Positions 1 through 64,000 of a stretch of 64,000 nucleotides of DNA are shown here, one piece after another. Position numbers and translations under genes: made by a program. The notes beneath the pieces were generated by a model that worked only from the letters and a program-made list of their open reading frames with translations, searched no databases and had not been told where the DNA came from. Source of the stretch: Paraburkholderia sp. PREW-6R (GTDB lineage: Bacteria > Pseudomonadota > Gammaproteobacteria > Burkholderiales > Burkholderiaceae); contig NZ_CP155073.1 in the NCBI RefSeq assembly GCF_039621805.1, forward strand, positions 1 through 64,000, in the 5' to 3' direction. The first letter of the stretch is position 1, and each line of letters opens with the position of its first letter.

Positions 1-95
1 TCCACAGGCTGCCGCCATGCTCGATAATGACTACCCCGTTGGTATACGTAAATTTTCGAGAAAACTTGAGCCCTTGCAAGGGGCCAATCCCGGCG

Positions 96-120
96 AAAAA
101 AAACCCGCACGCGGCGGGTT
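96..120 (-). terminator. Intrinsic terminator of the ybdK transcript
   Basis: Arms AACCCGC (102-108) and GCGGGTT (114-120) enclose a 5-nt loop. Read on the minus strand, the hairpin is followed by a run of T. It lies about 40 bp beyond the ybdK stop codon, so it most likely ends that leftward transcript. Positions 1-95 hold no gene that I can support. Confidence 0.8.
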
Positions 121-156
121 TCTTTAAACATCTCACCGATGTAATCGCGCATCGGC

Positions 157-1272
157 CTATTCGCGCCACTGCAAACATTGCTGTCTGACAGCTTCGTGCA
201 AGGACTTTTCCTGTTCGAAAACGCCACGTAGCCACGTTGCATCGTTCACCTGACTGCGCGCAATCGCGCCGACTTCCGCGAGCGCGTCGGCCGAGCCCAA
301 CACCTCCGCGTGCGGCGCGATGGTATCCAGCGTTTCGAGTATGTCCTCGGCGATCGTTTTGCGTTCGCCTGTTTGCGGATTGATGCAGGTGCCGGCGAGG
401 CCGAAACGGCAGGCTTCGAAACGGTTGAACGTGTAGACGAGATAGTCGTCTTCCTTCGGCGTGATCGGTTTGTCGAGCAGCAGATGCCGTGCGAGCGTTT
501 GAATGTAGCAGGCGATCGCGGCCGCACGGTCAACCGAGAGCGGCGTATCCATCACGCGGACTTCGATCGTGCCGAAGCCGGGCTTCGGCCGGATGTCCCA
601 GTAAAAGTCTTTCATGCTGTTGACCACGCCCGTGTGGACCATCTTCGAGAAGTACTCCTCGAAGCTGTCCCACGTCAGCACGAACGGCGCGCGGCCGGAC
701 AACGGGAACGCAAACACGGAATTCAGTCGTGCCGAATGAAATCCGGTATCTACCCCTTGTACGAACGGCGACGATGCCGACAGCGCGATGAAGTGCGGAA
801 TGAAGCGCGACAGCGAGTGAAGCAGATAAAGCGCGCTATTCGGGTCCGGACAGCCAATGTGCACATGCTGGCCAAACACCGTGAACTGTTTGGCGAGATA
901 GCCGTACAGTTCCGACAGATACTGGAAGCGCGGTGTATCGACGATCTGCCGTTCGCTCCACTGCTGAAAGGCGTGCGTGCCACCGCCGCACAAGCCGACG
1001 TTCAGGTGGTCGGCTGCGGACACCAGCGTGTCGCGAATCTTGCGCAGATCGGTGAGCGCCTGTTCGTGTGTCGTGCAGATTCCCGTCGACAACTCGATCA
1101 TGCTTTCGGTGATTTCCGGCGTGATGTTGCCGGGGATTTTTTCGTCCTTGATGAGGCGCAGCAGGTCTGAGCCGGCTTTGGTCAGATCATAGTCGTGCGT
1201 ATTGACGATCTGCATTTCGAGTTCGACACCGAACGTAAACGGTTTCGAATCGATGAAGGGTTCGAGTGACAT
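157..1272 (-). CDS. ybdK: YbdK-type carboxylate-amine ligase (GCS2 family)
   Basis: 371 residues, the usual length for the YbdK branch of the glutamate-cysteine ligase type 2 family. The N-terminus [12 protein letters not shown] carries the ATP-grasp-like GVE-E motif. [10 protein letters not shown] (about residues 135-144) and [12 protein letters not shown] (about 233-244) are the other conserved family blocks. Family members join a carboxylate to an amine with ATP; E. coli YbdK has only weak glutamate-cysteine ligase activity, so the true substrate is unknown. It lies 102 nt downstream of the antiporter gene on the same strand, with a hairpin between them, so the two may share a transcript. 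It is unrelated in sequence to the gshA gene at 26.1 kb. Confidence 0.9.
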
Positions 1273-1290
1273 GGCGTCCCCTGAGTCAGG

Positions 1291-1318
1291 CGGCCGGGCT
1301 GAGTCACCTGCCCGGCCG
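1291..1318. other. Intercistronic GC hairpin between antiporter and ybdK
   Basis: Perfect 8-bp inverted repeat, CGGCCGGG (1291-1298) and CCCGGCCG (1311-1318), with a 12-nt loop. A short T tract follows only on the plus strand (1320-1323), while both neighbouring genes are read leftward. It may be an RNA processing or attenuation structure rather than a normal terminator. Confidence 0.5.
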
Positions 1319-1374
1319 CTTTTAAAACGAATGAATTGAATCGAGCGTGTGACGCACGGATCAGCGCGGTGCGT

Positions 1375-2580
1375 TCACTCCTCGCGACGTTCAGCGACGA
1401 GCGCCAGACTGCGGTACACGAGCCACGGCCCGAGAATCTGCAGAACGAAGATCGAGCACATCACGATGGCCCGCAGTTGCGGGTCGAAATTCGGATAGAG
1501 ATTGTAGGTATCGTCGACCAGCAGATAAGCGAGCGCCGACATCGGCGATAACGACAGGCCCAGCGCCATGCCCTGCTTCCAGTCCAAACCGCTCGGCTTG
1601 GCGAACGCCATCACGCCCACCAGTTTGGCTATGAGGCGCGCAACAATCAGACCCAACGCCGCGACGCCGCCGAGCGCGATGTCCTTCCATTCAAACGACG
1701 TCAGCGTCAGCACGAACAGGATCACCGTGAGCAGCCAGCCAGCCGTGCCGAAATGCTGCGGCCACAACTGCGGGCGAGCCTCGTGATTTTTAACGATGAT
1801 GCCGGCGGCCAGCAGCGCAAGAATCGTCGACAGTTTGAACAGATGCGCGAGCGCGATGGCGAGCAGCACAAGGCCGAACAACGCGACAAACGAGTGTTCG
1901 TCCTGCATGTTCAGACGGCGGTAAAAGAACGTGCAGGTGCGCGCGAGCAGATAGGCGAGCACGAGCGAGCCGGCCAGCAGATACAGCGGTTGCAGAATCG
2001 TTGCAAAAACGTTGCCGTACACCTCCTGATGCAGCCAGCTCGACACGAGCTTTTCGATCACGACCGCGTACATGCTATTTAACGCGGTCAAGGTCAGCAG
2101 CCGCTGCGTTACCTGCCCTTCCGCGCGCAATTCGGTTTTGAGCTGGATCACCATGGCCGGTGACGTGGCCATCGCGATCGCGGCAAGCACGGTTGCCACC
2201 ATCAGCGGTACGTGCAGGAACAGCAGAACTGGCAATACTAAAGCGAATGTTAACGTGGCTTCCGCGATGCTCGACAGAATCAGCCAGGGATTACGGCGAA
2301 TCCAGCGAAGATCGAGACGGCTGCCGAGTTCGAACAGCAGAAGGCCGAGCGAGACGTCGAGCAACGGCCGCGCGGCGCTTGCGGAATTCGCGTCGATCAC
2401 GCCAAGACCCGCCGCTCCGGCAATCAAGCCAATGACCGCGTACCCCGAAATACGCGGCAGCCGCCAGGCGCGATAGCACAGTTCACCGCATAAGCCTGCG
2501 GCGAGCAATGCCAGACCAGCCCAGAAAATGGCATCGGGTGCGAGCGGCCAGGCTGGAAAAAACGAAAACGCCGAATTCAT
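1375..2580 (-). CDS. Cation:proton antiporter (CPA2, Na_H_Exchanger domain)
   Basis: 401-residue inner-membrane protein with about 12 hydrophobic segments and no C-terminal NAD-binding (TrkA-N) domain. LLFELGSRLDL (about residues 75-85) is the typical CPA2 motif. The likely role is exchange of monovalent cations for protons. The start at 2580 (MNSAFSFF) is preferred over an upstream in-frame ATG at 2655 because AAGGAG lies about 9 nt before it and the upstream extension is arginine- and cysteine-rich and not membrane-like. The ion specificity cannot be read from the sequence. Confidence 0.85.
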   Translation of the reverse strand: MNSAFSFFPAWPLAPDAIFWAGLALLAAGLCGELCYRAWRLPRISGYAVIGLIAGAAGLGVIDANSASAARPLLDVSLGLLLFELGSRLDLRWIRRNPWLILSSIAEATLTFALVLPVLLFLHVPLMVATVLAAIAMATSPAMVIQLKTELRAEGQVTQRLLTLTALNSMYAVVIEKLVSSWLHQEVYGNVFATILQPLYLLAGSLVLAYLLARTCTFFYRRLNMQDEHSFVALFGLVLLAIALAHLFKLSTILALLAAGIIVKNHEARPQLWPQHFGTAGWLLTVILFVLTLTSFEWKDIALGGVAALGLIVARLIAKLVGVMAFAKPSGLDWKQGMALGLSLSPMSALAYLLVDDTYNLYPNFDPQLRAIVMCSIFVLQILGPWLVYRSLALVAERREE

Positions 2581-3150
2581 CGTAATGGGTTCTCCTTTGC
2601 AGCAACGGCAAACGACACGAACCGGCCGCAAACACCGGCGGGCGGGTGAGCGCACGAATGCTCACAGCTGCGATCGTTTCGCATGACCCGCGTTGCGAAT
2701 TTCAGTGATCGGATGATCTGAACGCGCCGCAGCAGCGGCAACCCGGCGCAATCGGGAGTGCGGCCACGGTATACCGGTACGGCACGGTGTGAGAACGCCG
2801 TCGGGCTTCAGTCAGATGCTGATTGGGCGGCACCGTTCCGTTTGCTGCGTGTGCCGTAACGGAAAGGCACCACGCGGAAAAGAACGGCGATTGTGCCATA
2901 GCTTTTTCTACGTTAATGGAAAACACATGAACCCGCAGGGAAAACGGTAAAAACTCGCATCAACTTGCAGGCACGAGGAAAAAGCGACCGTCAATTTTTC
3001 ATTGTGATTGGCGTCACTGCCGTCGACTGGCCTGCTTTGCGCGTGCTTGACGAGAACTGGCTTAGAGAAATTAGCCAATCCTGGTGTCGCGCTTCCAGGG
3101 GTGATGAGCGGCCGGCTCGCCACGGCTTGTCTGTATACAGGTTTACCGTA

Positions 3151-3199
3151 TGTATACGTAGTAACAGTTAACAAGGTGCCTCGTTGTCTGTGGATAACC
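3151..3199 (+). repeat. Composite DnaA-box element, copy 1
   Basis: A 25-bp block (3151-3175, containing GTATACGTAGTAA and GTTAACAAG), a 12-nt unconserved spacer, then CTGTGGATAACC (3188-3199) with a perfect DnaA box. The same arrangement, with one mismatch in the 25-bp block and the identical spacer length, occurs inverted at 63610-63658. Confidence 0.85.
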
Positions 3200-3365
3200 G
3201 TAGTTAACCGAAGTGAATCATGGGTTTGCAGACGGCATAACCGGATGCACAGCATGTGCGGCGGCAGCAGGTAAACAGGAACAACTTTGGCCGGTTAACG
3301 CGTGTCGCTGAGTTACCCCGTTTACGTCCACAGCGGGTCCACACGAGTTGCCTCTGTTAACAATA

Positions 3366-3395
3366 GGGTTATCCACATCTTCCGGTGGATAACCC
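3366..3395. promoter_or_regulatory. Inverted repeat built from two facing DnaA boxes
   Basis: GGGTTATCCAC (3366-3376) and GTGGATAACCC (3385-3395) are perfect 11-bp arms around 8 nt. The left arm is a perfect DnaA box (TTATCCACA, 3369-3377); the right arm matches in 8 of 9 positions. T-rich sequence follows on the plus strand, so a terminator function is a weaker alternative. It lies 50 bp beyond the mnmC stop. Confidence 0.7.
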
Positions 3396-3444
3396 ATTTT
3401 TTCTTCGATCCCAGTTAACCTTCGTCCGGATCGGTGCGCATGGT

Positions 3445-5418
3445 TCATTGTCCGTTGACGGTCTGCTGCCGCAACGCACGCAGCAGGAACCGGGCGACGT
3501 CGACGTCTTCGGCAAGATCGCGTTCGAGCGGCCACGGCTCGCCTTCTATCTGCGACGCGATAAGTTCCGCGCCGAGCCCCGCCCATATCAGGCCGCGCGA
3601 GCCGTAGGCGAACGCGCCGTACAGACCATCGCTTCGAGGCAGATCGAGAGGCCACGCGCCGCGCAGCAGTTGGGCGTTGCTGACGGCGGCGGCTTCGTCG
3701 GCCAGTTGGCCGATCATCGGCATGCGGTCGCTCGTTACGCAGCGGAACGCGACACGGCCGGCCAGCGACTCGATAGGTATCGTGTCGGTCGCTCGCACCA
3801 GCGCGGGCAGCATCCGTGCGACACGCTCCAAGTTTTCTCGATGACCACTGGGGCGCAGCAGGGTGTCGGGATCGTCGAGTTCGTAGGTCGCACCCGTCAA
3901 CGTCGTGCCATGGGTAAGCGGCACGGCATAGCCTTCACCGATCACCGGTATCGAGAGCGGCGGCACGGCGCCAGGCGGCAACAGCGTCAATTGACCACGA
4001 ATGCTGCGCGTTGGCGCATAGCGCAAGCCGGCGATGCGCGATGCATCGTGAGCGCTAGCGACAATCACCACTGGCGCCCGTGCAACGGCCTGCCCGGCGC
4101 GATCGAAAACGGTCCATTGATCCGTCGTGCGCTCGATTCGCGCCACGTGAATACCAAAGCGCCGTTCGAGCAGATGGCCGGCTGCGGCGCATTGCGCGGC
4201 GCACAGCGAAGCCGGGTCGATCCAGCCGCCGGACGGGAAGAGCCAGCCCGCGCGCGCGAGCGGCATGCCGGCAAGGCGCTCCGCTTGCGCGAGCGAAACA
4301 GGCGTCACGTAGTCCGGCGGGTAACCCAACGCGGCAATGGCCTCGACCATCAGGCGCGCTTCTTCGTCGTCGGCGGCAATCTGCAGTAGGCCATGACCTC
4401 CCCGTAGCGGTGCGTGACCGGATCGCTCGAGGTCAGCCCATCTTTTTAATGCGTAGAGAAAGCCCGCGCGCGTGACCCGGGACGCGACGCTGTCGTCGCG
4501 CGAAATCATCGGATGGAACACGCCGGCGGGATTGCCCGACGCCTCCTGCGCAACCGAGCCGTGTCGCTCCAGCGATGTCACGCGCCAACCGCGCGCGGCC
4601 AGACGCTCGATCACTGCGCAGCCGGCCAACCCGGCGCCGATCACGATTGCGTGCCGTTCTTCCGACGCGAACGGCAGCGGCGGCTCATGGCGACGCACAC
4701 GCCAGCGCGGCTCGAAGTGGCCGACGAGCATTGCGCGCTTCCAGCCAAAGCCGTCGACCTTTTGGTACACAAAGCCGTTTTGAAGCAACGCCCGCTTGAT
4801 GTCGCCGGCGCTGCTGTAGGTGGCAAACGTGGCTCCCTCGCCGGCCATGCGCGCGAGTGACCTGAAAACGGCCGGCGCCCACATTTCAGGGTTTCTCGCT
4901 GGAGAAAAACCATCGAGATAGAAAGCGTCGGCGCGCAGCCTGAGCACCGGCAGACTTGTTTGCACGTCGCCGAAGACAAGAGTGAGGACGACGCGGCCGC
5001 CTTCGAATTCCAGCCGGTGCGTACCTGGAACAAGCATCGGCCAAGCGTCGACCAGCGTCTGGGCCAAAGCTGCGATCCTGGGATCGGAGAGCGTGGCCGC
5101 ATACACACTGCGCAAGTCGCCTGGAGTAAACGGATGCTTCTCCGTCGACACGAAATGCAGCCGTTCGCAACGCGCCGGATCGGCTTGCCATGCCGCCCAC
5201 GTCACGAGGAAATTAATGCCCATGCCGAAGCCGGTTTCGAGCACGGTAAACACCCGTCTTCCATGCCAGCGATCCGGTAGCGCGTTGCCGCGCAGAAATA
5301 CGTAGTGAGCCTGCTCAAGACCACCTACGGCGCTGTGATAGATGTCGTTGTACAGCGGCGAATAAGGCGTGCCGTTGTCGCGGAAAGCAAGGACGGCAGG
5401 GATCAGCGGATCGGTCAT
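3445..5418 (-). CDS. mnmC: Bifunctional tRNA 5-methylaminomethyl-2-thiouridine biosynthesis protein MnmC
   Basis: 657 residues, full length for the fused enzyme. The N-terminal methyltransferase domain (about 1-235) shows the SAM site LETGFGMGINF and YLDGFSPARNPEMW. The C-terminal FAD oxidoreductase domain starts with the dinucleotide fold IVIGAGLAGCAVIERL (about residue 258). It converts cmnm5s2U34 to nm5s2U34 (FAD domain) and then to mnm5s2U34 (methyltransferase domain) in some tRNAs, acting after MnmE/MnmG. mnmE lies in this same window at 50.5 kb. The gene stands alone, divergent from hupB, with no strong ribosome site at the ATG. Confidence 0.95.
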   Translation of the reverse strand: MTDPLIPAVLAFRDNGTPYSPLYNDIYHSAVGGLEQAHYVFLRGNALPDRWHGRRVFTVLETGFGMGINFLVTWAAWQADPARCERLHFVSTEKHPFTPGDLRSVYAATLSDPRIAALAQTLVDAWPMLVPGTHRLEFEGGRVVLTLVFGDVQTSLPVLRLRADAFYLDGFSPARNPEMWAPAVFRSLARMAGEGATFATYSSAGDIKRALLQNGFVYQKVDGFGWKRAMLVGHFEPRWRVRRHEPPLPFASEERHAIVIGAGLAGCAVIERLAARGWRVTSLERHGSVAQEASGNPAGVFHPMISRDDSVASRVTRAGFLYALKRWADLERSGHAPLRGGHGLLQIAADDEEARLMVEAIAALGYPPDYVTPVSLAQAERLAGMPLARAGWLFPSGGWIDPASLCAAQCAAAGHLLERRFGIHVARIERTTDQWTVFDRAGQAVARAPVVIVASAHDASRIAGLRYAPTRSIRGQLTLLPPGAVPPLSIPVIGEGYAVPLTHGTTLTGATYELDDPDTLLRPSGHRENLERVARMLPALVRATDTIPIESLAGRVAFRCVTSDRMPMIGQLADEAAAVSNAQLLRGAWPLDLPRSDGLYGAFAYGSRGLIWAGLGAELIASQIEGEPWPLERDLAEDVDVARFLLRALRQQTVNGQ

Positions 5419-5832
5419 GCGCAGCGGAAAATGATGCTCGACAGAGCGATGCGAAGGTTACCGCCAGCGCGCGCGGCTCGCCGGGCGGCGAAATGGAGGT
5501 GGCAAACGTTGGCAAAAACCAACGCAATGCCCCGCCCGTACTGGGTTTCAGCGCTTTTAGCGAGGCTGCCGGACGCACCAGGCGTCATTGCCCTGTTGCA
5601 CGGCTTCCGGAACCGCGTAATTCTTCGAAACCCTTATCCTGATTGGGTTTGCGCTGCGCTATCATAGCAAGCGCCGCGAAGGGAGCGGCGGCACGGCCGA
5701 CGGACAGTCATGCGTCCGGCGCTATTGTCCGGAGGGGATCCGGAGCCGCAGCTGCTCGACGGCGCGGTACGCGCACGTATAATCGGCGCGTTCGCGCTGT
5801 TCGTGTCAACCTAAACTCAGAAAGGAACCTTA
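5419..5832. other. Divergent mnmC-hupB intergenic region
   Basis: No gene is supported in these 414 bases. The right end holds the hupB promoter described separately. The rest is GC-rich without recognisable repeats. Confidence 0.5.
5756..5783 (+). promoter_or_regulatory. Probable sigma-70 promoter of hupB
   Basis: A perfect -10 hexamer TATAAT (5778-5783) is preceded at 16 bp by TCGACG (5756-5761), a 4/6 match to the -35 consensus. This predicts an untranslated leader of about 43 nt before the hupB ATG at 5833, with AAAGGAAC as ribosome site. Confidence 0.5.
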
Positions 5833-6111
5833 ATGAACAAACAGGAACTGATCGACGCCGTCGCAGGACAGACGGGCGCCAGCAAGGCTCAAACCGGTGA
5901 AACGCTGGACACGTTGCTTGAAGTGATCAAGAAGTCTGTGTCGAAGGGCGATGCGGTCCAGTTGATCGGCTTCGGCAGCTTCGGTTCGGGCAAGCGCGCA
6001 GCACGTACGGGTCGTAATCCCAAGACCGGCGAAACTATTAAGATCCCGGCAGCCAAGACCGTCAAATTCACGGCTGGCAAAGCGTTCAAGGACGCAGTCA
6101 ACAAGCGCTAG
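5833..6111 (+). CDS. hupB: DNA-binding protein HU
   Basis: 92 residues with the complete HU/IHF fold. [11 protein letters not shown] opens the helical dimerisation body. The sequence around residues 46-63, [21 protein letters not shown], spans the DNA-binding beta arm, and the C-terminus [19 protein letters not shown] is typical. HU is an abundant nucleoid protein that bends DNA and assists initiation at oriC. A ribosome site (AAAGGAAC) precedes the ATG and a strong terminator follows the stop, so it is monocistronic. The small size and sequence match HU rather than IHF subunits. Confidence 0.97.
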
Positions 6112-6135
6112 GCAGATTACTGCCGGCCGTTGACA

Positions 6136-6158
6136 CCCGCCAACGGCGGGTTTTTTTT
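6136..6158 (+). terminator. Intrinsic terminator of hupB
   Basis: CCCGCC (6136-6141), loop AAC, GGCGGG (6145-6150), then eight T (6151-6158), 25 bp after the hupB stop. Confidence 0.92.
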
Positions 6159-6235
6159 CGTCTGCGCACGCTGAATCAGGTCGCCGCCATGGCGACGGCG
6201 CTTACCTGATGTGAGCGCGAATGGCATGTCGCGGC

Positions 6236-7561
6236 CTAATCGTGACGATGGATGATCTCGCCGTGACCGTCATGATCATGGTCATGATGTCCGTGCTCAT
6301 GATGCGCATGATCGTGGTCATGATCGTCTTCGTCGAAATCCCATACAGGGAACGGATCGGCGAACTGCTGCCAGGCTGCCGGGCCTTGTGCGTATTCTTC
6401 ATCGGTCAGAAGGCATGCGTCGAGCTTCGCCTGCCATGCGGCTGGATCGATGTCGACGCCGATCATCACCAGCTCCTGGCGACGATCACCGATGCTCAGG
6501 TCATCGGCGTCGCCATACCAGTCGGCGGCGATTTCCGCGGCCAGTTCGTCGTCGCCGTCGGGCCATTCGCTGCGATCCTGTGCGGCCCACCACATGCCCG
6601 CCGGTCCGTGCCGGCACGTGCCACCTGCTTGCGAGAGCGAGCCCGCAATGTCATTGCGCGTAGCAAGCCAGAAGAAGCCTTTGCTGCGCAATACGCCCTT
6701 CCACTCCTGATGCAGCAGCGCCCATAAGCGCTCGGGATGAAACGGCCGGCGCGCGCGATAGACAAAATGCCCAATGCCGTATTCATCCGCTTCACCGTGG
6801 TGAGCGTGGTCGTGAGCGTGATCCTCATTAAGCGATGCAAGCCAGCCCGGCGCACTCGCCGCTTCATCGAAATCGAAACGACCGGTGTTCACCACTTCCG
6901 CGAGCGGCACCGCGCCGAACGTGCTCACCACCTGCACGGCGCGCGGATTGATGCGGGCGAGGATGTGCTGCAGCCGCGTCAGATCGTCTGCGCTTACCAG
7001 ATCCGCTTTATTCACTACCAGTACGTCGCAGAACTCGATCTGCTCGACCAGCAGTTCGACCAACGTGCGGTCGTCCTCTTCGGTAGCGGCGATTCCGCGC
7101 TCGGCGAGTGCGTCGGCGCAACCGTAGTCGCGCAGGAAGTTGAATGCGTCGACCACCGTGACGAGCGTGTCGAGCCGCGCGACATCGGAAAGCGCGACGC
7201 CGTCGTCATCGACGAACGTGAACGTTTCGGCGATCGGCATGGGCTCGGCTACGCCCGTCGACTCGATCACGATTGCGTCAAAGCGCTTTTCGCCAGCGAG
7301 GCGCCTGATCTCGACCAGCAGATCATCACGCAACGTGCAGCAGATGCAGCCGTTCGTCATTTCGACCAGTTGTTCCTCGACATGCGACAGCGCGGCGGCG
7401 TCGCGCACGAGCGTGGCGTCGATATTGACCGCGGCCAGATCGTTGACGATCACGGCTACGCGCAAGCCGTCACGATTCGCGAGGATGTGGTTCAGAAGCG
7501 TGGTCTTGCCGGCGCCCAGAAAACCGGAGAGCACGGTGACGGGCAGTAGCGGCTGGTTCAT
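6236..7561 (-). CDS. CobW/COG0523 family GTPase, probable metal chaperone
   Basis: 441 residues. The N-terminal GTPase domain has the P-loop [15 protein letters not shown], the family metal motif [12 protein letters not shown] (CxCC) and the guanine-specificity motif NKADLVS. A CobW C-terminal domain follows. Two histidine/aspartate tracts stand out: [15 protein letters not shown] in the middle and a C-terminal tail with more than a dozen His residues. Such proteins insert or deliver metals, often zinc, in the cytosol. The ATG at 7561 begins directly before the P-loop region; the upstream in-frame extension is arginine-rich and unlike the family. No Zur-type operator was recognised upstream, so the metal is an inference. 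Confidence 0.9.
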
Positions 7562-7876
7562 CGCAGTACGAAAAAAGCTGGAAGATAGAAGGCGTGCCGA
7601 GGCGCTAACGAGGATTTGAAGCAACCTGAGGGCGCCCCTGAGGGACCCACGTCGACGGCAGCACGAAGCCGCATTGTGCATCAAACGGATCATGCCCGCG
7701 TAACGATTGCCGCGGGACGCCGCCAGCGTATGAACACGCGTAGCAGCCAGCCTATGAACACGCATAGCAACGAGGCAATTTCGTTCGCGTAAGAAGCGCG
7801 AAAATTCAAACGTGTAGAATACGCGGCGGCAAGAGGGCCGGTAACCCCATCGTACTAATTGGGGAAGAAGCGCATG
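7562..7876. other. Gap between the lytic transglycosylase and CobW genes
   Basis: 315 bases without a supported gene. Both neighbours are read leftward, so this should carry the CobW-gene promoter; no good hexamer pair or operator was recognised. Confidence 0.45.
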
Positions 7877-8323
7877 TTAGCGCGTGGCCGGCATGAGGTT
7901 CCACTTGCGCAGAATGGCGACGATCTGCTGGGCGTATTTGTCCCGCAGGGCCGGCGTTTCGGAGTGATAGGCGCCAACTGCCTGCCACGTGTTGCCGTAC
8001 TTGTTCATCTGGCGGCGCAGATGCCACGCTGCGATGTACACGTTCTTGCACGGCTCCATGAGCGTGCCCTGCGAAATGCCGTACTGGGCGAGCGTGGGCA
8101 GATGAATGGAGTTGATCTGCATGAGGCCGAAGTCGGTCGAACCATTGGCGTTCTTGTGCGTCGCGTCCGGCCGGTTGTGCGATTCCTGCCAGGCAATGGC
8201 GCGCAGGATCAGCGGATTGACTTTCTGATATTTGGCCGCTTCGTCGAAGCAGTCAGCGCGTGCGGACTGAGCTGCAAGCAGCACGGCAAGTCCAACGGCG
8301 ACAGTCACGAAGGGTCGTTTCAT
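7877..8323 (-). CDS. Small lytic transglycosylase (SLT domain, IagB/VirB1-like)
   Basis: 148 residues with a signal peptide MKRPFVTVAVGLAVLLAAQSARA, likely cut after ARA, so it is periplasmic. The SLT domain shows the catalytic glutamate in AIAWQESHN and the partner motif STDFGLMQINSIHL, ending with AWHLRRQMNKYGNTWQAVGAYHS. Proteins of this size cut peptidoglycan locally to allow assembly of envelope machines. It lies divergent from the type II secretion cluster 500 bp away, so a role in assembling that system is possible but not shown. Confidence 0.9.
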   Translation of the reverse strand: MKRPFVTVAVGLAVLLAAQSARADCFDEAAKYQKVNPLILRAIAWQESHNRPDATHKNANGSTDFGLMQINSIHLPTLAQYGISQGTLMEPCKNVYIAAWHLRRQMNKYGNTWQAVGAYHSETPALRDKYAQQIVAILRKWNLMPATR

Positions 8324-8822
8324 CGGGCGATAAGACTGGGCAAAGTCGCAAGGTTAAGGGTTGGTAAGGCGCTTCATCGGCCAAACTTTAGCCGCACAGG
8401 CCCGCAAAGGCACGCCAGCCGGGCTTTCGTGATCCATCGGGGAAAACCCGCGCGGACATTACGGAACCAGCGGGTCGAACCGCTCGTATCATACCGGCAG
8501 GCAAACACCCGTCAAGTTGGCTAACCGACATAAGCAAGCCAAACGCGCAGGTTCGCGCGGCCAGAACGGCGCCGAACCCAGCTTTCATTCGTATGACAGC
8601 GAATGAAAATCTCTAGAGGAATCGCACCGAGCGGTTTCGTTTGTGACAAATCCGACATGAAAAACTGTTACTGTTCATTTTTTTCGGACTTTGTACGACC
8701 GGCGCAGGCAGCGATGCCCGTTTGCGGTTCCGGTTCGCAGACCGACACGGCGGCGGCCTGCTCTTATGTCCACACGGCATGACCGTCGGCAGCTCCGGCT
8801 GCCGGCATCGATACCACATTCC
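8324..8822. other. Divergent region between the transglycosylase gene and gspD
   Basis: About 500 bases without a supported gene. It contains the 9-bp inverted repeat at 8583-8608 and an A/T-rich patch (8640-8695), which should include the gspD promoter. No exact sigma-70 hexamer pair was found. Confidence 0.5.
8583..8608. promoter_or_regulatory. Operator-like inverted repeat upstream of gspD
   Basis: TTTCATTCG (8583-8591) and CGAATGAAA (8600-8608) are perfect 9-bp arms with an 8-nt centre. The size and spacing suit a dimeric repressor or activator. It lies about 215 bp before the gspD start. The binding protein is unknown. Confidence 0.5.
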
Positions 8823-11234
8823 ATGAGAAGAAATCGTATGGCTTTGCGTCGCGTCGCAACGGCGCTGCTGGTGGCTGGATTGATCACCGCGCAGACAGCA
8901 CAGGCACAGGTGACACTCAACTTCGTCAACGCTGACATCGACCAGGTCGCCAAGGCGATCGGTGCGGCGACCGGCAAGACCATCATCGTCGACCCGCGCG
9001 TAAAGGGACAGTTGAACCTCGTCTCGGAGAACTCGGTGCCTGAAGATCAGGCGCTGAAAACCTTGCAGTCCGCACTGCGCATGCAGGGTTTTGCGCTGGT
9101 CCAGGATCACGGTGTCCTGAAGGTGGTGCCCGAGGCCGATGCAAAGCTGCAGGGCGTGCCGACGTACGTAGGCAATTCGCCCGTCGCGCGTGGCGATCAG
9201 GTGGTGACGCAGGTCTTCACGCTGAAGAACGAGTCGGCCAACAATCTGCTGCCTGTGCTGCGTCCGCTGATCTCGCCGAACAACACCGTTGCGGCCTACC
9301 CGTCCAACAATACGATCGTCGTGACCGATTACGCCGACAACGTTCGGCGCATCGCGCAGATCATCGCGGGCGTGGATTCGGCGGCCGGTACGTCGGTCGC
9401 GGTGGTGCAGCTGAAGAACGCCAACGCGATCGACATCGCCACGCAAATGGGCAAGATGCTCGACCCGGGCTCGATCGGCAGCACGGATGCAACGCTCAAG
9501 GTGTCGATCACCGCGGATCCGCGTACCAATTCACTGCTGATTCGCGCGTCGAACGGCGCGCGTCTCGCCGCGGCGAAACAGCTCGCGAAAGAACTCGATA
9601 CGCCGACCACGATGCCCGGCAACATCCACGTCGTGCCGTTGCGCAACGCGGACGCGACGCGCCTTGCCAAGACGTTGCGCGGCATGATGGGCAAAGGTGG
9701 CGACAGCGGCTCGTCGGGCGGCTCGAACGACGCCAACTCGTTTAACCAGAACGGCGGCGGCGGCGGCGGTGGACTCGGCGGCAACAACTCCACCGGGACA
9801 TCGGGCACGCCTCCGCTGCCTTCGGGCGGCTCCAGCGGCAGTTCGCTGGGATCGTCGCCGCTCGGCGGCAGCAGCGGCGGCTATGGGTCGAGCGGCGGCT
9901 CGAACTCCGGCGACTTCCTGGGCAGCGACAAAAACAAGAGCGACGACAATCAGCCAGGCGGCATGATTCAGGCCGACGCGGCGACCAATTCGCTGATCAT
10001 CACCGCGGCCGAGCCGGTCTATCGCAACCTGCGAGCCGTGATCGACCAGCTCGACGCACGCCGCGCGCAGGTTTATCTCGAAGCGCTGATCGTCGAGTTG
10101 AACTCGAACACGAACGCGAACCTCGGCATTCAGTGGCAGGTCGCGAACAATTCGGTGCTCGCCGGCACGAACCTGCAGACAGGCTCCAGCAACAGCATCG
10201 TCAACCTGACGGCTGCTGCCGCAACGGCTGCCGCCACCGCGGGCACCGGCGGTCTTGCCGCGGCGCTGGGAAATTCGGGTCTCCAGCAAGGCCTGAACGT
10301 GGGCTGGGTGCACAACATTTTTGGCGTGCAGGGTCTCGGCGCATTGCTGCAGGCGCTCTCGCAGACGGCCGACGCCAACGTGCTGTCCACGCCTAACCTG
10401 ATTACGCTCGATAACGAGGAAGCGAAGATCGTCGTCGGTACGAACGTGCCGATCCAGACAGGCTCGTATTCGAACCTGACGAGCAGCACGGCGACCTCCG
10501 CGTTCAATACGTATGACCGCGTCGACGTGGGCCTGACGCTGCACGTGAAACCGCAGATCACCGAGGGCGGCATTCTCAAGCTGCAGCTCTACACGGAAGA
10601 CTCGGCGATCGTTACCGGCACCACCAACGCGACGACCAATCCGGCCGGCCCCGAATTCACCAAGCGCTCGATCCAGTCTACGGTGCTCGCCGATAACGGC
10701 GAGATCATCGTGCTCGGCGGCCTGATGCAGGACAACTATCAGGTCAGCAACAGCAAGGTGCCGCTGCTCGGCGACATCCCGTGGATCGGCCAGCTATTCC
10801 GTTCCGAACAGAAAACGCGTAACAAGACTAACCTGATGGTGTTCCTGCGTCCGGTGATCATTGCCGATCGCGACACCGCGCAGGCCGTGACGTCGAACCG
10901 GTACGACTACATTCAGGGCGTGCAGGGCGCGTACAAGTCGGATAACAATCTGATCAAGGACAAGGACGATCCGGTCGTTCCGCCGATGCCGATCGGTCCG
11001 AGTCAGGGTGGCGCGCCGGCCATGAACCTGTTCGACCTCGACAAGATGCGTCGGCAACAGATGGCGCCGCCGCCGGCCAATGTGCCGCCGCAGCCGGCGA
11101 ACGTGCCGCAGCCGTCGTCTTATGTGGCGCCGCAACCCGCGACCGTCGTTCCCGCGCCGGTTACGGGCGGTGCGGTGCAGACCAATCCCGTCACGGTGAC
11201 GCCTTCAACGGTGTCGCCTGGAGTTCAGCCGTGA
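8823..11234 (+). CDS. gspD: Type II secretion outer-membrane secretin GspD
   Basis: 803 residues from the ATG at 8823. A signal peptide (RVATALLVAGLITAQTAQA) precedes N0 (VTLNFVNADIDQVAKAIG) and the repeated N1-N3 ring domains. A long Gly/Ser/Asn-rich insert lies at about residues 290-380. The secretin core contains VPLLGDIPWIGQLFRS, a family hallmark. The C-terminal 90 residues are Pro/Gln/Val-rich. GspD forms the multimeric pore through which folded proteins leave the periplasm. In-frame ATGs at 8766 and 8838 are alternatives. The stop overlaps the gspE start (GTGA). This is the first gene of the gsp cluster. Confidence 0.95.
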   Translation: MRRNRMALRRVATALLVAGLITAQTAQAQVTLNFVNADIDQVAKAIGAATGKTIIVDPRVKGQLNLVSENSVPEDQALKTLQSALRMQGFALVQDHGVLKVVPEADAKLQGVPTYVGNSPVARGDQVVTQVFTLKNESANNLLPVLRPLISPNNTVAAYPSNNTIVVTDYADNVRRIAQIIAGVDSAAGTSVAVVQLKNANAIDIATQMGKMLDPGSIGSTDATLKVSITADPRTNSLLIRASNGARLAAAKQLAKELDTPTTMPGNIHVVPLRNADATRLAKTLRGMMGKGGDSGSSGGSNDANSFNQNGGGGGGGLGGNNSTGTSGTPPLPSGGSSGSSLGSSPLGGSSGGYGSSGGSNSGDFLGSDKNKSDDNQPGGMIQADAATNSLIITAAEPVYRNLRAVIDQLDARRAQVYLEALIVELNSNTNANLGIQWQVANNSVLAGTNLQTGSSNSIVNLTAAAATAAATAGTGGLAAALGNSGLQQGLNVGWVHNIFGVQGLGALLQALSQTADANVLSTPNLITLDNEEAKIVVGTNVPIQTGSYSNLTSSTATSAFNTYDRVDVGLTLHVKPQITEGGILKLQLYTEDSAIVTGTTNATTNPAGPEFTKRSIQSTVLADNGEIIVLGGLMQDNYQVSNSKVPLLGDIPWIGQLFRSEQKTRNKTNLMVFLRPVIIADRDTAQAVTSNRYDYIQGVQGAYKSDNNLIKDKDDPVVPPMPIGPSQGGAPAMNLFDLDKMRRQQMAPPPANVPPQPANVPQPSSYVAPQPATVVPAPVTGGAVQTNPVTVTPSTVSPGVQP

Positions 11235-12793
11235 GCACACCGTCCACGCCGCAGTCCGTATCGCCAGCAGCAACGCGGGCCGGTGCTGCGGCACAAGCCG
11301 CAGCGATCCCGGCCGCGGTCGTGACCGAGCATGCCGAGCGTGTGGCGCCGTCGGCGGTGGCCGCGCGTCTCGTGCCGTATGGTTTTGCACGCAGCGGTCA
11401 GATTCTGGTCGCGCATCAGCATGCGGACAGTCTCGAAGTGTGGATCAGCGAGCGCACGAACGAAGCCGCGCTCGCCGAAGTCACGCGCAATTTCGGTGCG
11501 ATTACGGTGGTGCGTCTGCCCGCCGATGAACTCGCGCAGGCCATCAATCAGGCGTATGCACGCCAGGACGGCAGCGCCGCCCAGGTGGTCGGCGAAGTGG
11601 AAGGCGAAGTCGATCTGTCGCGTCTGATGCAGGACATTCCCGAAGTGGAAGATCTGCTTGAGTCGGAAGACGACGCGCCGATCATCCGCATGATCAACGC
11701 GCTGCTCACGCAGGCAGCGCGCGAACAGGCGTCGGACATTCATATCGAACCGTTCGAGAATGCGTCGGTTGTGCGCTTTCGGGTGGACGGCACACTGCGC
11801 GATGTCGTGCGGCCGAAAAAAGCGCTGCATGGCGCGCTGATCTCGCGGATCAAGATCATGGCGCAACTCGACATTGCGGAAAAACGTCTGCCGCAGGACG
11901 GCCGTATCACGCTGCGCGTGGGTGGCCGCCCGGTCGACGTGCGGGTGTCCACGCTGCCGACCGGCCACGGTGAGCGCGCCGTGCTGCGTCTGCTGGAAAA
12001 AGACGCCTCGCGGCTGAATCTCGAAGCACTCGGCATGGCGCCCGATACGCTCGTCAAATTCGACAAGCTGATCGGCAAGCCGCACGGCATCGTGCTCGTG
12101 ACCGGCCCGACCGGCTCTGGCAAGACGACCACGCTGTACGCGTCGATGTCGCGGCTCGAAACGGCGACCACCAACATCATGACGGTGGAAGACCCGATCG
12201 AATACGACCTGTCCGGCATCGGCCAGACGCAGGTGAACGAGCGGATCGGCATGAGCTTCGCGCGGGCGCTGCGCTCGATTTTGCGGCAAGACCCGGACAT
12301 CATCATGATCGGCGAAATCCGCGACCTCGAAACCGCGCAGATCGCCGTGCAGGCATCGCTGACGGGCCACCTCGTGCTCGCCACGCTACACACGAACGAC
12401 GCGGCGTCGGCCGTCACGCGTTTGACCGACATGGGCGTGGAGCCTTATCTGCTGGCGTCGTCGTTGCTCGGCGTGCTGGCACAGCGGCTCGTGCGGCGGC
12501 TGTGCCCGGTCTGCCGCGAAGAGCGTGTCGAGAAAGACGGCAGCGTGCGCTGGCATCCGGTGGGTTGCGACAAATGCGGTCAATCCGGCTATGCCGGACG
12601 GCGCGGCGTCTATGAGCTGCTGCTGATCGACGACGAGATCCGCGCGCAGATTCACCGCAACGCGTCGGACGCGGAAATTCTCACGGCGGGCCGCACGCAA
12701 GGCATGCGCACGCTGCGCGAGGACGCGGACCGTTGGCTCGCCTCCGGCCTGACGTCGCTCGAAGAGGTGATCCGCGTGACTGGCGGAGCATAA
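11231..12793 (+). CDS. gspE: Type II secretion ATPase GspE
   Basis: 520 residues, starting with GTG that overlaps the gspD stop by 4 nt, which implies translational coupling. The Ala/Pro-rich N-terminus (about 1-40) is followed by the GspL-binding N-domain and the RecA-like ATPase core. Visible motifs are Walker A GPTGSGKTTT (about residues 294-303), Asp/Walker B box LRQDPDIIMIGEIRD, and a zinc-binding pair CPVC and CDKC (about 425-450). GspE is the cytoplasmic hexameric motor that drives pseudopilus assembly through GspL and GspF. Confidence 0.96.
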   Translation: MSTPSTPQSVSPAATRAGAAAQAAAIPAAVVTEHAERVAPSAVAARLVPYGFARSGQILVAHQHADSLEVWISERTNEAALAEVTRNFGAITVVRLPADELAQAINQAYARQDGSAAQVVGEVEGEVDLSRLMQDIPEVEDLLESEDDAPIIRMINALLTQAAREQASDIHIEPFENASVVRFRVDGTLRDVVRPKKALHGALISRIKIMAQLDIAEKRLPQDGRITLRVGGRPVDVRVSTLPTGHGERAVLRLLEKDASRLNLEALGMAPDTLVKFDKLIGKPHGIVLVTGPTGSGKTTTLYASMSRLETATTNIMTVEDPIEYDLSGIGQTQVNERIGMSFARALRSILRQDPDIIMIGEIRDLETAQIAVQASLTGHLVLATLHTNDAASAVTRLTDMGVEPYLLASSLLGVLAQRLVRRLCPVCREERVEKDGSVRWHPVGCDKCGQSGYAGRRGVYELLLIDDEIRAQIHRNASDAEILTAGRTQGMRTLREDADRWLASGLTSLEEVIRVTGGA

Positions 12794-12797
12794 ACGC

Positions 12798-14015
12798 ATG
12801 CCGGCATTTCGTTTTGAAGCGATCGACGCGGCGGGCAAAGCGCAGAAAGGCGTGCTCGACGCGGACAGCGCGCGCGGCGCGCGGACCAATCTGCGCTCGC
12901 AGGGACTCACGCCGCTGATTGTCGAACCGGCGGCCACGCGCACGCGCGGCGAGCGCAATCAGCGTCTGTCCCTGGGACGCCGTCTGTCGCAGCGCGAGCA
13001 GGCTATTCTGACGCGGCAGCTCGCGAGCCTGCTGATCGCCGGCTTGCCGCTCGATGAAGCGCTTTCGGTGCTGACCGAGCAATCCGAACGCGACTACATT
13101 CGCGAACTGATGGCGGCGATTCGCGCGGAAGTGCTTGGCGGCCATTCGCTCGCCAGCGCGTTGACGCAGCATCCGAAAGACTTCCCCGAGATTTACCGCG
13201 CACTGGTCGCGGCCGGTGAGCACACCGGCAAGCTCGGTCTCGTGCTGTCGCGCCTCGCCGATTACATCGAGCAACGCAACGCGCTCAAGCAGAAGATCGT
13301 GCTGGCGTTCACGTATCCGACCATCGTCACGATCATCGCGTTTGGCATCGTCACGTTCCTGTTGAGCTATGTCGTGCCGCAGGTGGTGAACGTGTTTGCC
13401 AGCACCAAGCAGCAACTGCCCGTCCTCACCATCATGATGATGGCGCTCTCGGGCTTCGTGCGGAACTGGTGGTGGGCGGTGCTGATCGGCGTCGCGCTCG
13501 TCGCCTATCTGGTGCGCTCGACACTCAGGCAAGCCGGCCCGCGGCTCGCTTTCGACCGCTGGCTGCTGACTGCGCCGCTGCTCGGCAAGCTCGTGCGCGG
13601 CTATAACACGGTGCGATTTGCCAGCACGCTCGGCATTCTGACGGCGGCCGGCGTGCCGATTCTGCGCGCGTTGCAGGCCGCCGCCGAAACGCTGAGCAAC
13701 AATGCGATGCGCGAAAACATCGACGATGCGATCGTGCGTGTGCGCGAAGGTACGTCGCTATCGCGCGCGCTCGGCAATACGAAGACGTTCCCGCCCGTGC
13801 TGGTTCACCTGATCCGGTCGGGCGAGGCCACGGGCGACGTGACGACCATGCTCGACCGGGCCGCCGACGGCGAAGCGCGCGAACTGGAGCGTCGCACGAT
13901 GTTCCTGACGAGCCTGCTCGAACCGTTGCTGATTCTGGCGATGGGGGGAGTGGTGCTGGTGATCGTGCTGGCGGTGATGCTGCCGATCATCGAGTTGAAC
14001 AATCTGGTGCAGTAA
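12798..14015 (+). CDS. gspF: Type II secretion inner-membrane platform protein GspF
   Basis: 405 residues, the family length, with two GspF repeats. RQLASLLIAGLPLDEALSVL and RFASTLGILTAAGVPILRAL are the two matching segments. Three membrane helices are visible, at about 172-195, 215-235 and 378-400. It forms the inner-membrane platform on which GspE acts. The gene starts 4 nt after gspE. After its stop the next gene on this strand is gspG, with gspC lying inverted between them. Confidence 0.95.
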   Translation: MPAFRFEAIDAAGKAQKGVLDADSARGARTNLRSQGLTPLIVEPAATRTRGERNQRLSLGRRLSQREQAILTRQLASLLIAGLPLDEALSVLTEQSERDYIRELMAAIRAEVLGGHSLASALTQHPKDFPEIYRALVAAGEHTGKLGLVLSRLADYIEQRNALKQKIVLAFTYPTIVTIIAFGIVTFLLSYVVPQVVNVFASTKQQLPVLTIMMMALSGFVRNWWWAVLIGVALVAYLVRSTLRQAGPRLAFDRWLLTAPLLGKLVRGYNTVRFASTLGILTAAGVPILRALQAAAETLSNNAMRENIDDAIVRVREGTSLSRALGNTKTFPPVLVHLIRSGEATGDVTTMLDRAADGEARELERRTMFLTSLLEPLLILAMGGVVLVIVLAVMLPIIELNNLVQ

Positions 14016-14147
14016 GGCGCACGGATGCGGATTGCGCGGCGCTGCCGGGTGTGCCGCAACGAGCGATGAGGGGCAAATCTGTGCCGCACAGCCAACACGC
14101 GGCGGTTACCGCGCCAGCGGCTGAAGCGGCAGTGGGACCACGCTGCT

Positions 14148-14570
14148 TCAGCGCACGTAGATCGTGGGACCTGCGGGGTTGGCAGGCAGGAACACTTCCG
14201 AATGCGCGCCGTTGCGGTCGATGATGATCGATCGGGCGCGGACTTCGGAGAGCTTGGCGCCTTGCATCAGCGTATTGCCGATCGACACCGCGTGCGGCGG
14301 TTCGCCGCCGACGCTGACGATAGCGGCGGCGCCCTGTTGCAACGCAAGGATGCCGAACAGATGGATGTCCTGATTGGCGCTGCGCGTGAGCCGGCCGCCG
14401 AACAGCGTTGCTGCCTCGTCGGTCGAAACCTGCGCGTGAGCGGCCGCGGCGGGAACCGGCGCGCCGGACATCGAAGTGAGCGTGATGACCCAGTAGGTCA
14501 GCGTCGCGCAGAAAACGGCGAACAGCGCGAGCGACAAAAGGCGGATTTGGATGGCGTTCATGACGCTCAT
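14148..14570 (-). CDS. gspC: Type II secretion protein GspC, inverted within the cluster
   Basis: 140 residues: a short cytoplasmic tail, one membrane helix (LLSLALFAVFCATLTYWVITL), a linker, and a homology-region domain (LFGILALQQGAAAIVSVGG...AVSIGNTL...GAKLSEVRARSIII). The usual C-terminal PDZ or coiled-coil domain of longer GspC proteins is absent. GspC links the inner-membrane platform to the GspD N0 domain. It is read opposite to the rest of the cluster, convergent with gspF and divergent from gspG. A second ATG at 14561 could also be used. Confidence 0.85.
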   Translation of the reverse strand: MSVMNAIQIRLLSLALFAVFCATLTYWVITLTSMSGAPVPAAAAHAQVSTDEAATLFGGRLTRSANQDIHLFGILALQQGAAAIVSVGGEPPHAVSIGNTLMQGAKLSEVRARSIIIDRNGAHSEVFLPANPAGPTIYVR

Positions 14571-14600
14571 TGTACGGACTATTGTGAAAATTGCGTTGGG

Positions 14601-14628
14601 TTGAAGCGACCCCGCGGGACATTAAAAT
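14601..14628 (+). promoter_or_regulatory. Candidate promoter of gspG-N
   Basis: TTGAAG (14601-14606) and TAAAAT (14623-14628) with a 16-bp spacer, in the divergent gspC-gspG region, 90 nt before gspG. Because gspC interrupts the strand, a separate promoter is expected here. Confidence 0.45.
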
Positions 14629-14717
14629 GACCGGCCGGACGTACTCGATGGCTTCCTCGTTGCTGCCATGCGAATGCGGCCCTGGCCAAAAATTTCACCG
14701 AAAAGAGGTAGGAAGCT

Positions 14718-15182
14718 ATGCAACTGTCGACCACTCGACGTATGGAAACCGCAGCTACGCGCAGCCGTCGTCAACGCGGTTTCACGCTGATCGAAATCAT
14801 GGTCGTGATCGCGATTCTGGGCATTCTGGCCGCGTTGATCGTGCCGAAAATCATGAGCCGTCCGGACGAAGCGCGCCGCGTCGCCGCCAAGCAGGATATT
14901 GGCACCGTGATGCAGGCGCTGAAACTGTACCGTCTCGACAACGGCCGTTATCCCACGCAGGAGCAGGGCCTGCGCGCGCTGATCGAAAAGCCGACCACCG
15001 ACCCGGTTCCGGGCAACTGGAAAGACGGTGGCTATCTGGAGCGTCTGCCCAATGACCCGTGGGGCAATGCCTATCAATATCTGAATCCGGGCGTGCACGG
15101 CGATATCGACGTGTTCAGTTACGGCGCGGACGGCAAACCCGGCGGCGAAGGCAATGATGCCGACGTCGGCTCGTGGCAGTAG
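14718..15182 (+). CDS. gspG: Major pseudopilin GspG
   Basis: 154 residues. The 21-residue basic leader ends in RQRG, followed by [20 protein letters not shown], the prepilin cleavage and methylation site and hydrophobic spine. The C-terminal part has the family signature of GspG ([18 protein letters not shown]), including residues that bind calcium. GspG polymerises into the periplasmic pseudopilus. AGGAAGC just before the ATG at 14718 supports this start. The prepilin peptidase GspO is not in this window. Confidence 0.96.
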
Positions 15183-15245
15183 TCGGCGTAGCGGTGACCC
15201 ACGCATCGTCCCTGTATTTCTAGCTGATTGGTTCTGGCCGGCTCT

Positions 15246-15818
15246 ATGCGACTGTCCGCTTGCAAGTCCCGTGTGGACACTCCGTGTACGGCACTACAGC
15301 CGCACCCGGCGCGTGACGGCGCGCGCCGTGCGGCGCGGTCGCAGGGTTCGCGTGTGACGAGGCGTCGTCGGGCGGCGGGTTTCACATTGCTGGAAATGCT
15401 GGTGGTGCTGGTGATCGCCGGTCTGCTCGTGTCCCTGACCGCGTTGACGATGACGCGCAATCCGCGCAGCGATCTGAACGAAGAGGCGCAGCGTCTTGCG
15501 CTGCTGTTCGAGTCGGCCGGCGACGAAGCGCAGGTGCGCGCGCATCCGATTGCATGGCAGCCGGTGGATGGCGGCTTCCGTTTCGACATGCGCACCGAGG
15601 ATGGCTGGCGCCCGATACGCGACGACCTGCTCGGCCCGCGAACGTGGGAAGGCGGCGTGACCGGCGTGGCGATCAGCTATCCCGGCTCCGACGCGCAACC
15701 GAGCCGCGTCGTCTTCGGCACCGAGGCGATCGACGTACCGGTGCAGATCACGCTGTTTTCGTCGGCGGGGCGCGCGACGATCGTCGGCACCGGCAATGGC
15801 CGCTATGAGGTTCACTGA
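15246..15818 (+). CDS. gspH: Minor pseudopilin GspH
   Basis: About 190 residues from the ATG at 15246. The cleavage motif RRAAGFTLLEMLVVLVIAGLLVSLTAL follows a long basic leader. A GTG at 15354 would give the more usual 8-residue leader and cannot be excluded. The rest is a small beta-rich pseudopilin domain. GspH is a minor subunit of the pseudopilus, connecting the tip complex to GspG. One nucleotide separates its stop from the gspI ATG. Confidence 0.85.
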   Translation: MRLSACKSRVDTPCTALQPHPARDGARRAARSQGSRVTRRRRAAGFTLLEMLVVLVIAGLLVSLTALTMTRNPRSDLNEEAQRLALLFESAGDEAQVRAHPIAWQPVDGGFRFDMRTEDGWRPIRDDLLGPRTWEGGVTGVAISYPGSDAQPSRVVFGTEAIDVPVQITLFSSAGRATIVGTGNGRYEVH

Positions 15819-15819
15819 G

Positions 15820-16233
15820 ATGCGTCATTGCAGCAATCACGGGGAGCGAAACGCGCGCGCTTCGCAGCGCGGTTTCACGATGATCGAGGTGCTGGTCGCG
15901 CTGGCGATCATCGCGATCGCGTTGGCGGCTTCGTTGCGCGCGGTAGGCAGTCTCGCAAGCGGGGAGGCCGATCTGCACCGTCGGCTGCTGGCCGGCTGGA
16001 GTGCGGACAATACGCTCGCGCAACTGCGGTTGACGCATGCATGGCCGGACGTCGGCGCGACGAGTTTCGACTGTTCGCAAGGCAATTTGCAGTTGCTCTG
16101 TACCGAGCAGGTGAGCGCAACGCCGAATCCGGTGTTTCGTCGCGTGGAAGTACAGGTAACGACGCCGGGCCGTTCCGGCAATCTGGCGCAGATGGTGACG
16201 GTGGTCGCGAATGAAAACAACCGTTCGCTCTGA
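15820..16233 (+). CDS. gspI: Minor pseudopilin GspI
   Basis: 137 residues from the ATG at 15820, directly after the gspH stop. The leader ends in RASQRG, then FTMIEVLVALAIIAIALAASLRAV. The C-terminal part resembles the short GspI domain (LLAGWSADNTLAQLRL). GspI starts assembly of the tip complex with GspJ and GspK. The gspJ start lies 23 nt inside this gene, indicating coupling. Confidence 0.92.
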   Translation: MRHCSNHGERNARASQRGFTMIEVLVALAIIAIALAASLRAVGSLASGEADLHRRLLAGWSADNTLAQLRLTHAWPDVGATSFDCSQGNLQLLCTEQVSATPNPVFRRVEVQVTTPGRSGNLAQMVTVVANENNRSL

Positions 16234-16888
16234 GCGCCGCCGCCAATCGGGCGCGCGCGGCTTCACACTGATCGAATTGCTGGTGGCGATTGCGATCATG
16301 GCGGTGATTGCGGTGTTGTCATGGCGCGGGCTCGACCAGATTATTCGTGGCCGTCAGACGATTACCAACGCCATGGAGGACGAGCGCGTCTTCGCGCAAT
16401 TGTTCGACCAGTTGCGTATCGACGCGCGCCACGCCGCGACCGACGACGAATCCGGCCAGGCGGCCGTGTCGATATCGGGCAGTGTGCTGCAGATCGTGCG
16501 CGAAATGATGTTGCCGGGCACGGCGCCGCGCTTGCAGGTGGTGCGGTATCGCATTTCGGACGGACGCGTGATCCGCTATGCGTCGCCGCCGCTCGGCAAC
16601 CTCGACGAAGTGCGGGCGGCGCTGCGCGGTGGCGAAGGCAGCGACTGGTCGGCCGTGCCGTTGATGGGCGGCGTCGGCGCGATCAATGCGCGGGTCTATG
16701 TGCCGAAGGTCGGCTGGACCACGCAGATGAAAGACGTACAAAGTGCGATTACGGAGAACGACAACAATCTGAAAGTGCCGCAGGTGGGCAATGCGCCGTT
16801 GCCGAGGTCGGTGACGGGGCTTCAGGTCAGTATTGGGGCGAGCTCGCTCGCGCGGCCTGTTGTGCGGGTTTTTCTGGTCGGAGAGTGA
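16211..16888 (+). CDS. gspJ: Minor pseudopilin GspJ
   Basis: 225 residues. A short leader ends in GARG, followed by FTLIELLVAIAIMAVIAVLSW. The segment WRGLDQIIRGRQTI is typical for GspJ. It forms the pseudopilus tip with GspI and GspK. It overlaps gspI by 23 nt and ends one base before the gspK ATG. Confidence 0.93.
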   Translation: MKTTVRSERRRQSGARGFTLIELLVAIAIMAVIAVLSWRGLDQIIRGRQTITNAMEDERVFAQLFDQLRIDARHAATDDESGQAAVSISGSVLQIVREMMLPGTAPRLQVVRYRISDGRVIRYASPPLGNLDEVRAALRGGEGSDWSAVPLMGGVGAINARVYVPKVGWTTQMKDVQSAITENDNNLKVPQVGNAPLPRSVTGLQVSIGASSLARPVVRVFLVGE

Positions 16889-16889
16889 T

Positions 16890-17987
16890 ATGAAGCAGTC
16901 TCATCGGTCTCCGCGACGCACGAAGGAATCCGGCGCAGCCATCATCAGCGCCCTGCTGGTCGTCGCGCTGTCGGCGATCCTGGTCTCCGGCATGCTCTGG
17001 CGTCAGCAGATCCAGATACGCAGGATCGAAAACCAGCGCCTGCTGTCGCAGGCCCAATGGGTCTCCCGCGGCGCGCTGGACTGGACGCGCCTGATCCTGC
17101 GCTCCGAAGGAGACACATCGGCCGGGATCACGTATCTGGGCGGCCTGTGGGGTGTTCCCGTCGCCAAAACACGGCTCTCGGACTTTCTCGGCCAGATCGG
17201 CGAAGTACGTGCGCAAGAAGGTGCAGCGACTTATCTGTCGGGCTCGATCGAAGACGCCCAGGCGAAATTCAATCTGCGCAACCTGGTCGAAAGTCCCGCC
17301 CCTGGCATCATGCAACTGAACACGGAGCAGATTGGCGCCTACCAGCGCCTGCTGGTCTCGCTCGGCCTGAGCAGCCAACTCGCCAAGGCCACCGCGATTC
17401 AGGTGCGCGACAGCCTCGCGCAATCGGCCACCCGCTTCCAGGCGGTCACGAACCCGAACGGCACGACCACGACTTCCGCGCCGACCATCCAGGGCGGCGC
17501 GACTGGCGGCGGCTTCACTGACAAGCCCGGCATTTCCGACAGCGACGACGACACCGGACATCACCCTTTGCAAATGACGAGCGTCGATTCGCTGCTGGAT
17601 ATTCCCGGCTATTCGCCGGAGATGGTCGCGCGCCTGCGGCCGTTCGTGACCGTGTTGCCCACGGTCTCCGCGCTCAACATGAACACGGCCTCCGCCGAAG
17701 TGATCGCGGCGGTCGTGCCGGGAATGAGCCTGTCCTCGGCGCAGGCGTTCGTCGCGCGCCGTCAGACGGTGTTTTTTCATAACATCGGCGACGTGCAACT
17801 GGCGCTGCAAGGGTCGGGCGCCCAACAGGTCGGGATCGACCCCAGTCAGCTCGACGTCAACACCAACTATTTCCTCGTCCACGGGCACGTGCAGCATGAA
17901 CGCGCCGAGGTGGACCGGACAACCCTCGTCTATCGCGACGCTTTGACTCACACTACGCGTATCGTGCGGGTGGAAGACCAACCATGA
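16890..17987 (+). CDS. gspK: Minor pseudopilin GspK
   Basis: 365 residues. The pseudopilin helix AAIISALLVVALSAILVSGML follows a basic leader ending ESG and lacks the Glu at +5 usual in other pseudopilins, as is normal for GspK. A large alpha-helical domain with LDIPGYSPEMVARLRPFVTVLP (saposin-like fold) follows. GspK caps the pseudopilus. The ATG at 16890 follows the gspJ stop and GGAGAG; an upstream in-frame ATG at 16833 lies within gspJ and is less likely. Confidence 0.93.
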   Translation: MKQSHRSPRRTKESGAAIISALLVVALSAILVSGMLWRQQIQIRRIENQRLLSQAQWVSRGALDWTRLILRSEGDTSAGITYLGGLWGVPVAKTRLSDFLGQIGEVRAQEGAATYLSGSIEDAQAKFNLRNLVESPAPGIMQLNTEQIGAYQRLLVSLGLSSQLAKATAIQVRDSLAQSATRFQAVTNPNGTTTTSAPTIQGGATGGGFTDKPGISDSDDDTGHHPLQMTSVDSLLDIPGYSPEMVARLRPFVTVLPTVSALNMNTASAEVIAAVVPGMSLSSAQAFVARRQTVFFHNIGDVQLALQGSGAQQVGIDPSQLDVNTNYFLVHGHVQHERAEVDRTTLVYRDALTHTTRIVRVEDQP

Positions 17988-18015
17988 ACAACGCCTTTCC
18001 CAGAGAGAGTGGCCT

Positions 18016-19437
18016 TTGAGCACGCTGATCGTCCTACTGCCGCCGCGTGATCCGGCGGTGCCATCGCAGGAATGGCAACTGCCGGAGCTGCCGTTCGTGC
18101 TGCTCGACAAGGCGGGCCGCACCCAGCGCGCCGGCCGCTCGGCGCTGACGCTGCTGCCGCGCGCCACGTCGACCGTGCTGATGGTCGCCGCGCGCGACCT
18201 GCTGATGATGCCCGCCACGCTGCCGCCGCTGCGCGGTCCGCGGCTGCGCCAGGCGCTGCCCAATATCGTCGAGGATCAGCTGATTCAGGACCCGCAAACG
18301 TGCCACATCGCGGTCGATCCGCAACCGCTCGCGGGCGGACGCCAGTTGCTGGCGATCATCGACCGCGGCTGGTTCCGGTACATCTGCGAAGGCTTTCATG
18401 CCACCGGCCACCGCAGCCTGCGCGCCGTGCCGGTCACGCGCTGCCTGCCGCAGGCCGTCGCGCTCGATACACCAATTGAAATTCCCGAAACGGTTGGCGT
18501 CGGTGAACCGGCGTTGGCGGGCTCGGCGGGTGTGGCGACGTCGCTGCCGGGCGTTGCGCCGGTAATCGCGCCAGGCGCTGCGGCGGCCGTGCCCATGGTG
18601 GCGGCTGTGCTCGGCGCGGTCGTGCAAACGGCCCCGGCGTTCATGCTCGAAGGCGCGGTCGACAACACGTCGACGAGCACCGTGCCGCGCGTGGAACTGG
18701 CCATTGCGCGCGGCGCGCAGGGCGAAGGGCTCGCAGTGCCGGCCAGCGCCGTGAACGCGACCATAGGGGCGCTCGCCGGTGCTGCCCGCGTGTCGCTCTA
18801 CATGCTGACCGAAGTGCCGGGCAATGAACCCAGTCTCGCCACGACGAGCCCTGCGCGCCTTGCCGCGTACGTGCATGGCGCGAGCCCGTTGCCGTTCGAG
18901 CAACTCGCCCGGCGCGCGCTGGACTGCCGCTTCGATCTTTGCCAGTTCGAGTTCGCCTCGCAGCCGTGGCGGCTCGACCGCTCGACGCTGCGGCGTCTGC
19001 GGTTGCCGGTGATGCTGGCGATCGGCGCGCTGGTGATCGCGGTCATTGGCGCAAACGTGCAATGGCTGATGCTGTCGCGTCAACGCGACGCGATCAACAC
19101 GCAGATGACCGAACTGCTGCTTAACACGTTCCCGAAGACGACGGTCGTACTCGACGCGCCCGATCAGATGTCGCGTCAATTGCAGCAGTTGCGGGTCGCG
19201 GCGGGCGAGCTGTCGCCGGATGACTTCCTGTCGCTCGCCGACGGCCTCGCTCGCTCGCTGGCGCCGGTTCCGGTGAACGGCATCGCCGCGCTCGACTATC
19301 ACGACCGGCGGCTCGACGTCACCTTCAAACCCGAGGTCAAGCTCGACGCCGATTTCTCGAAGCGCCTCGCGCGCAACGGTTTGAGCGGCGCAATCGACAG
19401 CAACACCGGCAAGTGGACCATCAGGAACGGACAATGA
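18016..19437 (+). CDS. gspL: Type II secretion inner-membrane protein GspL
   Basis: 473 residues starting with TTG at 18016, preceded by an AGAGAGAG purine tract. The cytoplasmic actin-like domain (about 1-320) binds GspE. It carries an Ala/Val-rich insert at about 165-220. One membrane helix (PVMLAIGALVIAVIGANVQW, about 332-352) leads to a periplasmic ferredoxin-like domain. The stop overlaps the gspM ATG by 4 nt. GspL links the motor to GspM and the pseudopilus. Confidence 0.9.
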   Translation: MSTLIVLLPPRDPAVPSQEWQLPELPFVLLDKAGRTQRAGRSALTLLPRATSTVLMVAARDLLMMPATLPPLRGPRLRQALPNIVEDQLIQDPQTCHIAVDPQPLAGGRQLLAIIDRGWFRYICEGFHATGHRSLRAVPVTRCLPQAVALDTPIEIPETVGVGEPALAGSAGVATSLPGVAPVIAPGAAAAVPMVAAVLGAVVQTAPAFMLEGAVDNTSTSTVPRVELAIARGAQGEGLAVPASAVNATIGALAGAARVSLYMLTEVPGNEPSLATTSPARLAAYVHGASPLPFEQLARRALDCRFDLCQFEFASQPWRLDRSTLRRLRLPVMLAIGALVIAVIGANVQWLMLSRQRDAINTQMTELLLNTFPKTTVVLDAPDQMSRQLQQLRVAAGELSPDDFLSLADGLARSLAPVPVNGIAALDYHDRRLDVTFKPEVKLDADFSKRLARNGLSGAIDSNTGKWTIRNGQ

Positions 19438-19937
19438 AAGCTGAACTCGCCCAAACCTGGGCTGGATTCTGGGACCAGCGCACCGAGCGCGAGAAGACGC
19501 TGATCGCGTGGGGCGGCAGCGCGCTTGCGGTCGTGATCGCGTGGTCGGTGCTGTGGGCGCCGGCGCAGGAAGGCCGCGCGCGTCTGCGGGAATCGCTGCC
19601 GAGCCTGCAACGTCAACTCGCGCAGATGACCGCGGAGTCGAACGAAGCGCGGCAGCTGTCGGCGGCCGCCCAAGGGGTCGCGCCGACCGGCGCGGCGCTC
19701 AAGGATGCGCTCACCGCTTCGCTGAGCGATCACGGCCTCGCCGCCACCCAGGTGCAGGCGGTCGGCAGCGCGGTGCAGATCCAGATGAAGAACGCGTCGT
19801 TCCCGGCGTGGACGCAATGGGTGGACGACGTTCGCAAGCAGTTCAAGGTGCAGGTTGCCGAGGCGCACATGACCGCGCTCAAGGACGACGGGCAGGTGGA
19901 CCTGACGGCGTCGCTGCAGCCGTCTACCGCGAAATGA
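19434..19937 (+). CDS. gspM: Type II secretion protein GspM
   Basis: 167 residues. A short cytoplasmic N-terminus ending in TEREKTLIAWGG precedes one membrane helix (SALAVVIAWSVLWAPA) and a small periplasmic domain with an initial coiled-coil stretch (RARLRESLPSLQRQLAQM). GspM dimerises and stabilises GspL. It starts inside the gspL stop codon (ATGA), so the two should be co-translated. Confidence 0.92.
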   Translation: MKAELAQTWAGFWDQRTEREKTLIAWGGSALAVVIAWSVLWAPAQEGRARLRESLPSLQRQLAQMTAESNEARQLSAAAQGVAPTGAALKDALTASLSDHGLAATQVQAVGSAVQIQMKNASFPAWTQWVDDVRKQFKVQVAEAHMTALKDDGQVDLTASLQPSTAK

Positions 19938-19995
19938 GCCGCGAAACGACCCGCGAAACGGCCATGATCGCGATGCCACCGTCACAGGGATTCGC

Positions 19996-20775
19996 ATGAC
20001 TTACTGGATGCGACGTCTGCGGTTTGCGCTGCCGTGGATCGCGGTCGCGGCGTTCTCGAGCGCGGCCGTGCTGCTCGCGTTGCTGCCTGCGGCATGGATC
20101 ACGCCGCAGTTCGCCAGGCAGACGGCAGGTCACGTCAATCTCGTCGACCCAGCGGGTTCGCTGTGGCATGGTTCCGCTACGCTGATGCTCGCCGCCGGTT
20201 CCGATATGAGCGCAGCGACGCTGCTGCCGGGCCGGATCGAATGGACGACGGCGTTCTGGCCGCTCTTTACGGGGCGTGTGCGCATGACCATGCGGCACAG
20301 CGAAGCCATGCCCGACCCGATCACGGTCGATGCCACGCCGCGCAGCGCCAACGTGACGGCGGGCGCGATTGCCGTGCCGGCGTCGTTGCTGAGCGGGCTG
20401 GGCGCACCATTCAATACGCTCGATCTGCAAGGCGATGTGCGGCTCGCGTGGTCGGATTTGCGCAGTTTCAATCGCGAGGTGTTCGGGCAGTTGACCGTGA
20501 CGCTGAATGACGTCAGCTCGCGCGTGTCGCTGGTGAGGCCGCTCGGCTCGTATCGCCTGCTTATTCAGGCACAGGGCGCTTCGTCCACGATCGACCTGAG
20601 CACCTTCAAAGGACCGCTGATGCTCACGGGCAGCGGTACGGTGTCGCCCGCCTCCACGTCGTTCCACGGTACGGCGAGCGCCGCGCCGGAAGCACGCGAC
20701 AATCTCGCCGGACTGCTGAATGTGCTCGGCCGGCCGAGCGGACCGGATTCGGTCGCGCTGACCTTCGTGCACTGA
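19996..20775 (+). CDS. gspN: Type II secretion protein GspN
   Basis: 259 residues with an N-terminal membrane anchor (FALPWIAVAAFSSAAVLLALLPAAW). The periplasmic region has the T2SSN pattern, including AGSLWHGSATL-like VDPAGSLWHGSATLML and a beta-rich C-terminus. GspN is an accessory part found in some type II systems. It is the last gene of the cluster, 58 nt after gspM, and converges on the outer-membrane lipoprotein gene 12 bp away. Confidence 0.88.
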   Translation: MTYWMRRLRFALPWIAVAAFSSAAVLLALLPAAWITPQFARQTAGHVNLVDPAGSLWHGSATLMLAAGSDMSAATLLPGRIEWTTAFWPLFTGRVRMTMRHSEAMPDPITVDATPRSANVTAGAIAVPASLLSGLGAPFNTLDLQGDVRLAWSDLRSFNREVFGQLTVTLNDVSSRVSLVRPLGSYRLLIQAQGASSTIDLSTFKGPLMLTGSGTVSPASTSFHGTASAAPEARDNLAGLLNVLGRPSGPDSVALTFVH

Positions 20776-20787
20776 CCTTCGCCGCGC

Positions 20788-22350
20788 CTATTGCGGGGGT
20801 GCGAGCGCCCCGCTTTGCGCGACCGGAACAGCCGCCGACGCCGGCAGCGGCGCGGGCGCGGCGATGTCGCCCGTTTCGCGATTCATCTGCGACGCGTCCC
20901 AGCCGCCGCCGAGCGCCTTCACCAGACCGACCGACGACACCATCCGCTGCCCGGCGATGTTTTCGAGTTTCTGCTCGGCTGTCAGAGCGGTGGTCTGCGC
21001 GGTCAGCACGTTGACGAAGCCGACTGTGCCCGCCTTGTACTCGTTGGTGACGATGTCGAGCGCCTGACGCGCCGACGCCACCGCCTGCTGCTGCACGACG
21101 ATTTCCTGTTCGAGGATGCGCTGCGACGCGAGGTTGTCCTCGACGTCCTGGAACGCGGCCAGCACGGTCTGACGATAGGTCGCGACATTCGCGTCGTACG
21201 TGGCGCGGGCCGCTTCGGTCTGCGCCTGGCGCAACCCGGCGTCGAAGATCGTGGCGGCCAGTTGCGGGCCGAGCGTCCAGAAGCGCGAAGGCACCGTCAG
21301 CAATTGCGAAAACACCGAGTTCTGGAAGCCGCCCGTGGCCGACAGCGTGAGCGACGGGAAAAACGCGGCAATCGCCACGCCGATCTGTTCATTGGCCGCG
21401 GCCGCCTTGCGTTCTGCCGATGCGATATCCGGACGACGTTCGAGCAGCGCCGACGGCATTTGCGCCGGCACCGCGGGCGGCGTGGCGGTAAGCGGCATGC
21501 TCGGCAGCGAGAATGTCGACGCCGGTTCGCCGATCAGCACGGCGATTGCATGCTCGTCCTGGGCGCGCTGGACGCCGTTGTCGATCGCGGACGCCTGCGC
21601 CGACTGCAGTTGCGTCTGTGCCTGAATGACGTCCGAGCGCGCCGCAACGCCTGCCGCGTACTGGTTCTGCGTGAGTTGCAGCGAGCGCTGGTAGGCCGCG
21701 ACGGTGTCGTCGAGCAGCTTTTGGGTGGAGTCAAGCGCGCGCAGTGAGAAATAGGTCTGCGCCAGCGTAGCCTGCGCCGACAGACGCGCGTTGGCGAGAT
21801 CGGCAGCAGCGCCCTGCTGACCGGCTTTCTGCGCATTCACCGTGCGCGAGATCGAGCCCCACAGATCGAGTTCCCATGAGGCGTCGAGTTGCACGTTAAA
21901 GCTATTGTTGATGCCGGAGCGGCTCGTTCCAGTGGTGGCAATGCCGTTGGACGACGCGCCGTTGCCTGAACGCGTCGCACCGGCGGATGCGCCGATTGTC
22001 GGAAAGTAAGCCGCGCGGGCTTCGCTGACCAGTGCGCGCGCCTGCCGGTAAACGGCGGCATATTGGGCGACCGTCTGGTTGGCGGTATTCAGCCGGTCTT
22101 CGAGCGCGTTCAGTTGCGGGTCCTGATAGATGGTCCACCAGTCGCCACGATCCTGCTGATCCGCCGGTTGGGCGACTTTCCAGCCGGGCGCGGCCTCCTT
22201 GTATGACGCGGGGACCTCGGCGGCCGGCCGCTTGTAGTTGGGACCGACGGCGCAACTGGCCAGCAGGGTGCCAAGCGTGGCCGCCACAGCAATGGTCAGC
22301 GCGCGCGGCGCCAGCGTGGCTCGCGCGCGCGAGATTCGATCTGACTGCAT
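20788..22350 (-). CDS. NodT/OprM-type outer-membrane efflux lipoprotein
   Basis: 520 residues. The signal peptide ends in the lipobox LLASC, followed by AVGPNYKRP, typical of NodT-family channel proteins. Two OEP repeats follow; the second contains RPDIASAERKAAAANEQIGVA. Such trimers form the exit duct of tripartite drug pumps. It is read opposite to the MarR regulator and DHA2 transporter 0.8-1.4 kb away, which are its likely partners. The C-terminus is Ala/Pro-rich. Confidence 0.92.
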   Translation of the reverse strand: MQSDRISRARATLAPRALTIAVAATLGTLLASCAVGPNYKRPAAEVPASYKEAAPGWKVAQPADQQDRGDWWTIYQDPQLNALEDRLNTANQTVAQYAAVYRQARALVSEARAAYFPTIGASAGATRSGNGASSNGIATTGTSRSGINNSFNVQLDASWELDLWGSISRTVNAQKAGQQGAAADLANARLSAQATLAQTYFSLRALDSTQKLLDDTVAAYQRSLQLTQNQYAAGVAARSDVIQAQTQLQSAQASAIDNGVQRAQDEHAIAVLIGEPASTFSLPSMPLTATPPAVPAQMPSALLERRPDIASAERKAAAANEQIGVAIAAFFPSLTLSATGGFQNSVFSQLLTVPSRFWTLGPQLAATIFDAGLRQAQTEAARATYDANVATYRQTVLAAFQDVEDNLASQRILEQEIVVQQQAVASARQALDIVTNEYKAGTVGFVNVLTAQTTALTAEQKLENIAGQRMVSSVGLVKALGGGWDASQMNRETGDIAAPAPLPASAAVPVAQSGALAPPQ

Positions 22351-22541
22351 GCATTGATTCCTTCTGGACGCCGCGGTCAGGCGCCATGGGCGCCGCCGCC
22401 TGACGGGCGAGATCTTGGGTCTGCCGGCATGTTAGCGTATTGACCCGCATGGCGCGGGAAACTGAAAGGGTAATGCGAGGCAGGGGCGAGGTGTGTTACC
22501 GAGGGTGTCCGCAAGGTTACGCGCTGTTACGACCCTCGATC

Positions 22542-22910
22542 TCAGACGCGCGTTTCCGCTACGTTCGTTTGCCGTGCGAGCTTGCCGGCGGCGGCTCGAC
22601 AAGGGGCGTCGGCGCGTGATTGGCAACCACCGGCAGGCGCCGGTTGGCTTGCAGTGTTCAACGCCGCGTGGCTGGCTGATTTGGCGCCCGGCGCCGGCAG
22701 CTGCTTCAAGTCTGCGGCGTTCGCATTCCTGCGTCCCCGCCGATGCTCGATCCACGCCAGCACCGCCACACCGACCGATCCGCCCGGTAGCACAAACAGC
22801 ACGGCGAAAAGCGCAAGCTTCCACCAGCGGTTGGGTCCCTGGAAGCTATTCAATGCGGAATCGGTCAAAGAGCGGCTCAAGCCGCCAAGCGTGTTTTTGA
22901 GGTACAGCAT
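22542..22910 (-). CDS. Small membrane protein of unknown function
   Basis: 122 residues. An N-terminal amphipathic stretch (MLYLKNTLGGLSRSLTDSAL) is followed by one clear membrane helix (LALFAVLFVLPGGSVGVAVLAWI, about 32-54) and a basic, Ala-rich tail. AAGGG about 10 nt before the ATG supports the start. It lies between the efflux lipoprotein gene and the divergent marR gene and may be co-transcribed with the lipoprotein. I do not recognise a family; the poorly structured tail leaves some doubt about its exact extent. Confidence 0.55.
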   Translation of the reverse strand: MLYLKNTLGGLSRSLTDSALNSFQGPNRWWKLALFAVLFVLPGGSVGVAVLAWIEHRRGRRNANAADLKQLPAPGAKSASHAALNTASQPAPAGGCQSRADAPCRAAAGKLARQTNVAETRV

Positions 22911-23014
22911 CGGAAAACCCTTGAGAGCACGACACAGGCGCGGCGTGCTGAAAATCGGTCAGAACATGGTCTCGGGTGGCGCGGATTGCGCGAAACTCGT
23001 TGCCTATAATAATA

Positions 23015-23043
23015 TTGACTATGCAATTAAATTTCAAGATACT
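23015..23043 (+). promoter_or_regulatory. Promoter/operator region of the marR-emrB operon
   Basis: TTGACT (23015-23020) and GATACT (23038-23043) with a 17-bp spacer, about 70 nt before the marR ATG. It sits in an unusually A/T-rich stretch (23000-23045) with short inverted repeats such as ATTG/CAAT, the kind of site a MarR dimer binds. Autoregulation is an inference. Confidence 0.5.
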
Positions 23044-23115
23044 TCCCTCCTGAGTAACCGTCATGTTGTTTTTTGGCGCTTCGCAACCGGCGAATTCTCA
23101 TTTCTGGATAGCACC

Positions 23116-23658
23116 ATGGCGGATGGTCCGTACAAGGCCGACGAAATCCAACTCGAAGCGAGTCTTGGCTATTACCTGACCAAAGCGCGCAATGTGCTCG
23201 TCGAGCGCACTGATCGCGCGGTCAAACCATTGGGGCTGACCGCCCAGCAGATCGGCGTGATCGTTGCGTTGTCCGCGGGGCGAGCGAGTACGCCCTTTGA
23301 GCTGTCGCGTGTGATGTCGTACGACAGTGGCTCTATGACACGTCTACTTGACCGGCTCGAGAAGAAAGGGTTTGTGAGCCGGGCGCGTAGCGTTGAAGAC
23401 CGTCGGGTGATCAAGCTCGAACTGACCGCACAAGGTCGGGAAGCGGCGCGGCAACTTCCGGGCATCGGGGCGGAAGTATTGAACGAGCAGTTGCGCGGGT
23501 TCAGCGCCGCCGAGCACGAAACACTGATCGCCCTGCTCGCCCGCTTCATCGGCAACGGGCTTGGCGCTGATCAAATGGTTGGCTGCGGTTCCAGAATGGA
23601 GCCCACGCCATCGAACGTTGTTGCGGAGAAACCGCTCCCCGGGCGACGCGACATGTAG
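23116..23658 (+). CDS. MarR-family transcriptional regulator
   Basis: 180 residues. Winged-helix domain with TAQQIGVIVALSAGRASTPFELSRVM and the recognition helix and wing region SGSMTRLLDRLEKKGFVSRARSVEDRRVIKLELT. MarR proteins repress drug-efflux genes and release DNA when they bind phenolic or drug ligands. The ATG at 23116 begins shortly before the domain. It precedes the DHA2 transporter gene by 132 nt on the same strand and probably represses both it and the divergent membrane-protein genes. Confidence 0.92.
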   Translation: MADGPYKADEIQLEASLGYYLTKARNVLVERTDRAVKPLGLTAQQIGVIVALSAGRASTPFELSRVMSYDSGSMTRLLDRLEKKGFVSRARSVEDRRVIKLELTAQGREAARQLPGIGAEVLNEQLRGFSAAEHETLIALLARFIGNGLGADQMVGCGSRMEPTPSNVVAEKPLPGRRDM

Positions 23659-23790
23659 CCACGCATCCAGATTAAAGCATTGTTGCCGATAAATATCTGT
23701 CTGGGCAGAAGATGATGTGGCATATAAGCACGCCAACTATGCGTCCGGGTAAATCTGCCGTGACAAGTTTTCGTATTGAGGAGAAAAAGA

Positions 23791-25362
23791 ATGAATGCGA
23801 CGGCTTCCACCCCTGCCGTTCCACCCGGCGCAGCCGCTGAACCCGCGCCGCTCAAGGGCGGCGCGCTGGCTTTGCTCACCGTCGGTCTCGCGCTCGGCAC
23901 GTTCATGGAAGTGCTCGATACGTCCATCGCGAACGTTGCCGTGCCGACCATTTCGGGCAGCCTTGGTGTGGCGACCAGTCAAGGCACGTGGGTCATTTCG
24001 TCGTACTCGGTCGCGTCCGCGATCGCCGTGCCGCTGACAGGCTGGCTCGCGCGGCGCGTCGGCGAAGTGCGGCTCTTCACGTTGTCCGTGCTGCTTTTCA
24101 CGATTGCGTCGGCGTTGTGCGGCTTCGCGCATAACTTCGAGTCCCTGATCGCGTTCCGGCTGGTGCAAGGGCTCGTGTCCGGTCCTATGGTCCCGCTGTC
24201 GCAGACCATTCTGATGCGTTCCTATCCGCCGGAAAAACGCGGCCTCGCGCTCGGCCTCTGGGCGATGACTGTGATCTGCGCGCCAATCTTCGGCCCGGTG
24301 ATGGGCGGCTATATCACTGACAACTACACGTGGCCGTGGATCTTCTACATTAACGTGCCGATCGGCCTGTTCTCGGCGGTCTGCGCGTTCCTGCTGTTGC
24401 GCGGCCGCGAAACCCGCACGACGAAGCAGCGCATTGACGCGATCGGACTTGCGTTCCTCGTGATCGGCGTCTCGTGCTTTCAGATGATGCTCGACCTCGG
24501 CAAGGACCGCGACTGGTTCAACTCGTCGTTCATCGTCACGCTGGGCGTGATCGCGGTGGTGTCGATCGCGTTCATGCTGGTCTGGGAAATGACGGAGAAA
24601 GAGCCCGTCGTCGATCTCACGCTGTTCAAGGACCGCAACTTCGCGCTTGGCGTGGTGATCATCTCGTTCGGCTTCATGGCGTTCTTCGGGTCGGTGGTGA
24701 TCTTTCCACTCTGGCTGCAGACCGTGATGGGCTACACCGCTGGGCTCGCCGGCCTCGCCACCGCGCCGGTCGGCCTGCTTGCACTCTTTCTGTCGCCGAT
24801 GATCGGCAAGAACATGCACCGGCTGAACCTGCGCATGGTCGCGAGCTTCGCGTTTATCGTGTTCGCGTTCGTGTCGTTCTGGAACTCCACGTTCACACTG
24901 GATGTGCCGTTCAATCACGTGATCTGGCCGCGCATCGTGCAAGGCATTGGCGTGGCCTGCTTCTTCGTGCCGATGACCACGATCACGCTCTCCAGCGTGC
25001 CGGACGAACGGCTCGCGAGCGCCTCGGGCCTGTCGAACTTTTTCCGCACGTTGTCGGGCGCGATCGGCACCGCGATCAGTACGACGTATTGGGAAAACGA
25101 CACCATCTACCACCATGCGATGCTGACCGATTCCGTCAACGTCTACGCGGCCAACACGAATGCCTATACCGATGCGCTGGCGAGCCTCGGACTCTCAGGC
25201 GGCAGCTTGACCGCGCAGTTGAATCAGGAGGTGACGGCGCAGGCTTACATGCTCGCCACCAACGACTTCTTCCGCATCTCGTGCGCGGCGTTTCTCGTGC
25301 TGGCGGTGCTGGTCTGGATCACCCGGCCAAAAAAAGGCGTCGGCCCCTCGATGGGTCACTAG
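23791..25362 (+). CDS. emrB: DHA2-family multidrug transporter (EmrB/QacA type)
   Basis: 523 residues with 14 predicted membrane helices. Typical DHA2 motifs are LDTSIANVAVPTISGSLG in helix 1, TGWLARRVGEVRLF (motif A) and RLVQGLVSGPMVPLSQ. It is a proton-driven drug exporter of the inner membrane. GAGGAGAAAAAG just before the ATG at 23791 fixes the start. EmrB normally works with a periplasmic EmrA (HlyD-type) adaptor, but none is encoded beside it here. Confidence 0.93.
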   Translation: MNATASTPAVPPGAAAEPAPLKGGALALLTVGLALGTFMEVLDTSIANVAVPTISGSLGVATSQGTWVISSYSVASAIAVPLTGWLARRVGEVRLFTLSVLLFTIASALCGFAHNFESLIAFRLVQGLVSGPMVPLSQTILMRSYPPEKRGLALGLWAMTVICAPIFGPVMGGYITDNYTWPWIFYINVPIGLFSAVCAFLLLRGRETRTTKQRIDAIGLAFLVIGVSCFQMMLDLGKDRDWFNSSFIVTLGVIAVVSIAFMLVWEMTEKEPVVDLTLFKDRNFALGVVIISFGFMAFFGSVVIFPLWLQTVMGYTAGLAGLATAPVGLLALFLSPMIGKNMHRLNLRMVASFAFIVFAFVSFWNSTFTLDVPFNHVIWPRIVQGIGVACFFVPMTTITLSSVPDERLASASGLSNFFRTLSGAIGTAISTTYWENDTIYHHAMLTDSVNVYAANTNAYTDALASLGLSGGSLTAQLNQEVTAQAYMLATNDFFRISCAAFLVLAVLVWITRPKKGVGPSMGH

Positions 25363-25374
25363 ACTTAAGCCGCG

Positions 25375-25887
25375 TCATTGCGTGAGGGCCTCGCCATTCG
25401 CCGACGGAATGGACTGCCCCTGCGACGACACATCGGGATGCGCAGCCGCAGGCGCAGACTGAGACGGCTGTGCGCCGCTTTGCGGCTCGGACGGTGCGCC
25501 TTCCACGCCGCTTCGCACGTATTCCTTGAAGTCCGCGCCCGCTTCCCACGGATTCGGCTTGCAGCCGAGCGAGCCGTCGCAATGTGCGGCGAAGCCGATC
25601 GTTGCCGTGCCGTCCGGGTTGGCCGTGCGCGTGATCTGATACGCGAGCGCGCGCTTGCCGCCGTCCGGGCCCGAGGTCTGGATCAGCGTGTCGGTGGCGG
25701 TTTCCACCTTGTATTTCGAATGGCTCGTCACCCATGTCTGCGCGCGCTGCCACCACGTGTCGCACTGCGCTTTGCTCGAACACGTCAACGGCGTAGTGGC
25801 GATCTGCATCACGTCGGGGTTGACCTGGCCTTGTGTCGAACAACCCGCCGCCGCTGCGCACAGCACGGCCAACAGACTTTTTCTCAT
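25375..25887 (-). CDS. Predicted lipoprotein of unknown function
   Basis: 170 residues. Signal peptide MRKSLLAVLCAAAAGC with a lipobox, so it is probably membrane-anchored in the periplasm. The mature part has Cys residues in PLTCSSKAQCDTWW and AHCDGSLGC that may form disulfides, and a disordered Ser/Gln/Ala/Pro-rich tail. GAGGAGG lies about 12 nt before the ATG at 25887. It converges on emrB with a 12-bp gap. I do not know its role. Confidence 0.8.
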   Translation of the reverse strand: MRKSLLAVLCAAAAGCSTQGQVNPDVMQIATTPLTCSSKAQCDTWWQRAQTWVTSHSKYKVETATDTLIQTSGPDGGKRALAYQITRTANPDGTATIGFAAHCDGSLGCKPNPWEAGADFKEYVRSGVEGAPSEPQSGAQPSQSAPAAAHPDVSSQGQSIPSANGEALTQ

Positions 25888-26042
25888 CACGTTGCATCCT
25901 CCTCGGTGGCGGCCTTTATACCAGTTTGGACCGTTTCATCGGTACGGTGTTTCATCTGTATCAGAGAATCATAAGACGGCGCGGGGCACTCGCGGGTACC
26001 TTTACGCGGCGTGCCCACGTCGTGGCAGAGCGTATCTGCGCG

Positions 26043-26072
26043 CAAAAAAAAGCGGCCCTGCTGAGGGCCGCT
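26043..26072 (-). terminator. Intrinsic terminator of gshA
   Basis: On the minus strand, AGCGGCCCT, a 4-nt loop, AGGGCCGCT, then a run of T (26050 to 26043). It lies just beyond the gshA stop. Confidence 0.85.
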
Positions 26073-26100
26073 GTCATGCCATGCACGTCGGACGAGCCAC

Positions 26101-27747
26101 TCACACGCTGAACCGGTTCAACGTGAACGCGCGATAAGCCGCGACGAAAGCATCGAACGAGCCGACTTCTTCCTGCTCGAGTTGGGTTTGCTCCGCCAAC
26201 GACTTCGCGGCGAGTTCGTTGAACTCCCTCGTTTGCTCCGCATTGAGCGGACGCGAGCGGAAATACGCCGCATGCGCGTTGCTTTGCTCGAGTCCGAACG
26301 CAAGGAAGCTCTGTTTCTTCTCACGCATGGTTTGCAGCACGCGTGCCGACGGGGTCAACGACACATCCGCGAGCCTTTCGCGCTGTACCGACACCGAGCG
26401 AGCGTGTGCGTCGCCGCCTTGCAATGCATCGAGCGCACTGGCTGCCGCTTCGACCTTGACCATCAGTTCGTTGGCCCAATCCACCATCGCGACGGACACC
26501 CCATCGCGTGTCAGTTCGAGGCCTGGCTTGCGCCCTTCCATCGTGACACGGCCGAAGTTCTGATTGGCCTCGGCATAGGCGTCCGGCGGCAATGGCGCGC
26601 TGTCGTCGAGCGCACAGACCAGCAGGTAGGCGTCGAGAAAACGCGCTGTCTCCAGCGAGATACCCGTGGGCTCGAACGGGTCGATATCCATGCAGCGCAC
26701 TTCGACGTATTGCACCCCGCGCGCGGCGAGCGCGTGCAGCGGCCGCTCGCCCGGACGCGTGACGCGCTTGGGACGGATCGTCGAGTAAAACTCGTTTTCG
26801 ATCTGCAGTACGTTCGTGTTGATTTGCACCCATTCGCCGTCACGCTGCGTGCCGATTGCCTCGTACGCGGGATAAGGCTGGCTCACGGCTTTTGCCAACG
26901 CGTCGAGATAGCCTGGCAGCGTGTCGTAATCGGCATGCAGTGCGGCTTGCGCCGTGGTATTCGAATAGCCGAGATCGCTCATGCGCAGGCTCGTTGCGTA
27001 GGGACGGTACAGCGTGTCGGCGTCGAATGGTTCGAGCGAATGTTCGCGATTGCGGAGGAAGCGCCGATCCAGCGCCGGCGACGCGCCGAACAGATACATG
27101 AGCAGCCAGTTCGTGCGGCGGAAGTTGCGGATCAGCGCGAGGTAACGCTCCGACTGGAAATCGACCGCGCTCGACGCGGAGCGCTGGTCCGCGTGCAGCA
27201 AACGCCACACTTCTTCGTTCAGCGAATAGTTGTAGTGAATGCCCGCAATGCATTGCATCGCGCGGCCATAACGCAAAGCGAGGCCAATGCGGTACACATG
27301 TTTCAGCTTGCCGATATTCGACGAGCCGTAGTTCGCAATGGGAATGCCCTCGTCGGTGTCGGGCAGCAAGGCCGGCATCGAGTTGTTCCAGAGAATCTCG
27401 TCACCGAGTTCTGCGAAAACGAAGCGATGCAGCGTATCGAGCTTCTCCAGCGTTACTGCGACGTCGTGCTCGGCGGGCGTGATCAGTTCGAGCAGCGCCT
27501 CGGAATAGTCCGTGGTCAGCGACGGATGCGTGAGCGCCGAGCCGAGCGTCTGGGGATGCGGCGACAGGGCAAGCTTGCCATCCTGCGTGACGCGCAAGCT
27601 CTCCTTCTCGATGCCGCGCAGGCCGCGAAGCAGCGCGTCGCGCTGCGGGCCGGAGGTCAACACGGACAGGCGGTGCGAGAACGCGTCGGTCGTGCGGGAT
27701 GTTGTGGTGTTTGGCATTGATGCGAGTCGGGCGTTGTCGGCCGCCAT
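26101..27747 (-). CDS. gshA: Glutamate-cysteine ligase (GshA, enterobacterial-type)
   Basis: About 548 residues, close to the roughly 520 of the E. coli-type family. It shows RGIEKESLRV at the N-terminus, YGSSNIGKLKHVYRIGLALRYG and CIAGIHYNYSL in the centre, and YVEVRCMDIDPFEPTG near residue 320, all conserved in GshA. It makes gamma-glutamylcysteine, the first step of glutathione synthesis, in the cytosol. I chose the ATG at 27747 because GGAG lies 6 nt upstream; the ATG at 27717 (MPNTTTS) is the main alternative. It is monocistronic with its own terminator. ybdK at the left end is an unrelated ligase family. Confidence 0.92.
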   Translation of the reverse strand: MAADNARLASMPNTTTSRTTDAFSHRLSVLTSGPQRDALLRGLRGIEKESLRVTQDGKLALSPHPQTLGSALTHPSLTTDYSEALLELITPAEHDVAVTLEKLDTLHRFVFAELGDEILWNNSMPALLPDTDEGIPIANYGSSNIGKLKHVYRIGLALRYGRAMQCIAGIHYNYSLNEEVWRLLHADQRSASSAVDFQSERYLALIRNFRRTNWLLMYLFGASPALDRRFLRNREHSLEPFDADTLYRPYATSLRMSDLGYSNTTAQAALHADYDTLPGYLDALAKAVSQPYPAYEAIGTQRDGEWVQINTNVLQIENEFYSTIRPKRVTRPGERPLHALAARGVQYVEVRCMDIDPFEPTGISLETARFLDAYLLVCALDDSAPLPPDAYAEANQNFGRVTMEGRKPGLELTRDGVSVAMVDWANELMVKVEAAASALDALQGGDAHARSVSVQRERLADVSLTPSARVLQTMREKKQSFLAFGLEQSNAHAAYFRSRPLNAEQTREFNELAAKSLAEQTQLEQEEVGSFDAFVAAYRAFTLNRFSV

Positions 27748-28014
27748 GTGCCGCTCCGCTACTCGACGGCAGCAGTGCGCGGTAGACAACGTTCGGCGGA
27801 ATTTTCAGTAGCGGGCACTTTAACATCTCGCCACGGCGGCTGCTTGAGGCCATTCCAGCCTGTCTGGGAGGCGCGCTGAAGCGCTTGTTTTATCGAGGTT
27901 TTCCGCGTCTCGCTGCGGCAGCTTCGCCGATAGTTTGCAGACGCCATCACGGCGCTTTGCGTTGCCTCGGATCGCGTGCGAGTGGTGACCTTGCCCGGCA
28001 ACGCACAATGAAGA

Positions 28015-28932
28015 TCAGCCGCCGCGCGCGGCGCCTGCCCGGTCCGCGATCTCGTTCCACAAATGCATGGCCGCATACGCGCGCCACGGCCGCCATGCGT
28101 CGGTGCGACTGCGCTGCTGCGCTGGCCGCACGAGCGAAGGGTCGCGCGCGCAGATCGCCTGCATCAGCACGAGGTCCGATGCGGGCCACGCATCGGCATC
28201 GCGCCACGCCCGCATCGCGACATACTCGACCGTCCACGGACCGATACCCGGCAGCGCGAGCAACGCGGCGCGCAAGTCGTTTGCGTCGGCGGCGTCGCTA
28301 TCCAGTGGAACATCGCCGGTCGCAACCGCCTGCGCGAAGCCCTGCAACGCTGCTACGCGTTTACCCGGCATGCCGATCAGCGCGAGATCGGCAGCCGCCA
28401 GCGCGGCGGGCGTAGGAAACCGCCATGCGGTACTGTCATGGGGATGGCCCTCGATGCGCTCGCCGGCGCGCTGCACGAGCCGTCCAATGATCGTGGTCGC
28501 CGCCTTCACGCTGACCTGCTGGCCGACGATCGCGCGCACCACCAGCTCGAAGCCTGACCAGGCGCCAGGCACGCGAAGACCTGGCACCGCTTCGACGAGT
28601 GGAGCAAGCCACGGATCGGCTCCAAGCACGGCGCCAATCTTCTTCGGATCGGCGCGCAGGTCGAACATTCTCGCGATCGACACGGCGAGCGCGTCGGCGT
28701 GCCGGCTCACGGGTCCTTCGATGCTCGCGACAATGCAGCGTTTGCGCGGATGCAGCCGCACGGTGAGCGTGCCGCTGTCGCCGGCCCAGTCGATTGCGCG
28801 GCGGTATGCGCCCTCTTCCACGGCTTCGACGCCTGGTGTGGCACGTCCGCCGAAAAAGCGCAGGAGGCGCGGCCAGTCGAACGGTGTCCTGAACGGCAAT
28901 TCGAGGGTCGTTACATCGTCAATCGTACTCAC
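28015..28932 (-). CDS. alkA: DNA-3-methyladenine glycosylase II (AlkA family)
   Basis: 305 residues. The N-terminal AlkA-type domain (LELPFRTPFDWPRLLRFFGGRATPGVE) is followed by the HhH-GPD fold. Its hairpin LLALPGIGPWTVEYVAMRAW precedes the catalytic aspartate in WPASDLVL. It removes alkylated bases such as 3-methyladenine. The ATG overlaps the ada stop by 4 nt, so ada and alkA form one adaptive-response operon. Confidence 0.93.
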   Translation of the reverse strand: MSTIDDVTTLELPFRTPFDWPRLLRFFGGRATPGVEAVEEGAYRRAIDWAGDSGTLTVRLHPRKRCIVASIEGPVSRHADALAVSIARMFDLRADPKKIGAVLGADPWLAPLVEAVPGLRVPGAWSGFELVVRAIVGQQVSVKAATTIIGRLVQRAGERIEGHPHDSTAWRFPTPAALAAADLALIGMPGKRVAALQGFAQAVATGDVPLDSDAADANDLRAALLALPGIGPWTVEYVAMRAWRDADAWPASDLVLMQAICARDPSLVRPAQQRSRTDAWRPWRAYAAMHLWNEIADRAGAARGG

Positions 28933-30107
28933 GCGGCGTGATCCAGTTTGTCCTTCGTTTTCAAGATAGCCGTCGTGTCGCGCTCGCTTTTCTGCGTCGA
29001 CTGCAAAGCGGTGTCGGCATGCTGCGCTTCGTTGTCGAGCAACGCAGCCTTACGCGGCAAGCCCCAACGATATCCCGCGAGCGCGCCACCCTTGTGTACG
29101 ACCCGATGGCACGGAATCGCCAGCGCGACCGGATTGGTCGCACACGCGCTTGCCACGGCACGCACGGCACGCGGTGAGCCGACCGCCTCCGCGATTTGGG
29201 TGTAGCTGCGCGTCTCGCCGTACGGAATGCGCCGCAATGCGTCCCAGACCCGCTGCCTGAATGCGGTGGAAGCGATGTCGAGCGGCAGGTCGAAGTCCTG
29301 GCGCGTGCCGCTCAGATAGCCGTCGATCTGCGCGATGAACGGCGCGAGCTGCGCTGCGTCTTCCTTCAGTTCGGCGTTGGCGAACTCCGTGTGCAACTCT
29401 TCAGCGAGCTGCGCGGCGTCGTCGCCGAAACCGATTTTGCAGATGCCCTTGTCCGTGGCCGCGACCAGCACGAAACCGAGCGACGTGGGCGCGCTCGCAT
29501 AGCGCACAGTCAGCCCGGCGCCCTTGCGGCGGAAGTCGGACGGCGCCATGCCCAACTCGGCCGACGCGCTTTCATACATCCGCGATGGCGAGCCGAAGCC
29601 GGCGTCGAGCGTCGCGCGGGTCACGTCCGAGCCGCTGCGCAGCGCTTCGCGCAACGCGGCGCCGCGTCGCGCCGCCTGATACTGCCGCGGCGATACGCCG
29701 ACCACGCGCTTGAACAGGCGCTGCAAATGAAACGGGCTGACATGCACGGCGTCGCTCAGTTGTGCGAGCGTGAGGCGCTGCTGCGGATCGGCGTCGAGCG
29801 CGGCGCACGCACGCCTGACAATTTCCAGTTCGCGCGGCAGGCCGCCGGGCTGGCAACGCTTGCAATCGCGAAAGCCGGCGGCGCGGGCGGCGTCCGGATC
29901 GTCGAAAAAGGCGACGTTCTCGCGACGCGGCTGGCGCGACGCGCACGACGGGCGGCAGAACACACCGGTCGTGCGGACCGCGAAGAAAAATGCGCCGTCC
30001 GCCTGCGGATCGCGGCGTGTAACGGCTTCCCAGCGTTCTTCTTCCGATGTCCAGTTGTTGGTACTGGCGGCGGTTGCAATTTCAGCAAGGTCGGCTTTGC
30101 GGTTCAT
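28929..30107 (-). CDS. ada: Bifunctional Ada regulator / O6-methylguanine-DNA methyltransferase
   Basis: 392 residues with three parts. The N-terminal Ada zinc domain has four Cys (GVFCRPSCASRQP and DCKRCQPG); one of them accepts a methyl group from phosphotriesters. An AraC-type helix-turn-helix (LTLAQLSDAVHVSPFHLQRLFKRVVGVSPRQYQ) follows. The C-terminal methyltransferase carries the active-site PCHRVVHKGGALAGYRWG. Ada repairs methylated DNA and, once methylated, activates its own operon. It is coupled to alkA. No exact Ada box was recognised upstream. Confidence 0.95.
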   Translation of the reverse strand: MNRKADLAEIATAASTNNWTSEEERWEAVTRRDPQADGAFFFAVRTTGVFCRPSCASRQPRRENVAFFDDPDAARAAGFRDCKRCQPGGLPRELEIVRRACAALDADPQQRLTLAQLSDAVHVSPFHLQRLFKRVVGVSPRQYQAARRGAALREALRSGSDVTRATLDAGFGSPSRMYESASAELGMAPSDFRRKGAGLTVRYASAPTSLGFVLVAATDKGICKIGFGDDAAQLAEELHTEFANAELKEDAAQLAPFIAQIDGYLSGTRQDFDLPLDIASTAFRQRVWDALRRIPYGETRSYTQIAEAVGSPRAVRAVASACATNPVALAIPCHRVVHKGGALAGYRWGLPRKAALLDNEAQHADTALQSTQKSERDTTAILKTKDKLDHAA

Positions 30108-30261
30108 GATGATTCTTCGGAGAGAGTGTCGATGCTCACCAATTTAGGCCGCATGCCAACACATTACGCCCCACTTCTTGCTCTGTCATTGCGCTCGACG
30201 GCAGACGGAGAGCCCCGCCTGGCGCCCGTTTCGATTGAAAGTGCGACAATTTGGCACGATA

Positions 30262-30382
30262 TCGGGTTTTCCCTTAAAAAGTTATTGCGCCGCGTCAACC
30301 CCATGTGTATATTAGTACCTGTCTCCTCCATGTCTCCTCCTGATATGGATTCAGCCCGCTCCACATAGAGCGGGCTTTTTTT
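30262..30382 (+). ncRNA. Candidate small RNA with tandem anti-Shine-Dalgarno motifs
   Basis: A strong rho-independent terminator (AGCCCGCTC at 30353-30361, GAGCGGGCT at 30368-30376, then T run to 30382) lies on the plus strand with no gene upstream of it in that direction, since ada is read leftward. Before it are two copies of TGTCTCCTCC (30320-30329 and 30331-30340), complementary to purine-rich ribosome sites. TTGAAA at 30235-30240 could be a -35 box. The 5' end given here is a guess; only the terminator and repeats are directly seen. Confidence 0.55.
30353..30382 (+). terminator. Strong intrinsic terminator without an upstream protein gene
   Basis: 9-bp perfect stem, 6-nt loop and seven T on the plus strand. 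It most plausibly ends the candidate small RNA. Confidence 0.9.
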
Positions 30383-30535
30383 CGTCTGATGCTTTTGCGG
30401 ACAGTGGGCGCGTCGGGCAGCTCGCCCCCATGCGGACCTTGCGCCCGCGACATAAGCCCTTTCTTCGCAGCGTCGTCCTTTCTCCTACACTGGCTATTCA
30501 TCGGTTCATCCGAGAATAGCCACAGGACGCTCGAC

Positions 30536-30961
30536 ATGAAAATCCACATCCGCGAAATCGATCACGTCGTCATTCGGGCCGCGAACGTCGAGGTCATGGC
30601 GCGCTTTTATTGCGACGTGCTCGGCTGCAGCCTCGAAAAGGACCAACGTGATCTCGGCCTGACGCAGTTGCGCGCGGGCCGCTCGCTGATCGATCTGCTG
30701 CAGGTCGGTGCGAAGCTCGATCACGCCGAGAACGGCGTGCCCGGTGCGGGACGCAATGTGGATCACGTCTGCCTGCGCGTCGACCCCTTCGACGCCGATG
30801 CGCTGAGCGCGCATCTCGCCGAACACGGTGCAAGGCCGGGCGAGCCGGCGCTGCGCTATGGCGCGGACGGTTACGGGCCGTCGCTGTATCTGTACGACCC
30901 GGAAGGCAACATGGTCGAACTCAAGGGGCCACCCGAGGCGGCGCAGGCAACTTCGTTATAA
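30536..30961 (+). CDS. VOC-superfamily (glyoxalase/dioxygenase-like) protein
   Basis: 141 residues. The two-module VOC fold is visible: IDHVVIRAANVEVMARFYCDVLGC opens the first half, and NVDHVCLRVDPFDADALSAHL opens the second. SLYLYDPEGNMVELKGP supplies the usual metal-ligand Glu. The precise reaction is unknown; glyoxalase, fosfomycin-resistance-like and dioxygenase activities share this fold. AGGA precedes the ATG at 30536. It converges with yaeQ. Confidence 0.85.
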   Translation: MKIHIREIDHVVIRAANVEVMARFYCDVLGCSLEKDQRDLGLTQLRAGRSLIDLLQVGAKLDHAENGVPGAGRNVDHVCLRVDPFDADALSAHLAEHGARPGEPALRYGADGYGPSLYLYDPEGNMVELKGPPEAAQATSL

Positions 30962-30983
30962 GAAGCGCTGACCGGCGAGCCGT

Positions 30984-31538
30984 TCAAGCGTTGGCCGGTG
31001 CTTTCAACACGGTCCATTCAATCTTGACCGCGTCCGCGTCGGCACTGCCAAGCCATGCTTCGCCGTCCTGCACGGTGCACTGCAGCCGCATGGTCCGCTC
31101 GGCGAGCGAGCCGAGCGCGGCCGCGACGTCTTCGCCGAGCGTCCACACCGTCACGTTGCGTATGCGTTCCACCTTGTTGCGCACGCCTTGCCACCAGATT
31201 TCCGACGTGCGGCCGCCGTAGGCGATCACGATCACTTCGTTCGAGCGCCCGCTCGCTTTCGCGATGCGCCGCTCGTCCGGCTGCCCGACTTCAATCCACG
31301 TTTCGATCGCGCCGGTCAGATCCTTTTGCCACAGATCCGGTTCGTCGACGTCCGACAAACCTTTGCAGAATTCCAGGCGTTCCTGCGCGAACAGCGCGAA
31401 CGCGGCGACGCGCACCATCATCCGCTCGTCTGTTTCCGAGGGATGACGGGCGATCGTCAGTGAGTGGTCGGCGTAGTAATGCCGATCCATGTTGGCGATC
31501 TGCAATTCCGCCTTGTAAATCGTCGATTTGAGAGCCAT
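30984..31538 (-). CDS. yaeQ: YaeQ family protein
   Basis: 184 residues, the normal YaeQ length. It begins MALKSTIYKAELQIANMDRHYY and has the conserved blocks RHPSETDERMMVRVAAFALFA and DLWQKDLTGAIETWIEVGQPDERRIAKAS. The fold resembles PD-(D/E)XK nucleases, but the cellular role is poorly defined. The ATG at 31538 matches the family start; a longer in-frame form from 31679 is unlikely. Confidence 0.9.
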   Translation of the reverse strand: MALKSTIYKAELQIANMDRHYYADHSLTIARHPSETDERMMVRVAAFALFAQERLEFCKGLSDVDEPDLWQKDLTGAIETWIEVGQPDERRIAKASGRSNEVIVIAYGGRTSEIWWQGVRNKVERIRNVTVWTLGEDVAAALGSLAERTMRLQCTVQDGEAWLGSADADAVKIEWTVLKAPANA

Positions 31539-32051
31539 GCCGTTGCTGAACCAGACGCTCGCTCCGCCGGAGCGAACAGAAAAAGAATCGTCGACGGCGC
31601 GTTGCCGTTTTCGGTGTTGGTTATACATCGCGTCTCCCTCCCCGCGCCGTGGCCGGCCGTCATACACGGAAAGGAGCATTTATTGCGCCACAGTCGTGCG
31701 GGGATCCACGCCCGGCATACCGGACCCGCTGGCCGTACCGTGCGCAGCCGGTGAGGAGGCAAAACCGCCCGTCGCGACAAGCGCGACAGGCGCGTGATGA
31801 TACCGAATGTATCGGTCACGCAATGTGAAACGATCGGCATCTGTTTCCATGATTCGTACGGTCGCCCTGTCCGTCACCTGCGTTGAATCAGCCGCGACTG
31901 CACTTTGCCAGTCCTCGGCGGCCGGTGTCATGTGGCCAGCCCGCCGCCGTGCTCTCATCGTTGCGCATGGCGCTTGCGTCGCGTGAGGGTCTGCGCGAAC
32001 CTACGGCTTCAGTTGCACGCCTACCTGCTTTGCAAAACTGGAGGAGATGAC
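31539..32051. other. Divergent yaeQ-ilvD/edd intergenic region
   Basis: 513 bases. Short open frames exist on both strands, but none has a ribosome site or a recognisable family. The region should contain promoters for both neighbours; none is clear. A good ribosome site (GGAGGAG) lies at its right edge. Confidence 0.45.
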
Positions 32052-33785
32052 ATGGCTGATTCAAATGAGAGAAAAAAGCCGCTACGCAGCCAGGCGTGGT
32101 TTGGCCGGAAAGATCGTGATGGGTTCATTCATCGCTCGTGGATGAAAAACCAGGGCATTCCGCATGATGAGTTCGATGGACGCCCCGTCATTGGCATTTG
32201 CAACACGTGGTCGGAACTCACGCCGTGCAATGCGCATTTTCGCGAGCTTGCCGAATACGTGAAGAAAGGCGTGCACGAAGCCGGCGGGCTGCCGCTCGAG
32301 TTTCCGGTGATGTCACTCGGCGAATCGAATCTGCGGCCCACGGCGATGCTGTTTCGCAACCTCGCTTCAATGGACGTCGAAGAGTCGATTCGCGGCAATC
32401 CTATGGACGGCGTGATTTTGCTGGTCGGTTGCGACAAGACCACCCCTGCGTTGCTGATGGGCGCGGCGTCGTGCAATCTGCCCGCGCTCGCTGTGTCGGG
32501 CGGTCCCATGTTGAATGGGCGCTTTCGCGGCAAGACTATCGGTTCCGGCACGGGCGTCTGGCAGATGTCCGAAGAGGTGCGCGCCGGCACGATGACGCAG
32601 GACGAATTCACCGAAGCCGAATCGTGCATGAACCGCTCACGCGGCCATTGCATGACGATGGGCACGGCGTCGACCATGGCCTCGATGGTCGAATCGCTCG
32701 GCATGGGATTGCCGCACAACGCGGCGATTCCCGCCGTGGACGCCCGGCGGCAGGTCCTCGCGCATCTCGCGGGGCGCCGCATCGTCGACATGGTTCGGGA
32801 GGATCTGACTATGGACAAGATTCTCACGCGCCAGGCATTTGAAAACGCAATCCGCACGAACGCCGCGATTGGCGGTTCGACCAATGCGGTCGTCCATCTG
32901 ATCGCACTGGCCAAACGCATTGGTGTCCACCTGTCGCTCGACGACTGGGAGCTGGGTTCAGAGGTGCCGTGTCTGGTGAATCTGCAGCCATCCGGTGAAT
33001 ATCTGATGGAAGATTTTTACTACGCAGGGGGTTTGCCGGCCGTACTGAGACAGCTTGGCGAACAAGGTCTGTTGCACAAGGAAGCGCTCACCGTGAACGG
33101 CCGATCGATCTGGGAGAACGTGAGCAACGCGTCCAACTACGACGAAAAAGTCATCACCACATTTGCCGAACCGTTTAAGCCGAAGGCCGGCATTGCGGTG
33201 CTCAAGGGCAATCTCGCGCCGAATGGCGCGGTGATCAAACCGTCGGCGGCGACCGCGGCGTTGCTCAAGCATCGCGGCCGCGCGGTCGTCTTCGAAAACG
33301 TGGAGGAATTGCACGCTAGGGTCGACGACGAGTCGCTCGATATCGACGAGCACTGTGTGATGGTGCTCAAGGGAGCGGGGCCGAAGGGTTATCCGGGTTT
33401 CGCCGAGGTGGGCAATATGCCGCTACCAAAAAAGGTGCTGCAAAGAGGCATCACGGACATGGTGCGCATTTCCGACGGCCGCATGAGCGGCACGGCGTAC
33501 GGCGCGGTGGTCTTGCATGTGTCGCCGGAAGCCGCGGCAGGCGGCCCGCTCGCGTTCGTGCAGACGGGCGACATGATCGAACTCGATGTCGAAGCACGCC
33601 GTCTTCATCTCGATGTTTCCGACGATGAACTCGCGCGCCGGCGCGCGGCGTGGCAAGCGCCGGAACTGCCGGCACGCGGCTACTACCGGCTTTACGTCGA
33701 ACACGTCTTACAGGCCGACCAGGGCGCGGATCTGGACTTTCTCGTCGGCTCGAGCGGCGCGCCCGTGCCGCGCGATTCGCATTGA
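32052..33785 (+). CDS. IlvD/Edd-family dehydratase, probably a sugar-acid (arabonate-type) dehydratase
   Basis: 577 residues. The iron-sulfur ligands are visible in ICNTWSELTPCNAH, LLVGCDKTTPALLMGA and NRSRGHCMTMGTASTM; GLPLEFPVMSLGE and GGSTNAVVHLIALAKR are further family blocks. The C-terminal ISDGRMSGTAYGAVVLHVSPE barrel is typical. The overall pattern is closer to L-arabonate/D-xylonate dehydratases than to IlvD of valine synthesis, because the N-terminus begins with the RSQAWFG motif. The substrate is inferred. GGAGGAGATGAC precedes the ATG. It stands alone, without sugar-pathway neighbours. Confidence 0.85.
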   Translation: MADSNERKKPLRSQAWFGRKDRDGFIHRSWMKNQGIPHDEFDGRPVIGICNTWSELTPCNAHFRELAEYVKKGVHEAGGLPLEFPVMSLGESNLRPTAMLFRNLASMDVEESIRGNPMDGVILLVGCDKTTPALLMGAASCNLPALAVSGGPMLNGRFRGKTIGSGTGVWQMSEEVRAGTMTQDEFTEAESCMNRSRGHCMTMGTASTMASMVESLGMGLPHNAAIPAVDARRQVLAHLAGRRIVDMVREDLTMDKILTRQAFENAIRTNAAIGGSTNAVVHLIALAKRIGVHLSLDDWELGSEVPCLVNLQPSGEYLMEDFYYAGGLPAVLRQLGEQGLLHKEALTVNGRSIWENVSNASNYDEKVITTFAEPFKPKAGIAVLKGNLAPNGAVIKPSAATAALLKHRGRAVVFENVEELHARVDDESLDIDEHCVMVLKGAGPKGYPGFAEVGNMPLPKKVLQRGITDMVRISDGRMSGTAYGAVVLHVSPEAAAGGPLAFVQTGDMIELDVEARRLHLDVSDDELARRRAAWQAPELPARGYYRLYVEHVLQADQGADLDFLVGSSGAPVPRDSH

Positions 33786-33795
33786 ACTGACAACA

Positions 33796-33830
33796 GGAAT
33801 CGGCCGGGCAATCCATGCCAGGCCGATTCC
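33796..33830. other. Long GC-rich hairpin between convergent genes
   Basis: GGAATCGGCC (33796-33805) and GGCCGATTCC (33821-33830) form a 10-bp stem with an inner GGCA/TGCC pairing. No T run follows, so it may be a weak or rho-assisted terminator or an RNA-stability element for the dehydratase gene. Confidence 0.55.
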
Positions 33831-33980
33831 CTGAATGGTCTGATCGTCAAAATCGTGCAAGCGTCTATTCGCGACAATTTGCGAATTAAAAAACCGACGA
33901 TTTGCAGCGCACGCCAAGCCATACCGGCATTCAGCCAGCACGTTAGTTAAAGCCGACGTTTCGCTTGTTACCTGTTTAGC

Positions 33981-34319
33981 TTATTGCTTGATGAAGCGGT
34001 CGTTTGCCCACAGACCTTGCGTGTCGCTATTGCCTGAATTAACAAATTCGACGTCATGGCCGACGACGCGCACGACGCGGAAACTCGAATTCTCTGGAGT
34101 CGAAACGCACTGATAACCGGAGAAGAGCTCCTGCATTTTCTGCTGTTCGCCGGCTTGTGCGTGTTCATCGGCGGCGTCGAGCTTATCCTTCGACAGGCAG
34201 CCATACGCATTGGCCTTGAACTGAATGGTTTGCTGCGGCTTGACCATAGCGTCTTGCGCCTGAACAGAAGCGGCAGCCAAACCCGCAATGGCGAAAACAA
34301 GGGCGATTCGCGTTTTCAT
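33981..34319 (-). CDS. Small secreted protein of unknown function
   Basis: 112 residues. Signal peptide MKTRIALVFAIAGLAAASVQAQ with a likely cut after VQA. The mature part has two Cys (YGCLSK and GYQCVS) that could form a disulfide and contains no known motif. It converges on the dehydratase gene. I do not recognise a family. Confidence 0.75.
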   Translation of the reverse strand: MKTRIALVFAIAGLAAASVQAQDAMVKPQQTIQFKANAYGCLSKDKLDAADEHAQAGEQQKMQELFSGYQCVSTPENSSFRVVRVVGHDVEFVNSGNSDTQGLWANDRFIKQ

Positions 34320-34818
34320 AGTGTCCTCCGGTGCGGGCCGATTACTCAGGTTAGCTATGTATTTAACTTTAAAGCCCAGCCCGCATCTTGCACTTTAGGA
34401 GACCGCAGCAAAACGACAAGCACATCTTGTGTGCGGTCGCAACAGTGGCGAATTGTCGCACTTCGTCGAGAACGTGCTTGAGCCTGAAATCGGAAGAAGA
34501 AAGGGGTTCGGCGTGCGGATTGACTGAACGGCATTACGAGACGCCGCTTTATCTAGCAAAGCTTTGCGGCACGCTGTCGCGTAAACCATAATCTCAAATT
34601 AAGTGATTTAATAATAACGAGGTTTGGTTTGATGCGTTGCACACAAAATAACTCAATACAGTAACGGCGTTGCCACCAATTAGCCTGTAAGCGCAAAAGA
34701 TAAACAGTGCCAGGCTTTAATTGATGCCGCTAGCGGAGGGCGCGCTGCCCGACATACGCAGACGAAAACGGCGCTAACGGCCTACAATGAAACGATGCTC
34801 CTGCGAACGGAGGCTACC
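34320..34818. other. A/T-rich intergenic region
   Basis: About 500 bases without a supported gene. The part 34590-34720 is distinctly A/T-rich for this genome and probably holds promoters. No ordered repeats were seen. Confidence 0.45.
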
Positions 34819-34998
34819 GTGGTCGAGCACTTGATTCTGGGCGTCTTTCTGGTGATTCCACTGGCGATCGTCGCGTTTCTTTTTTCAGACGAGCTTTGGC
34901 AGGAACACCGCCATCTACACGACATGCGGCCGCTGCAAGTCAGACCGCGCCGCATCCACTGGCGACACCCGCTGCGCCGGGACCGACATCAATCCTGA
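34819..34998 (+). CDS. Very small membrane protein (GTG start)
   Basis: 59 residues. A single membrane helix (LILGVFLVIPLAIVAFLF) is followed by a charged tail rich in Arg and His. The GTG at 34819 follows GGAGG with 5 nt spacing, the best ribosome site here; an ATG at 34795 lies upstream in frame. It resembles in architecture the 53-residue protein at 48.7 kb. The function is unknown. Confidence 0.6.
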   Translation: MVEHLILGVFLVIPLAIVAFLFSDELWQEHRHLHDMRPLQVRPRRIHWRHPLRRDRHQS

Positions 34999-35046
34999 AA
35001 CGCGTCGTCGACGAGCCTGCACGACGCGATACCGCGCAATGAAAAA

Positions 35047-35068
35047 AGCCTGCCATTTCGGGCAGGCT
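35047..35068 (-). terminator. Intrinsic terminator downstream of the HIT gene
   Basis: AGCCTGCC (35047-35054) and GGCAGGCT (35061-35068) form an 8-bp stem; read leftward it is followed by six T. It lies about 160 bp beyond the HIT gene stop and is the nearest leftward terminator. Confidence 0.75.
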
Positions 35069-35227
35069 AAAAAGAGATCCACACTCAATGCCTCGTAGAT
35101 ACAAGGCAGGGCAAGTGTAGCGGCGCAATGACGCGCGCTGGTTTCACAGGCTTTTACAGTTATTACCGCGCGTGACGGCCGCGTGGTGATCGCTGCATTC
35201 ACGTGTCTGCGCATGCCCGTTGAAGCA

Positions 35228-35653
35228 TCAGTCTGCGCGCCACTGATTGCGGATGCGGGCGGCCAGCGCTTCGAGCGTGGCCGAATCGGCGACTTCGCGC
35301 GCGTGCAGGCGCAGCGGCTGGCCTTCCCAGCGCGGTATCACATGAAAGTGGACATGCGGCACCGTCTGTCCTGCCGCTGCGCCGTTGAATTGCCCGATGA
35401 ACACGCCGTCAGGGCGCAGAGCCGCGCGAACGGCAATGGCCAGCTTTTGCGCCATGCGCATGCACGCTACAGTCGACTCGTCGGACAGATCGAAAATTTC
35501 CGCTGCCGCTTCCTTCGGCACGACGAGCACATGCCCGTCCGCTTGCGGCATCAGGTCCATGAAGGCCAGCGCCGCACTCGTTTCGGCCACCTTGATGCAA
35601 GGCAGCTCGCCACGCAGAATTTTCGCGAACGGGTTGCTGTCGTCATAGTTCAT
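35228..35653 (-). CDS. HIT-family nucleotide hydrolase
   Basis: 141 residues. Histidine-triad motif HVHFHVIPRW near residue 98 and N-terminal FAKILRGELPCIKVAE with the zinc-ligand-type Cys of the HINT/protein-kinase-C-inhibitor group. Such enzymes hydrolyse AMP-linked phosphoramidates or related nucleotides in the cytosol. The ATG at 35653 matches the family start. It lies 87 nt downstream of the Lrp gene on the same strand. Confidence 0.9.
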   Translation of the reverse strand: MNYDDSNPFAKILRGELPCIKVAETSAALAFMDLMPQADGHVLVVPKEAAAEIFDLSDESTVACMRMAQKLAIAVRAALRPDGVFIGQFNGAAAGQTVPHVHFHVIPRWEGQPLRLHAREVADSATLEALAARIRNQWRAD

Positions 35654-35740
35654 TGCGCCATTCCTCCAGTTAGCGGTCCATATTCGTGCCGATGTCCGCA
35701 TTGTCCACCACGTCCGTTACAAAACATCGCCTGCGGCTTG

Positions 35741-36268
35741 CTAGCGCCAGTCGGTGGATCCGTCGTCGGGATCGGCCAGTGTCAGTCCGGACGACGGCAA
35801 CGGCAACGCCGTCTTGTAGCGCACCTGCTTGAGCGCAAAGCTCGAGCGAATGTTGGAGATGCCGGGAATCTTCGTCAGATGGTCGACGATGAAGCGCTCC
35901 AGCGTTTGCATGTCCGGCATGACCACGCGCAACAGATAGTCGGCGTCGCCGGTCATCAGGTAGCACTCCATCACCTCGGGCCGCTCCGAAATGGCCCGCT
36001 CGAAGCGCAACAGCGCATCTTCCACCTGCTTTTCGAGACTTACCTGAATAAACACGTTGATGCGCAGGCCGAGCGGCTCGGGATTGAGCAGCGTGACCTG
36101 CTGCTTGAAAAGGCCCAGCTTTTCGAGCGCCCGCACACGATTAAAGCACGGCGTGGGCGACAGATTGACCGAGCGGGCAAGGTCGGCGTTCGTGATCCGT
36201 GCGTTCTGCTGCAGCTGGCTCAGAATGCCGATATCGATGCGGTCGAGCCGCCTTGGTGGGGTGGTCAT
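35741..36268 (-). CDS. Lrp/AsnC-family regulator
   Basis: 175 residues. The N-terminal helix-turn-helix ([45 protein letters not shown]) is followed by the RAM ligand domain ([19 protein letters not shown]). It is divergent from an orphan E1 dehydrogenase gene, with a 16-bp palindrome between them. In Pseudomonas putida an Lrp-type protein (MdeR) controls a homologous E1 (MdeB) in methionine breakdown, so control of its neighbour by an amino acid is plausible. The ligand is unknown. Confidence 0.92.
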
Positions 36269-36292
36269 AGATGAAATATTCCATGAAGGGCG

Positions 36293-36308
36293 CTTATTCC
36301 GGAATAAG
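36293..36308. promoter_or_regulatory. Perfect 16-bp palindrome, probable Lrp operator
   Basis: CTTATTCC (36293-36300) directly abuts GGAATAAG (36301-36308). It lies 25 bp before the lrp-type gene start and 112 bp before the divergent E1 gene. The half-site ATATTCC recurs nearby (36277-36282). The A/T-rich palindrome and location fit an Lrp/AsnC dimer site. Confidence 0.6.
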
Positions 36309-36420
36309 TAGCCTATCCCGACCTAACGTGGCAAGCAAATCAGACGCTAATTTTGCGACTACATGATTACCATTGACCTGATCGATAATGAACCAGGCGC
36401 ATGTACGCGGGAGTCGTGCC

Positions 36421-39174
36421 ATGACGGATTTGTCCACAGGTAGCCAGCAATTGCTCCATTCGCTCAACACGCCGGGCGCGGAGCAGATCGACAGTGATCC
36501 GCAGGAAACCGCCGAATGGCTGGAGGCGCTCGACGCGGTCGTCGCGCACGTCGGCCGCGAGCGAGCGCAATTCCTGTTCGACAAGCTTGCGAGTCATGCG
36601 CTGTCGCTCGGCGTCGAGTCGGCTCGCACCAATGTCACGCCTTACCAGAACACGATTGCGTGCGATCAGCAGCCGCGCTATCCGGGCAATCTCGAACTGG
36701 AGGAAAAGCTCGCCGCCGCGCTGCGGTGGAATGCGCTGGCCATGGTGGTGCGCGCGAACCAGGCGTATGGCGAACTCGGTGGTCACATCGCCAGCTACGC
36801 GTCGGCGGCGGATCTGTTCGAAGTCGGCTTCAATCATTTCTTCCGGGCCGCGGCGCCAGGCGGCGAGGCGGGCACGGGCGACCTCGTGTACTTCCAGCCG
36901 CATTCGTCGCCGGGCGTGTATGCGCGCGCGTACCTCGAAGGCTTCCTCAGCGAAGACAACCTCCAGCACTATCGCCGCGAAATCGGTGGACCGGGCCTGT
37001 GCTCGTATCCGCATCCGTGGCTGATGCCGGACTTCTGGCAGTTCCCGACCGGCTCGATGGGCATCGGCCCGATCAACGCGATTTATCAGGCGCGCTTCAT
37101 GCGCTACCTCGCGAATCGCGGCCTGGCGCAAACAACGGGCCGCAAAGTGTGGGGCTTTTTCGGCGACGGCGAGATGGATGAGCCGGAATCGACCGGCGCG
37201 CTGTCGCTTGCGGCGCGTGAAGGGCTCGACAATCTGGTGTTCGTGATCAACTGCAATCTCCAGCGGCTCGACGGCCCGGTGCGCAGCAATGGCCGCATCA
37301 TCGACGAACTGGAGGCGCACTTCGTCGGCGCCGGCTGGAACGTCATCAAGGTGATCTGGGGCTCGGACTGGGACGCGCTCTTTGAGCGTGACCGCACGGG
37401 TGCACTGTTGCGCGCGTTCGCGCATACCGTCGATGGCCAGTTTCAGACTTTCTCGGCGAACGACGGCGCTTACAACCGCGAGCGTTTTTTCGGCCAGAAC
37501 CCCGAACTCGCGGCGCTCGCCGCGCAACTTTCCGACGAAGAAATCGACCGCCTGCGCCGCGGCGGCCACGACGTGCGCAAACTGCACGCGGCCTACGCGA
37601 AGGCGCTCGACCATCGCGGCCAGCCGACCGTCGTCCTCGCCAAAACGATGAAAGGCTACGGCATGGGCACGTCGGGACAAGGCCGCATGACCACGCATCA
37701 GCAGAAGAAACTTGGCTTCGAGGAACTGAAGACGTTTCGTGACCGTTTCCGTCTGCCGCTCACGGACGCCGACGTCGAGCAGGTGAAGTTTTACAAACCC
37801 GCGGACAGCAGCGCCGAGATGCAGTATCTGCATGCCCGCCGGGCGGCACTCGGCGGCTATCTGCCGAGAAGGCGACGCGCCGCGTGGGCGGGCCTGACTG
37901 TGCCGCCGGTAGCGTCGTGGGGACGATTCGCGCTGGAGTCGAACGGCCGTGAGATGTCCACGACCATGGCGCTCGTGCGCATGCTCACCGCGCTGCTGAA
38001 AGACGCAGGCGTAGGTCGGCGCGTGGTGCCGATCGTCGCGGACGAAGCCCGCACGTTCGGCATGGCGAACATGTTCCGCCAGGTGGGCATCTATTCGCCG
38101 CTCGGCCAGTTGTACGAGCCCGAAGATCTCGGCTCGATGCTGTACTACCGCGAGGACACGCAAGGCCAGATTCTGGAGGAGGGCATCTCGGAGGCCGGCG
38201 CGGTCTCGTCGTGGATTGCGGCGGCCACGTCGTACAGCGTGCACGATCTGCCGATGCTGCCGTTCTATATCTACTACTCGATGTTTGGCTTCCAGCGGAT
38301 CGGCGATCTGATCTGGGCCGCGGCGGACCAACGCGCGCGCGGTTTCCTGATCGGCGCGACGTCGGGCAAGACGACGCTCGGCGGCGAGGGTTTGCAGCAC
38401 CAGGACGGCACGAGTCATCTGGCGGCATCGACGATACCGAACTGCCGCGCATACGATCCGGCGTTCGCCTACGAGCTTGCCGCGATCGTCGACGAAGGCA
38501 TGCGCGAGATGGTCGAGCAACAGCGCGACGTGTTCTATTACGTGACGGTGATGAACGAGAATTACGCACAGCCGTGCGTGCCGGCCGGTGACGCGCAGTC
38601 GGTGCGCGAAGGTATTCTCAAAGGGATTTATCCGCTGGCTGCACGAAAGCAAACTGAGCAGACAGAGCAGACGGAGGCGAGGGTGCAACTGCTCGGCGCC
38701 GGCGCGATACTCGGCGAAGTGATCGCGGCGAAACAGTTGTTGGCGAACGACTGGGGCGTGGAAGCCGCCGTCTGGAGCGTGACGAGCTTCACCGAGCTGC
38801 ATCGCGACGGGATCGGCGTCGAGCGAAACGCGCGTCTTGGCGTCGCGACGAACACGCCGTATGTCACGCAAGCGCTCGAAGGCTCGCAAGGGCCGGTCAT
38901 CGCCGCAACGGACTACGTGCGTGCCGTGCCCGAACTGATTCGCGCGTATGTACCGCGCCGCTACGTGACGCTCGGCACAGACGGCTTTGGCCGCAGCGAC
39001 ACGCGCGAGGCGTTGCGCGAATTTTTCGAAGTGGACCGCAAGTCGATCGTGATTGCCGCGTTGAAGGCATTAGTGGACGACGGGACGCTCGACGCATGTG
39101 TGCTGGAGCAGGCGCGCAAGCGCTATCGTGGCGACGCCGTCGCCGACGCCGGCCCCGCGCCCTGGGAATGTTGA
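36421..39174 (+). CDS. Orphan homodimeric pyruvate/2-oxobutyrate dehydrogenase E1 (AceE/MdeB-like)
   Basis: 917 residues. The thiamine diphosphate motif GDGEMDEPESTGALSLAAREGLDNLVFVINCN (about 252-283) matches E. coli AceE. GHIASYASAADLFEVGFNHFF and TSGKTTLGGEGLQHQDG are also typical. No E2 or E3 gene is adjacent, unlike the housekeeping pyruvate dehydrogenase operon. With the divergent Lrp gene it resembles MdeB of P. putida, which acts on 2-oxobutyrate from methionine. The ATG at 36421 follows GGGAG; an ATG at 36388 is also in frame. A methionine gamma-lyase gene is not present next to it. Confidence 0.88.
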   Translation: MTDLSTGSQQLLHSLNTPGAEQIDSDPQETAEWLEALDAVVAHVGRERAQFLFDKLASHALSLGVESARTNVTPYQNTIACDQQPRYPGNLELEEKLAAALRWNALAMVVRANQAYGELGGHIASYASAADLFEVGFNHFFRAAAPGGEAGTGDLVYFQPHSSPGVYARAYLEGFLSEDNLQHYRREIGGPGLCSYPHPWLMPDFWQFPTGSMGIGPINAIYQARFMRYLANRGLAQTTGRKVWGFFGDGEMDEPESTGALSLAAREGLDNLVFVINCNLQRLDGPVRSNGRIIDELEAHFVGAGWNVIKVIWGSDWDALFERDRTGALLRAFAHTVDGQFQTFSANDGAYNRERFFGQNPELAALAAQLSDEEIDRLRRGGHDVRKLHAAYAKALDHRGQPTVVLAKTMKGYGMGTSGQGRMTTHQQKKLGFEELKTFRDRFRLPLTDADVEQVKFYKPADSSAEMQYLHARRAALGGYLPRRRRAAWAGLTVPPVASWGRFALESNGREMSTTMALVRMLTALLKDAGVGRRVVPIVADEARTFGMANMFRQVGIYSPLGQLYEPEDLGSMLYYREDTQGQILEEGISEAGAVSSWIAAATSYSVHDLPMLPFYIYYSMFGFQRIGDLIWAAADQRARGFLIGATSGKTTLGGEGLQHQDGTSHLAASTIPNCRAYDPAFAYELAAIVDEGMREMVEQQRDVFYYVTVMNENYAQPCVPAGDAQSVREGILKGIYPLAARKQTEQTEQTEARVQLLGAGAILGEVIAAKQLLANDWGVEAAVWSVTSFTELHRDGIGVERNARLGVATNTPYVTQALEGSQGPVIAATDYVRAVPELIRAYVPRRYVTLGTDGFGRSDTREALREFFEVDRKSIVIAALKALVDDGTLDACVLEQARKRYRGDAVADAGPAPWEC

Positions 39175-39214
39175 ACCGCCATTCAATCGGCGCTAAAAGG
39201 CGCACCAGACAGCG

Positions 39215-39238
39215 AACGCGCCCATTGCGGCGCGTTTT
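39215..39238 (+). terminator. Possible terminator of the E1 gene
   Basis: AACGCGCC (39215-39222) and GGCGCGTT (39229-39236) form an 8-bp stem, followed by only a few T. It lies between convergent genes. Confidence 0.5.
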
Positions 39239-39282
39239 CCCGGGCGAACCGGGCGCGTGAGCGGCGCCTCAGCGGACCATCT

Positions 39283-40338
39283 TCAGCGGACCATCGCCAC
39301 CTGGTTTTTCCCGTCGTGTTTCGCCCGATACAGTCCGGCGTCAGCGGCTTCGATCAGCGTCGTCACCGCTGTGCCAGGCATCGGCACCACGGCGGCCGCG
39401 CCGACGCTGATCGTTACCGCGCCGCTTGCCGAGCCTGAATGCGCAATGGCCAGCGCTTCGATCGCGATGCGGATCTTTTCGCCGAGCAGACGCAACCCGC
39501 CCGCCGACGTGCCTGGCAGCACCACCGCGAACTCCTCGCCGCCAAAGCGCGCGGCGAGATCGTGCGAACGGCCGAGGCAGGCTTCGATCGTCTGCGCGAC
39601 GCGCTTGAGCACCTCGTCGCCGGCCACGTGCCCGTAGGTGTCGTTATAGGCCTTGAAGTTGTCCACGTCGATCATCAGGAAACCGAGACTGGATTGCTCG
39701 CGCGTGCCGCGACGCCATTCGGCGGCAAGATACTGATCCAGGTAACGGCGGTTCGAAAGTCCCGTGAGGCCGTCCGAATGCGTGAGCCGCTGCAACTCCA
39801 GATTGGTCGCGAGCAACTGCTGCTGCGATTGACGCAGCGCCTGGTAAGCCTCGTCACGTTGCAGCAGATTGAGATACGAGCGCGAGTGATAGCGGATGCG
39901 CGCAAGGAGCTCGATCCGATCAGGCAGTTTCACCAGATAGTCGTTCGCACCCGCTGCAAAAGCGGCGCTCTTGACGAGCGGCTCCTCCTTCGTGGATAGC
40001 ACGATGATCGGGATATCCCGCGTGGCCGGATTCTGCCGGTATTGGCGCACCAGCGTGAGCCCGTCCGTGCCCGGCATCACCAGATCCTGCAGGATGACCG
40101 TGGGGCGCGTTTCTTCCGCGCAGATCACGGCTTCTTCCGGCAGCGCGCAATAGTGGAAGTCGACGCTCGACTCGCCCGCGAGCGCCTGCCGGATTGCCTC
40201 TGCGATGATTGCCTGGTCGTCGACCAGCAGCACCATGATCGGACACTCGGCAGCGGGCGGATTGCCGAGTACGCGGACCAGCGCGTCGTCGACGGCCTGA
40301 TTGGGCGCGTCGTTGTGAGGCCTGTTGGGAGTGTCCAT
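39283..40338 (-). CDS. wspR: WspR: response-regulator diguanylate cyclase
   Basis: 351 residues. The receiver domain has the phosphoacceptor Asp85 (VILQDLVMPGTDG) and Lys in YLVKLPD. The GGDEF domain carries the active site GGEEF (266-270) and, five residues before it, the product-inhibition I-site RSHD (257-260). It makes c-di-GMP when phosphorylated by WspE and so promotes surface attachment and biofilm. The ATG at 40338 is preferred over an in-frame TTG at 40347. It is the last gene of the wsp operon. Confidence 0.95.
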   Translation of the reverse strand: MDTPNRPHNDAPNQAVDDALVRVLGNPPAAECPIMVLLVDDQAIIAEAIRQALAGESSVDFHYCALPEEAVICAEETRPTVILQDLVMPGTDGLTLVRQYRQNPATRDIPIIVLSTKEEPLVKSAAFAAGANDYLVKLPDRIELLARIRYHSRSYLNLLQRDEAYQALRQSQQQLLATNLELQRLTHSDGLTGLSNRRYLDQYLAAEWRRGTREQSSLGFLMIDVDNFKAYNDTYGHVAGDEVLKRVAQTIEACLGRSHDLAARFGGEEFAVVLPGTSAGGLRLLGEKIRIAIEALAIAHSGSASGAVTISVGAAAVVPMPGTAVTTLIEAADAGLYRAKHDGKNQVAMVR

Positions 40339-40385
40339 GTTCTTCAACCGGAATAGATGTCAATAAAACGGAACGGGCCCGGACG

Positions 40386-41414
40386 TCAGGCGTGCGACTG
40401 GCGTGCGTTCACCGCCGCCGCGAGAGCAGCGGCGATGCTCGGCAGCGGCAGGATCGCGGCGGCGGCATCGAGCGCCGCGGCCGCCTTCGGCATGCCGTAG
40501 ACGGCACATGTCGCCTCGTCCTGTGCGATCGTGTGATAGCCCTTGGTGCGCATGGCCTTCAGTCCGATCGCGCCGTCGCGGCCCATCCCGGTCAGCAGCA
40601 CGCCGACCGCGCGTGCCGGCCAGCGCGCGACCACGCTATGAAAGAACACGTCGACGGAAGGGCGGTATGGCGTTTCTCTGGGCACCGGCGTGTAACCGAG
40701 CACGTTCGGCAATTTCAGATGCAGGTGATCGTCGGTTGCCGCGAGCAGCACGACGCCCGCTTGCGGCCAGTCGCCTTCGCGCGCGATCCGCACCGGCAGC
40801 GCCGACTGCTGGTTCAGCCAGTCGGCCATGCCGGCGGCGAAGGCCGCGTCCACGTGCTGCACGATCACGGTCGCCGCCGCGAAGTCTTTCGGCAGACCGG
40901 CGAGCAGCGTGGCGAGCGCAGCCGGGCCGCCTGCCGATGCGCCGATTGCGACGAGCGGCGTGTCGCGACTCGCCGCGCCCGCGGTGGCCGCCATAGCCGC
41001 CGTGCCGGGCGCGTTGCGCTCCTTCACGAGCGCGCCGATGCGGTCGATCTTGGCCATCAAGGTGGCGATGCTTCTGTGGGCATCCACGCCGGCGAGCGAC
41101 GGCGTGTCCACTGCGTCGAGCGCGCCCGCGCCCATCGCTTCGTAGACGCGCCACGCGTTCGCGCCCACGTCGACGGTGACGATCAGGATCGCGCACGGCG
41201 CGCGCGCCATGATGCGGCGCGTAGCCTCGATCCCGTCGACGTTTGGCATCACGAGGTCCATCAGCACGATGTCGGGCCGCTGCGCGCAGCAGAAGTCCAC
41301 CGCCTGCTGGCCGTCCTGCGCGACCCACAGTACCTCGTAATCATGGCGCGCCGCGAGCGCACGACGCAGCGCCTCGATCGCGAGCGGCATGTCGTTGACG
41401 ATTCCGATTCTCAT
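40386..41414 (-). CDS. wspF: WspF: CheB-type methylesterase
   Basis: 342 residues. A receiver domain (phosphoacceptor in DIVLMDLVMP, near residue 53) precedes a methylesterase domain with the catalytic triad in GASAGG, VQHVD and GMGRDGA. WspF demethylates the receptor WspA and damps the signal; loss of WspF in pseudomonads gives wrinkly, biofilm-forming colonies. The gene lies 18 nt after wspE in the operon. Confidence 0.95.
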   Translation of the reverse strand: MRIGIVNDMPLAIEALRRALAARHDYEVLWVAQDGQQAVDFCCAQRPDIVLMDLVMPNVDGIEATRRIMARAPCAILIVTVDVGANAWRVYEAMGAGALDAVDTPSLAGVDAHRSIATLMAKIDRIGALVKERNAPGTAAMAATAGAASRDTPLVAIGASAGGPAALATLLAGLPKDFAAATVIVQHVDAAFAAGMADWLNQQSALPVRIAREGDWPQAGVVLLAATDDHLHLKLPNVLGYTPVPRETPYRPSVDVFFHSVVARWPARAVGVLLTGMGRDGAIGLKAMRTKGYHTIAQDEATCAVYGMPKAAAALDAAAAILPLPSIAAALAAAVNARQSHA

Positions 41415-41432
41415 CCGTTGCCTCGTGGGTAT

Positions 41433-43778
41433 CTAGCCGTGCGCTTCGCCGATCAGGTCGCGGACCGCGTCGAGCAATGCTTCGTCGTGAAAACTGCCTT
41501 TCGCGAGATAGTAGTCCGCACCCGCGTTCAGTCCCGCACGGCGGTCCTCTTCGCGATCCTTGTACGAGACGATCATTACCGGGACCGAGTCCAGGTGCGG
41601 GTCGCGCTTGATGAGCGTCACGAGTTCGATGCCGTCCATGCGCGGCATGTCGATATCGGTGATGACGAGGTCGAACCGCTCGCCACGCACCGCGTTCCAG
41701 CCGTCCATTCCGTCGACGGCGATCGTGACGTCGTAGCCGCGCGTGGCCAGCAGCTTGCGTTCGAGTTCGCGCACGGTCAGCGAGTCGTCGACCACGAGGA
41801 CACGCCGCGTGCTGCGTTGCGCGGTGCGCGCGTCGCCGTGTTGCGCGTGCAGCAGGTCACCGCCCGTCACCAGCTTTTCGACCGAGCGCAGCCAGTCGTC
41901 GACGTCGGCTAGCAGCACCGGGTCGCCGTTCTCCATCAGCGCGCCGGCAGTGATGTTGCGGATCTTGCCAAGGCGCGGGTCGAGCGGCTGCACGACGAGC
42001 ATACGCTCACCGAGGAAACGGTCGACCACGACGCCGTACGTCTGCCTCCCTTCGCCGATCACGATCACGCTGACCATGCCCGCATCGTTCGTGGGCGGTG
42101 CGGTATCGAGAATCTGATGCGCGGTCACGACGCCGATGCGGCGGCCGTCGAACGCAATGTGCTGATGGCCTTCGAGCAGTCCAATGTCAGCGCGCTCCAC
42201 GTGCAGCGTGCGGTTCACGTGCGCAAGAGGCACGGCGTAAGGCTCGCCGGCGACTTCGACGAGCAGACTGCGGATCACGGAAAGCGTCAGCGGCAACTGC
42301 AGCTGCACGCGCGTGCCGAGACCCGGCTCGTGTGTGATGCGCACGGTGCCGCGCACGCGTTTGACGACGTCGTGCACCGCGTCAAGCCCGACGCCGCGGC
42401 CCGAGACTTCGGTGACCTGATCGCGCAGCGAGAAGCCCGGCAGGAACAGGAATTCGAGCAATTCCGCCTCGGACAGGCGCGCGGCCGTGTCCGCGCTCGC
42501 CAGCTTCTTGCGCACGATCGAGCCGCGCAGTGCGTCGAGGTCGATGCCCGCGCCATCGTCGGATACGGTGATGAGCAACGCGCCCGCCGTATGCCGCGCG
42601 TCGAGCGTGAGGGTGCCTTCTTCGGATTTGCCGCGCGCCATACGAACGTCAGGCGCTTCGATGCCGTGATCGAGCGCGTTGCGCAGCATGTGGCCGAGCG
42701 GCGCTTCGAGCAGATCGAGAATGTCCCGATCGACCTGAGTGGATTCACCCACGAGTTGCCAGCGCACTTTTTTGCCGAGCGAACGCGCGACGTCGCGCAC
42801 CATGCGCGCGAGACCGGCGGTGCCGTCGCCAAACGGACGCATCCGGCATTGCAATGCGGCGTCGTAGAGTTGCTGCGACAGATGTGTCGAGCGACGGTCG
42901 AAGCTTTCGAGATCGGCAAGGCGCTCGGCCAGCAGATGCTGCGATTCGGCGGTGAGGCGCCGCACCTCGTCGAGCGCGGCGTGCGCGCGCGGATCGAGTT
43001 TCAGGTCGGCGAGCGTTTCGTGCAGCTGATCGAGCGCACGGCCGCTTTCGCGCTGCACGCGTTTGACGCGCAGCATCGATTGCGCAAAAGGTTTGAGCCA
43101 ACGGGATTCGACTAGCGATTCACCGGAGAGCGACAGCAAGCGGTCGAGATTGCCGGCGCGCACGCGCAGCATGCGGCCGGAGTCGGTGCCCGGCGACGTT
43201 GCGGTCACGTCGGGGTTGGGTGCGGCTGGCGAGGTTGCGTGGGAGCCGTTCGACGCGTGCACGGCGCCCGCTCCATCGTTCGACGCGTGCGCCGCGGCGG
43301 TAATGCGGTGCGCAGCCGCATCTGAAATCGCATCCTTCGACGCGGCCACTGCCACGTCCCGCAGCAACTCGCCGTGCGGCGCAACACGCCCCGTTCCCGC
43401 CATACGAGCCTGTAACGCCGCCACGCACGCGCTCACCGCCGCCTGCGCCGAGTCATCCTCGTCATTGCCGAGATGCGCAACGATGTCGACGCCGCGCAGC
43501 AACTCGTCGATCCACGCGGCGTCGAGCAACGCGCGCCGTTCCTGCGCGGCCACGAAACAGTCCTCCATCGCGTGGGCAAGCTCGACGCCCACCTGCACGC
43601 CGACGATCCGCGCCGCGCCTTTCAGCGAATGCGCGGCGCGCATGCAGGCTTCGAGCGCGGTAGCGTCGGCGGGAACCCGATCGAGCACGAGCAGGCCGTC
43701 GGCGAGGACGCGCGCCTGGGTACGCGCTTCTTCGCGGAACAGGTCGATCAGCGACGGGCGGCGAGGATCGTCCGTCAT
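41433..43778 (-). CDS. wspE: WspE: hybrid CheA-type histidine kinase
   Basis: 781 residues. The N-terminal HPt domain has phospho-His50 (MRAAHSLKGAARIVG). A dimerisation and ATPase core (MLRNALDHGIEAP, SDDGAGID, VSGRGVGLDAVHDVV) and a CheW-like domain follow. A C-terminal receiver has Asp in LVITDIDMPRMDG and Lys in YYLAKGSF. It phosphorylates WspR and WspF. An Ala/Ser-rich linker at about 150-200 separates HPt and core. It overlaps wspD by 4 nt. Confidence 0.95.
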   Translation of the reverse strand: MTDDPRRPSLIDLFREEARTQARVLADGLLVLDRVPADATALEACMRAAHSLKGAARIVGVQVGVELAHAMEDCFVAAQERRALLDAAWIDELLRGVDIVAHLGNDEDDSAQAAVSACVAALQARMAGTGRVAPHGELLRDVAVAASKDAISDAAAHRITAAAHASNDGAGAVHASNGSHATSPAAPNPDVTATSPGTDSGRMLRVRAGNLDRLLSLSGESLVESRWLKPFAQSMLRVKRVQRESGRALDQLHETLADLKLDPRAHAALDEVRRLTAESQHLLAERLADLESFDRRSTHLSQQLYDAALQCRMRPFGDGTAGLARMVRDVARSLGKKVRWQLVGESTQVDRDILDLLEAPLGHMLRNALDHGIEAPDVRMARGKSEEGTLTLDARHTAGALLITVSDDGAGIDLDALRGSIVRKKLASADTAARLSEAELLEFLFLPGFSLRDQVTEVSGRGVGLDAVHDVVKRVRGTVRITHEPGLGTRVQLQLPLTLSVIRSLLVEVAGEPYAVPLAHVNRTLHVERADIGLLEGHQHIAFDGRRIGVVTAHQILDTAPPTNDAGMVSVIVIGEGRQTYGVVVDRFLGERMLVVQPLDPRLGKIRNITAGALMENGDPVLLADVDDWLRSVEKLVTGGDLLHAQHGDARTAQRSTRRVLVVDDSLTVRELERKLLATRGYDVTIAVDGMDGWNAVRGERFDLVITDIDMPRMDGIELVTLIKRDPHLDSVPVMIVSYKDREEDRRAGLNAGADYYLAKGSFHDEALLDAVRDLIGEAHG

Positions 43779-44461
43779 CCGAGACTCCGGTTCAAGGTGT
43801 CGAAGAGCGCATCCGCATCCAGCAGGCCGACGGTCAAGTCACGCCACGGCGCGACCGCACGAGTATGCGCGGCGGCGGCGGCCGACAATGTCGCGGGCGG
43901 CGGACTGAACGTGGACAACGCAATGCGATGCACGCCATCCACCTGGTCGACGGGAAACACCGCAGGCTCGTCGTCACGCGACACCACCAGCAGACGCGGC
44001 ATATCGTGGCGCGGATAGTCGCCGCGTGTGGCAATGTGGTTTTCAAAACCGAGCAGATGCGCGAGCGACAGGCACACCAGCAATTCCCCTTGCACGTTCA
44101 CCACACCCAGTACCGCGCGATGCTGGCGATGCGGCAACGTGTGAATCGGCCGCGTTTGCACGATGCGTTTGAAGATCGGCGTGGGCAGCGCGAGCCACTC
44201 GTCGCCGATACGGAATACGAGGAACGATTCGCTCGCGCCTGTTCGACCGTCGTGTGGCGGGTGTTGCAAGGGCGCGCGTGTGTCGTGCTGCGAAAGATCG
44301 ACGAGCGGAATCGGCCGTTCGAGCAAACGAGCGGCCGCGGTTTCGAAGACAGGGCAGTTCAGGCAGCGCACATACTCGGTCAAACGTTCACACGACGAAT
44401 CGCCGCGCACGCCGATGCGGTTCCAGCAGTCGTCGAAATTCACCGTGCGCAGATCAGCCAC
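43775..44461 (-). CDS. wspD: WspD: CheW-type coupling protein
   Basis: 228 residues from GTG at 44461, which overlaps the wspC stop by 8 nt and follows GGGAG. The N-terminus DDCWNRIGVRGDSSC...YVRCLNCPVF is typical of WspD and contains several Cys. A CheW domain (SFLVFRIGDEWLALPTPIF...HRQHRAVLGVVNVQGELLVCLSLAHLL) follows. It helps to connect the receptor with WspE. Confidence 0.9.
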   Translation of the reverse strand: MADLRTVNFDDCWNRIGVRGDSSCERLTEYVRCLNCPVFETAAARLLERPIPLVDLSQHDTRAPLQHPPHDGRTGASESFLVFRIGDEWLALPTPIFKRIVQTRPIHTLPHRQHRAVLGVVNVQGELLVCLSLAHLLGFENHIATRGDYPRHDMPRLLVVSRDDEPAVFPVDQVDGVHRIALSTFSPPPATLSAAAAAHTRAVAPWRDLTVGLLDADALFDTLNRSLG

Positions 44462-45860
44462 GCTGCGCTCCCGATACGCGCGACACGCGCTGCTTGAGCA
44501 AACGTGCGCCGTTGCGGTCGCCTTCGAGTTCGAGCAGCGTCGCCAGATGGGCGAGCGCTTCGGCGTGCTGCGGATCGAGGTAGAGCGCCTTGCGATAGTG
44601 ACCGCGAGCGAGTGCGGTGTCGCCGTTGGCGTCGGCGAGAACGCCGAGCAGATAGAACGCGTCGGCGTGCGGCGCATGCTGTTCCAGATACGCGTTGATC
44701 GCCAGCGCGGCTTCAGTCAGTTGACCCGCGTCTGCCAGTAAGTGTGCTGATTTCAGCGAGTCGCGCGCGGCTTGTGCCGGCACGTTTGGCAACGGTGCCG
44801 CGGGTCCGGGCGACGCTGCCCACGGCGTCTGTATTGGCGCGACGCTGACCGGCTTCTCTTGCGACACACCATCTGACGATGGACGCGCTACCGGATCGGG
44901 CCACGCAAACGGCTCGGCCGAATAGATTAGCAGCGGCTCGAGCGCCGGCACCGCGACGTGCGTCGTCATGGCGAGCGCGGCGGCGGTTGCAAGCGGCGCC
45001 GTGTGCCATCTGCTCAACGGGGCGTCGGCGGGCGCAGCACGATGAAAGGCAAACGCCAACGGAATTTTCGCGGACTGCATGCCGTGGCGCATCAGCAGCC
45101 CGGTTTCTGCGGGACCGACGAACAGTGTGCCGTTTTCGGCGAGCACGCTGTTGAGCGTTTGCAATGCGGCGTGTTGCGTGTCACGGTCGAAATAAATGAG
45201 CACGTTGCGGCAGAACACGAAGTCATAGACGCCGAGCGCCGCCGCATCGAGCTGCATCAGATTGGCGCGCGCGAAACGCACGGTGTCGGCAATGCGGGCG
45301 TTCAGACGCCAGCCGTCTTCGGTGCGCGTGAAATGCGCGTCGCGAAACGGAAACGCGTTGCCACGAAACGAATTGCGTCCGTAGACCGCGCGCTGCGCAA
45401 CGGCGAGCGAACGTTCGCTGATATCCATCGCATCGATGCGCAGATGTGCGGCGTCGATGCCCGCGTCGAGCAAGGTCATCGCGATCGTATAGGGCTCTTC
45501 GCCGGTCGAGCAGGGCAAGCTCAGAATCCGCAGCGGGATGGCCGTGCCGCGTTCGCCAAGGCGCTCATGGGCGAGGCGGGTAAGCGCGGCGAACGCGTCG
45601 GCATCGCGATAAAACCAGGTCTCCGGCACCACGACCGTTTCGATCAACGCCTGGATCATCGCGGGTGAGCGTTGCACCGCATCCCAGTAATCGGCGAGTG
45701 TCGCGGGTGTCTGACTGTCGGCGGACCAGGCGGCGGCGCGCTGGGCGACCGCGCGCTCCACCGCGCTTTGACCGAGCGATGCAGCATCCAGACCGATGGT
45801 CCGATTCAGCAGTTCGGCAAAGCGCCGGTAGAGCGGGGCGTTGTCGCGATGGGCGTTCAT
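44454..45860 (-). CDS. wspC: WspC: CheR-type methyltransferase with TPR tail
   Basis: 468 residues. The CheR domain shows VVPETWFYRDADAFAAL, the SAM site SLPCSTGEEPYTIAMTLL and FVFCRNVLIYFD. A Pro/Ala-rich linker (about 290-370) precedes tetratricopeptide repeats (APHADAFYLLGVLADANGDTALARGHYRKALYLDPQHAEAL). It methylates WspA glutamates. The ATG overlaps the wspB stop (ATGA). Confidence 0.95.
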   Translation of the reverse strand: MNAHRDNAPLYRRFAELLNRTIGLDAASLGQSAVERAVAQRAAAWSADSQTPATLADYWDAVQRSPAMIQALIETVVVPETWFYRDADAFAALTRLAHERLGERGTAIPLRILSLPCSTGEEPYTIAMTLLDAGIDAAHLRIDAMDISERSLAVAQRAVYGRNSFRGNAFPFRDAHFTRTEDGWRLNARIADTVRFARANLMQLDAAALGVYDFVFCRNVLIYFDRDTQHAALQTLNSVLAENGTLFVGPAETGLLMRHGMQSAKIPLAFAFHRAAPADAPLSRWHTAPLATAAALAMTTHVAVPALEPLLIYSAEPFAWPDPVARPSSDGVSQEKPVSVAPIQTPWAASPGPAAPLPNVPAQAARDSLKSAHLLADAGQLTEAALAINAYLEQHAPHADAFYLLGVLADANGDTALARGHYRKALYLDPQHAEALAHLATLLELEGDRNGARLLKQRVSRVSGAQRG

Positions 45861-46321
45861 GCGCGCGCCTCGGCAAACAGCAGCGCCTTGACGTAATCGG
45901 GCAGCAGATGCTCGACGCGAATCCACTGCACCAGACCGCCCGCTTCGCTTGCGACGGGGCCAAGATAGCGCGCATCCGGCAGGTCGATGCCGGACTCGCG
46001 AAACGCACTGGCTTCGAGCCGGATCGTGCGTGTCGCGCCTTCGAGCAACAGCGCGAGCAGCCGCACCGTGCCCGCATGAGGGTAGCGAACCAGCACCACG
46101 CGCGTGGACATCAGTCGTGCAGCGGGACGGCCCAACGCAAGCGCCGGCAGGTCGATCAGCGGCAGCGGCGCGCCTTCGTGGTCGAGCACGCCCGCAACCC
46201 ACGGCGGTGCGCCGGGAATCGACTTTGGCGGCGCTTTCGGCGTGAGTGGCATCAGACGCTCCACCTGCGTCGCGTCGATCACATAGCGTTCGCTATCGAG
46301 CGTGAAGAGGATGAACAGCAT
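45857..46321 (-). CDS. wspB: WspB: CheW-type coupling protein
   Basis: 154 residues, a single CheW domain (MLFILFTLDSERYVIDATQVERLMPL...GVLDHEGAPLPLIDLPALAL). It couples WspA to WspE. It lies 59 nt after wspA and is translationally coupled to wspC. Confidence 0.93.
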   Translation of the reverse strand: MLFILFTLDSERYVIDATQVERLMPLTPKAPPKSIPGAPPWVAGVLDHEGAPLPLIDLPALALGRPAARLMSTRVVLVRYPHAGTVRLLALLLEGATRTIRLEASAFRESGIDLPDARYLGPVASEAGGLVQWIRVEHLLPDYVKALLFAEARA

Positions 46322-46380
46322 CGGCCTGGTGGGTTAGTGAGTGCGGACGACAGGCTCAAGGCGGGCATGACGCTCGCGCG

Positions 46381-48012
46381 TCAGGCGCTCACCTTGAAGC
46401 GCGACACACCGGTACGCAGACTATTGGCGACGTGCGTCAGGTCGTCGATCGCCTGCGTCGACTGACGCAGCGACTCCGCGGTCTGCTGCGCGGCCTCGGA
46501 CAATTGCGTGAGCGCCTGGGTGATCTGCTCGGCGCCCGTGGCCTGCGTCTGCATGCCTTCGTTGACCATCGAAAAGCGCGGCGCGAGTTGCTGCACCTGC
46601 TGGATGATCTGCGTGAGATGGCCGCCGACGTTTTGCACGTCGAGCATGCCGCGGCGCACTTCTTCGGAAAACTTGTCCATGCCCATGACGCCAGCGGCCA
46701 CGGCGGACTGAATTTCCTTGACCATCTGTTCGATGTCGTACGTCGCGACGGCGGTCTGATCGGCCAGCCGGCGAATTTCGGTCGCGACCACGGCGAAGCC
46801 TCGGCCATACTCGCCGGCCTTCTCCGCTTCGATCGCGGCGTTCAGCGACAACAGGTTGGTCTGGTCCGCCACTTTGGTGATGGTGGCCACCACCTGGTTG
46901 ATATTGCTGGCCTTCTCGTTGAGGATCGCGAGCTTGGCGTTCACCGAGCCGGCGGCTTCCATGACGAGGCGCATCGTCTCTTCCATGCGCGCGAGGCCGG
47001 CGTGGCCGGTGCCCGCGAGCGCCGCGGACTGACCGGCGACGTCGGATACTTCGTTCATCGTGCGCAGCAGATCGCGCGAGGTCGCGAAAATCTCCCGCGA
47101 CGTCGCGCCGATCTCGGTCGTCGTGGCGGCGGTTTCGTTCGCGGTGGCCTGCTGTTCGCGCGAAGTCGCGGCGATTTCCGTCACCGACGTGGTGACCTGT
47201 ACCGCCGACTTCTGCGCCTGCCCGACGAGCGCGGTGAGTTCGTCGGTCATGCGGTTAAAACCCGCCTCGAGTGCGCCGATTTCGTCGGCGCGATTCAGTT
47301 GCAGGCGCTGCGTCAGGTCGCCGGTGCGCATGACGTCGACGACTCGCAGCACTTTGGCCATCGGCGTGGTGACGGCGCGCAGCAGCCAGTAGCCTGCAGC
47401 GACGGCCACGGCCGCTGCGACCAGCAGCATGACCAGCAGCACGATGCGAGTTGCCTCGACCGACCGGCGAATGCTTGCGGCAGCCTGATCGGCATACGCC
47501 TTGTTGTCCTCGACGAGCTTGCGAACCGAAAGCCGCCCGGTTTCCCACACCGGCGTGAGCTGCGCGTTGAAGATGCGCGCCGCTTCGGCTTTCGACGTGG
47601 GCAGCGCGCCCAGCAACGAGGTCTGGATGGGCAGGTACTGGGTCTGTTGCAGACGGAAATCGTTGAAGAGCTCACGGTCGGAATCGCGAAAAATCGTCGC
47701 GCCGTAGTCGTTCGTGAGCTTTTGCAAGGTCTGCTGGGTTTCCTGGAGGCGCGTCGTGTCGCGTTTGACGGCGTCGGCGTCGGCGTCGATATAGACAAGA
47801 CGTTGCGTGACACTGTAGTTCTCGAACCAGGCCGCGCGCATGGCGGTCGCGTAATAAAGACCCGGCATGGAGTCCTGTTGCTGACTCTTCGCGTCGCGGT
47901 CAATGCCGCCGAGCTGTTCCAGGGTGACGACTGCCATTGCCAGCATCACGATCAGCACGATCCCAAAACTGCACAGAATCCGTTGCCGGATAGTCCACTG
48001 TTTCACGCGCAC
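46381..48012 (-). CDS. wspA: WspA: membrane-bound methyl-accepting receptor
   Basis: 543 residues. Membrane helix 1 (about 11-31), a four-helix-bundle periplasmic sensor, helix 2 (about 188-211), HAMP (RAVTTPMAKVLRVVDVMRTGDL) and a cytoplasmic signalling hairpin with tip IEAEKAGEYGRGFAVVA. In pseudomonads WspA senses surface contact or envelope stress and starts the Wsp cascade. It is the first gene of the seven-gene operon and is divergent from the small exported protein at 48.3 kb. Confidence 0.94.
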   Translation of the reverse strand: MRVKQWTIRQRILCSFGIVLIVMLAMAVVTLEQLGGIDRDAKSQQQDSMPGLYYATAMRAAWFENYSVTQRLVYIDADADAVKRDTTRLQETQQTLQKLTNDYGATIFRDSDRELFNDFRLQQTQYLPIQTSLLGALPTSKAEAARIFNAQLTPVWETGRLSVRKLVEDNKAYADQAAASIRRSVEATRIVLLVMLLVAAAVAVAAGYWLLRAVTTPMAKVLRVVDVMRTGDLTQRLQLNRADEIGALEAGFNRMTDELTALVGQAQKSAVQVTTSVTEIAATSREQQATANETAATTTEIGATSREIFATSRDLLRTMNEVSDVAGQSAALAGTGHAGLARMEETMRLVMEAAGSVNAKLAILNEKASNINQVVATITKVADQTNLLSLNAAIEAEKAGEYGRGFAVVATEIRRLADQTAVATYDIEQMVKEIQSAVAAGVMGMDKFSEEVRRGMLDVQNVGGHLTQIIQQVQQLAPRFSMVNEGMQTQATGAEQITQALTQLSEAAQQTAESLRQSTQAIDDLTHVANSLRTGVSRFKVSA

Positions 48013-48306
48013 GCCCCTTACTTGACTGGCTTGTCCCGCGCCGGCGACGCGGCCCGGTGTTGGTACTGATGCCGAATCTGCGGATCGGAAAGCCTTACGA
48101 TTCTTCGGACATATCCGACGGGTATTGCGGCGAATTTTACATTGATCGGTGGATTGACGAAGCGCGAATCAGGAAGCGCAGAAGAGCCGGCTTTCACTCC
48201 CGGCGTCGGCGACGTTACAGGGGTAATGCCCCGTTACCACTTGCAGCATCTATTTCTGGCCGTAGCCCGCACAATCGGTCGCATGCCAGAACGGCGGGAG
48301 TGAAAC

Positions 48307-48645
48307 ATGAAAAAGATTGCGGTCGCGTTGGTGATGATTGGAAGCCTGAGTGTTGCAGGGCAAGCGTCGGCTCATGGCAATGGTGGCGACGTGGTAGGCG
48401 CGCTGATCGGCGGCGCCGTGCTTGGGGCAGTGGTGACGTCGGCGCTGAATCCGGCGCCCGTGGCGGCCTATCAGCAACCGGCTTACGCACAGCCGGCATA
48501 CGCACAGCCGGTATATCAGCCGGCGCCGGTCTATGCGGCTGCGCCGCCGGGATACTGCTACGACCCCTATCAGCGCGCGTATGTGGCGTGCAGTGCGCCG
48601 CCGCCGGCGCAATATGGGTATCCACAGGCGCAGCCTGGCTGGTAA
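48307..48645 (+). CDS. Small exported Tyr/Pro/Ala/Gln-rich repeat protein
   Basis: 112 residues. Signal peptide MKKIAVALVMIGSLSVAGQASA, then a glycine-rich membrane-like stretch (VVGALIGGAVLGAVVTSAL) and a low-complexity repeat of AYAQP/VYQP units (about 57-80). Two Cys flank YDPYQRAYVA. Similar proteins are often annotated as hypothetical in Burkholderiales. The role is unknown; a cell-envelope or surface role is a guess. A strong terminator follows. Confidence 0.8.
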   Translation: MKKIAVALVMIGSLSVAGQASAHGNGGDVVGALIGGAVLGAVVTSALNPAPVAAYQQPAYAQPAYAQPVYQPAPVYAAAPPGYCYDPYQRAYVACSAPPPAQYGYPQAQPGW

Positions 48646-48689
48646 GCGTTGCAGTCCACCGGCTCAGGCTCCCTCCGTGGAGACAAAAA

Positions 48690-48717
48690 GGCCGTCGCAT
48701 TGCGCGACGGCCTTTTT
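48690..48717. terminator. Bidirectional terminator
   Basis: GGCCGTCGC (48690-48698), 5-nt loop, GCGACGGCC (48704-48712), with A5 before and T5 after. It serves the exported-protein gene on the plus strand and the tiny membrane-protein gene on the minus strand. Confidence 0.9.
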
Positions 48718-48731
48718 GATTTCAGCAACGC

Positions 48732-48893
48732 TTAGTGCCTGTGATGCATCCACTCCGCGTAGTGCGTGTCCAGCCAGCGTTCCAGGCGTTGCGGTTTGGT
48801 CTTGTCGTGGTAGCGGGACGCGGCCCATATTGCAGCGCCGACCACCAGCATGACGGCCGGTCCGAGCAAGTACGCCATTAAAGATTCGTCCAC
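48732..48893 (-). CDS. Very small membrane protein (GTG start)
   Basis: 53 residues. One membrane helix (MAYLLGPAVMLVVGAAIWAA), then a basic and aromatic tail (RYHDKTKPQRLERWLDTHYAEWMHHRH). GTG at 48893 follows GGAGG with 5 nt spacing; ATGs at 48917 and 48878 are alternatives. It converges on a shared terminator with the exported protein. The function is unknown. Confidence 0.6.
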   Translation of the reverse strand: MDESLMAYLLGPAVMLVVGAAIWAASRYHDKTKPQRLERWLDTHYAEWMHHRH

Positions 48894-49073
48894 GGGAGCC
48901 TCCGTATCGGGTTCCATCCATGCTCCCAGTTTAGGCGATGTAACGCGTGAGAAAAGAATCACGTTGCAGCTAGACGCATGGTCTCACAGGGGTGCGTCGA
49001 GGCTGATCGTGTAACCTTGCGAAGATCAGAATTTCCGTTTGCCCGCCTGTTGTTCGTGGTTCGATTCAGGTGG

Positions 49074-49084
49074 CTGTGTACCAA
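49074..49084 (+). repeat. 11-bp direct repeat left of the integrase
   Basis: CTGTGTACCAA, followed within 3 nt by ATGG. The same 11 bases recur in the same orientation at 50404-50414, on the other side of the integrase gene. Possible attachment-site core. Confidence 0.4.
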
Positions 49085-49159
49085 TGAATGGTCGGATGCG
49101 GCGTTCGTCTGGTGATCCAATCGAACCTTGACTTTGGCCGCTCGAAACTAGCCGGGTCG

Positions 49160-50350
49160 TCAGATTCGATTTGCACGCTGAATGTGTGAATCGACGAAGT
49201 CAGCCCAGCGCTGCATGGTGTCGCGCTCGTGAGCCGCGCCGGCATCCGGCGCGTCGGAAGGCATCGGCTCGGTACCCATTTCGCTTGCCAAAGTATCGGA
49301 ATGAACCCGATCTCGCGAGTGTGCCAAGGCCGTGCGTCTGAAGTCGTGCAGCACGAAATGCTCGACGTCGAGCCCTAGCGCTTTGACTGCCTGATTGAGC
49401 GTGCTTTTCGCGATCGGCCGATCATCGCCGCGTACGCTCGGAAACACAAACGTGCGGCTCGCTCCTGATTCCTGAAGTTCGCGCAGCATTGCGACCGCCT
49501 GGCGCGATAGATAGACAGGCTGATCACCTTCTCTATTCAGACGCGCAGCCGGGATAGTCCATAGCGCGCGATCGAGGTCGAATTCGCGCCACGTCGATTC
49601 GACCAGATCCGATTTGCGGACCATCGTCAACACGAGCAGATGCAGTGCAAGTTTCAGTGGACGCCGGATGCTCGATGCGTCGATTGCGCGAAGCGTCGCG
49701 CCGATTTCATCGCCTGACAGCACGCGCGTGCGACTGGCGAACGTAGCGATGGAACGTGCGGGAATCACGTCCGCCGGGTTGGCCGTCACGATCTGACGTG
49801 CGATCAGATAGTCGTATAGACGCTTGATCACATTGCGGGTGTGTAGCGCCATCTTTGGCGAGCCACGGCTTTTGATGCGGTCACAGATCCCGACAATGTC
49901 TTCCACCGTGACCGCTTTGACTGCCTTGCCGCCGATCGCGGGCAGCACGTCCTTGTCGAGTGCGCGCCGCGTGGTGCGGCGATATTCCTCGGACTTGCCG
50001 GCCATGGCGGTGGCGAGATACAGCTCGGCGGCGTCGCGCAGCAGATCGGCTCTGCTTTCCGCGCCGCGGTCGCGACGCGCGGCGGTGACGGGCGAAATGC
50101 CCTGCGCAACCATCTCCCTGTACTTCTGCGCCTTGGCGCGCGCGACGCGCAGCGAAATCATCCGATAGTCGCCGATGGTGGCAAGCGGCTGACGTTTGCC
50201 ATTGAGCGTGTAGCGAAAGCGCCAGACCTTGGTGCCGGTCGTCATGACTTCGATCACGAGACCGTTGCCGTCAGCAACGCAATACCGGGTGGCGCGCGGT
50301 TCGAGCGCGCGAATCTGGCTTTCGGTCAGAGGAACGGCGAGTCGGGGCAT
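49160..50350 (-). CDS. Tyrosine-recombinase-type phage integrase, probably degenerate
   Basis: 396 residues from the ATG at 50350. The N-terminal arm-binding domain of the DUF4102 group (VADGNGLVIEVMTTGTKVWRFRYTLNGKR) and SAM-like core-binding domain are complete. In the catalytic domain box I Arg (LTMVRKSDLVESTWREFDLD) and the HDFRR motif are present. Between HDFRR and the terminal MQRWADFVD the normal Tyr-containing segment is replaced by a Tyr-free stretch, so the nucleophile is missing. It stands alone, read in the same direction as mnmE and 171 nt beyond its stop. It is probably a remnant of an element inserted at mnmE. Confidence 0.8.
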   Translation of the reverse strand: MPRLAVPLTESQIRALEPRATRYCVADGNGLVIEVMTTGTKVWRFRYTLNGKRQPLATIGDYRMISLRVARAKAQKYREMVAQGISPVTAARRDRGAESRADLLRDAAELYLATAMAGKSEEYRRTTRRALDKDVLPAIGGKAVKAVTVEDIVGICDRIKSRGSPKMALHTRNVIKRLYDYLIARQIVTANPADVIPARSIATFASRTRVLSGDEIGATLRAIDASSIRRPLKLALHLLVLTMVRKSDLVESTWREFDLDRALWTIPAARLNREGDQPVYLSRQAVAMLRELQESGASRTFVFPSVRGDDRPIAKSTLNQAVKALGLDVEHFVLHDFRRTALAHSRDRVHSDTLASEMGTEPMPSDAPDAGAAHERDTMQRWADFVDSHIQRANRI

Positions 50351-50403
50351 TGCGTGGGTTTTACGAATTTGGCTGGCGGCGTCAATTCTAGCTCGTACAG
50401 CCT

Positions 50404-50414
50404 CTGTGTACCAA
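50404..50414 (+). repeat. 11-bp direct repeat right of the integrase
   Basis: CTGTGTACCAA, matching 49074-49084. It lies between the integrase start and the mnmE stop. Confidence 0.4.
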
Positions 50415-50521
50415 AAATGGGCGGGTTTTTGGTAGCCTGGTTCGTGCTTCTGGTGTGCAGCAGCCTGTTTCATCAGCGCACACCTTGCCCTGCCACCGTG
50501 ACTGCGCAGTCAATCGCTGCA

Positions 50522-51916
50522 TCATTTGCCGATGCAAAACCGGCTGAAAATCACGCCGAGCAGGTCGTCTGAACTGAATTCGCCGGTGATGGAATTCAGC
50601 TGATCTTGCGCGAGGCGTAATTCTTCCGCGAACAGATCGAGCGCCTGTGCGTTCTGATCGGCGTGAGCGGCGGCAGTCGCGAGGTGCTCCCCGGCGGCGC
50701 GCAATGCGACCAGGTGTCGTTCGCGCGCGAGATACACGCTTTCCGCCCCTGCCTGCCAACCGGCAATGCGCAGCAACTCGCCGCGTAAAAGCGCGACGCC
50801 GTCGCCCTGCTTCGCCGACAGGCGCACTTCGCTCAAATCGCGCGCGGCGTCGAGCACGGTCACCGTGGGCGCGAGATCCGTCAGGTCTGTTTTGTTCAGC
50901 ACGCGGACCACCGGAACGCCACTCGGGAACCGGCTCGCAATGGTTTCGTCCTCTGCGGTCATTCCGGTGCGCGCGTCCAGCAGATGCAGCACGACATCCG
51001 CGCGCTCGATCTCGCTCCACGTGCGTGCAATGCCGATCTTTTCCACTTCGTCTTCTGTATCGCGCAGGCCGGCCGTGTCGATCACATGCAGTGGAATGCC
51101 TTCGATCTGGATGGTCTGCGCGACTTTGTCGCGCGTCGTGCCGGCAATCGGCGTGACGATGGCCAGTTCCGCGCCGGCGAGCGCGTTCAGCAGCGACGAC
51201 TTGCCCACATTCGGCTGCCCTGCCAGCACGACCGACAGCCCTTCGCGTAACAGCGCGCCCTGCCGCGCCTCGCTCAACACATGCGCGAGGCGCGCGCGAA
51301 TGCGGGCGAGCTTGCCGCGCGCGTCGGCGGCTTCGAGGAAGTCGATTTCTTCTTCCGGAAAGTCGAGCGTTGCCTCGACCAGCATTCGCAGCGTGATGAC
51401 GTCTTCCACGAGCGCGTGAATGTCGCGCGAAAACGCGCCGTCGAGCGAACGGCCCGCTGAGCGTGCGGCCGCCTCGGTGCTCGCCTCGATCAGGTCGGCG
51501 ACGGCTTCCGCTTGCGCCAGATCCAGTTTGTCGTTCAGAAACGCGCGGCGCGTGAATTCGCCCGGTTCGGCCAGACGCAAGCCCGACGCCCGGCCGGCGT
51601 CGATGCAGCGTTGCAGCACCAGCTGCAACACAACCGGACCGCCGTGGCCCTGCAACTCCAGCACGTGCTCGCCGGTGTAGGAATGCGGCGCGGGAAAATA
51701 CAGCGCGATGCCGCGGTCGAGCGCGTTGCCGTTGCCGTCGAGAAATGGGACGTAGCTCGCGTGGCGCGGCGCGAGCGTCTGTCCGGTCAGCGCCTGCATG
51801 AATGGATCGGCCGCCGCCGCGCCCAACCGCCCGAAAGAAATTCGCACGACGCCGATGCCTCCCCGGCCGGGTGCGGTAGCAATGGCGACGATGGGATCGG
51901 AATCGGTGGTCAACAT
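50522..51916 (-). CDS. mnmE: tRNA uridine-5-carboxymethylaminomethyl(34) synthesis GTPase MnmE
   Basis: 464 residues. The N-terminal tetrahydrofolate-binding domain begins [26 protein letters not shown]. The G domain has G1 [17 protein letters not shown]3 DTAGLRDT and G4 NKTD. The C-terminus ends in FCIGK, with the catalytic-type Cys. With MnmG it modifies U34 of several tRNAs, upstream of MnmC (3.4-5.4 kb here). The ATG at 51916 is the family start; longer frames from 52000 have no support. Confidence 0.96.
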
Positions 51917-52297
51917 GGGATGTGACGAAAAGCTGGAAAGGGGACGGGGGCCTAAAGGCGCACGACAGGCAGCGCGAGGCATTGTAACGCGCGCTTTCAT
52001 TGCGCCCTGTAGTGAGCGCTGTACATGTCGTTTGGGTCTTGCTCCTGCCTTGGTCCGGACAAATAGGATTTATCCTAAGCAGGCTAGAACAGTCATCGCC
52101 ATTTACAGGACTGAGCAAAAGAATTTGAGACATGCATGCCGTTCGAAGCCGCGCTGCGGCTCAAAATTGACGAAAAATTGCAATTCGGCGAAACGCGCTG
52201 TGGATGGCGGAAGACAAGCTAAAATTATCTCAAATAGGCACCATTGAAGCTTGCCTGGTTGTCAACTGGGCGCGCTCTGAATTGCACAATCTGGCGC
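51917..52297. other. Divergent mnmE-regulator intergenic region
   Basis: 381 bases without a gene. It contains TAGGAT-TT-ATCCTA (52064-52077), a perfect 6-bp inverted repeat of operator type. An A/T-rich patch with a second CAAATAGG half-site (52231-52238) lies near the regulator start; the first CAAATAGG is part of the operator. Confidence 0.5.
52064..52077. promoter_or_regulatory. Operator-like inverted repeat
   Basis: TAGGAT (52064-52069), TT, ATCCTA (52072-52077). It lies between mnmE and the HTH regulator gene, so it may be an autoregulatory site. The binding protein is inferred only from position. Confidence 0.4.
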
Positions 52298-52747
52298 ATG
52301 CCAACCGACAAAGAAAAAGCCGCCTTCGCCAAACGGTTGAAGGACCTGCTAGAGCCGCTCAAGATTCGCGGCGGGACGAAACTCGCCCAGCAATTCAACC
52401 TGCGCCACCGCGGCGATGTGGAGGTCACGCCGCAGACCGCGCACAAATGGCTTTCGGGTACGACGATTCCCAAGCCCGACAAGTTGCGAACGCTCGCTGA
52501 ATGGCTGAACGTCAGCCAACATTGGCTTCACTACGGGCCGTCGCCGGGGGTGAAGGCGCGGCCGCTGGCGCGCGGCGAGAAGTATCCGCTGTCGCCCGAG
52601 ACGATCGTCCTTGCGTCCAGAATTCAGACGCTGATGCCCAGAGATCGTTACCTGATTGAAGAGATGGTGGGTCGCTTTGCTGGCGAAGACGAGGAAGATG
52701 GCGAAGGCGAGCCTGGTGAGGACACCGACCAGGACCACGAGCCATAA
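52298..52747 (+). CDS. XRE/cI-like helix-turn-helix regulator
   Basis: 149 residues. N-terminal DNA-binding domain (FAKRLKDLLEPLKIRGGTKLAQQFNLRHRGDVEVTPQTAHKWLSGTTIPKPDKL). It resembles phage-repressor-like HTH proteins with the TPQTAHKWLSG recognition helix. A short C-terminal helical part and an acidic tail (GEDEEDGEGEPGEDTDQDHE) follow. The targets are unknown. An upstream in-frame ATG at 52244 is less likely because the domain begins at 52298. Confidence 0.8.
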   Translation: MPTDKEKAAFAKRLKDLLEPLKIRGGTKLAQQFNLRHRGDVEVTPQTAHKWLSGTTIPKPDKLRTLAEWLNVSQHWLHYGPSPGVKARPLARGEKYPLSPETIVLASRIQTLMPRDRYLIEEMVGRFAGEDEEDGEGEPGEDTDQDHEP

Positions 52748-52780
52748 CTGACGCAGTGGGGAACATTGCACGAGCATGAA

Positions 52781-52815
52781 AAAAGCCGCCCGGCTCTGAA
52801 CACCGGGCGGCTTTT
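52781..52815. terminator. Bidirectional terminator between the regulator and yidC
   Basis: GCCGCCCGG (52785-52793) and GCGGCTTTTC side arm CCGGGCGGC (52803-52811), with T runs on both strands. It serves the regulator gene and yidC. Confidence 0.9.
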
Positions 52816-52860
52816 CTTTGGCCATCGACAAAGGGCGCTGGGCGCCCTCCTGACACGCTA

Positions 52861-54519
52861 TCAGGCTGCTTTGGTCTTCGACTGACCCATCATGCGCGTG
52901 ATGTAGTACTGCTGCGCGATCGACAGTACGTTGTTCACGACGTAGTACAGCACCAGACCCGCCGGGAAGAAGAAGAACATGACCGAGAATGCGATCGGCA
53001 TGAACATCATCATCTTGGCTTGAACCGGGTCCGGCGGCGTCGGATTCAGGCGGGTCTGCAGGAACATGGAGACCGCCATCAGCACCGGCAGAATGAAGAA
53101 CGGGTCCTGCTGCGACAGATCGTGAATCCACAGAATCCACGGCGCGCCGCGCATTTCCACCGACGACAGCAGCACCCAGTACAGCGAGATGAACACCGGA
53201 ATCTGGATCACGACCGGCAGACAACCGCCGAACGGATTGACCTTTTCGGTCTTGTACAGCTCCATCAGCGCGGCGTTCATCTTCTGCGGATCGCCCTTGA
53301 AGCGTTCGCGCAACGCCTGCATGCGCGGCGTGATGGCTTTCATGCGCGCCATCGACTTGTAGCTCGCAGCCGACAGCGGGAAGAACACGGCCTTGATCAG
53401 CAGCGTAAGCAGCACGATCGACCAGCCCCAGTTGCCCACGTAGCTGTGGATCTTTTCGAGCAGCCAGAACAGCGGCTTCGCGATGATCGTCACCCAGCCA
53501 TAGTCTTTCACCAGTTCCAGACCCGGCGCGATGCCTTCGAGCATGCGCTCTTCTTCCGGACCGGCAAAGAGGCGTGCCGACACGTCGACCGTCTGGCCGG
53601 GTGCAATGGTCGCCACCGGCTCCTTCACGCCAACGCGATACAGCGCAGGATCGATCTTCTCGACATAGATGTCGCGCTTCACACCCTGCTGCGGAATCCA
53701 GGCCGACGCGAAGTAATGCTGAACCATCGCGACCCAGCCGTTGTCGGCCGAGTTCGCGTAGTCCTGCTTGTTCTTGTCGATGTCGCTAAACGTCATCTTC
53801 TGGAAGTGATGCTGATCCGTGTAGACGGCCGGCCCGATGAACGTGTGCGAGAAGCGCGGCGTTTCCACCGGCTGATCGTCGCGCACCAGTTCCATGTAGA
53901 CCGACGGAGTCACCGGCGTCGTGCCGACGTTCTGGATCTTCGTGTCCACGCCGATCACATAGCTGCCGCGCGTGAACGTGTAGGTCTTGATGACCTTCAC
54001 GCCACCCTTTACCGGCGATTCGAAGCTGAGCTGGAACGATTTTTCGTCGCCCGTCAGATCGTGCTGCTGGTTCGGCAGCGGCGTGTAGATATCGTTATGG
54101 TTCGGGAAATCGCCGCCGAGCAGGCCCGTGCGCGCGAGGTACGTGTGGTTCGCGGTATGGTCGAACAGCGTGATGACGAGGTCCGGCTGCTTGCCGTCGC
54201 CTTGCTTGACGAGCGACAGCTTCGACAGCGTGCCGCCGCGCGTATCAATTTCGCCGCTGTACACGTCGGTGTTGAACTTGATCAGCTGCGACTGCGTGGC
54301 TGCCGGCGCGTTGCCCGGCGCTGCTGCGTTCGTTGCCGGCAGATCGGCCGGCTGGGTTCCCGGCGTCGTGGTTCCCGGTGCGGCGCTACCGACGGTTCGG
54401 GTCGGCGTGGCGCTCGGGAAGAACATCGACGGGCGTCCGTGGTCGCGTTGCCAGTTGTCGAACAGCATGACCGCTGACATGAAAAAGATGACCCATAGGA
54501 CGGTGCGTTTGATATCCAT
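52861..54519 (-). CDS. yidC: Membrane protein insertase YidC
   Basis: 552 residues. An N-terminal anchor ([17 protein letters not shown]) is followed by a Gly/Thr/Pro/Ala-rich linker, a large periplasmic domain (about 80-340), and five C-terminal helices with [38 protein letters not shown] and [21 protein letters not shown]. It inserts inner-membrane proteins alone or with SecYEG. It lies in the conserved rpmH-rnpA-yidD-yidC-mnmE order. Confidence 0.97.
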
Positions 54520-54549
54520 GCGTTGTCTCAGTGTCGATGGAACGGCGCG

Positions 54550-54780
54550 TCAGCGCTTTTCAGAAGTGGGAGGCGGGACGAGATCGATGCCGCCCGCGGA
54601 AAATGGGTGGCAGCGGCAAATACGCCTGGCGGCGAGATAAGTCCCGCGCGCGGCGCCATGATACTGGATTGCTTCGCGCGCGTAATCAGAGCAGGAAGGG
54701 TAAAAACGGCACCGGCTGCCGAGCATTGGGCTGACGGCAACCTTGTAGAAACGCAGTAAAGCGAAAAGTACCGTTTGCAT
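54550..54780 (-). CDS. yidD: Membrane protein insertion efficiency factor YidD
   Basis: 76 residues. Family signature [18 protein letters not shown] and [18 protein letters not shown], with conserved Cys. It is a small membrane-associated helper of YidC-dependent insertion. The ATG at 54780 gives the family length; a longer frame from 54942 runs into rnpA and is unlikely. It sits 30 nt before yidC. Confidence 0.93.
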
Positions 54781-54895
54781 GGCTAGTGCGGCCCGACGGC
54801 GCCGCGCAACGTGGAGTACCGGACTGTGTCCGCCAGGCAGGGCGGCCCGTGCTGCTCTGGCTGCCTGAACCGCGAGGCGGGCGGTCACTTGAGCG

Positions 54896-55381
54896 TCATT
54901 CCGTCTTGGGCGCTTCCGCGGGCGGCGCCTCGCGACGGACAATTTCGCGCGCTGCCTTGTCGAGCAGCGCCTCGATTTCGCTGCGGCACAGCGCCCTTAG
55001 AGGCGGCGACGACGCGCTCGGCAATGCTTTCTTGTCGAAGCGCGTGTGCAAACGCAGCAGCACATCCCAACCGCCGAATTCGGCGCGCCGCAGCCGGAAA
55101 GCTTCTCGCGCGATTCGACGCACCAGATTCCGCGTGGCCGCGCGCGGCGCATACTTCTTGCCGATGACGAGACCGAGGCGAGCTTCGTTGCCGGTAGGCC
55201 GCCCATACACGACAAAGTGCGCAGTACGGCGCCACGGGCGCAAACGAAAAACGGATGAAAATTCATCCGTTTTCAGCAGCCTTGCGGCTTTGGGGAAGGC
55301 GGCTTGCGCTCGCAACGGAACCGAGCGCTGCTGCGGCGTCCCAGCCGTTCCCGCATGACCGCCGCAGGCCTCGTCCGGCAT
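54896..55381 (-). CDS. rnpA: Ribonuclease P protein component
   Basis: 161 residues from the ATG at 55381. Core motifs [46 protein letters not shown] (RNR region) and [12 protein letters not shown]. It binds the RNase P RNA and matures tRNA 5' ends. The protein is about 30 residues longer than usual at the N-terminus; a shorter start at an internal non-ATG codon near the AFPKAARL block is possible. It directly follows rpmH. Confidence 0.93.
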
Positions 55382-55410
55382 AGACGGAGCGCGCAATCCG
55401 CTCGCCTGCT

Positions 55411-55545
55411 TTAGATAGCGAGGCGCTTGCGGCCCTTCGCGCGACGTGCGTTGATGACCTTGCGGCCGCCAGCGGTCTTCATGCGAACGCGGAAACCGTG
55501 GGTGCGCTTGCGACGGGTAACGGAAGGTTGGTAAGTACGTTTCAT
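55411..55545 (-). CDS. rpmH: 50S ribosomal protein L34
   Basis: 44 residues, translated here by hand from the ATG at 55545: it begins [18 protein letters not shown] and ends AKGRKRLAI, the complete highly basic L34 sequence. AGTGAGAGCAAC precedes the ATG. It starts the leftward rpmH-rnpA-yidD-yidC-mnmE block and lies divergent from dnaA. Confidence 0.98.
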
Positions 55546-55938
55546 GTTGCTCTCACTTGATCGAAAAAAACCGCGCGATCATCGCTGAAAGCGCAATGGC
55601 CGGAGGTTTACTGAAATTGGTTTTCGCGGAACCCGCTATTTAAACTGGTTTTCTATTGGGCGTCAATACTTTAGCGTTGCCGCACCATGCGCGCTGCGTC
55701 CTGCGCGCGCTGATCCGTCCCTGTGGATAACTCCCTTTCCTGCTGAATTTGGCGTTAGAATCTCGCCTTACTTCCCAAAAAACCAGCACGCCGCTCCGGC
55801 TCGCTTGCCCCGCAAACCCTTGTGGCACAAGCGCCCGGAGCCATTGCGCCTGGTCCGCCAAGCTGCTCAGGGCCTTGTTGCGTTCGCGCGACAGGGGCAG
55901 CGGCGAACCGCCGTGCACACCATAACGACAGCAACTCG
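55546..55938. other. rpmH-dnaA intergenic region with one DnaA box
   Basis: 393 bases with no gene. In many bacteria oriC or the dnaA promoter lies here. I see only one perfect DnaA box (TGTGGATAA, 55722-55730), 209 bp before the dnaA start, and modest A/T content from 55560 to 55680. This supports dnaA autoregulation; a full origin with several boxes is not evident. Confidence 0.55.
55722..55730 (-). promoter_or_regulatory. DnaA box upstream of dnaA
   Basis: TGTGGATAA, a perfect 9-mer in minus orientation, probably part of the autoregulated dnaA promoter. Confidence 0.7.
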
Positions 55939-57543
55939 ATGAACGATTTCTGGCAACACTGTTCCGCATTGCTGGAGCGCGAGCTGACGCCCCAGCAGTA
56001 CGTGACGTGGATCAAACCGTTGGCCCCGGTCGCCTTCGACGCCGATGCGAACACGCTTAGCATCGCCGCGCCAAACCGTTTCAAGCTCGACTGGGTCAAG
56101 AGCCAGTTTTCCGGACGGATCGCTGATATGGCCCGCGATTTCTGGCAGGCGCCGGTCGACGTGCAATTCGTGCTGGACCCGAAAGCAGGCCTGCGCGTTC
56201 CGGCTGCAGCGGCGCCGGCTCCCGCGCGTCCAGCGTCTTCCGCGCCGATGAGCCGCCACCCGGGCGGCAGTGCCGCCGTGGATGCGGCAGTCAATGTGGT
56301 GCAGTCGTCGCAAGCCGCACGCGTCGGCAGCGCGAATGCCGCCGCGCAGCAAGCCCAGCAGAATGCGAACGCCCGCGCAGCCGCCGCGGCCGCTGAAGAT
56401 TCCGCCGACCTCGATCTCCCCAGCCTCGACGCGAACGAAGCCGCCGCCGCGCGTCGCACGTGGCGGCCGGGGCAGGGCGCGGGCGCGAACGCAAACAGCG
56501 GCGAAAACGACTCGATGTACGAGCGCTCGAAGCTGAACCCCGTCCTCACGTTCGACAACTTCGTGACCGGTAAAGCCAATCAGCTCGCGCGCGCCGCGGC
56601 CATTCAGGTGGCGGACAACCCCGGCATTTCGTACAACCCGCTATTCCTGTACGGCGGCGTCGGCCTCGGCAAGACTCACCTGATCCACGCGATAGGCAAC
56701 CAGTTGCTGCTCGACAAGGCTGGCGCGCGCATCCGTTACATCCACGCGGAACAATACGTGTCCGACGTGGTGAAGGCTTACCAGCGCAAAGCATTCGACG
56801 ACTTCAAGCGCTACTACCATTCGCTCGACCTGCTGCTGATCGACGATATTCAGTTCTTCTCGGGCAAATCGCGTACGCAGGAGGAATTCTTTTACGCGTT
56901 CGAGGCGCTCGTCGCGAACAAGGCGCAGGTGATCATCACCAGCGACACGTACCCCAAGGAAATTTCCGGTATCGACGACCGCCTGATCTCGCGCTTCGAC
57001 TCCGGCCTGACTGTCGCGATCGAGCCGCCCGAGCTGGAAATGCGAGTCGCGATCCTGATGCGCAAGGCGCAATCCGAATTCGTCAGCCTGAATGAAGATG
57101 TCGCGTTCTTCGTCGCCAAGCACCTGCGCTCGAACGTGCGTGAACTCGAAGGCGCGCTGCGCAAGATCCTCGCTTATTCGAAGTTCCACGGCCGCGAAAT
57201 CACGATCGAAGTGACGAAAGAGGCGCTGAAGGATCTGTTGACGGTGCAGAACCGGCAGATTTCGGTGGAAAACATCCAGAAAACCACGGCTGACTTCTAC
57301 AGCATCAAGGTTGCGGACATGTATTCGAAGAAGCGCCCTGCGAACATCGCACGGCCACGTCAGATCGCCATGTATCTGGCCAAGGAGCTGACGCAGAAGA
57401 GCTTGCCGGAAATCGGCGAGTTGTTCGGCGGGCGCGACCACACCACGGTGCTCCACGCAGTGCGCAAAATTGCCGATGAACGCAGCAAGGACGCGCAACT
57501 GAACCATGAATTGCACGTGCTGGAGCAGACGCTGAAGGGCTGA
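55939..57543 (+). CDS. dnaA: Chromosomal replication initiator DnaA
   Basis: 534 residues from the ATG at 55939 ([28 protein letters not shown]). Domain I is about 1-85. A long Ala/Gln-rich domain II linker follows. The AAA+ domain has Walker [11 protein letters not shown] and Walker [11 protein letters not shown]. The C-terminal DNA-binding domain has [16 protein letters not shown]. DnaA binds DnaA boxes and opens oriC. Upstream in-frame ATGs lack family sequence. It begins the rightward dnaA-dnaN-gyrB series. Confidence 0.98.
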
Positions 57544-57762
57544 GCGGCCGGTCTGGAAAAATCGACCTGTTTATTTCGGAACTCGCCCCCAATTTAGTGA
57601 GGCGGTTCCTTTTTCAGGCACAATACAGGTTTAACCGCCCGGCGGCCGCGGGCGGATTTCACGCCGTGACAGGCGCTGCGTGGCGCCGGCGGGGAGCCGC
57701 GGCGGTGTGCTGAAGTGCCGCGAGGCAGGGTGCGCACGCCGTCATATCAACGAAGGAACTCT

Positions 57763-58866
57763 ATGCAACTGGTCAAGACCGAACGCGATAACCTCCTCAG
57801 GCCGCTGCAAACCGTGAGCGGCATCGTCGAACGCCGCCATACGTTGCCGATCCTCGCCAATTTGCTGATTACCAAGAACGGCGCCGACGTGTCGTTCCTG
57901 TCGACCGACCTGGAGTTGCAGATCACCACGCATGCCGATTTCGGCGTGGGCGGCGATTCGGTGGCGACCACGGTGGCAGCGCGAAAACTCCTCGACATTC
58001 TGCGCGCCATGCCCGACGGGCAGGTCACGCTCACGCTGAATGACAAGCGGCTGACCGTGCAGTCCGGCAAGAGCCGCTTTGCATTGCAGACCCTTGCGGC
58101 CGACGAGTTCCCGACCGTTGCACAGGCTAAAGACTACGGCGCAAGTCTGGTGGTTCCCCAGAAGACGTTCCGTCAATTGCTCGGCATGGTCCATTTTTCG
58201 ATGGCCCAGCAGGATATCCGCTACTACCTGAACGGCATGCTGCTGGTGGTAGACGGCGATCAGTTGATGGCCGTCGCAACAGACGGCCACCGCCTTGCGT
58301 TTTCGTCGATGAAGATCGAAGGTTCGTTCCCGCGTCAGGAAGTCATCATTCCGCGTAAGACGATTCTGGAGTTGCAGCGTCTGCTGGAAGACATCGACGA
58401 CACGTTGAAGATCGACATCGCGCCCACGCAGGTCAAGTTCACCTTTGGCCAGGTCGAACTGGTGTCGAAGCTGGTCGAGGGCAAATTCCCCGACTTCCAG
58501 CGCGTGATCCCGAAGTCGCACAAGAATCAGTTCGTGATCGGCCGCGAAGAACTGCAGCGCTCGCTGCAACGCGCGGCGATTCTGACGTCGGACAAGTTCA
58601 AGGGTGTGCGCTGCATTATCGAGCCGGGCCAGTTGAAGATCATGTCCACCAACGCCGATCAGGAAGAGGCGCAGGAAGAACTGGAAATCGCGTACGACGG
58701 CGACAGCGTCGATATTGGGTTCAACGTCACGTATCTGCTCGACGTGCTGGCGAACCTGAAGGTCGACACGCTGCAAGTGAGCCTGGGCGACGCCAGCTCC
58801 AGCGCGTTGATCACGATTCCCGAGAACGACGAATTCAAATACGTCGTGATGCCGATGCGCATCTAA
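57763..58866 (+). CDS. dnaN: DNA polymerase III sliding clamp (beta subunit)
   Basis: 367 residues, the standard length, with three clamp domains. MQLVKTERDNLLRPLQTVSGIVERRHTLPILANLLI starts domain 1, and the C-terminus ENDEFKYVVMPMRI ends domain 3. The ring holds the polymerase on DNA. GAAGGAA precedes the ATG at 57763. It follows dnaA by 219 nt, a gap with no DnaA box. Confidence 0.98.
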   Translation: MQLVKTERDNLLRPLQTVSGIVERRHTLPILANLLITKNGADVSFLSTDLELQITTHADFGVGGDSVATTVAARKLLDILRAMPDGQVTLTLNDKRLTVQSGKSRFALQTLAADEFPTVAQAKDYGASLVVPQKTFRQLLGMVHFSMAQQDIRYYLNGMLLVVDGDQLMAVATDGHRLAFSSMKIEGSFPRQEVIIPRKTILELQRLLEDIDDTLKIDIAPTQVKFTFGQVELVSKLVEGKFPDFQRVIPKSHKNQFVIGREELQRSLQRAAILTSDKFKGVRCIIEPGQLKIMSTNADQEEAQEELEIAYDGDSVDIGFNVTYLLDVLANLKVDTLQVSLGDASSSALITIPENDEFKYVVMPMRI

Positions 58867-58890
58867 CGCGTCCAACATCGAGAACACACC

Positions 58891-58919
58891 AAGGGGCGCA
58901 GCGCCCCTTTGGCGTTTTT
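58891..58919 (+). terminator. Possible terminator after dnaN
   Basis: AAGGGGCGC (58891-58899) and GCGCCCCTT (58901-58909) form a near-perfect palindrome, with a T run at 58915-58919. The short loop and delayed T run make it weak, so some dnaN transcripts may run into gyrB. Confidence 0.5.
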
Positions 58920-58931
58920 ATGGTGTTTTGA

Positions 58932-61451
<2,520 letters not shown>

Positions 61452-61488
61452 GGTTGTTTGTAGCTAGCCGCATAACCTGATAAAAACG

Positions 61489-61524
61489 AACCCATAAGTT
61501 GAAAAACTTATGGGTTTTTTTTGC
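61489..61524 (+). terminator. Intrinsic terminator of gyrB
   Basis: AACCCATAAGTT (61489-61500), loop GAAA, AACTTATGGGTT (61505-61516), then T run. A 12-bp perfect stem, 38 bp after the stop. Confidence 0.95.
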
Positions 61525-61788
61525 GCAGACTCGAGATCGACTTGCATCTGGATGACAACGCAAACCAGAATCTCCGCATCGCTCATCGGCAGCCTTTAGT
61601 TTAGAAATAGCGCCGTCAAAGACTGGAAATACCAGTCAGCTTGCACAGATCGATGCCCGCTCCGCAACAAGCTAAGGCGACACCTGTGTCATGCTCCACG
61701 AGCTTAAGATTGCGGGCAAGACAGTCCTCCAAGACTGGCTACGCGTATCTCAACGTCCAATCTTGCGGGTCGTCTACGCCTCACAAGC
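61525..61788. other. Gap between the gyrB terminator and the reverse transcriptase
   Basis: About 260 bases with no supported gene and no clear motif. The RT pseudogene stop lies at its right edge. Confidence 0.4.
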
Positions 61789-63140
61789 TCACTCAACCGC
61801 CTCGTCCCCCTCCCACTCAATCGCGTCGAAAATCGCCCGCAATTTGCCGCCCCGCGCCGCATTCAGCCTCTCCGCATGCGCGACCCGTCCGGCGAGGTGT
61901 GCGCGAAAGTCTTCGAGACCCTCACGATTCTGCGAGCGCGGCCCATGCCTGACACAGTTCGTCAGCACTGCTTTTAACCGGTCGAACTCCGGCCGCATCA
62001 GATTCGGATGACGATTGACGACCACCCCTGCCAGATGTTGCCGCGCTCCAGCGCGCATCACACGCGTCTTGCGCAGGTTGACCGTGAACCCTTCCTCGAT
62101 CGCAATGGCCGCGACGCGAATCGCCAAACGCTCGGCCATCCTCGCAAGATCGCCGTCGCCCGAAAACGCAAGGTCATCGGCATAGCGCGTATAGCGAGCC
62201 CCGAGCGAACGCGCGAGGCCCGCTAGCCGAAGATCCAGTCGATACGCGCACAGGTTGGCGAGCGCGGGCGAACTCGGCGCGCCTTGTGGCAAGTGCCGAT
62301 CTCGATAGCGTCGCCGCTCCTGCCAGTCAAAGCGCTCACGTAAATCAGGCGCGAGCAGACGTGCGCTCGGAACGCGATTGGTACACAGACCCGTCAGGCA
62401 GCGTGCAACCTCGCCCGGATAGCCCAAAGCACGCCAGATGGCATCAATACGTCCGGCATGGACGGACGCGAAGAAGTCCGTCAGATCGAAGCGAATCACA
62501 ACGGCCTTGCCGACATGAGGTGCAGCGAAACTCAGCGTGCTGCGGCCACGCCGGAAGCCATGCACGGATTCGTGCGCCGGGACCTTGTCGAGCAGGCCAT
62601 GCAGCACCTTTCGCTGCAAGCCACGCAAAGCGACTTTGGCATTTCGATAAGACGACAGCGTCCGTCGCGCTTCTCGACCACCTTATAGACATAGTGATGC
62701 ACCGGCGCATTCGCGTCCCCGGCCGGCACGCGCCAGCGGTCCGCGAACCAGTCCAGTTCGGCGGCGTCGAGTTCGAGCCAGTTGGCGACGTCCCCAGGCG
62801 TCGGCAGGTTGGGTAGCACTGCGCCGTGCAACCAGGGCGGCGCAGGCTTCTGAGCCGGCGGCAGCTTCAACAGACGAACCGCGCGCGGAGGGTCGTCGCC
62901 GCGCCATGCGGCGACGAAGCCGGCCGATTCAGCCACGATTCTCGACAACTGTTGACGCTCGACGCGATCCCAGCGCGCACCAAAGCGTTTCGCGATCTGT
63001 TTCGCGAGCGGCACCATCCACTCCGCCGACGCACCGACCACGAACGTCATCCGCCGGACCAGCGCGTCCGATTCCGGGCCACCCGCAAGCATGGCATCGG
63101 CGAGTGCGGAGGTGACGTACTGCAGCGTGGATAGGGACAT
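61789..63140 (-). pseudogene. Retron-type reverse transcriptase, interrupted by a frameshift
   Basis: Encodes about 450 residues in two frames. The 5' part (63140-62630, from MSLSTLQYVTSALAD) gives an N-terminal extension of about 165 residues and ends in HHYVYKVVEKRDGRCRLIEMPKS. The 3' part resumes in another frame at LRGLQRKVLHGLLDKVPAHESVHGFRRGRST and continues with DLTDFFASV (catalytic Asp), LPQGAPSSPALANL, YTRYADDLAFSG (YADD) and the thumb region. All RT motifs are present. Restoring one T in the run at 62627-62629 joins the two parts exactly as KSLLRGLQRK. The RT resembles retron RTs, though NAxxH reads FAxPH and VTG reads LAG. It is either recently inactivated or a sequencing error. 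Confidence 0.85.
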
Positions 63141-63175
63141 GAAAGAAGAGGCGGGCAGGCCAGTCAACGCGTCTT

Positions 63176-63371
63176 GTGATGCGTGAGCCGGGTTGCGCAA
63201 CGCGCAAATAACGCTCATGCGACGAACTGCGAAGTGATTCAGATCCACGGGGTAGCCCCGTAGTGCCTTGAACGTAAACCATCCCATCCCTGGCAAGCTT
63301 GACCAGCCGTCCCGCGACGCGAAGATAATGAACGCGCCCGCACGTTGTCAACGCGTTGCCGCACGCATCAC
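63176..63371 (-). ncRNA. Candidate msr-msd-like non-coding region of the retron-type RT
   Basis: Read leftward, GTGATGCGTG starts at 63371 and its exact complement CACGCATCAC ends at 63176, 35 nt before the RT start. This matches the a1/a2 pairing and position of retron msr-msd RNAs. Inside are palindromes (CAACGCGTTG, GTTGCGCAAC) and an ACGGGG/CCCCGT hairpin. The branching G cannot be identified with certainty. A sigma-70-like TTGACA (63346-63351) inside the region suggests an alternative in which it is only a promoter region. Confidence 0.35.
63322..63351 (-). promoter_or_regulatory. Possible promoter of the reverse transcriptase gene
   Basis: On the minus strand, perfect -35 TTGACA (63351-63346), 18-bp spacer, TATCTT (63327-63322). 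This would give a leader of about 170 nt. It conflicts with an RNA starting at 63371, so only one of the two interpretations is likely to hold. Confidence 0.35.
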
Positions 63372-63427
63372 TTTTTCGCAGCCATTTTGCATCGCCCCTG
63401 GCTGATAACCGATTCAAGGCCGAACAG

Positions 63428-63436
63428 TTATCCACA
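63428..63436 (+). promoter_or_regulatory. DnaA box
   Basis: TTATCCACA, a perfect 9-mer on the plus strand. It has the same orientation as the box at 63612-63620. Confidence 0.75.
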
Positions 63437-63609
63437 CGGCCCTCTGGACAACTTGTGTACAACCCGCCGCACTCGTTGTGGGCGGAATCTTGATAACACG
63501 GCGATCGAATGTCCCGGCAGACAAGTTGTCCGTCGCTCGCGCTGATTCCCGCTGTTTACATCGCAGGGTTATCGAATCCACAGTCCGTTGATCCGTCGAC
63601 CAAGTTTCA

Positions 63610-63658
63610 GGTTATCCACAGCATGAGGCGATGCTTGTTAACTATTACTACGTATACA
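63610..63658 (-). repeat. Composite DnaA-box element, copy 2
   Basis: On the plus strand: GGTTATCCACAG (63610-63621, perfect DnaA box), a 12-nt spacer, then a 25-bp block (63634-63658) containing CTTGTTAAC and TATTACTACGTATACA. It is the inverted counterpart of 3151-3199, with 24 of 25 bases identical in the block and the same spacer length. ACT-ATT-ACT triplets at 63641-63649 resemble DnaA-trio motifs. Confidence 0.85.
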
Positions 63659-63757
63659 TATACGAAGACTGTAAAAACCAGAGAAGCAGGTGAGCAGGGT
63701 GCCACGCTCGCCTGCAGATGCTCCTTAAGACAGCGTATCGACAGCCTCGTCAGCTTC

Positions 63758-64000
63758 TCAGACGAGCGGTAAACATATTTCCGTGAGTAGATCTGCAGGG
63801 GCAGTGTCCGTCGGGCTGTTCAGGTATTCCTCGAAGGCTGGCGCATTGGCCGCTTCTCTGCCTGACTGTACGAGCCACGTGCCGTACAGCCAGTCATAAG
63901 CGGCGCCGAGATCGCTATACGGTCCACTGTGCTCCAACACCGCGTAATCACCGCCGGCTATATGCGCGATAGCAACCGGCGGACTGACCGTCACCGAAGT
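63758..64000 (-). CDS. C-terminal end of a GyrI-like effector-binding-domain protein (partial)
   Basis: The visible part covers about 80 residues and runs off the window edge. AIAHIAGGDYAVLEHSGPYSDLGAAYDWLYGTWLVQSG is the typical core of the GyrI-like/AraC effector-binding domain. LTEICLPL is the usual end. The upstream part, perhaps an AraC-type DNA-binding domain, lies outside the window, so the protein is either a regulator or a stand-alone GyrI-like protein. Confidence 0.8.
   Translation of the reverse strand, partial: TSVTVSPPVAIAHIAGGDYAVLEHSGPYSDLGAAYDWLYGTWLVQSGREAANAPAFEEYLNSPTDTAPADLLTEICLPLV

Follow-up and report, generated by a model that had tools for sequence, protein, structure and literature searches.

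Two intergenic copies of a composite element

The window (that is, the whole stretch of 64,000 nucleotides analysed here) contains dnaA, gyrB and two 49-bp composite elements, located at 3151-3199 (+) and 63610-63658 (-), where the initial annotation had placed them. In both, a 25-bp block, with 24/25 identity between the copies, is followed by a 12-nt spacer of equal length and unrelated sequence and, after it, by CTGTGGATAACC. Both copies are intergenic, as had also been claimed: copy 1 lies between ORFs 1375-2655 (-) and 3445-5418 (-), and copy 2 lies outside the reverse transcriptase (RT)-like ORFs, which end at 63296. The 49-bp unit is confirmed, but conservation extends further, reaching an IHF-like site and a distal pair of DnaA boxes. 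The resulting module, of ~230 bp, consists of an AT-rich element with trio-like repeats, a 12-nt spacer, a perfect DnaA box, an IHF-like site at a gap of exactly 18 nt from it and, at 169-195 bp, a distal pair of DnaA boxes. The relevant features of the window are:

1..60, + strand: rest of a decayed fourth module (class 1b), with a box split into GTTG and TCCACA by the contig junction and a degraded unwinding core
3151..3175, + strand: predicted DNA-unwinding element of copy 1, with trio-like repeats TGTATACGTAGTAACAGTTAACAAG (from the sequence)
3176..3187, + strand: unconserved 12-nt spacer of copy 1 (0.57 bits per column in class 1)
3188..3199, + strand: perfect, R1-like DnaA box of copy 1, TGTGGATAA at 3189-3197 (from the sequence)
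3216..3228, + strand: AATCATGGGTTTG, IHF-like site of copy 1 at an 18-nt gap from its box (sequence and class-wide gap scoring)
3369..3377, - strand: R4-like distal DnaA box of copy 1, perfect and inverted, at offset 180 (box scan)
3384..3392, + strand: second distal box of copy 1 with one mismatch, forming a divergent pair with the 3369 box at a distance of 15 bp (box scan)
55822..57543, + strand: dnaA ORF, true start possibly further in (Pfam Bac_DnaA)
58980..61451, + strand: gyrB ORF, in the gene cluster adjoining copy 2 (Pfam DNA_gyraseB)
63428..63436, - strand: distal DnaA box of copy 2, perfect and in direct orientation, at offset 184 (box scan)
63581..63593, - strand: IHF-like site of copy 2 (CAGTCCGTTGATC on the + strand), 18 nt from the box (sequence and class-2 gap scoring)
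63610..63621, - strand: DnaA box of copy 2, a perfect one that reads TTATCCACA on the + strand (63612-63620; sequence and box scan)
63622..63633, - strand: unconserved 12-nt spacer of copy 2 (from the sequence)
63634..63658, - strand: predicted DNA-unwinding element of copy 2 (from the sequence)

There are only five perfect TTATCCACA boxes in the window (at 3189, 3369, 55722, 63428 and 63612), four of them in the two modules. The least stable 40-bp stretches near the copies, at 3135-3185 for copy 1 and 63625-63690 for copy 2, fall within the top 0.12% and the top 0.01% of the window, respectively. Between gyrB and copy 2 there is a retron-type reverse transcriptase at 61789-63296 (-), present as two ORFs that overlap and differ in frame; one of them has Pfam RVT_1, and PADLOC reports RT_other and RT_outgroup in both. 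DNA resembling this region is also present near class 2 sites in several relatives.

Copy number, classes and distribution of the module

When up to three mismatches are allowed, the genome (four contigs, 7.01 Mb) contains three copies, all on contig 1, at 3154 (+), 63612 (-) and 3195858 (-), and a profile built from 61 copies likewise gives three matches. Copy 3, at C1:3195858-3195901 (-), lies 257.7 kb before window base 1, and shares with copy 2 a variant layout with a direct perfect distal box at 184 bp. Neither scatter over the chromosome nor absence from close relatives, which the initial annotation had regarded as incompatible with its reading, was found: the three copies lie within ~320 kb around the GC skew minimum, and 94/97 genomes of the genus (this one included) have at least one match at the same threshold. 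By table count, 82/97 carry the element at least twice and 46/97 at least three times. The reversed pattern gave no match in any of the 97 genomes, which, together with only three matches in 7.0 Mb, excludes a chance origin of the 49-bp pattern.

The presence of one sequence in three copies might suggest a mobile or recombinogenic repeat, or a chance likeness of intergenic AT-rich DNA, but this explanation is hardly credible: chance is already refuted, the gene neighbourhoods recur class by class (see below), the spacer is variable in sequence and fixed in length, and conservation is confined to the module, to which the conserved positions of a three-way alignment are restricted, with no matches for reversed patterns. 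The earlier reading of the fixed spacing as ordered protein sites, and not a mobile repeat, is therefore supported. Among the matches listed, at least 28 pairs of copies, picked by eye, lie 46-129 kb apart with their boxes facing inward. Three misfit pairs on one contig and within 200 kb were seen, one in G086 (same orientation, 189 kb) and the second pairs of G053 (187 kb) and G038 (197 kb), both outward-facing. A family genome of 1.2 Mb has two AT-rich copies only 17 kb apart and in the same orientation (G276:C2:41732 and 59010), whose 44-bp match is identical.

The loci of relatives were mapped with proteins of this genome, giving 160 loci (30 + 10 + at least 120) with 181 sites; gene families were assigned by Pfam, and mnmG, parA, parB and SET from the Pfam domains of this genome's own proteins. 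As the query behind the set of at least 120 loci prescribes both box and core, statistics of box and core conservation are circular on these loci, and box-only searches (see below) took their place. The 80 of them given by name belong to Burkholderia, Paraburkholderia, Caballeronia or Mycetohabitans, except for one MAG contig labelled Acidobacteriaceae. This contig carries an exact copy of the element (L136:487-530), possibly in mis-binned Burkholderia-type DNA.

Four classes of sites are defined by their neighbours among the matches listed. Class 1 (80/181 sites) has a sodium/hydrogen exchanger gene ('kef') on one side and mnmC on the other, and class 1b lies (24/181) on the far side of a GCS2-family gene ('gcsA'). 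The neighbours of class 2 (31/181) are gyrB, eutB or a gene for an aldehyde dehydrogenase, the class being defined loosely by any gyrB, eutB, aldehyde dehydrogenase or RT-like match within 4 kb, and class 3 (21/181) adjoins a DUF2242 gene or a Mut7-C gene. The 25/181 unclassified sites were excluded from the class statistics, and sites whose flank runs off the locus were also dropped. Classes 1 and 1b occur together in 21 loci, 2.9-3.4 kb apart and inverted every time, around the GCS2 and exchanger genes. In this genome the contig start/end junction cuts the DnaA box of the class 1b module (GTTG on one side, TCCACAG on the other), whose distal box lies 168 bp upstream. Its unwinding core, degraded here, is intact in a number of relatives.

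The classes differ in sequence and geometry as well as in location. When the core columns are excluded, the nearest neighbour is of the same class for 156/157 sequences among the matches listed. A gap of 18 nt scores highest for the IHF consensus in all four classes among 108 gaps, with mean scores (of 9) of 7.70 in class 1 (n=79), 7.13 in class 1b (n=23), 5.44 in class 2 (n=32) and 6.50 in class 3 (n=22) among the matches listed, compared with 2.6-2.8 (2.59 in class 1) when averaged over the 108 gaps. The site is weakest in class 2, that of copy 2, where 15/32 sequences score at least 7 of 9 and the peak is slight (5.44 at gap 18 vs 5.25 at gap 19). Among the matches listed, the distal box is inverted at -180/-181 in class 1 (75/76 with at most one mismatch) and at -168 to -170 in class 1b (21/22), and direct at -184 in class 2 (29/32) and class 3 (22/22), while other offsets average 0.05-0.09 sequences with at most two mismatches. 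The distal end is in all classes a divergent box pair 15 bp apart, at -195/-180 in class 1 and -184/-169 in the other classes, with a weaker member that mostly has one or two mismatches; the stronger member is the inverted one in classes 1 and 1b and the direct one in classes 2 and 3. The spacer of class 1 has 0.57 bits per column (77 distinct sequences among the matches listed).

In the family, the profile matches (E ≤ 0.01) 231/249 genomes and 19/24 sampled genera; the names given to relatives (Pandoraea-, Cupriavidus-, Ralstonia- and Burkholderia-like) are guesses. Genus g2, with genomes of 1.7-2.4 Mb, has one match in 26/31 genomes and none in 5/31 at this threshold, with weaker partial matches up to E 0.5; the match lies between dnaA and dnaN in 3/3 examples. 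Two matches are found in 28/31 genomes of g5, 26/31 of g4 and 11/11 of g182, and three in 14/14 of g181 and 29/31 of g6, where the five genomes that were re-searched each have a partial, class-1b-like match among their three. In g176, the match is flanked by the exchanger gene and by mnmG, and parAB follows further on (2/2). In two g182 genomes with two contigs, the matches are 3 kb apart, in G566 at the GCS2-gene block. A large second contig consequently gives no guarantee of a satellite (a copy of the type of 2 and 3), and the idea that satellites track secondary chromosomes was not adopted.

Some other extra copies, which fit none of the classes, suggest common surroundings. Relatives of genes that are sited 9-10 kb from copy 3 here are found at most 4 kb from the third copy of G527. 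The second copy of G607 and that of G692 are 7-9 kb, and that of G542 ~25 kb, from the relative of a gene located at -278 kb in this genome, and those of G607 and G542 are also 14-33 kb from relatives of genes 5-10 kb to the right of copy 1. A single satellite locus common to all genera was not adopted as a reading: around the extra copies in L345 (g6) and L350 (g171), no gene of this genome's own regions was found within the 14-16 kb examined. In L349 (G527:C1:2637000-2653000), L270, L277 and L266, from three other genera, extra copies lie 4-25 kb from relatives of copy 3-region genes, which are 9-20 kb from copy 3 in this genome. Judging from these four neighbourhoods, the class 3 place may be old.

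This distribution bears on the possibility that the satellites are functionless relics of an ancestral two-part origin, later split, that lay around dnaA-gyrB and a SET-gcsA-kef-mnmG block. For instance, a g176 genome (L275) has dnaA, dnaN, gyrB, SET, GCS2, the exchanger gene, the element, mnmG and parAB within 15 kb, and in g5 one match is situated between dnaA and dnaN and touches the latter (3/3; the box has 2-3 mismatches in both copies read), and the other beside the GCS2 gene (1/1). However, relics would be expected to decay, as the class 1b copy of this genome really has, and yet boxes, spacing and core persist in the satellites with the class-specific signatures given above (156/157; distal box 29/32 and 22/22), so that we consider this explanation quite improbable.

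Position on the chromosome and comparison with known systems

Over the contiguous region from -297 to +164 kb, the cumulative GC skew is lowest at window position 307, between the class 1b site (base 1) and copy 1, which is 2.8 kb away. In 13 samples of 20 kb across contig 1, the sign of the skew changes near both ends and in the middle, and one of the seven right-arm samples is near zero. No skew signal of a second origin was found at copy 2 or 3 of this genome. The initial annotation had seen in copies 1 and 2 a matched pair flanking dnaA. This proposal does not hold: they are of two subtypes, only copy 1 is located at the skew minimum, and the window does not contain the third copy. A symmetric placement around dnaA was equally discarded, given that copy 1 lies 52 kb to its left and copy 2 6 kb to its right and that a third copy exists.

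In the Cupriavidus-like G607, the skew switches near dnaA and the two copies are 298 and 440 kb off. Just before dnaA, at the skew switch, this genome has a cluster of three DnaA boxes that the profile does not recognise (G607:C1:3614691-3614886). In the Ralstonia-like G542, the switch is near 3.30-3.36 Mb and the copies are at 3.116, 3.264 and 3.297 Mb, one of the three within some tens of kb of the switch and none at it. The skew thus supports copy 1 as the origin in this genome and does not allow generalisation to relatives, G607 being against it and G542 unclear.

The module resembles the oriC of E. coli K-12 (NC_000913 3925744-3925975), which has an unwinding element and the R1 box in the same arrangement. 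Copies 1 and 2 both have perfect boxes beside unusually unstable DNA, whose melting is predicted. In oriC, GATCAACAACCTG lies 18 nt from R1, the same box-IHF gap as in the module, and is an IHF site according to the available part of PMC4285127; the corresponding site of the module, a predicted one, is present at the R1 distance in all classes and weakest in class 2. By the same measure, oriC has an inverted perfect distal box at -180, an offset identical to that of copy 1, whereas copies 2 and 3 have a strong distal box that is direct, at 184, and not inverted. A position at the skew minimum is found for copy 1, but not for copies 2 and 3 or for either G607 copy. Additionally, the module profile matches oriC in a 701-bp piece of E. 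coli K-12 (E = 0.0023, among 19 sources). Two further differences are that E. coli has one module and this chromosome three, and that the unwinding core of the module, GTTAAC plus trio-like repeats, is unlike that of oriC.

The repeats recall the basal unwinding system (BUS), which the available part of PMC8287927 describes as DnaA boxes, a spacer and DnaA-trios: the module has a box, a spacer and same-side repeats that read 3'-GAC/GAT-AAT-GAT-5'. By the BUS rule, three or more NAN trios must lie no further than 16 nt from the box, but in copy 1 the three trios begin 21 nt from it, past the conserved GTTAAC block, so that copies 1 and 3 of this genome fail the rule with a spacer of 21. Among the matches listed, trios at this spacing are found in 71/80 class 1, 21/22 class 3 and 22/32 class 2 sites, and a formal BUS match at spacer 10 is found in copy 2 of this genome, in 10/32 class 2 and in 22/24 class 1b sites. 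The module may therefore be BUS-like in action, though outside the published rule. Nearer to the published layout are Ralstonia-like relatives, which have a tandem box-like 9-mer and 3'-GATGATGAT-5'. A second DnaA-box-like 9-mer (one or two mismatches) is present in the spacer of 3/4 Ralstonia-like copies read, and in one of them (L267) the order is TTATCCACA-GAAAC-TATCCACC-GTTAT-CTACTACTACTAT, i.e., a tandem box-like 9-mer followed by clean DnaA-trios. No hidden second box was found in the 12-nt spacer of Burkholderia-type copies, where the best 9-mer mostly has 4-7 mismatches. Judging by the relatives' sequences, the Burkholderia spacer may be the site of a lost second DnaA box, which could explain why it is fixed in length and unconserved in sequence.

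More than one origin-like cluster per chromosome has been described before. In Ralstonia pickettii 12D, putative double origins were placed at dnaA and hemE sites (PMC4403523), in a paper without the shared module, and, as cited in that paper, P. aeruginosa has two autonomously replicating origins, one of them essential. The hemE-linked origin was rejected as an instance of our element, since hemE is away from it in the three genomes tested (C1:3409544 in this one), so that the hemE site differs from it. For chromosome 1 of B. cenocepacia J2315, the available part of PMC4948915 reports DnaA-box clusters at two places, leaving the exact origin open, mentions an IHF site and an AT-rich block, and takes the marker frequencies to indicate a single region from which replication proceeds in both directions; the description given there does not include the module, its unwinding core or the third copy. 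According to the available part of PMC2864759, C. metallidurans has DnaA-box clusters that are dispersed, and its skew switches 90 kb away from dnaA. Bipartite origins consist of two subregions with DnaA boxes and a spacer gene in between; classes 1 and 1b may form such a pair in the 21 loci where both occur, and the class 1b core has decayed in this genome. Finally, Hi-C of B. cepacia and C. necator, in the part of PMC13342612 available, shows contacts of the chromosome 2 origin with a broad part of chromosome 1, and it is pure speculation that these contacts are tied to our modules. Thus, several origin-like clusters per chromosome had already been proposed in Ralstonia and B. cenocepacia; a literature search that mostly covered papers outside subscription returned no account of the shared module or of conserved satellites in Burkholderia.

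Origin or control site: the predicted function of the copies

Sequence, spacing, copy number, gene neighbourhoods, conservation and skew position were directly observed; the binding of DnaA and IHF, the melting of the DNA, the loading of the helicase and any timing of firing at copies 2 and 3 are our inferences. DnaA-ATP would occupy the box adjoining the unwinding element, and IHF, 18 nt further, would bend the DNA and thereby bring the DnaA bound to the distal box pair together with the proximal DnaA. The DnaA filament would then extend across the spacer, whose length is fixed, reach the trio-like repeats (5'-TAG-TAA-CAG/TAG-3' strand) and melt the AT-rich stretch. On its sequence, the module is very probably oriC-type DNA with predicted DnaA and IHF sites, and, considering skew and geometry, we are fairly confident that copy 1, together with the neighbouring class 1b site, is oriC. 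The initial annotation's link to replication initiation is supported, and a role of copy 2 in initiation or its control is a predicted one.

Regarding the satellites, searches with boxes only, i.e., with the core absent from the query, are informative. Two perfect direct boxes with a gap of 160-190 (31 gaps) gave 74 matches in 44/94 genomes, with a gap of 175 in 65/74 and 176 in 4/74 by count from the listing, and an inverted perfect pair with a gap of 157-187 was found in 78/94 genomes; the reversed controls of both searches gave no matches. In this genome, the direct-pair search returns exactly copies 2 and 3 and the inverted-pair search exactly copy 1. The core CTTGTTAAC was at the expected place in 30 direct-pair loci (of the 74 matches) as 28 exact copies and one with one mismatch, with one locus lacking it, and in 30 inverted-pair loci, on the better of two sides, as 25 exact copies and five with one mismatch. 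Overall, 59/60 loci have it with at most one mismatch, compared with a frequency per position of 0.0002. As box-only queries recover it, satellites retain a core that was not asked for; as it was found beside both boxes in none of the 30 inverted-pair loci, each module has one unwinding side.

Copies 2 and 3 could also be DnaA-control sites of the datA/DARS type, which would titrate DnaA, hydrolyse its ATP or recharge it, their oriC-like layout being merely a common DnaA-IHF assembly away from oriC. In the available part of PMC5742627, datA and DARS2 of E. coli consist of DnaA boxes plus an IHF site, the same composition, and datA, DARS1 and DARS2 are, like the satellites, DnaA boxes outside oriC. 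Additionally, the satellites share the direct-box variant, class 1 being without a direct strong distal site, and the skew gives no initiation signal at them. By contrast, no unwinding element is among the datA/DARS parts named in that text, and the satellites have kept their core in 29/30 direct-pair loci although it was not queried. This retention of the AT-rich core favours auxiliary origins over a datA/DARS-like site, so that control sites are possible but somewhat unlikely, and we tentatively read copies 2 and 3 as perhaps auxiliary origins. Altogether, we lean towards an oriC-like module present three times, with the copy at 3151 as the likely working origin and the copy at 63610 as a predicted auxiliary, rarely used one.

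It is rather doubtful, although worth considering, that Burkholderia-type main chromosomes maintain, besides a main origin, one or two others at conserved places that are driven by DnaA and capable of melting. If true, these would be natural multi-origin chromosomes, whose extra origins would be conditional or would tie initiation to the secondary chromosomes. As the chromosome 1 origin of Burkholderia was left open by its mappers in the available part of PMC4948915, the module offers a base-precise candidate and a search profile, and the conserved satellites make the natural multi-origin competence of one bacterial chromosome a testable question.
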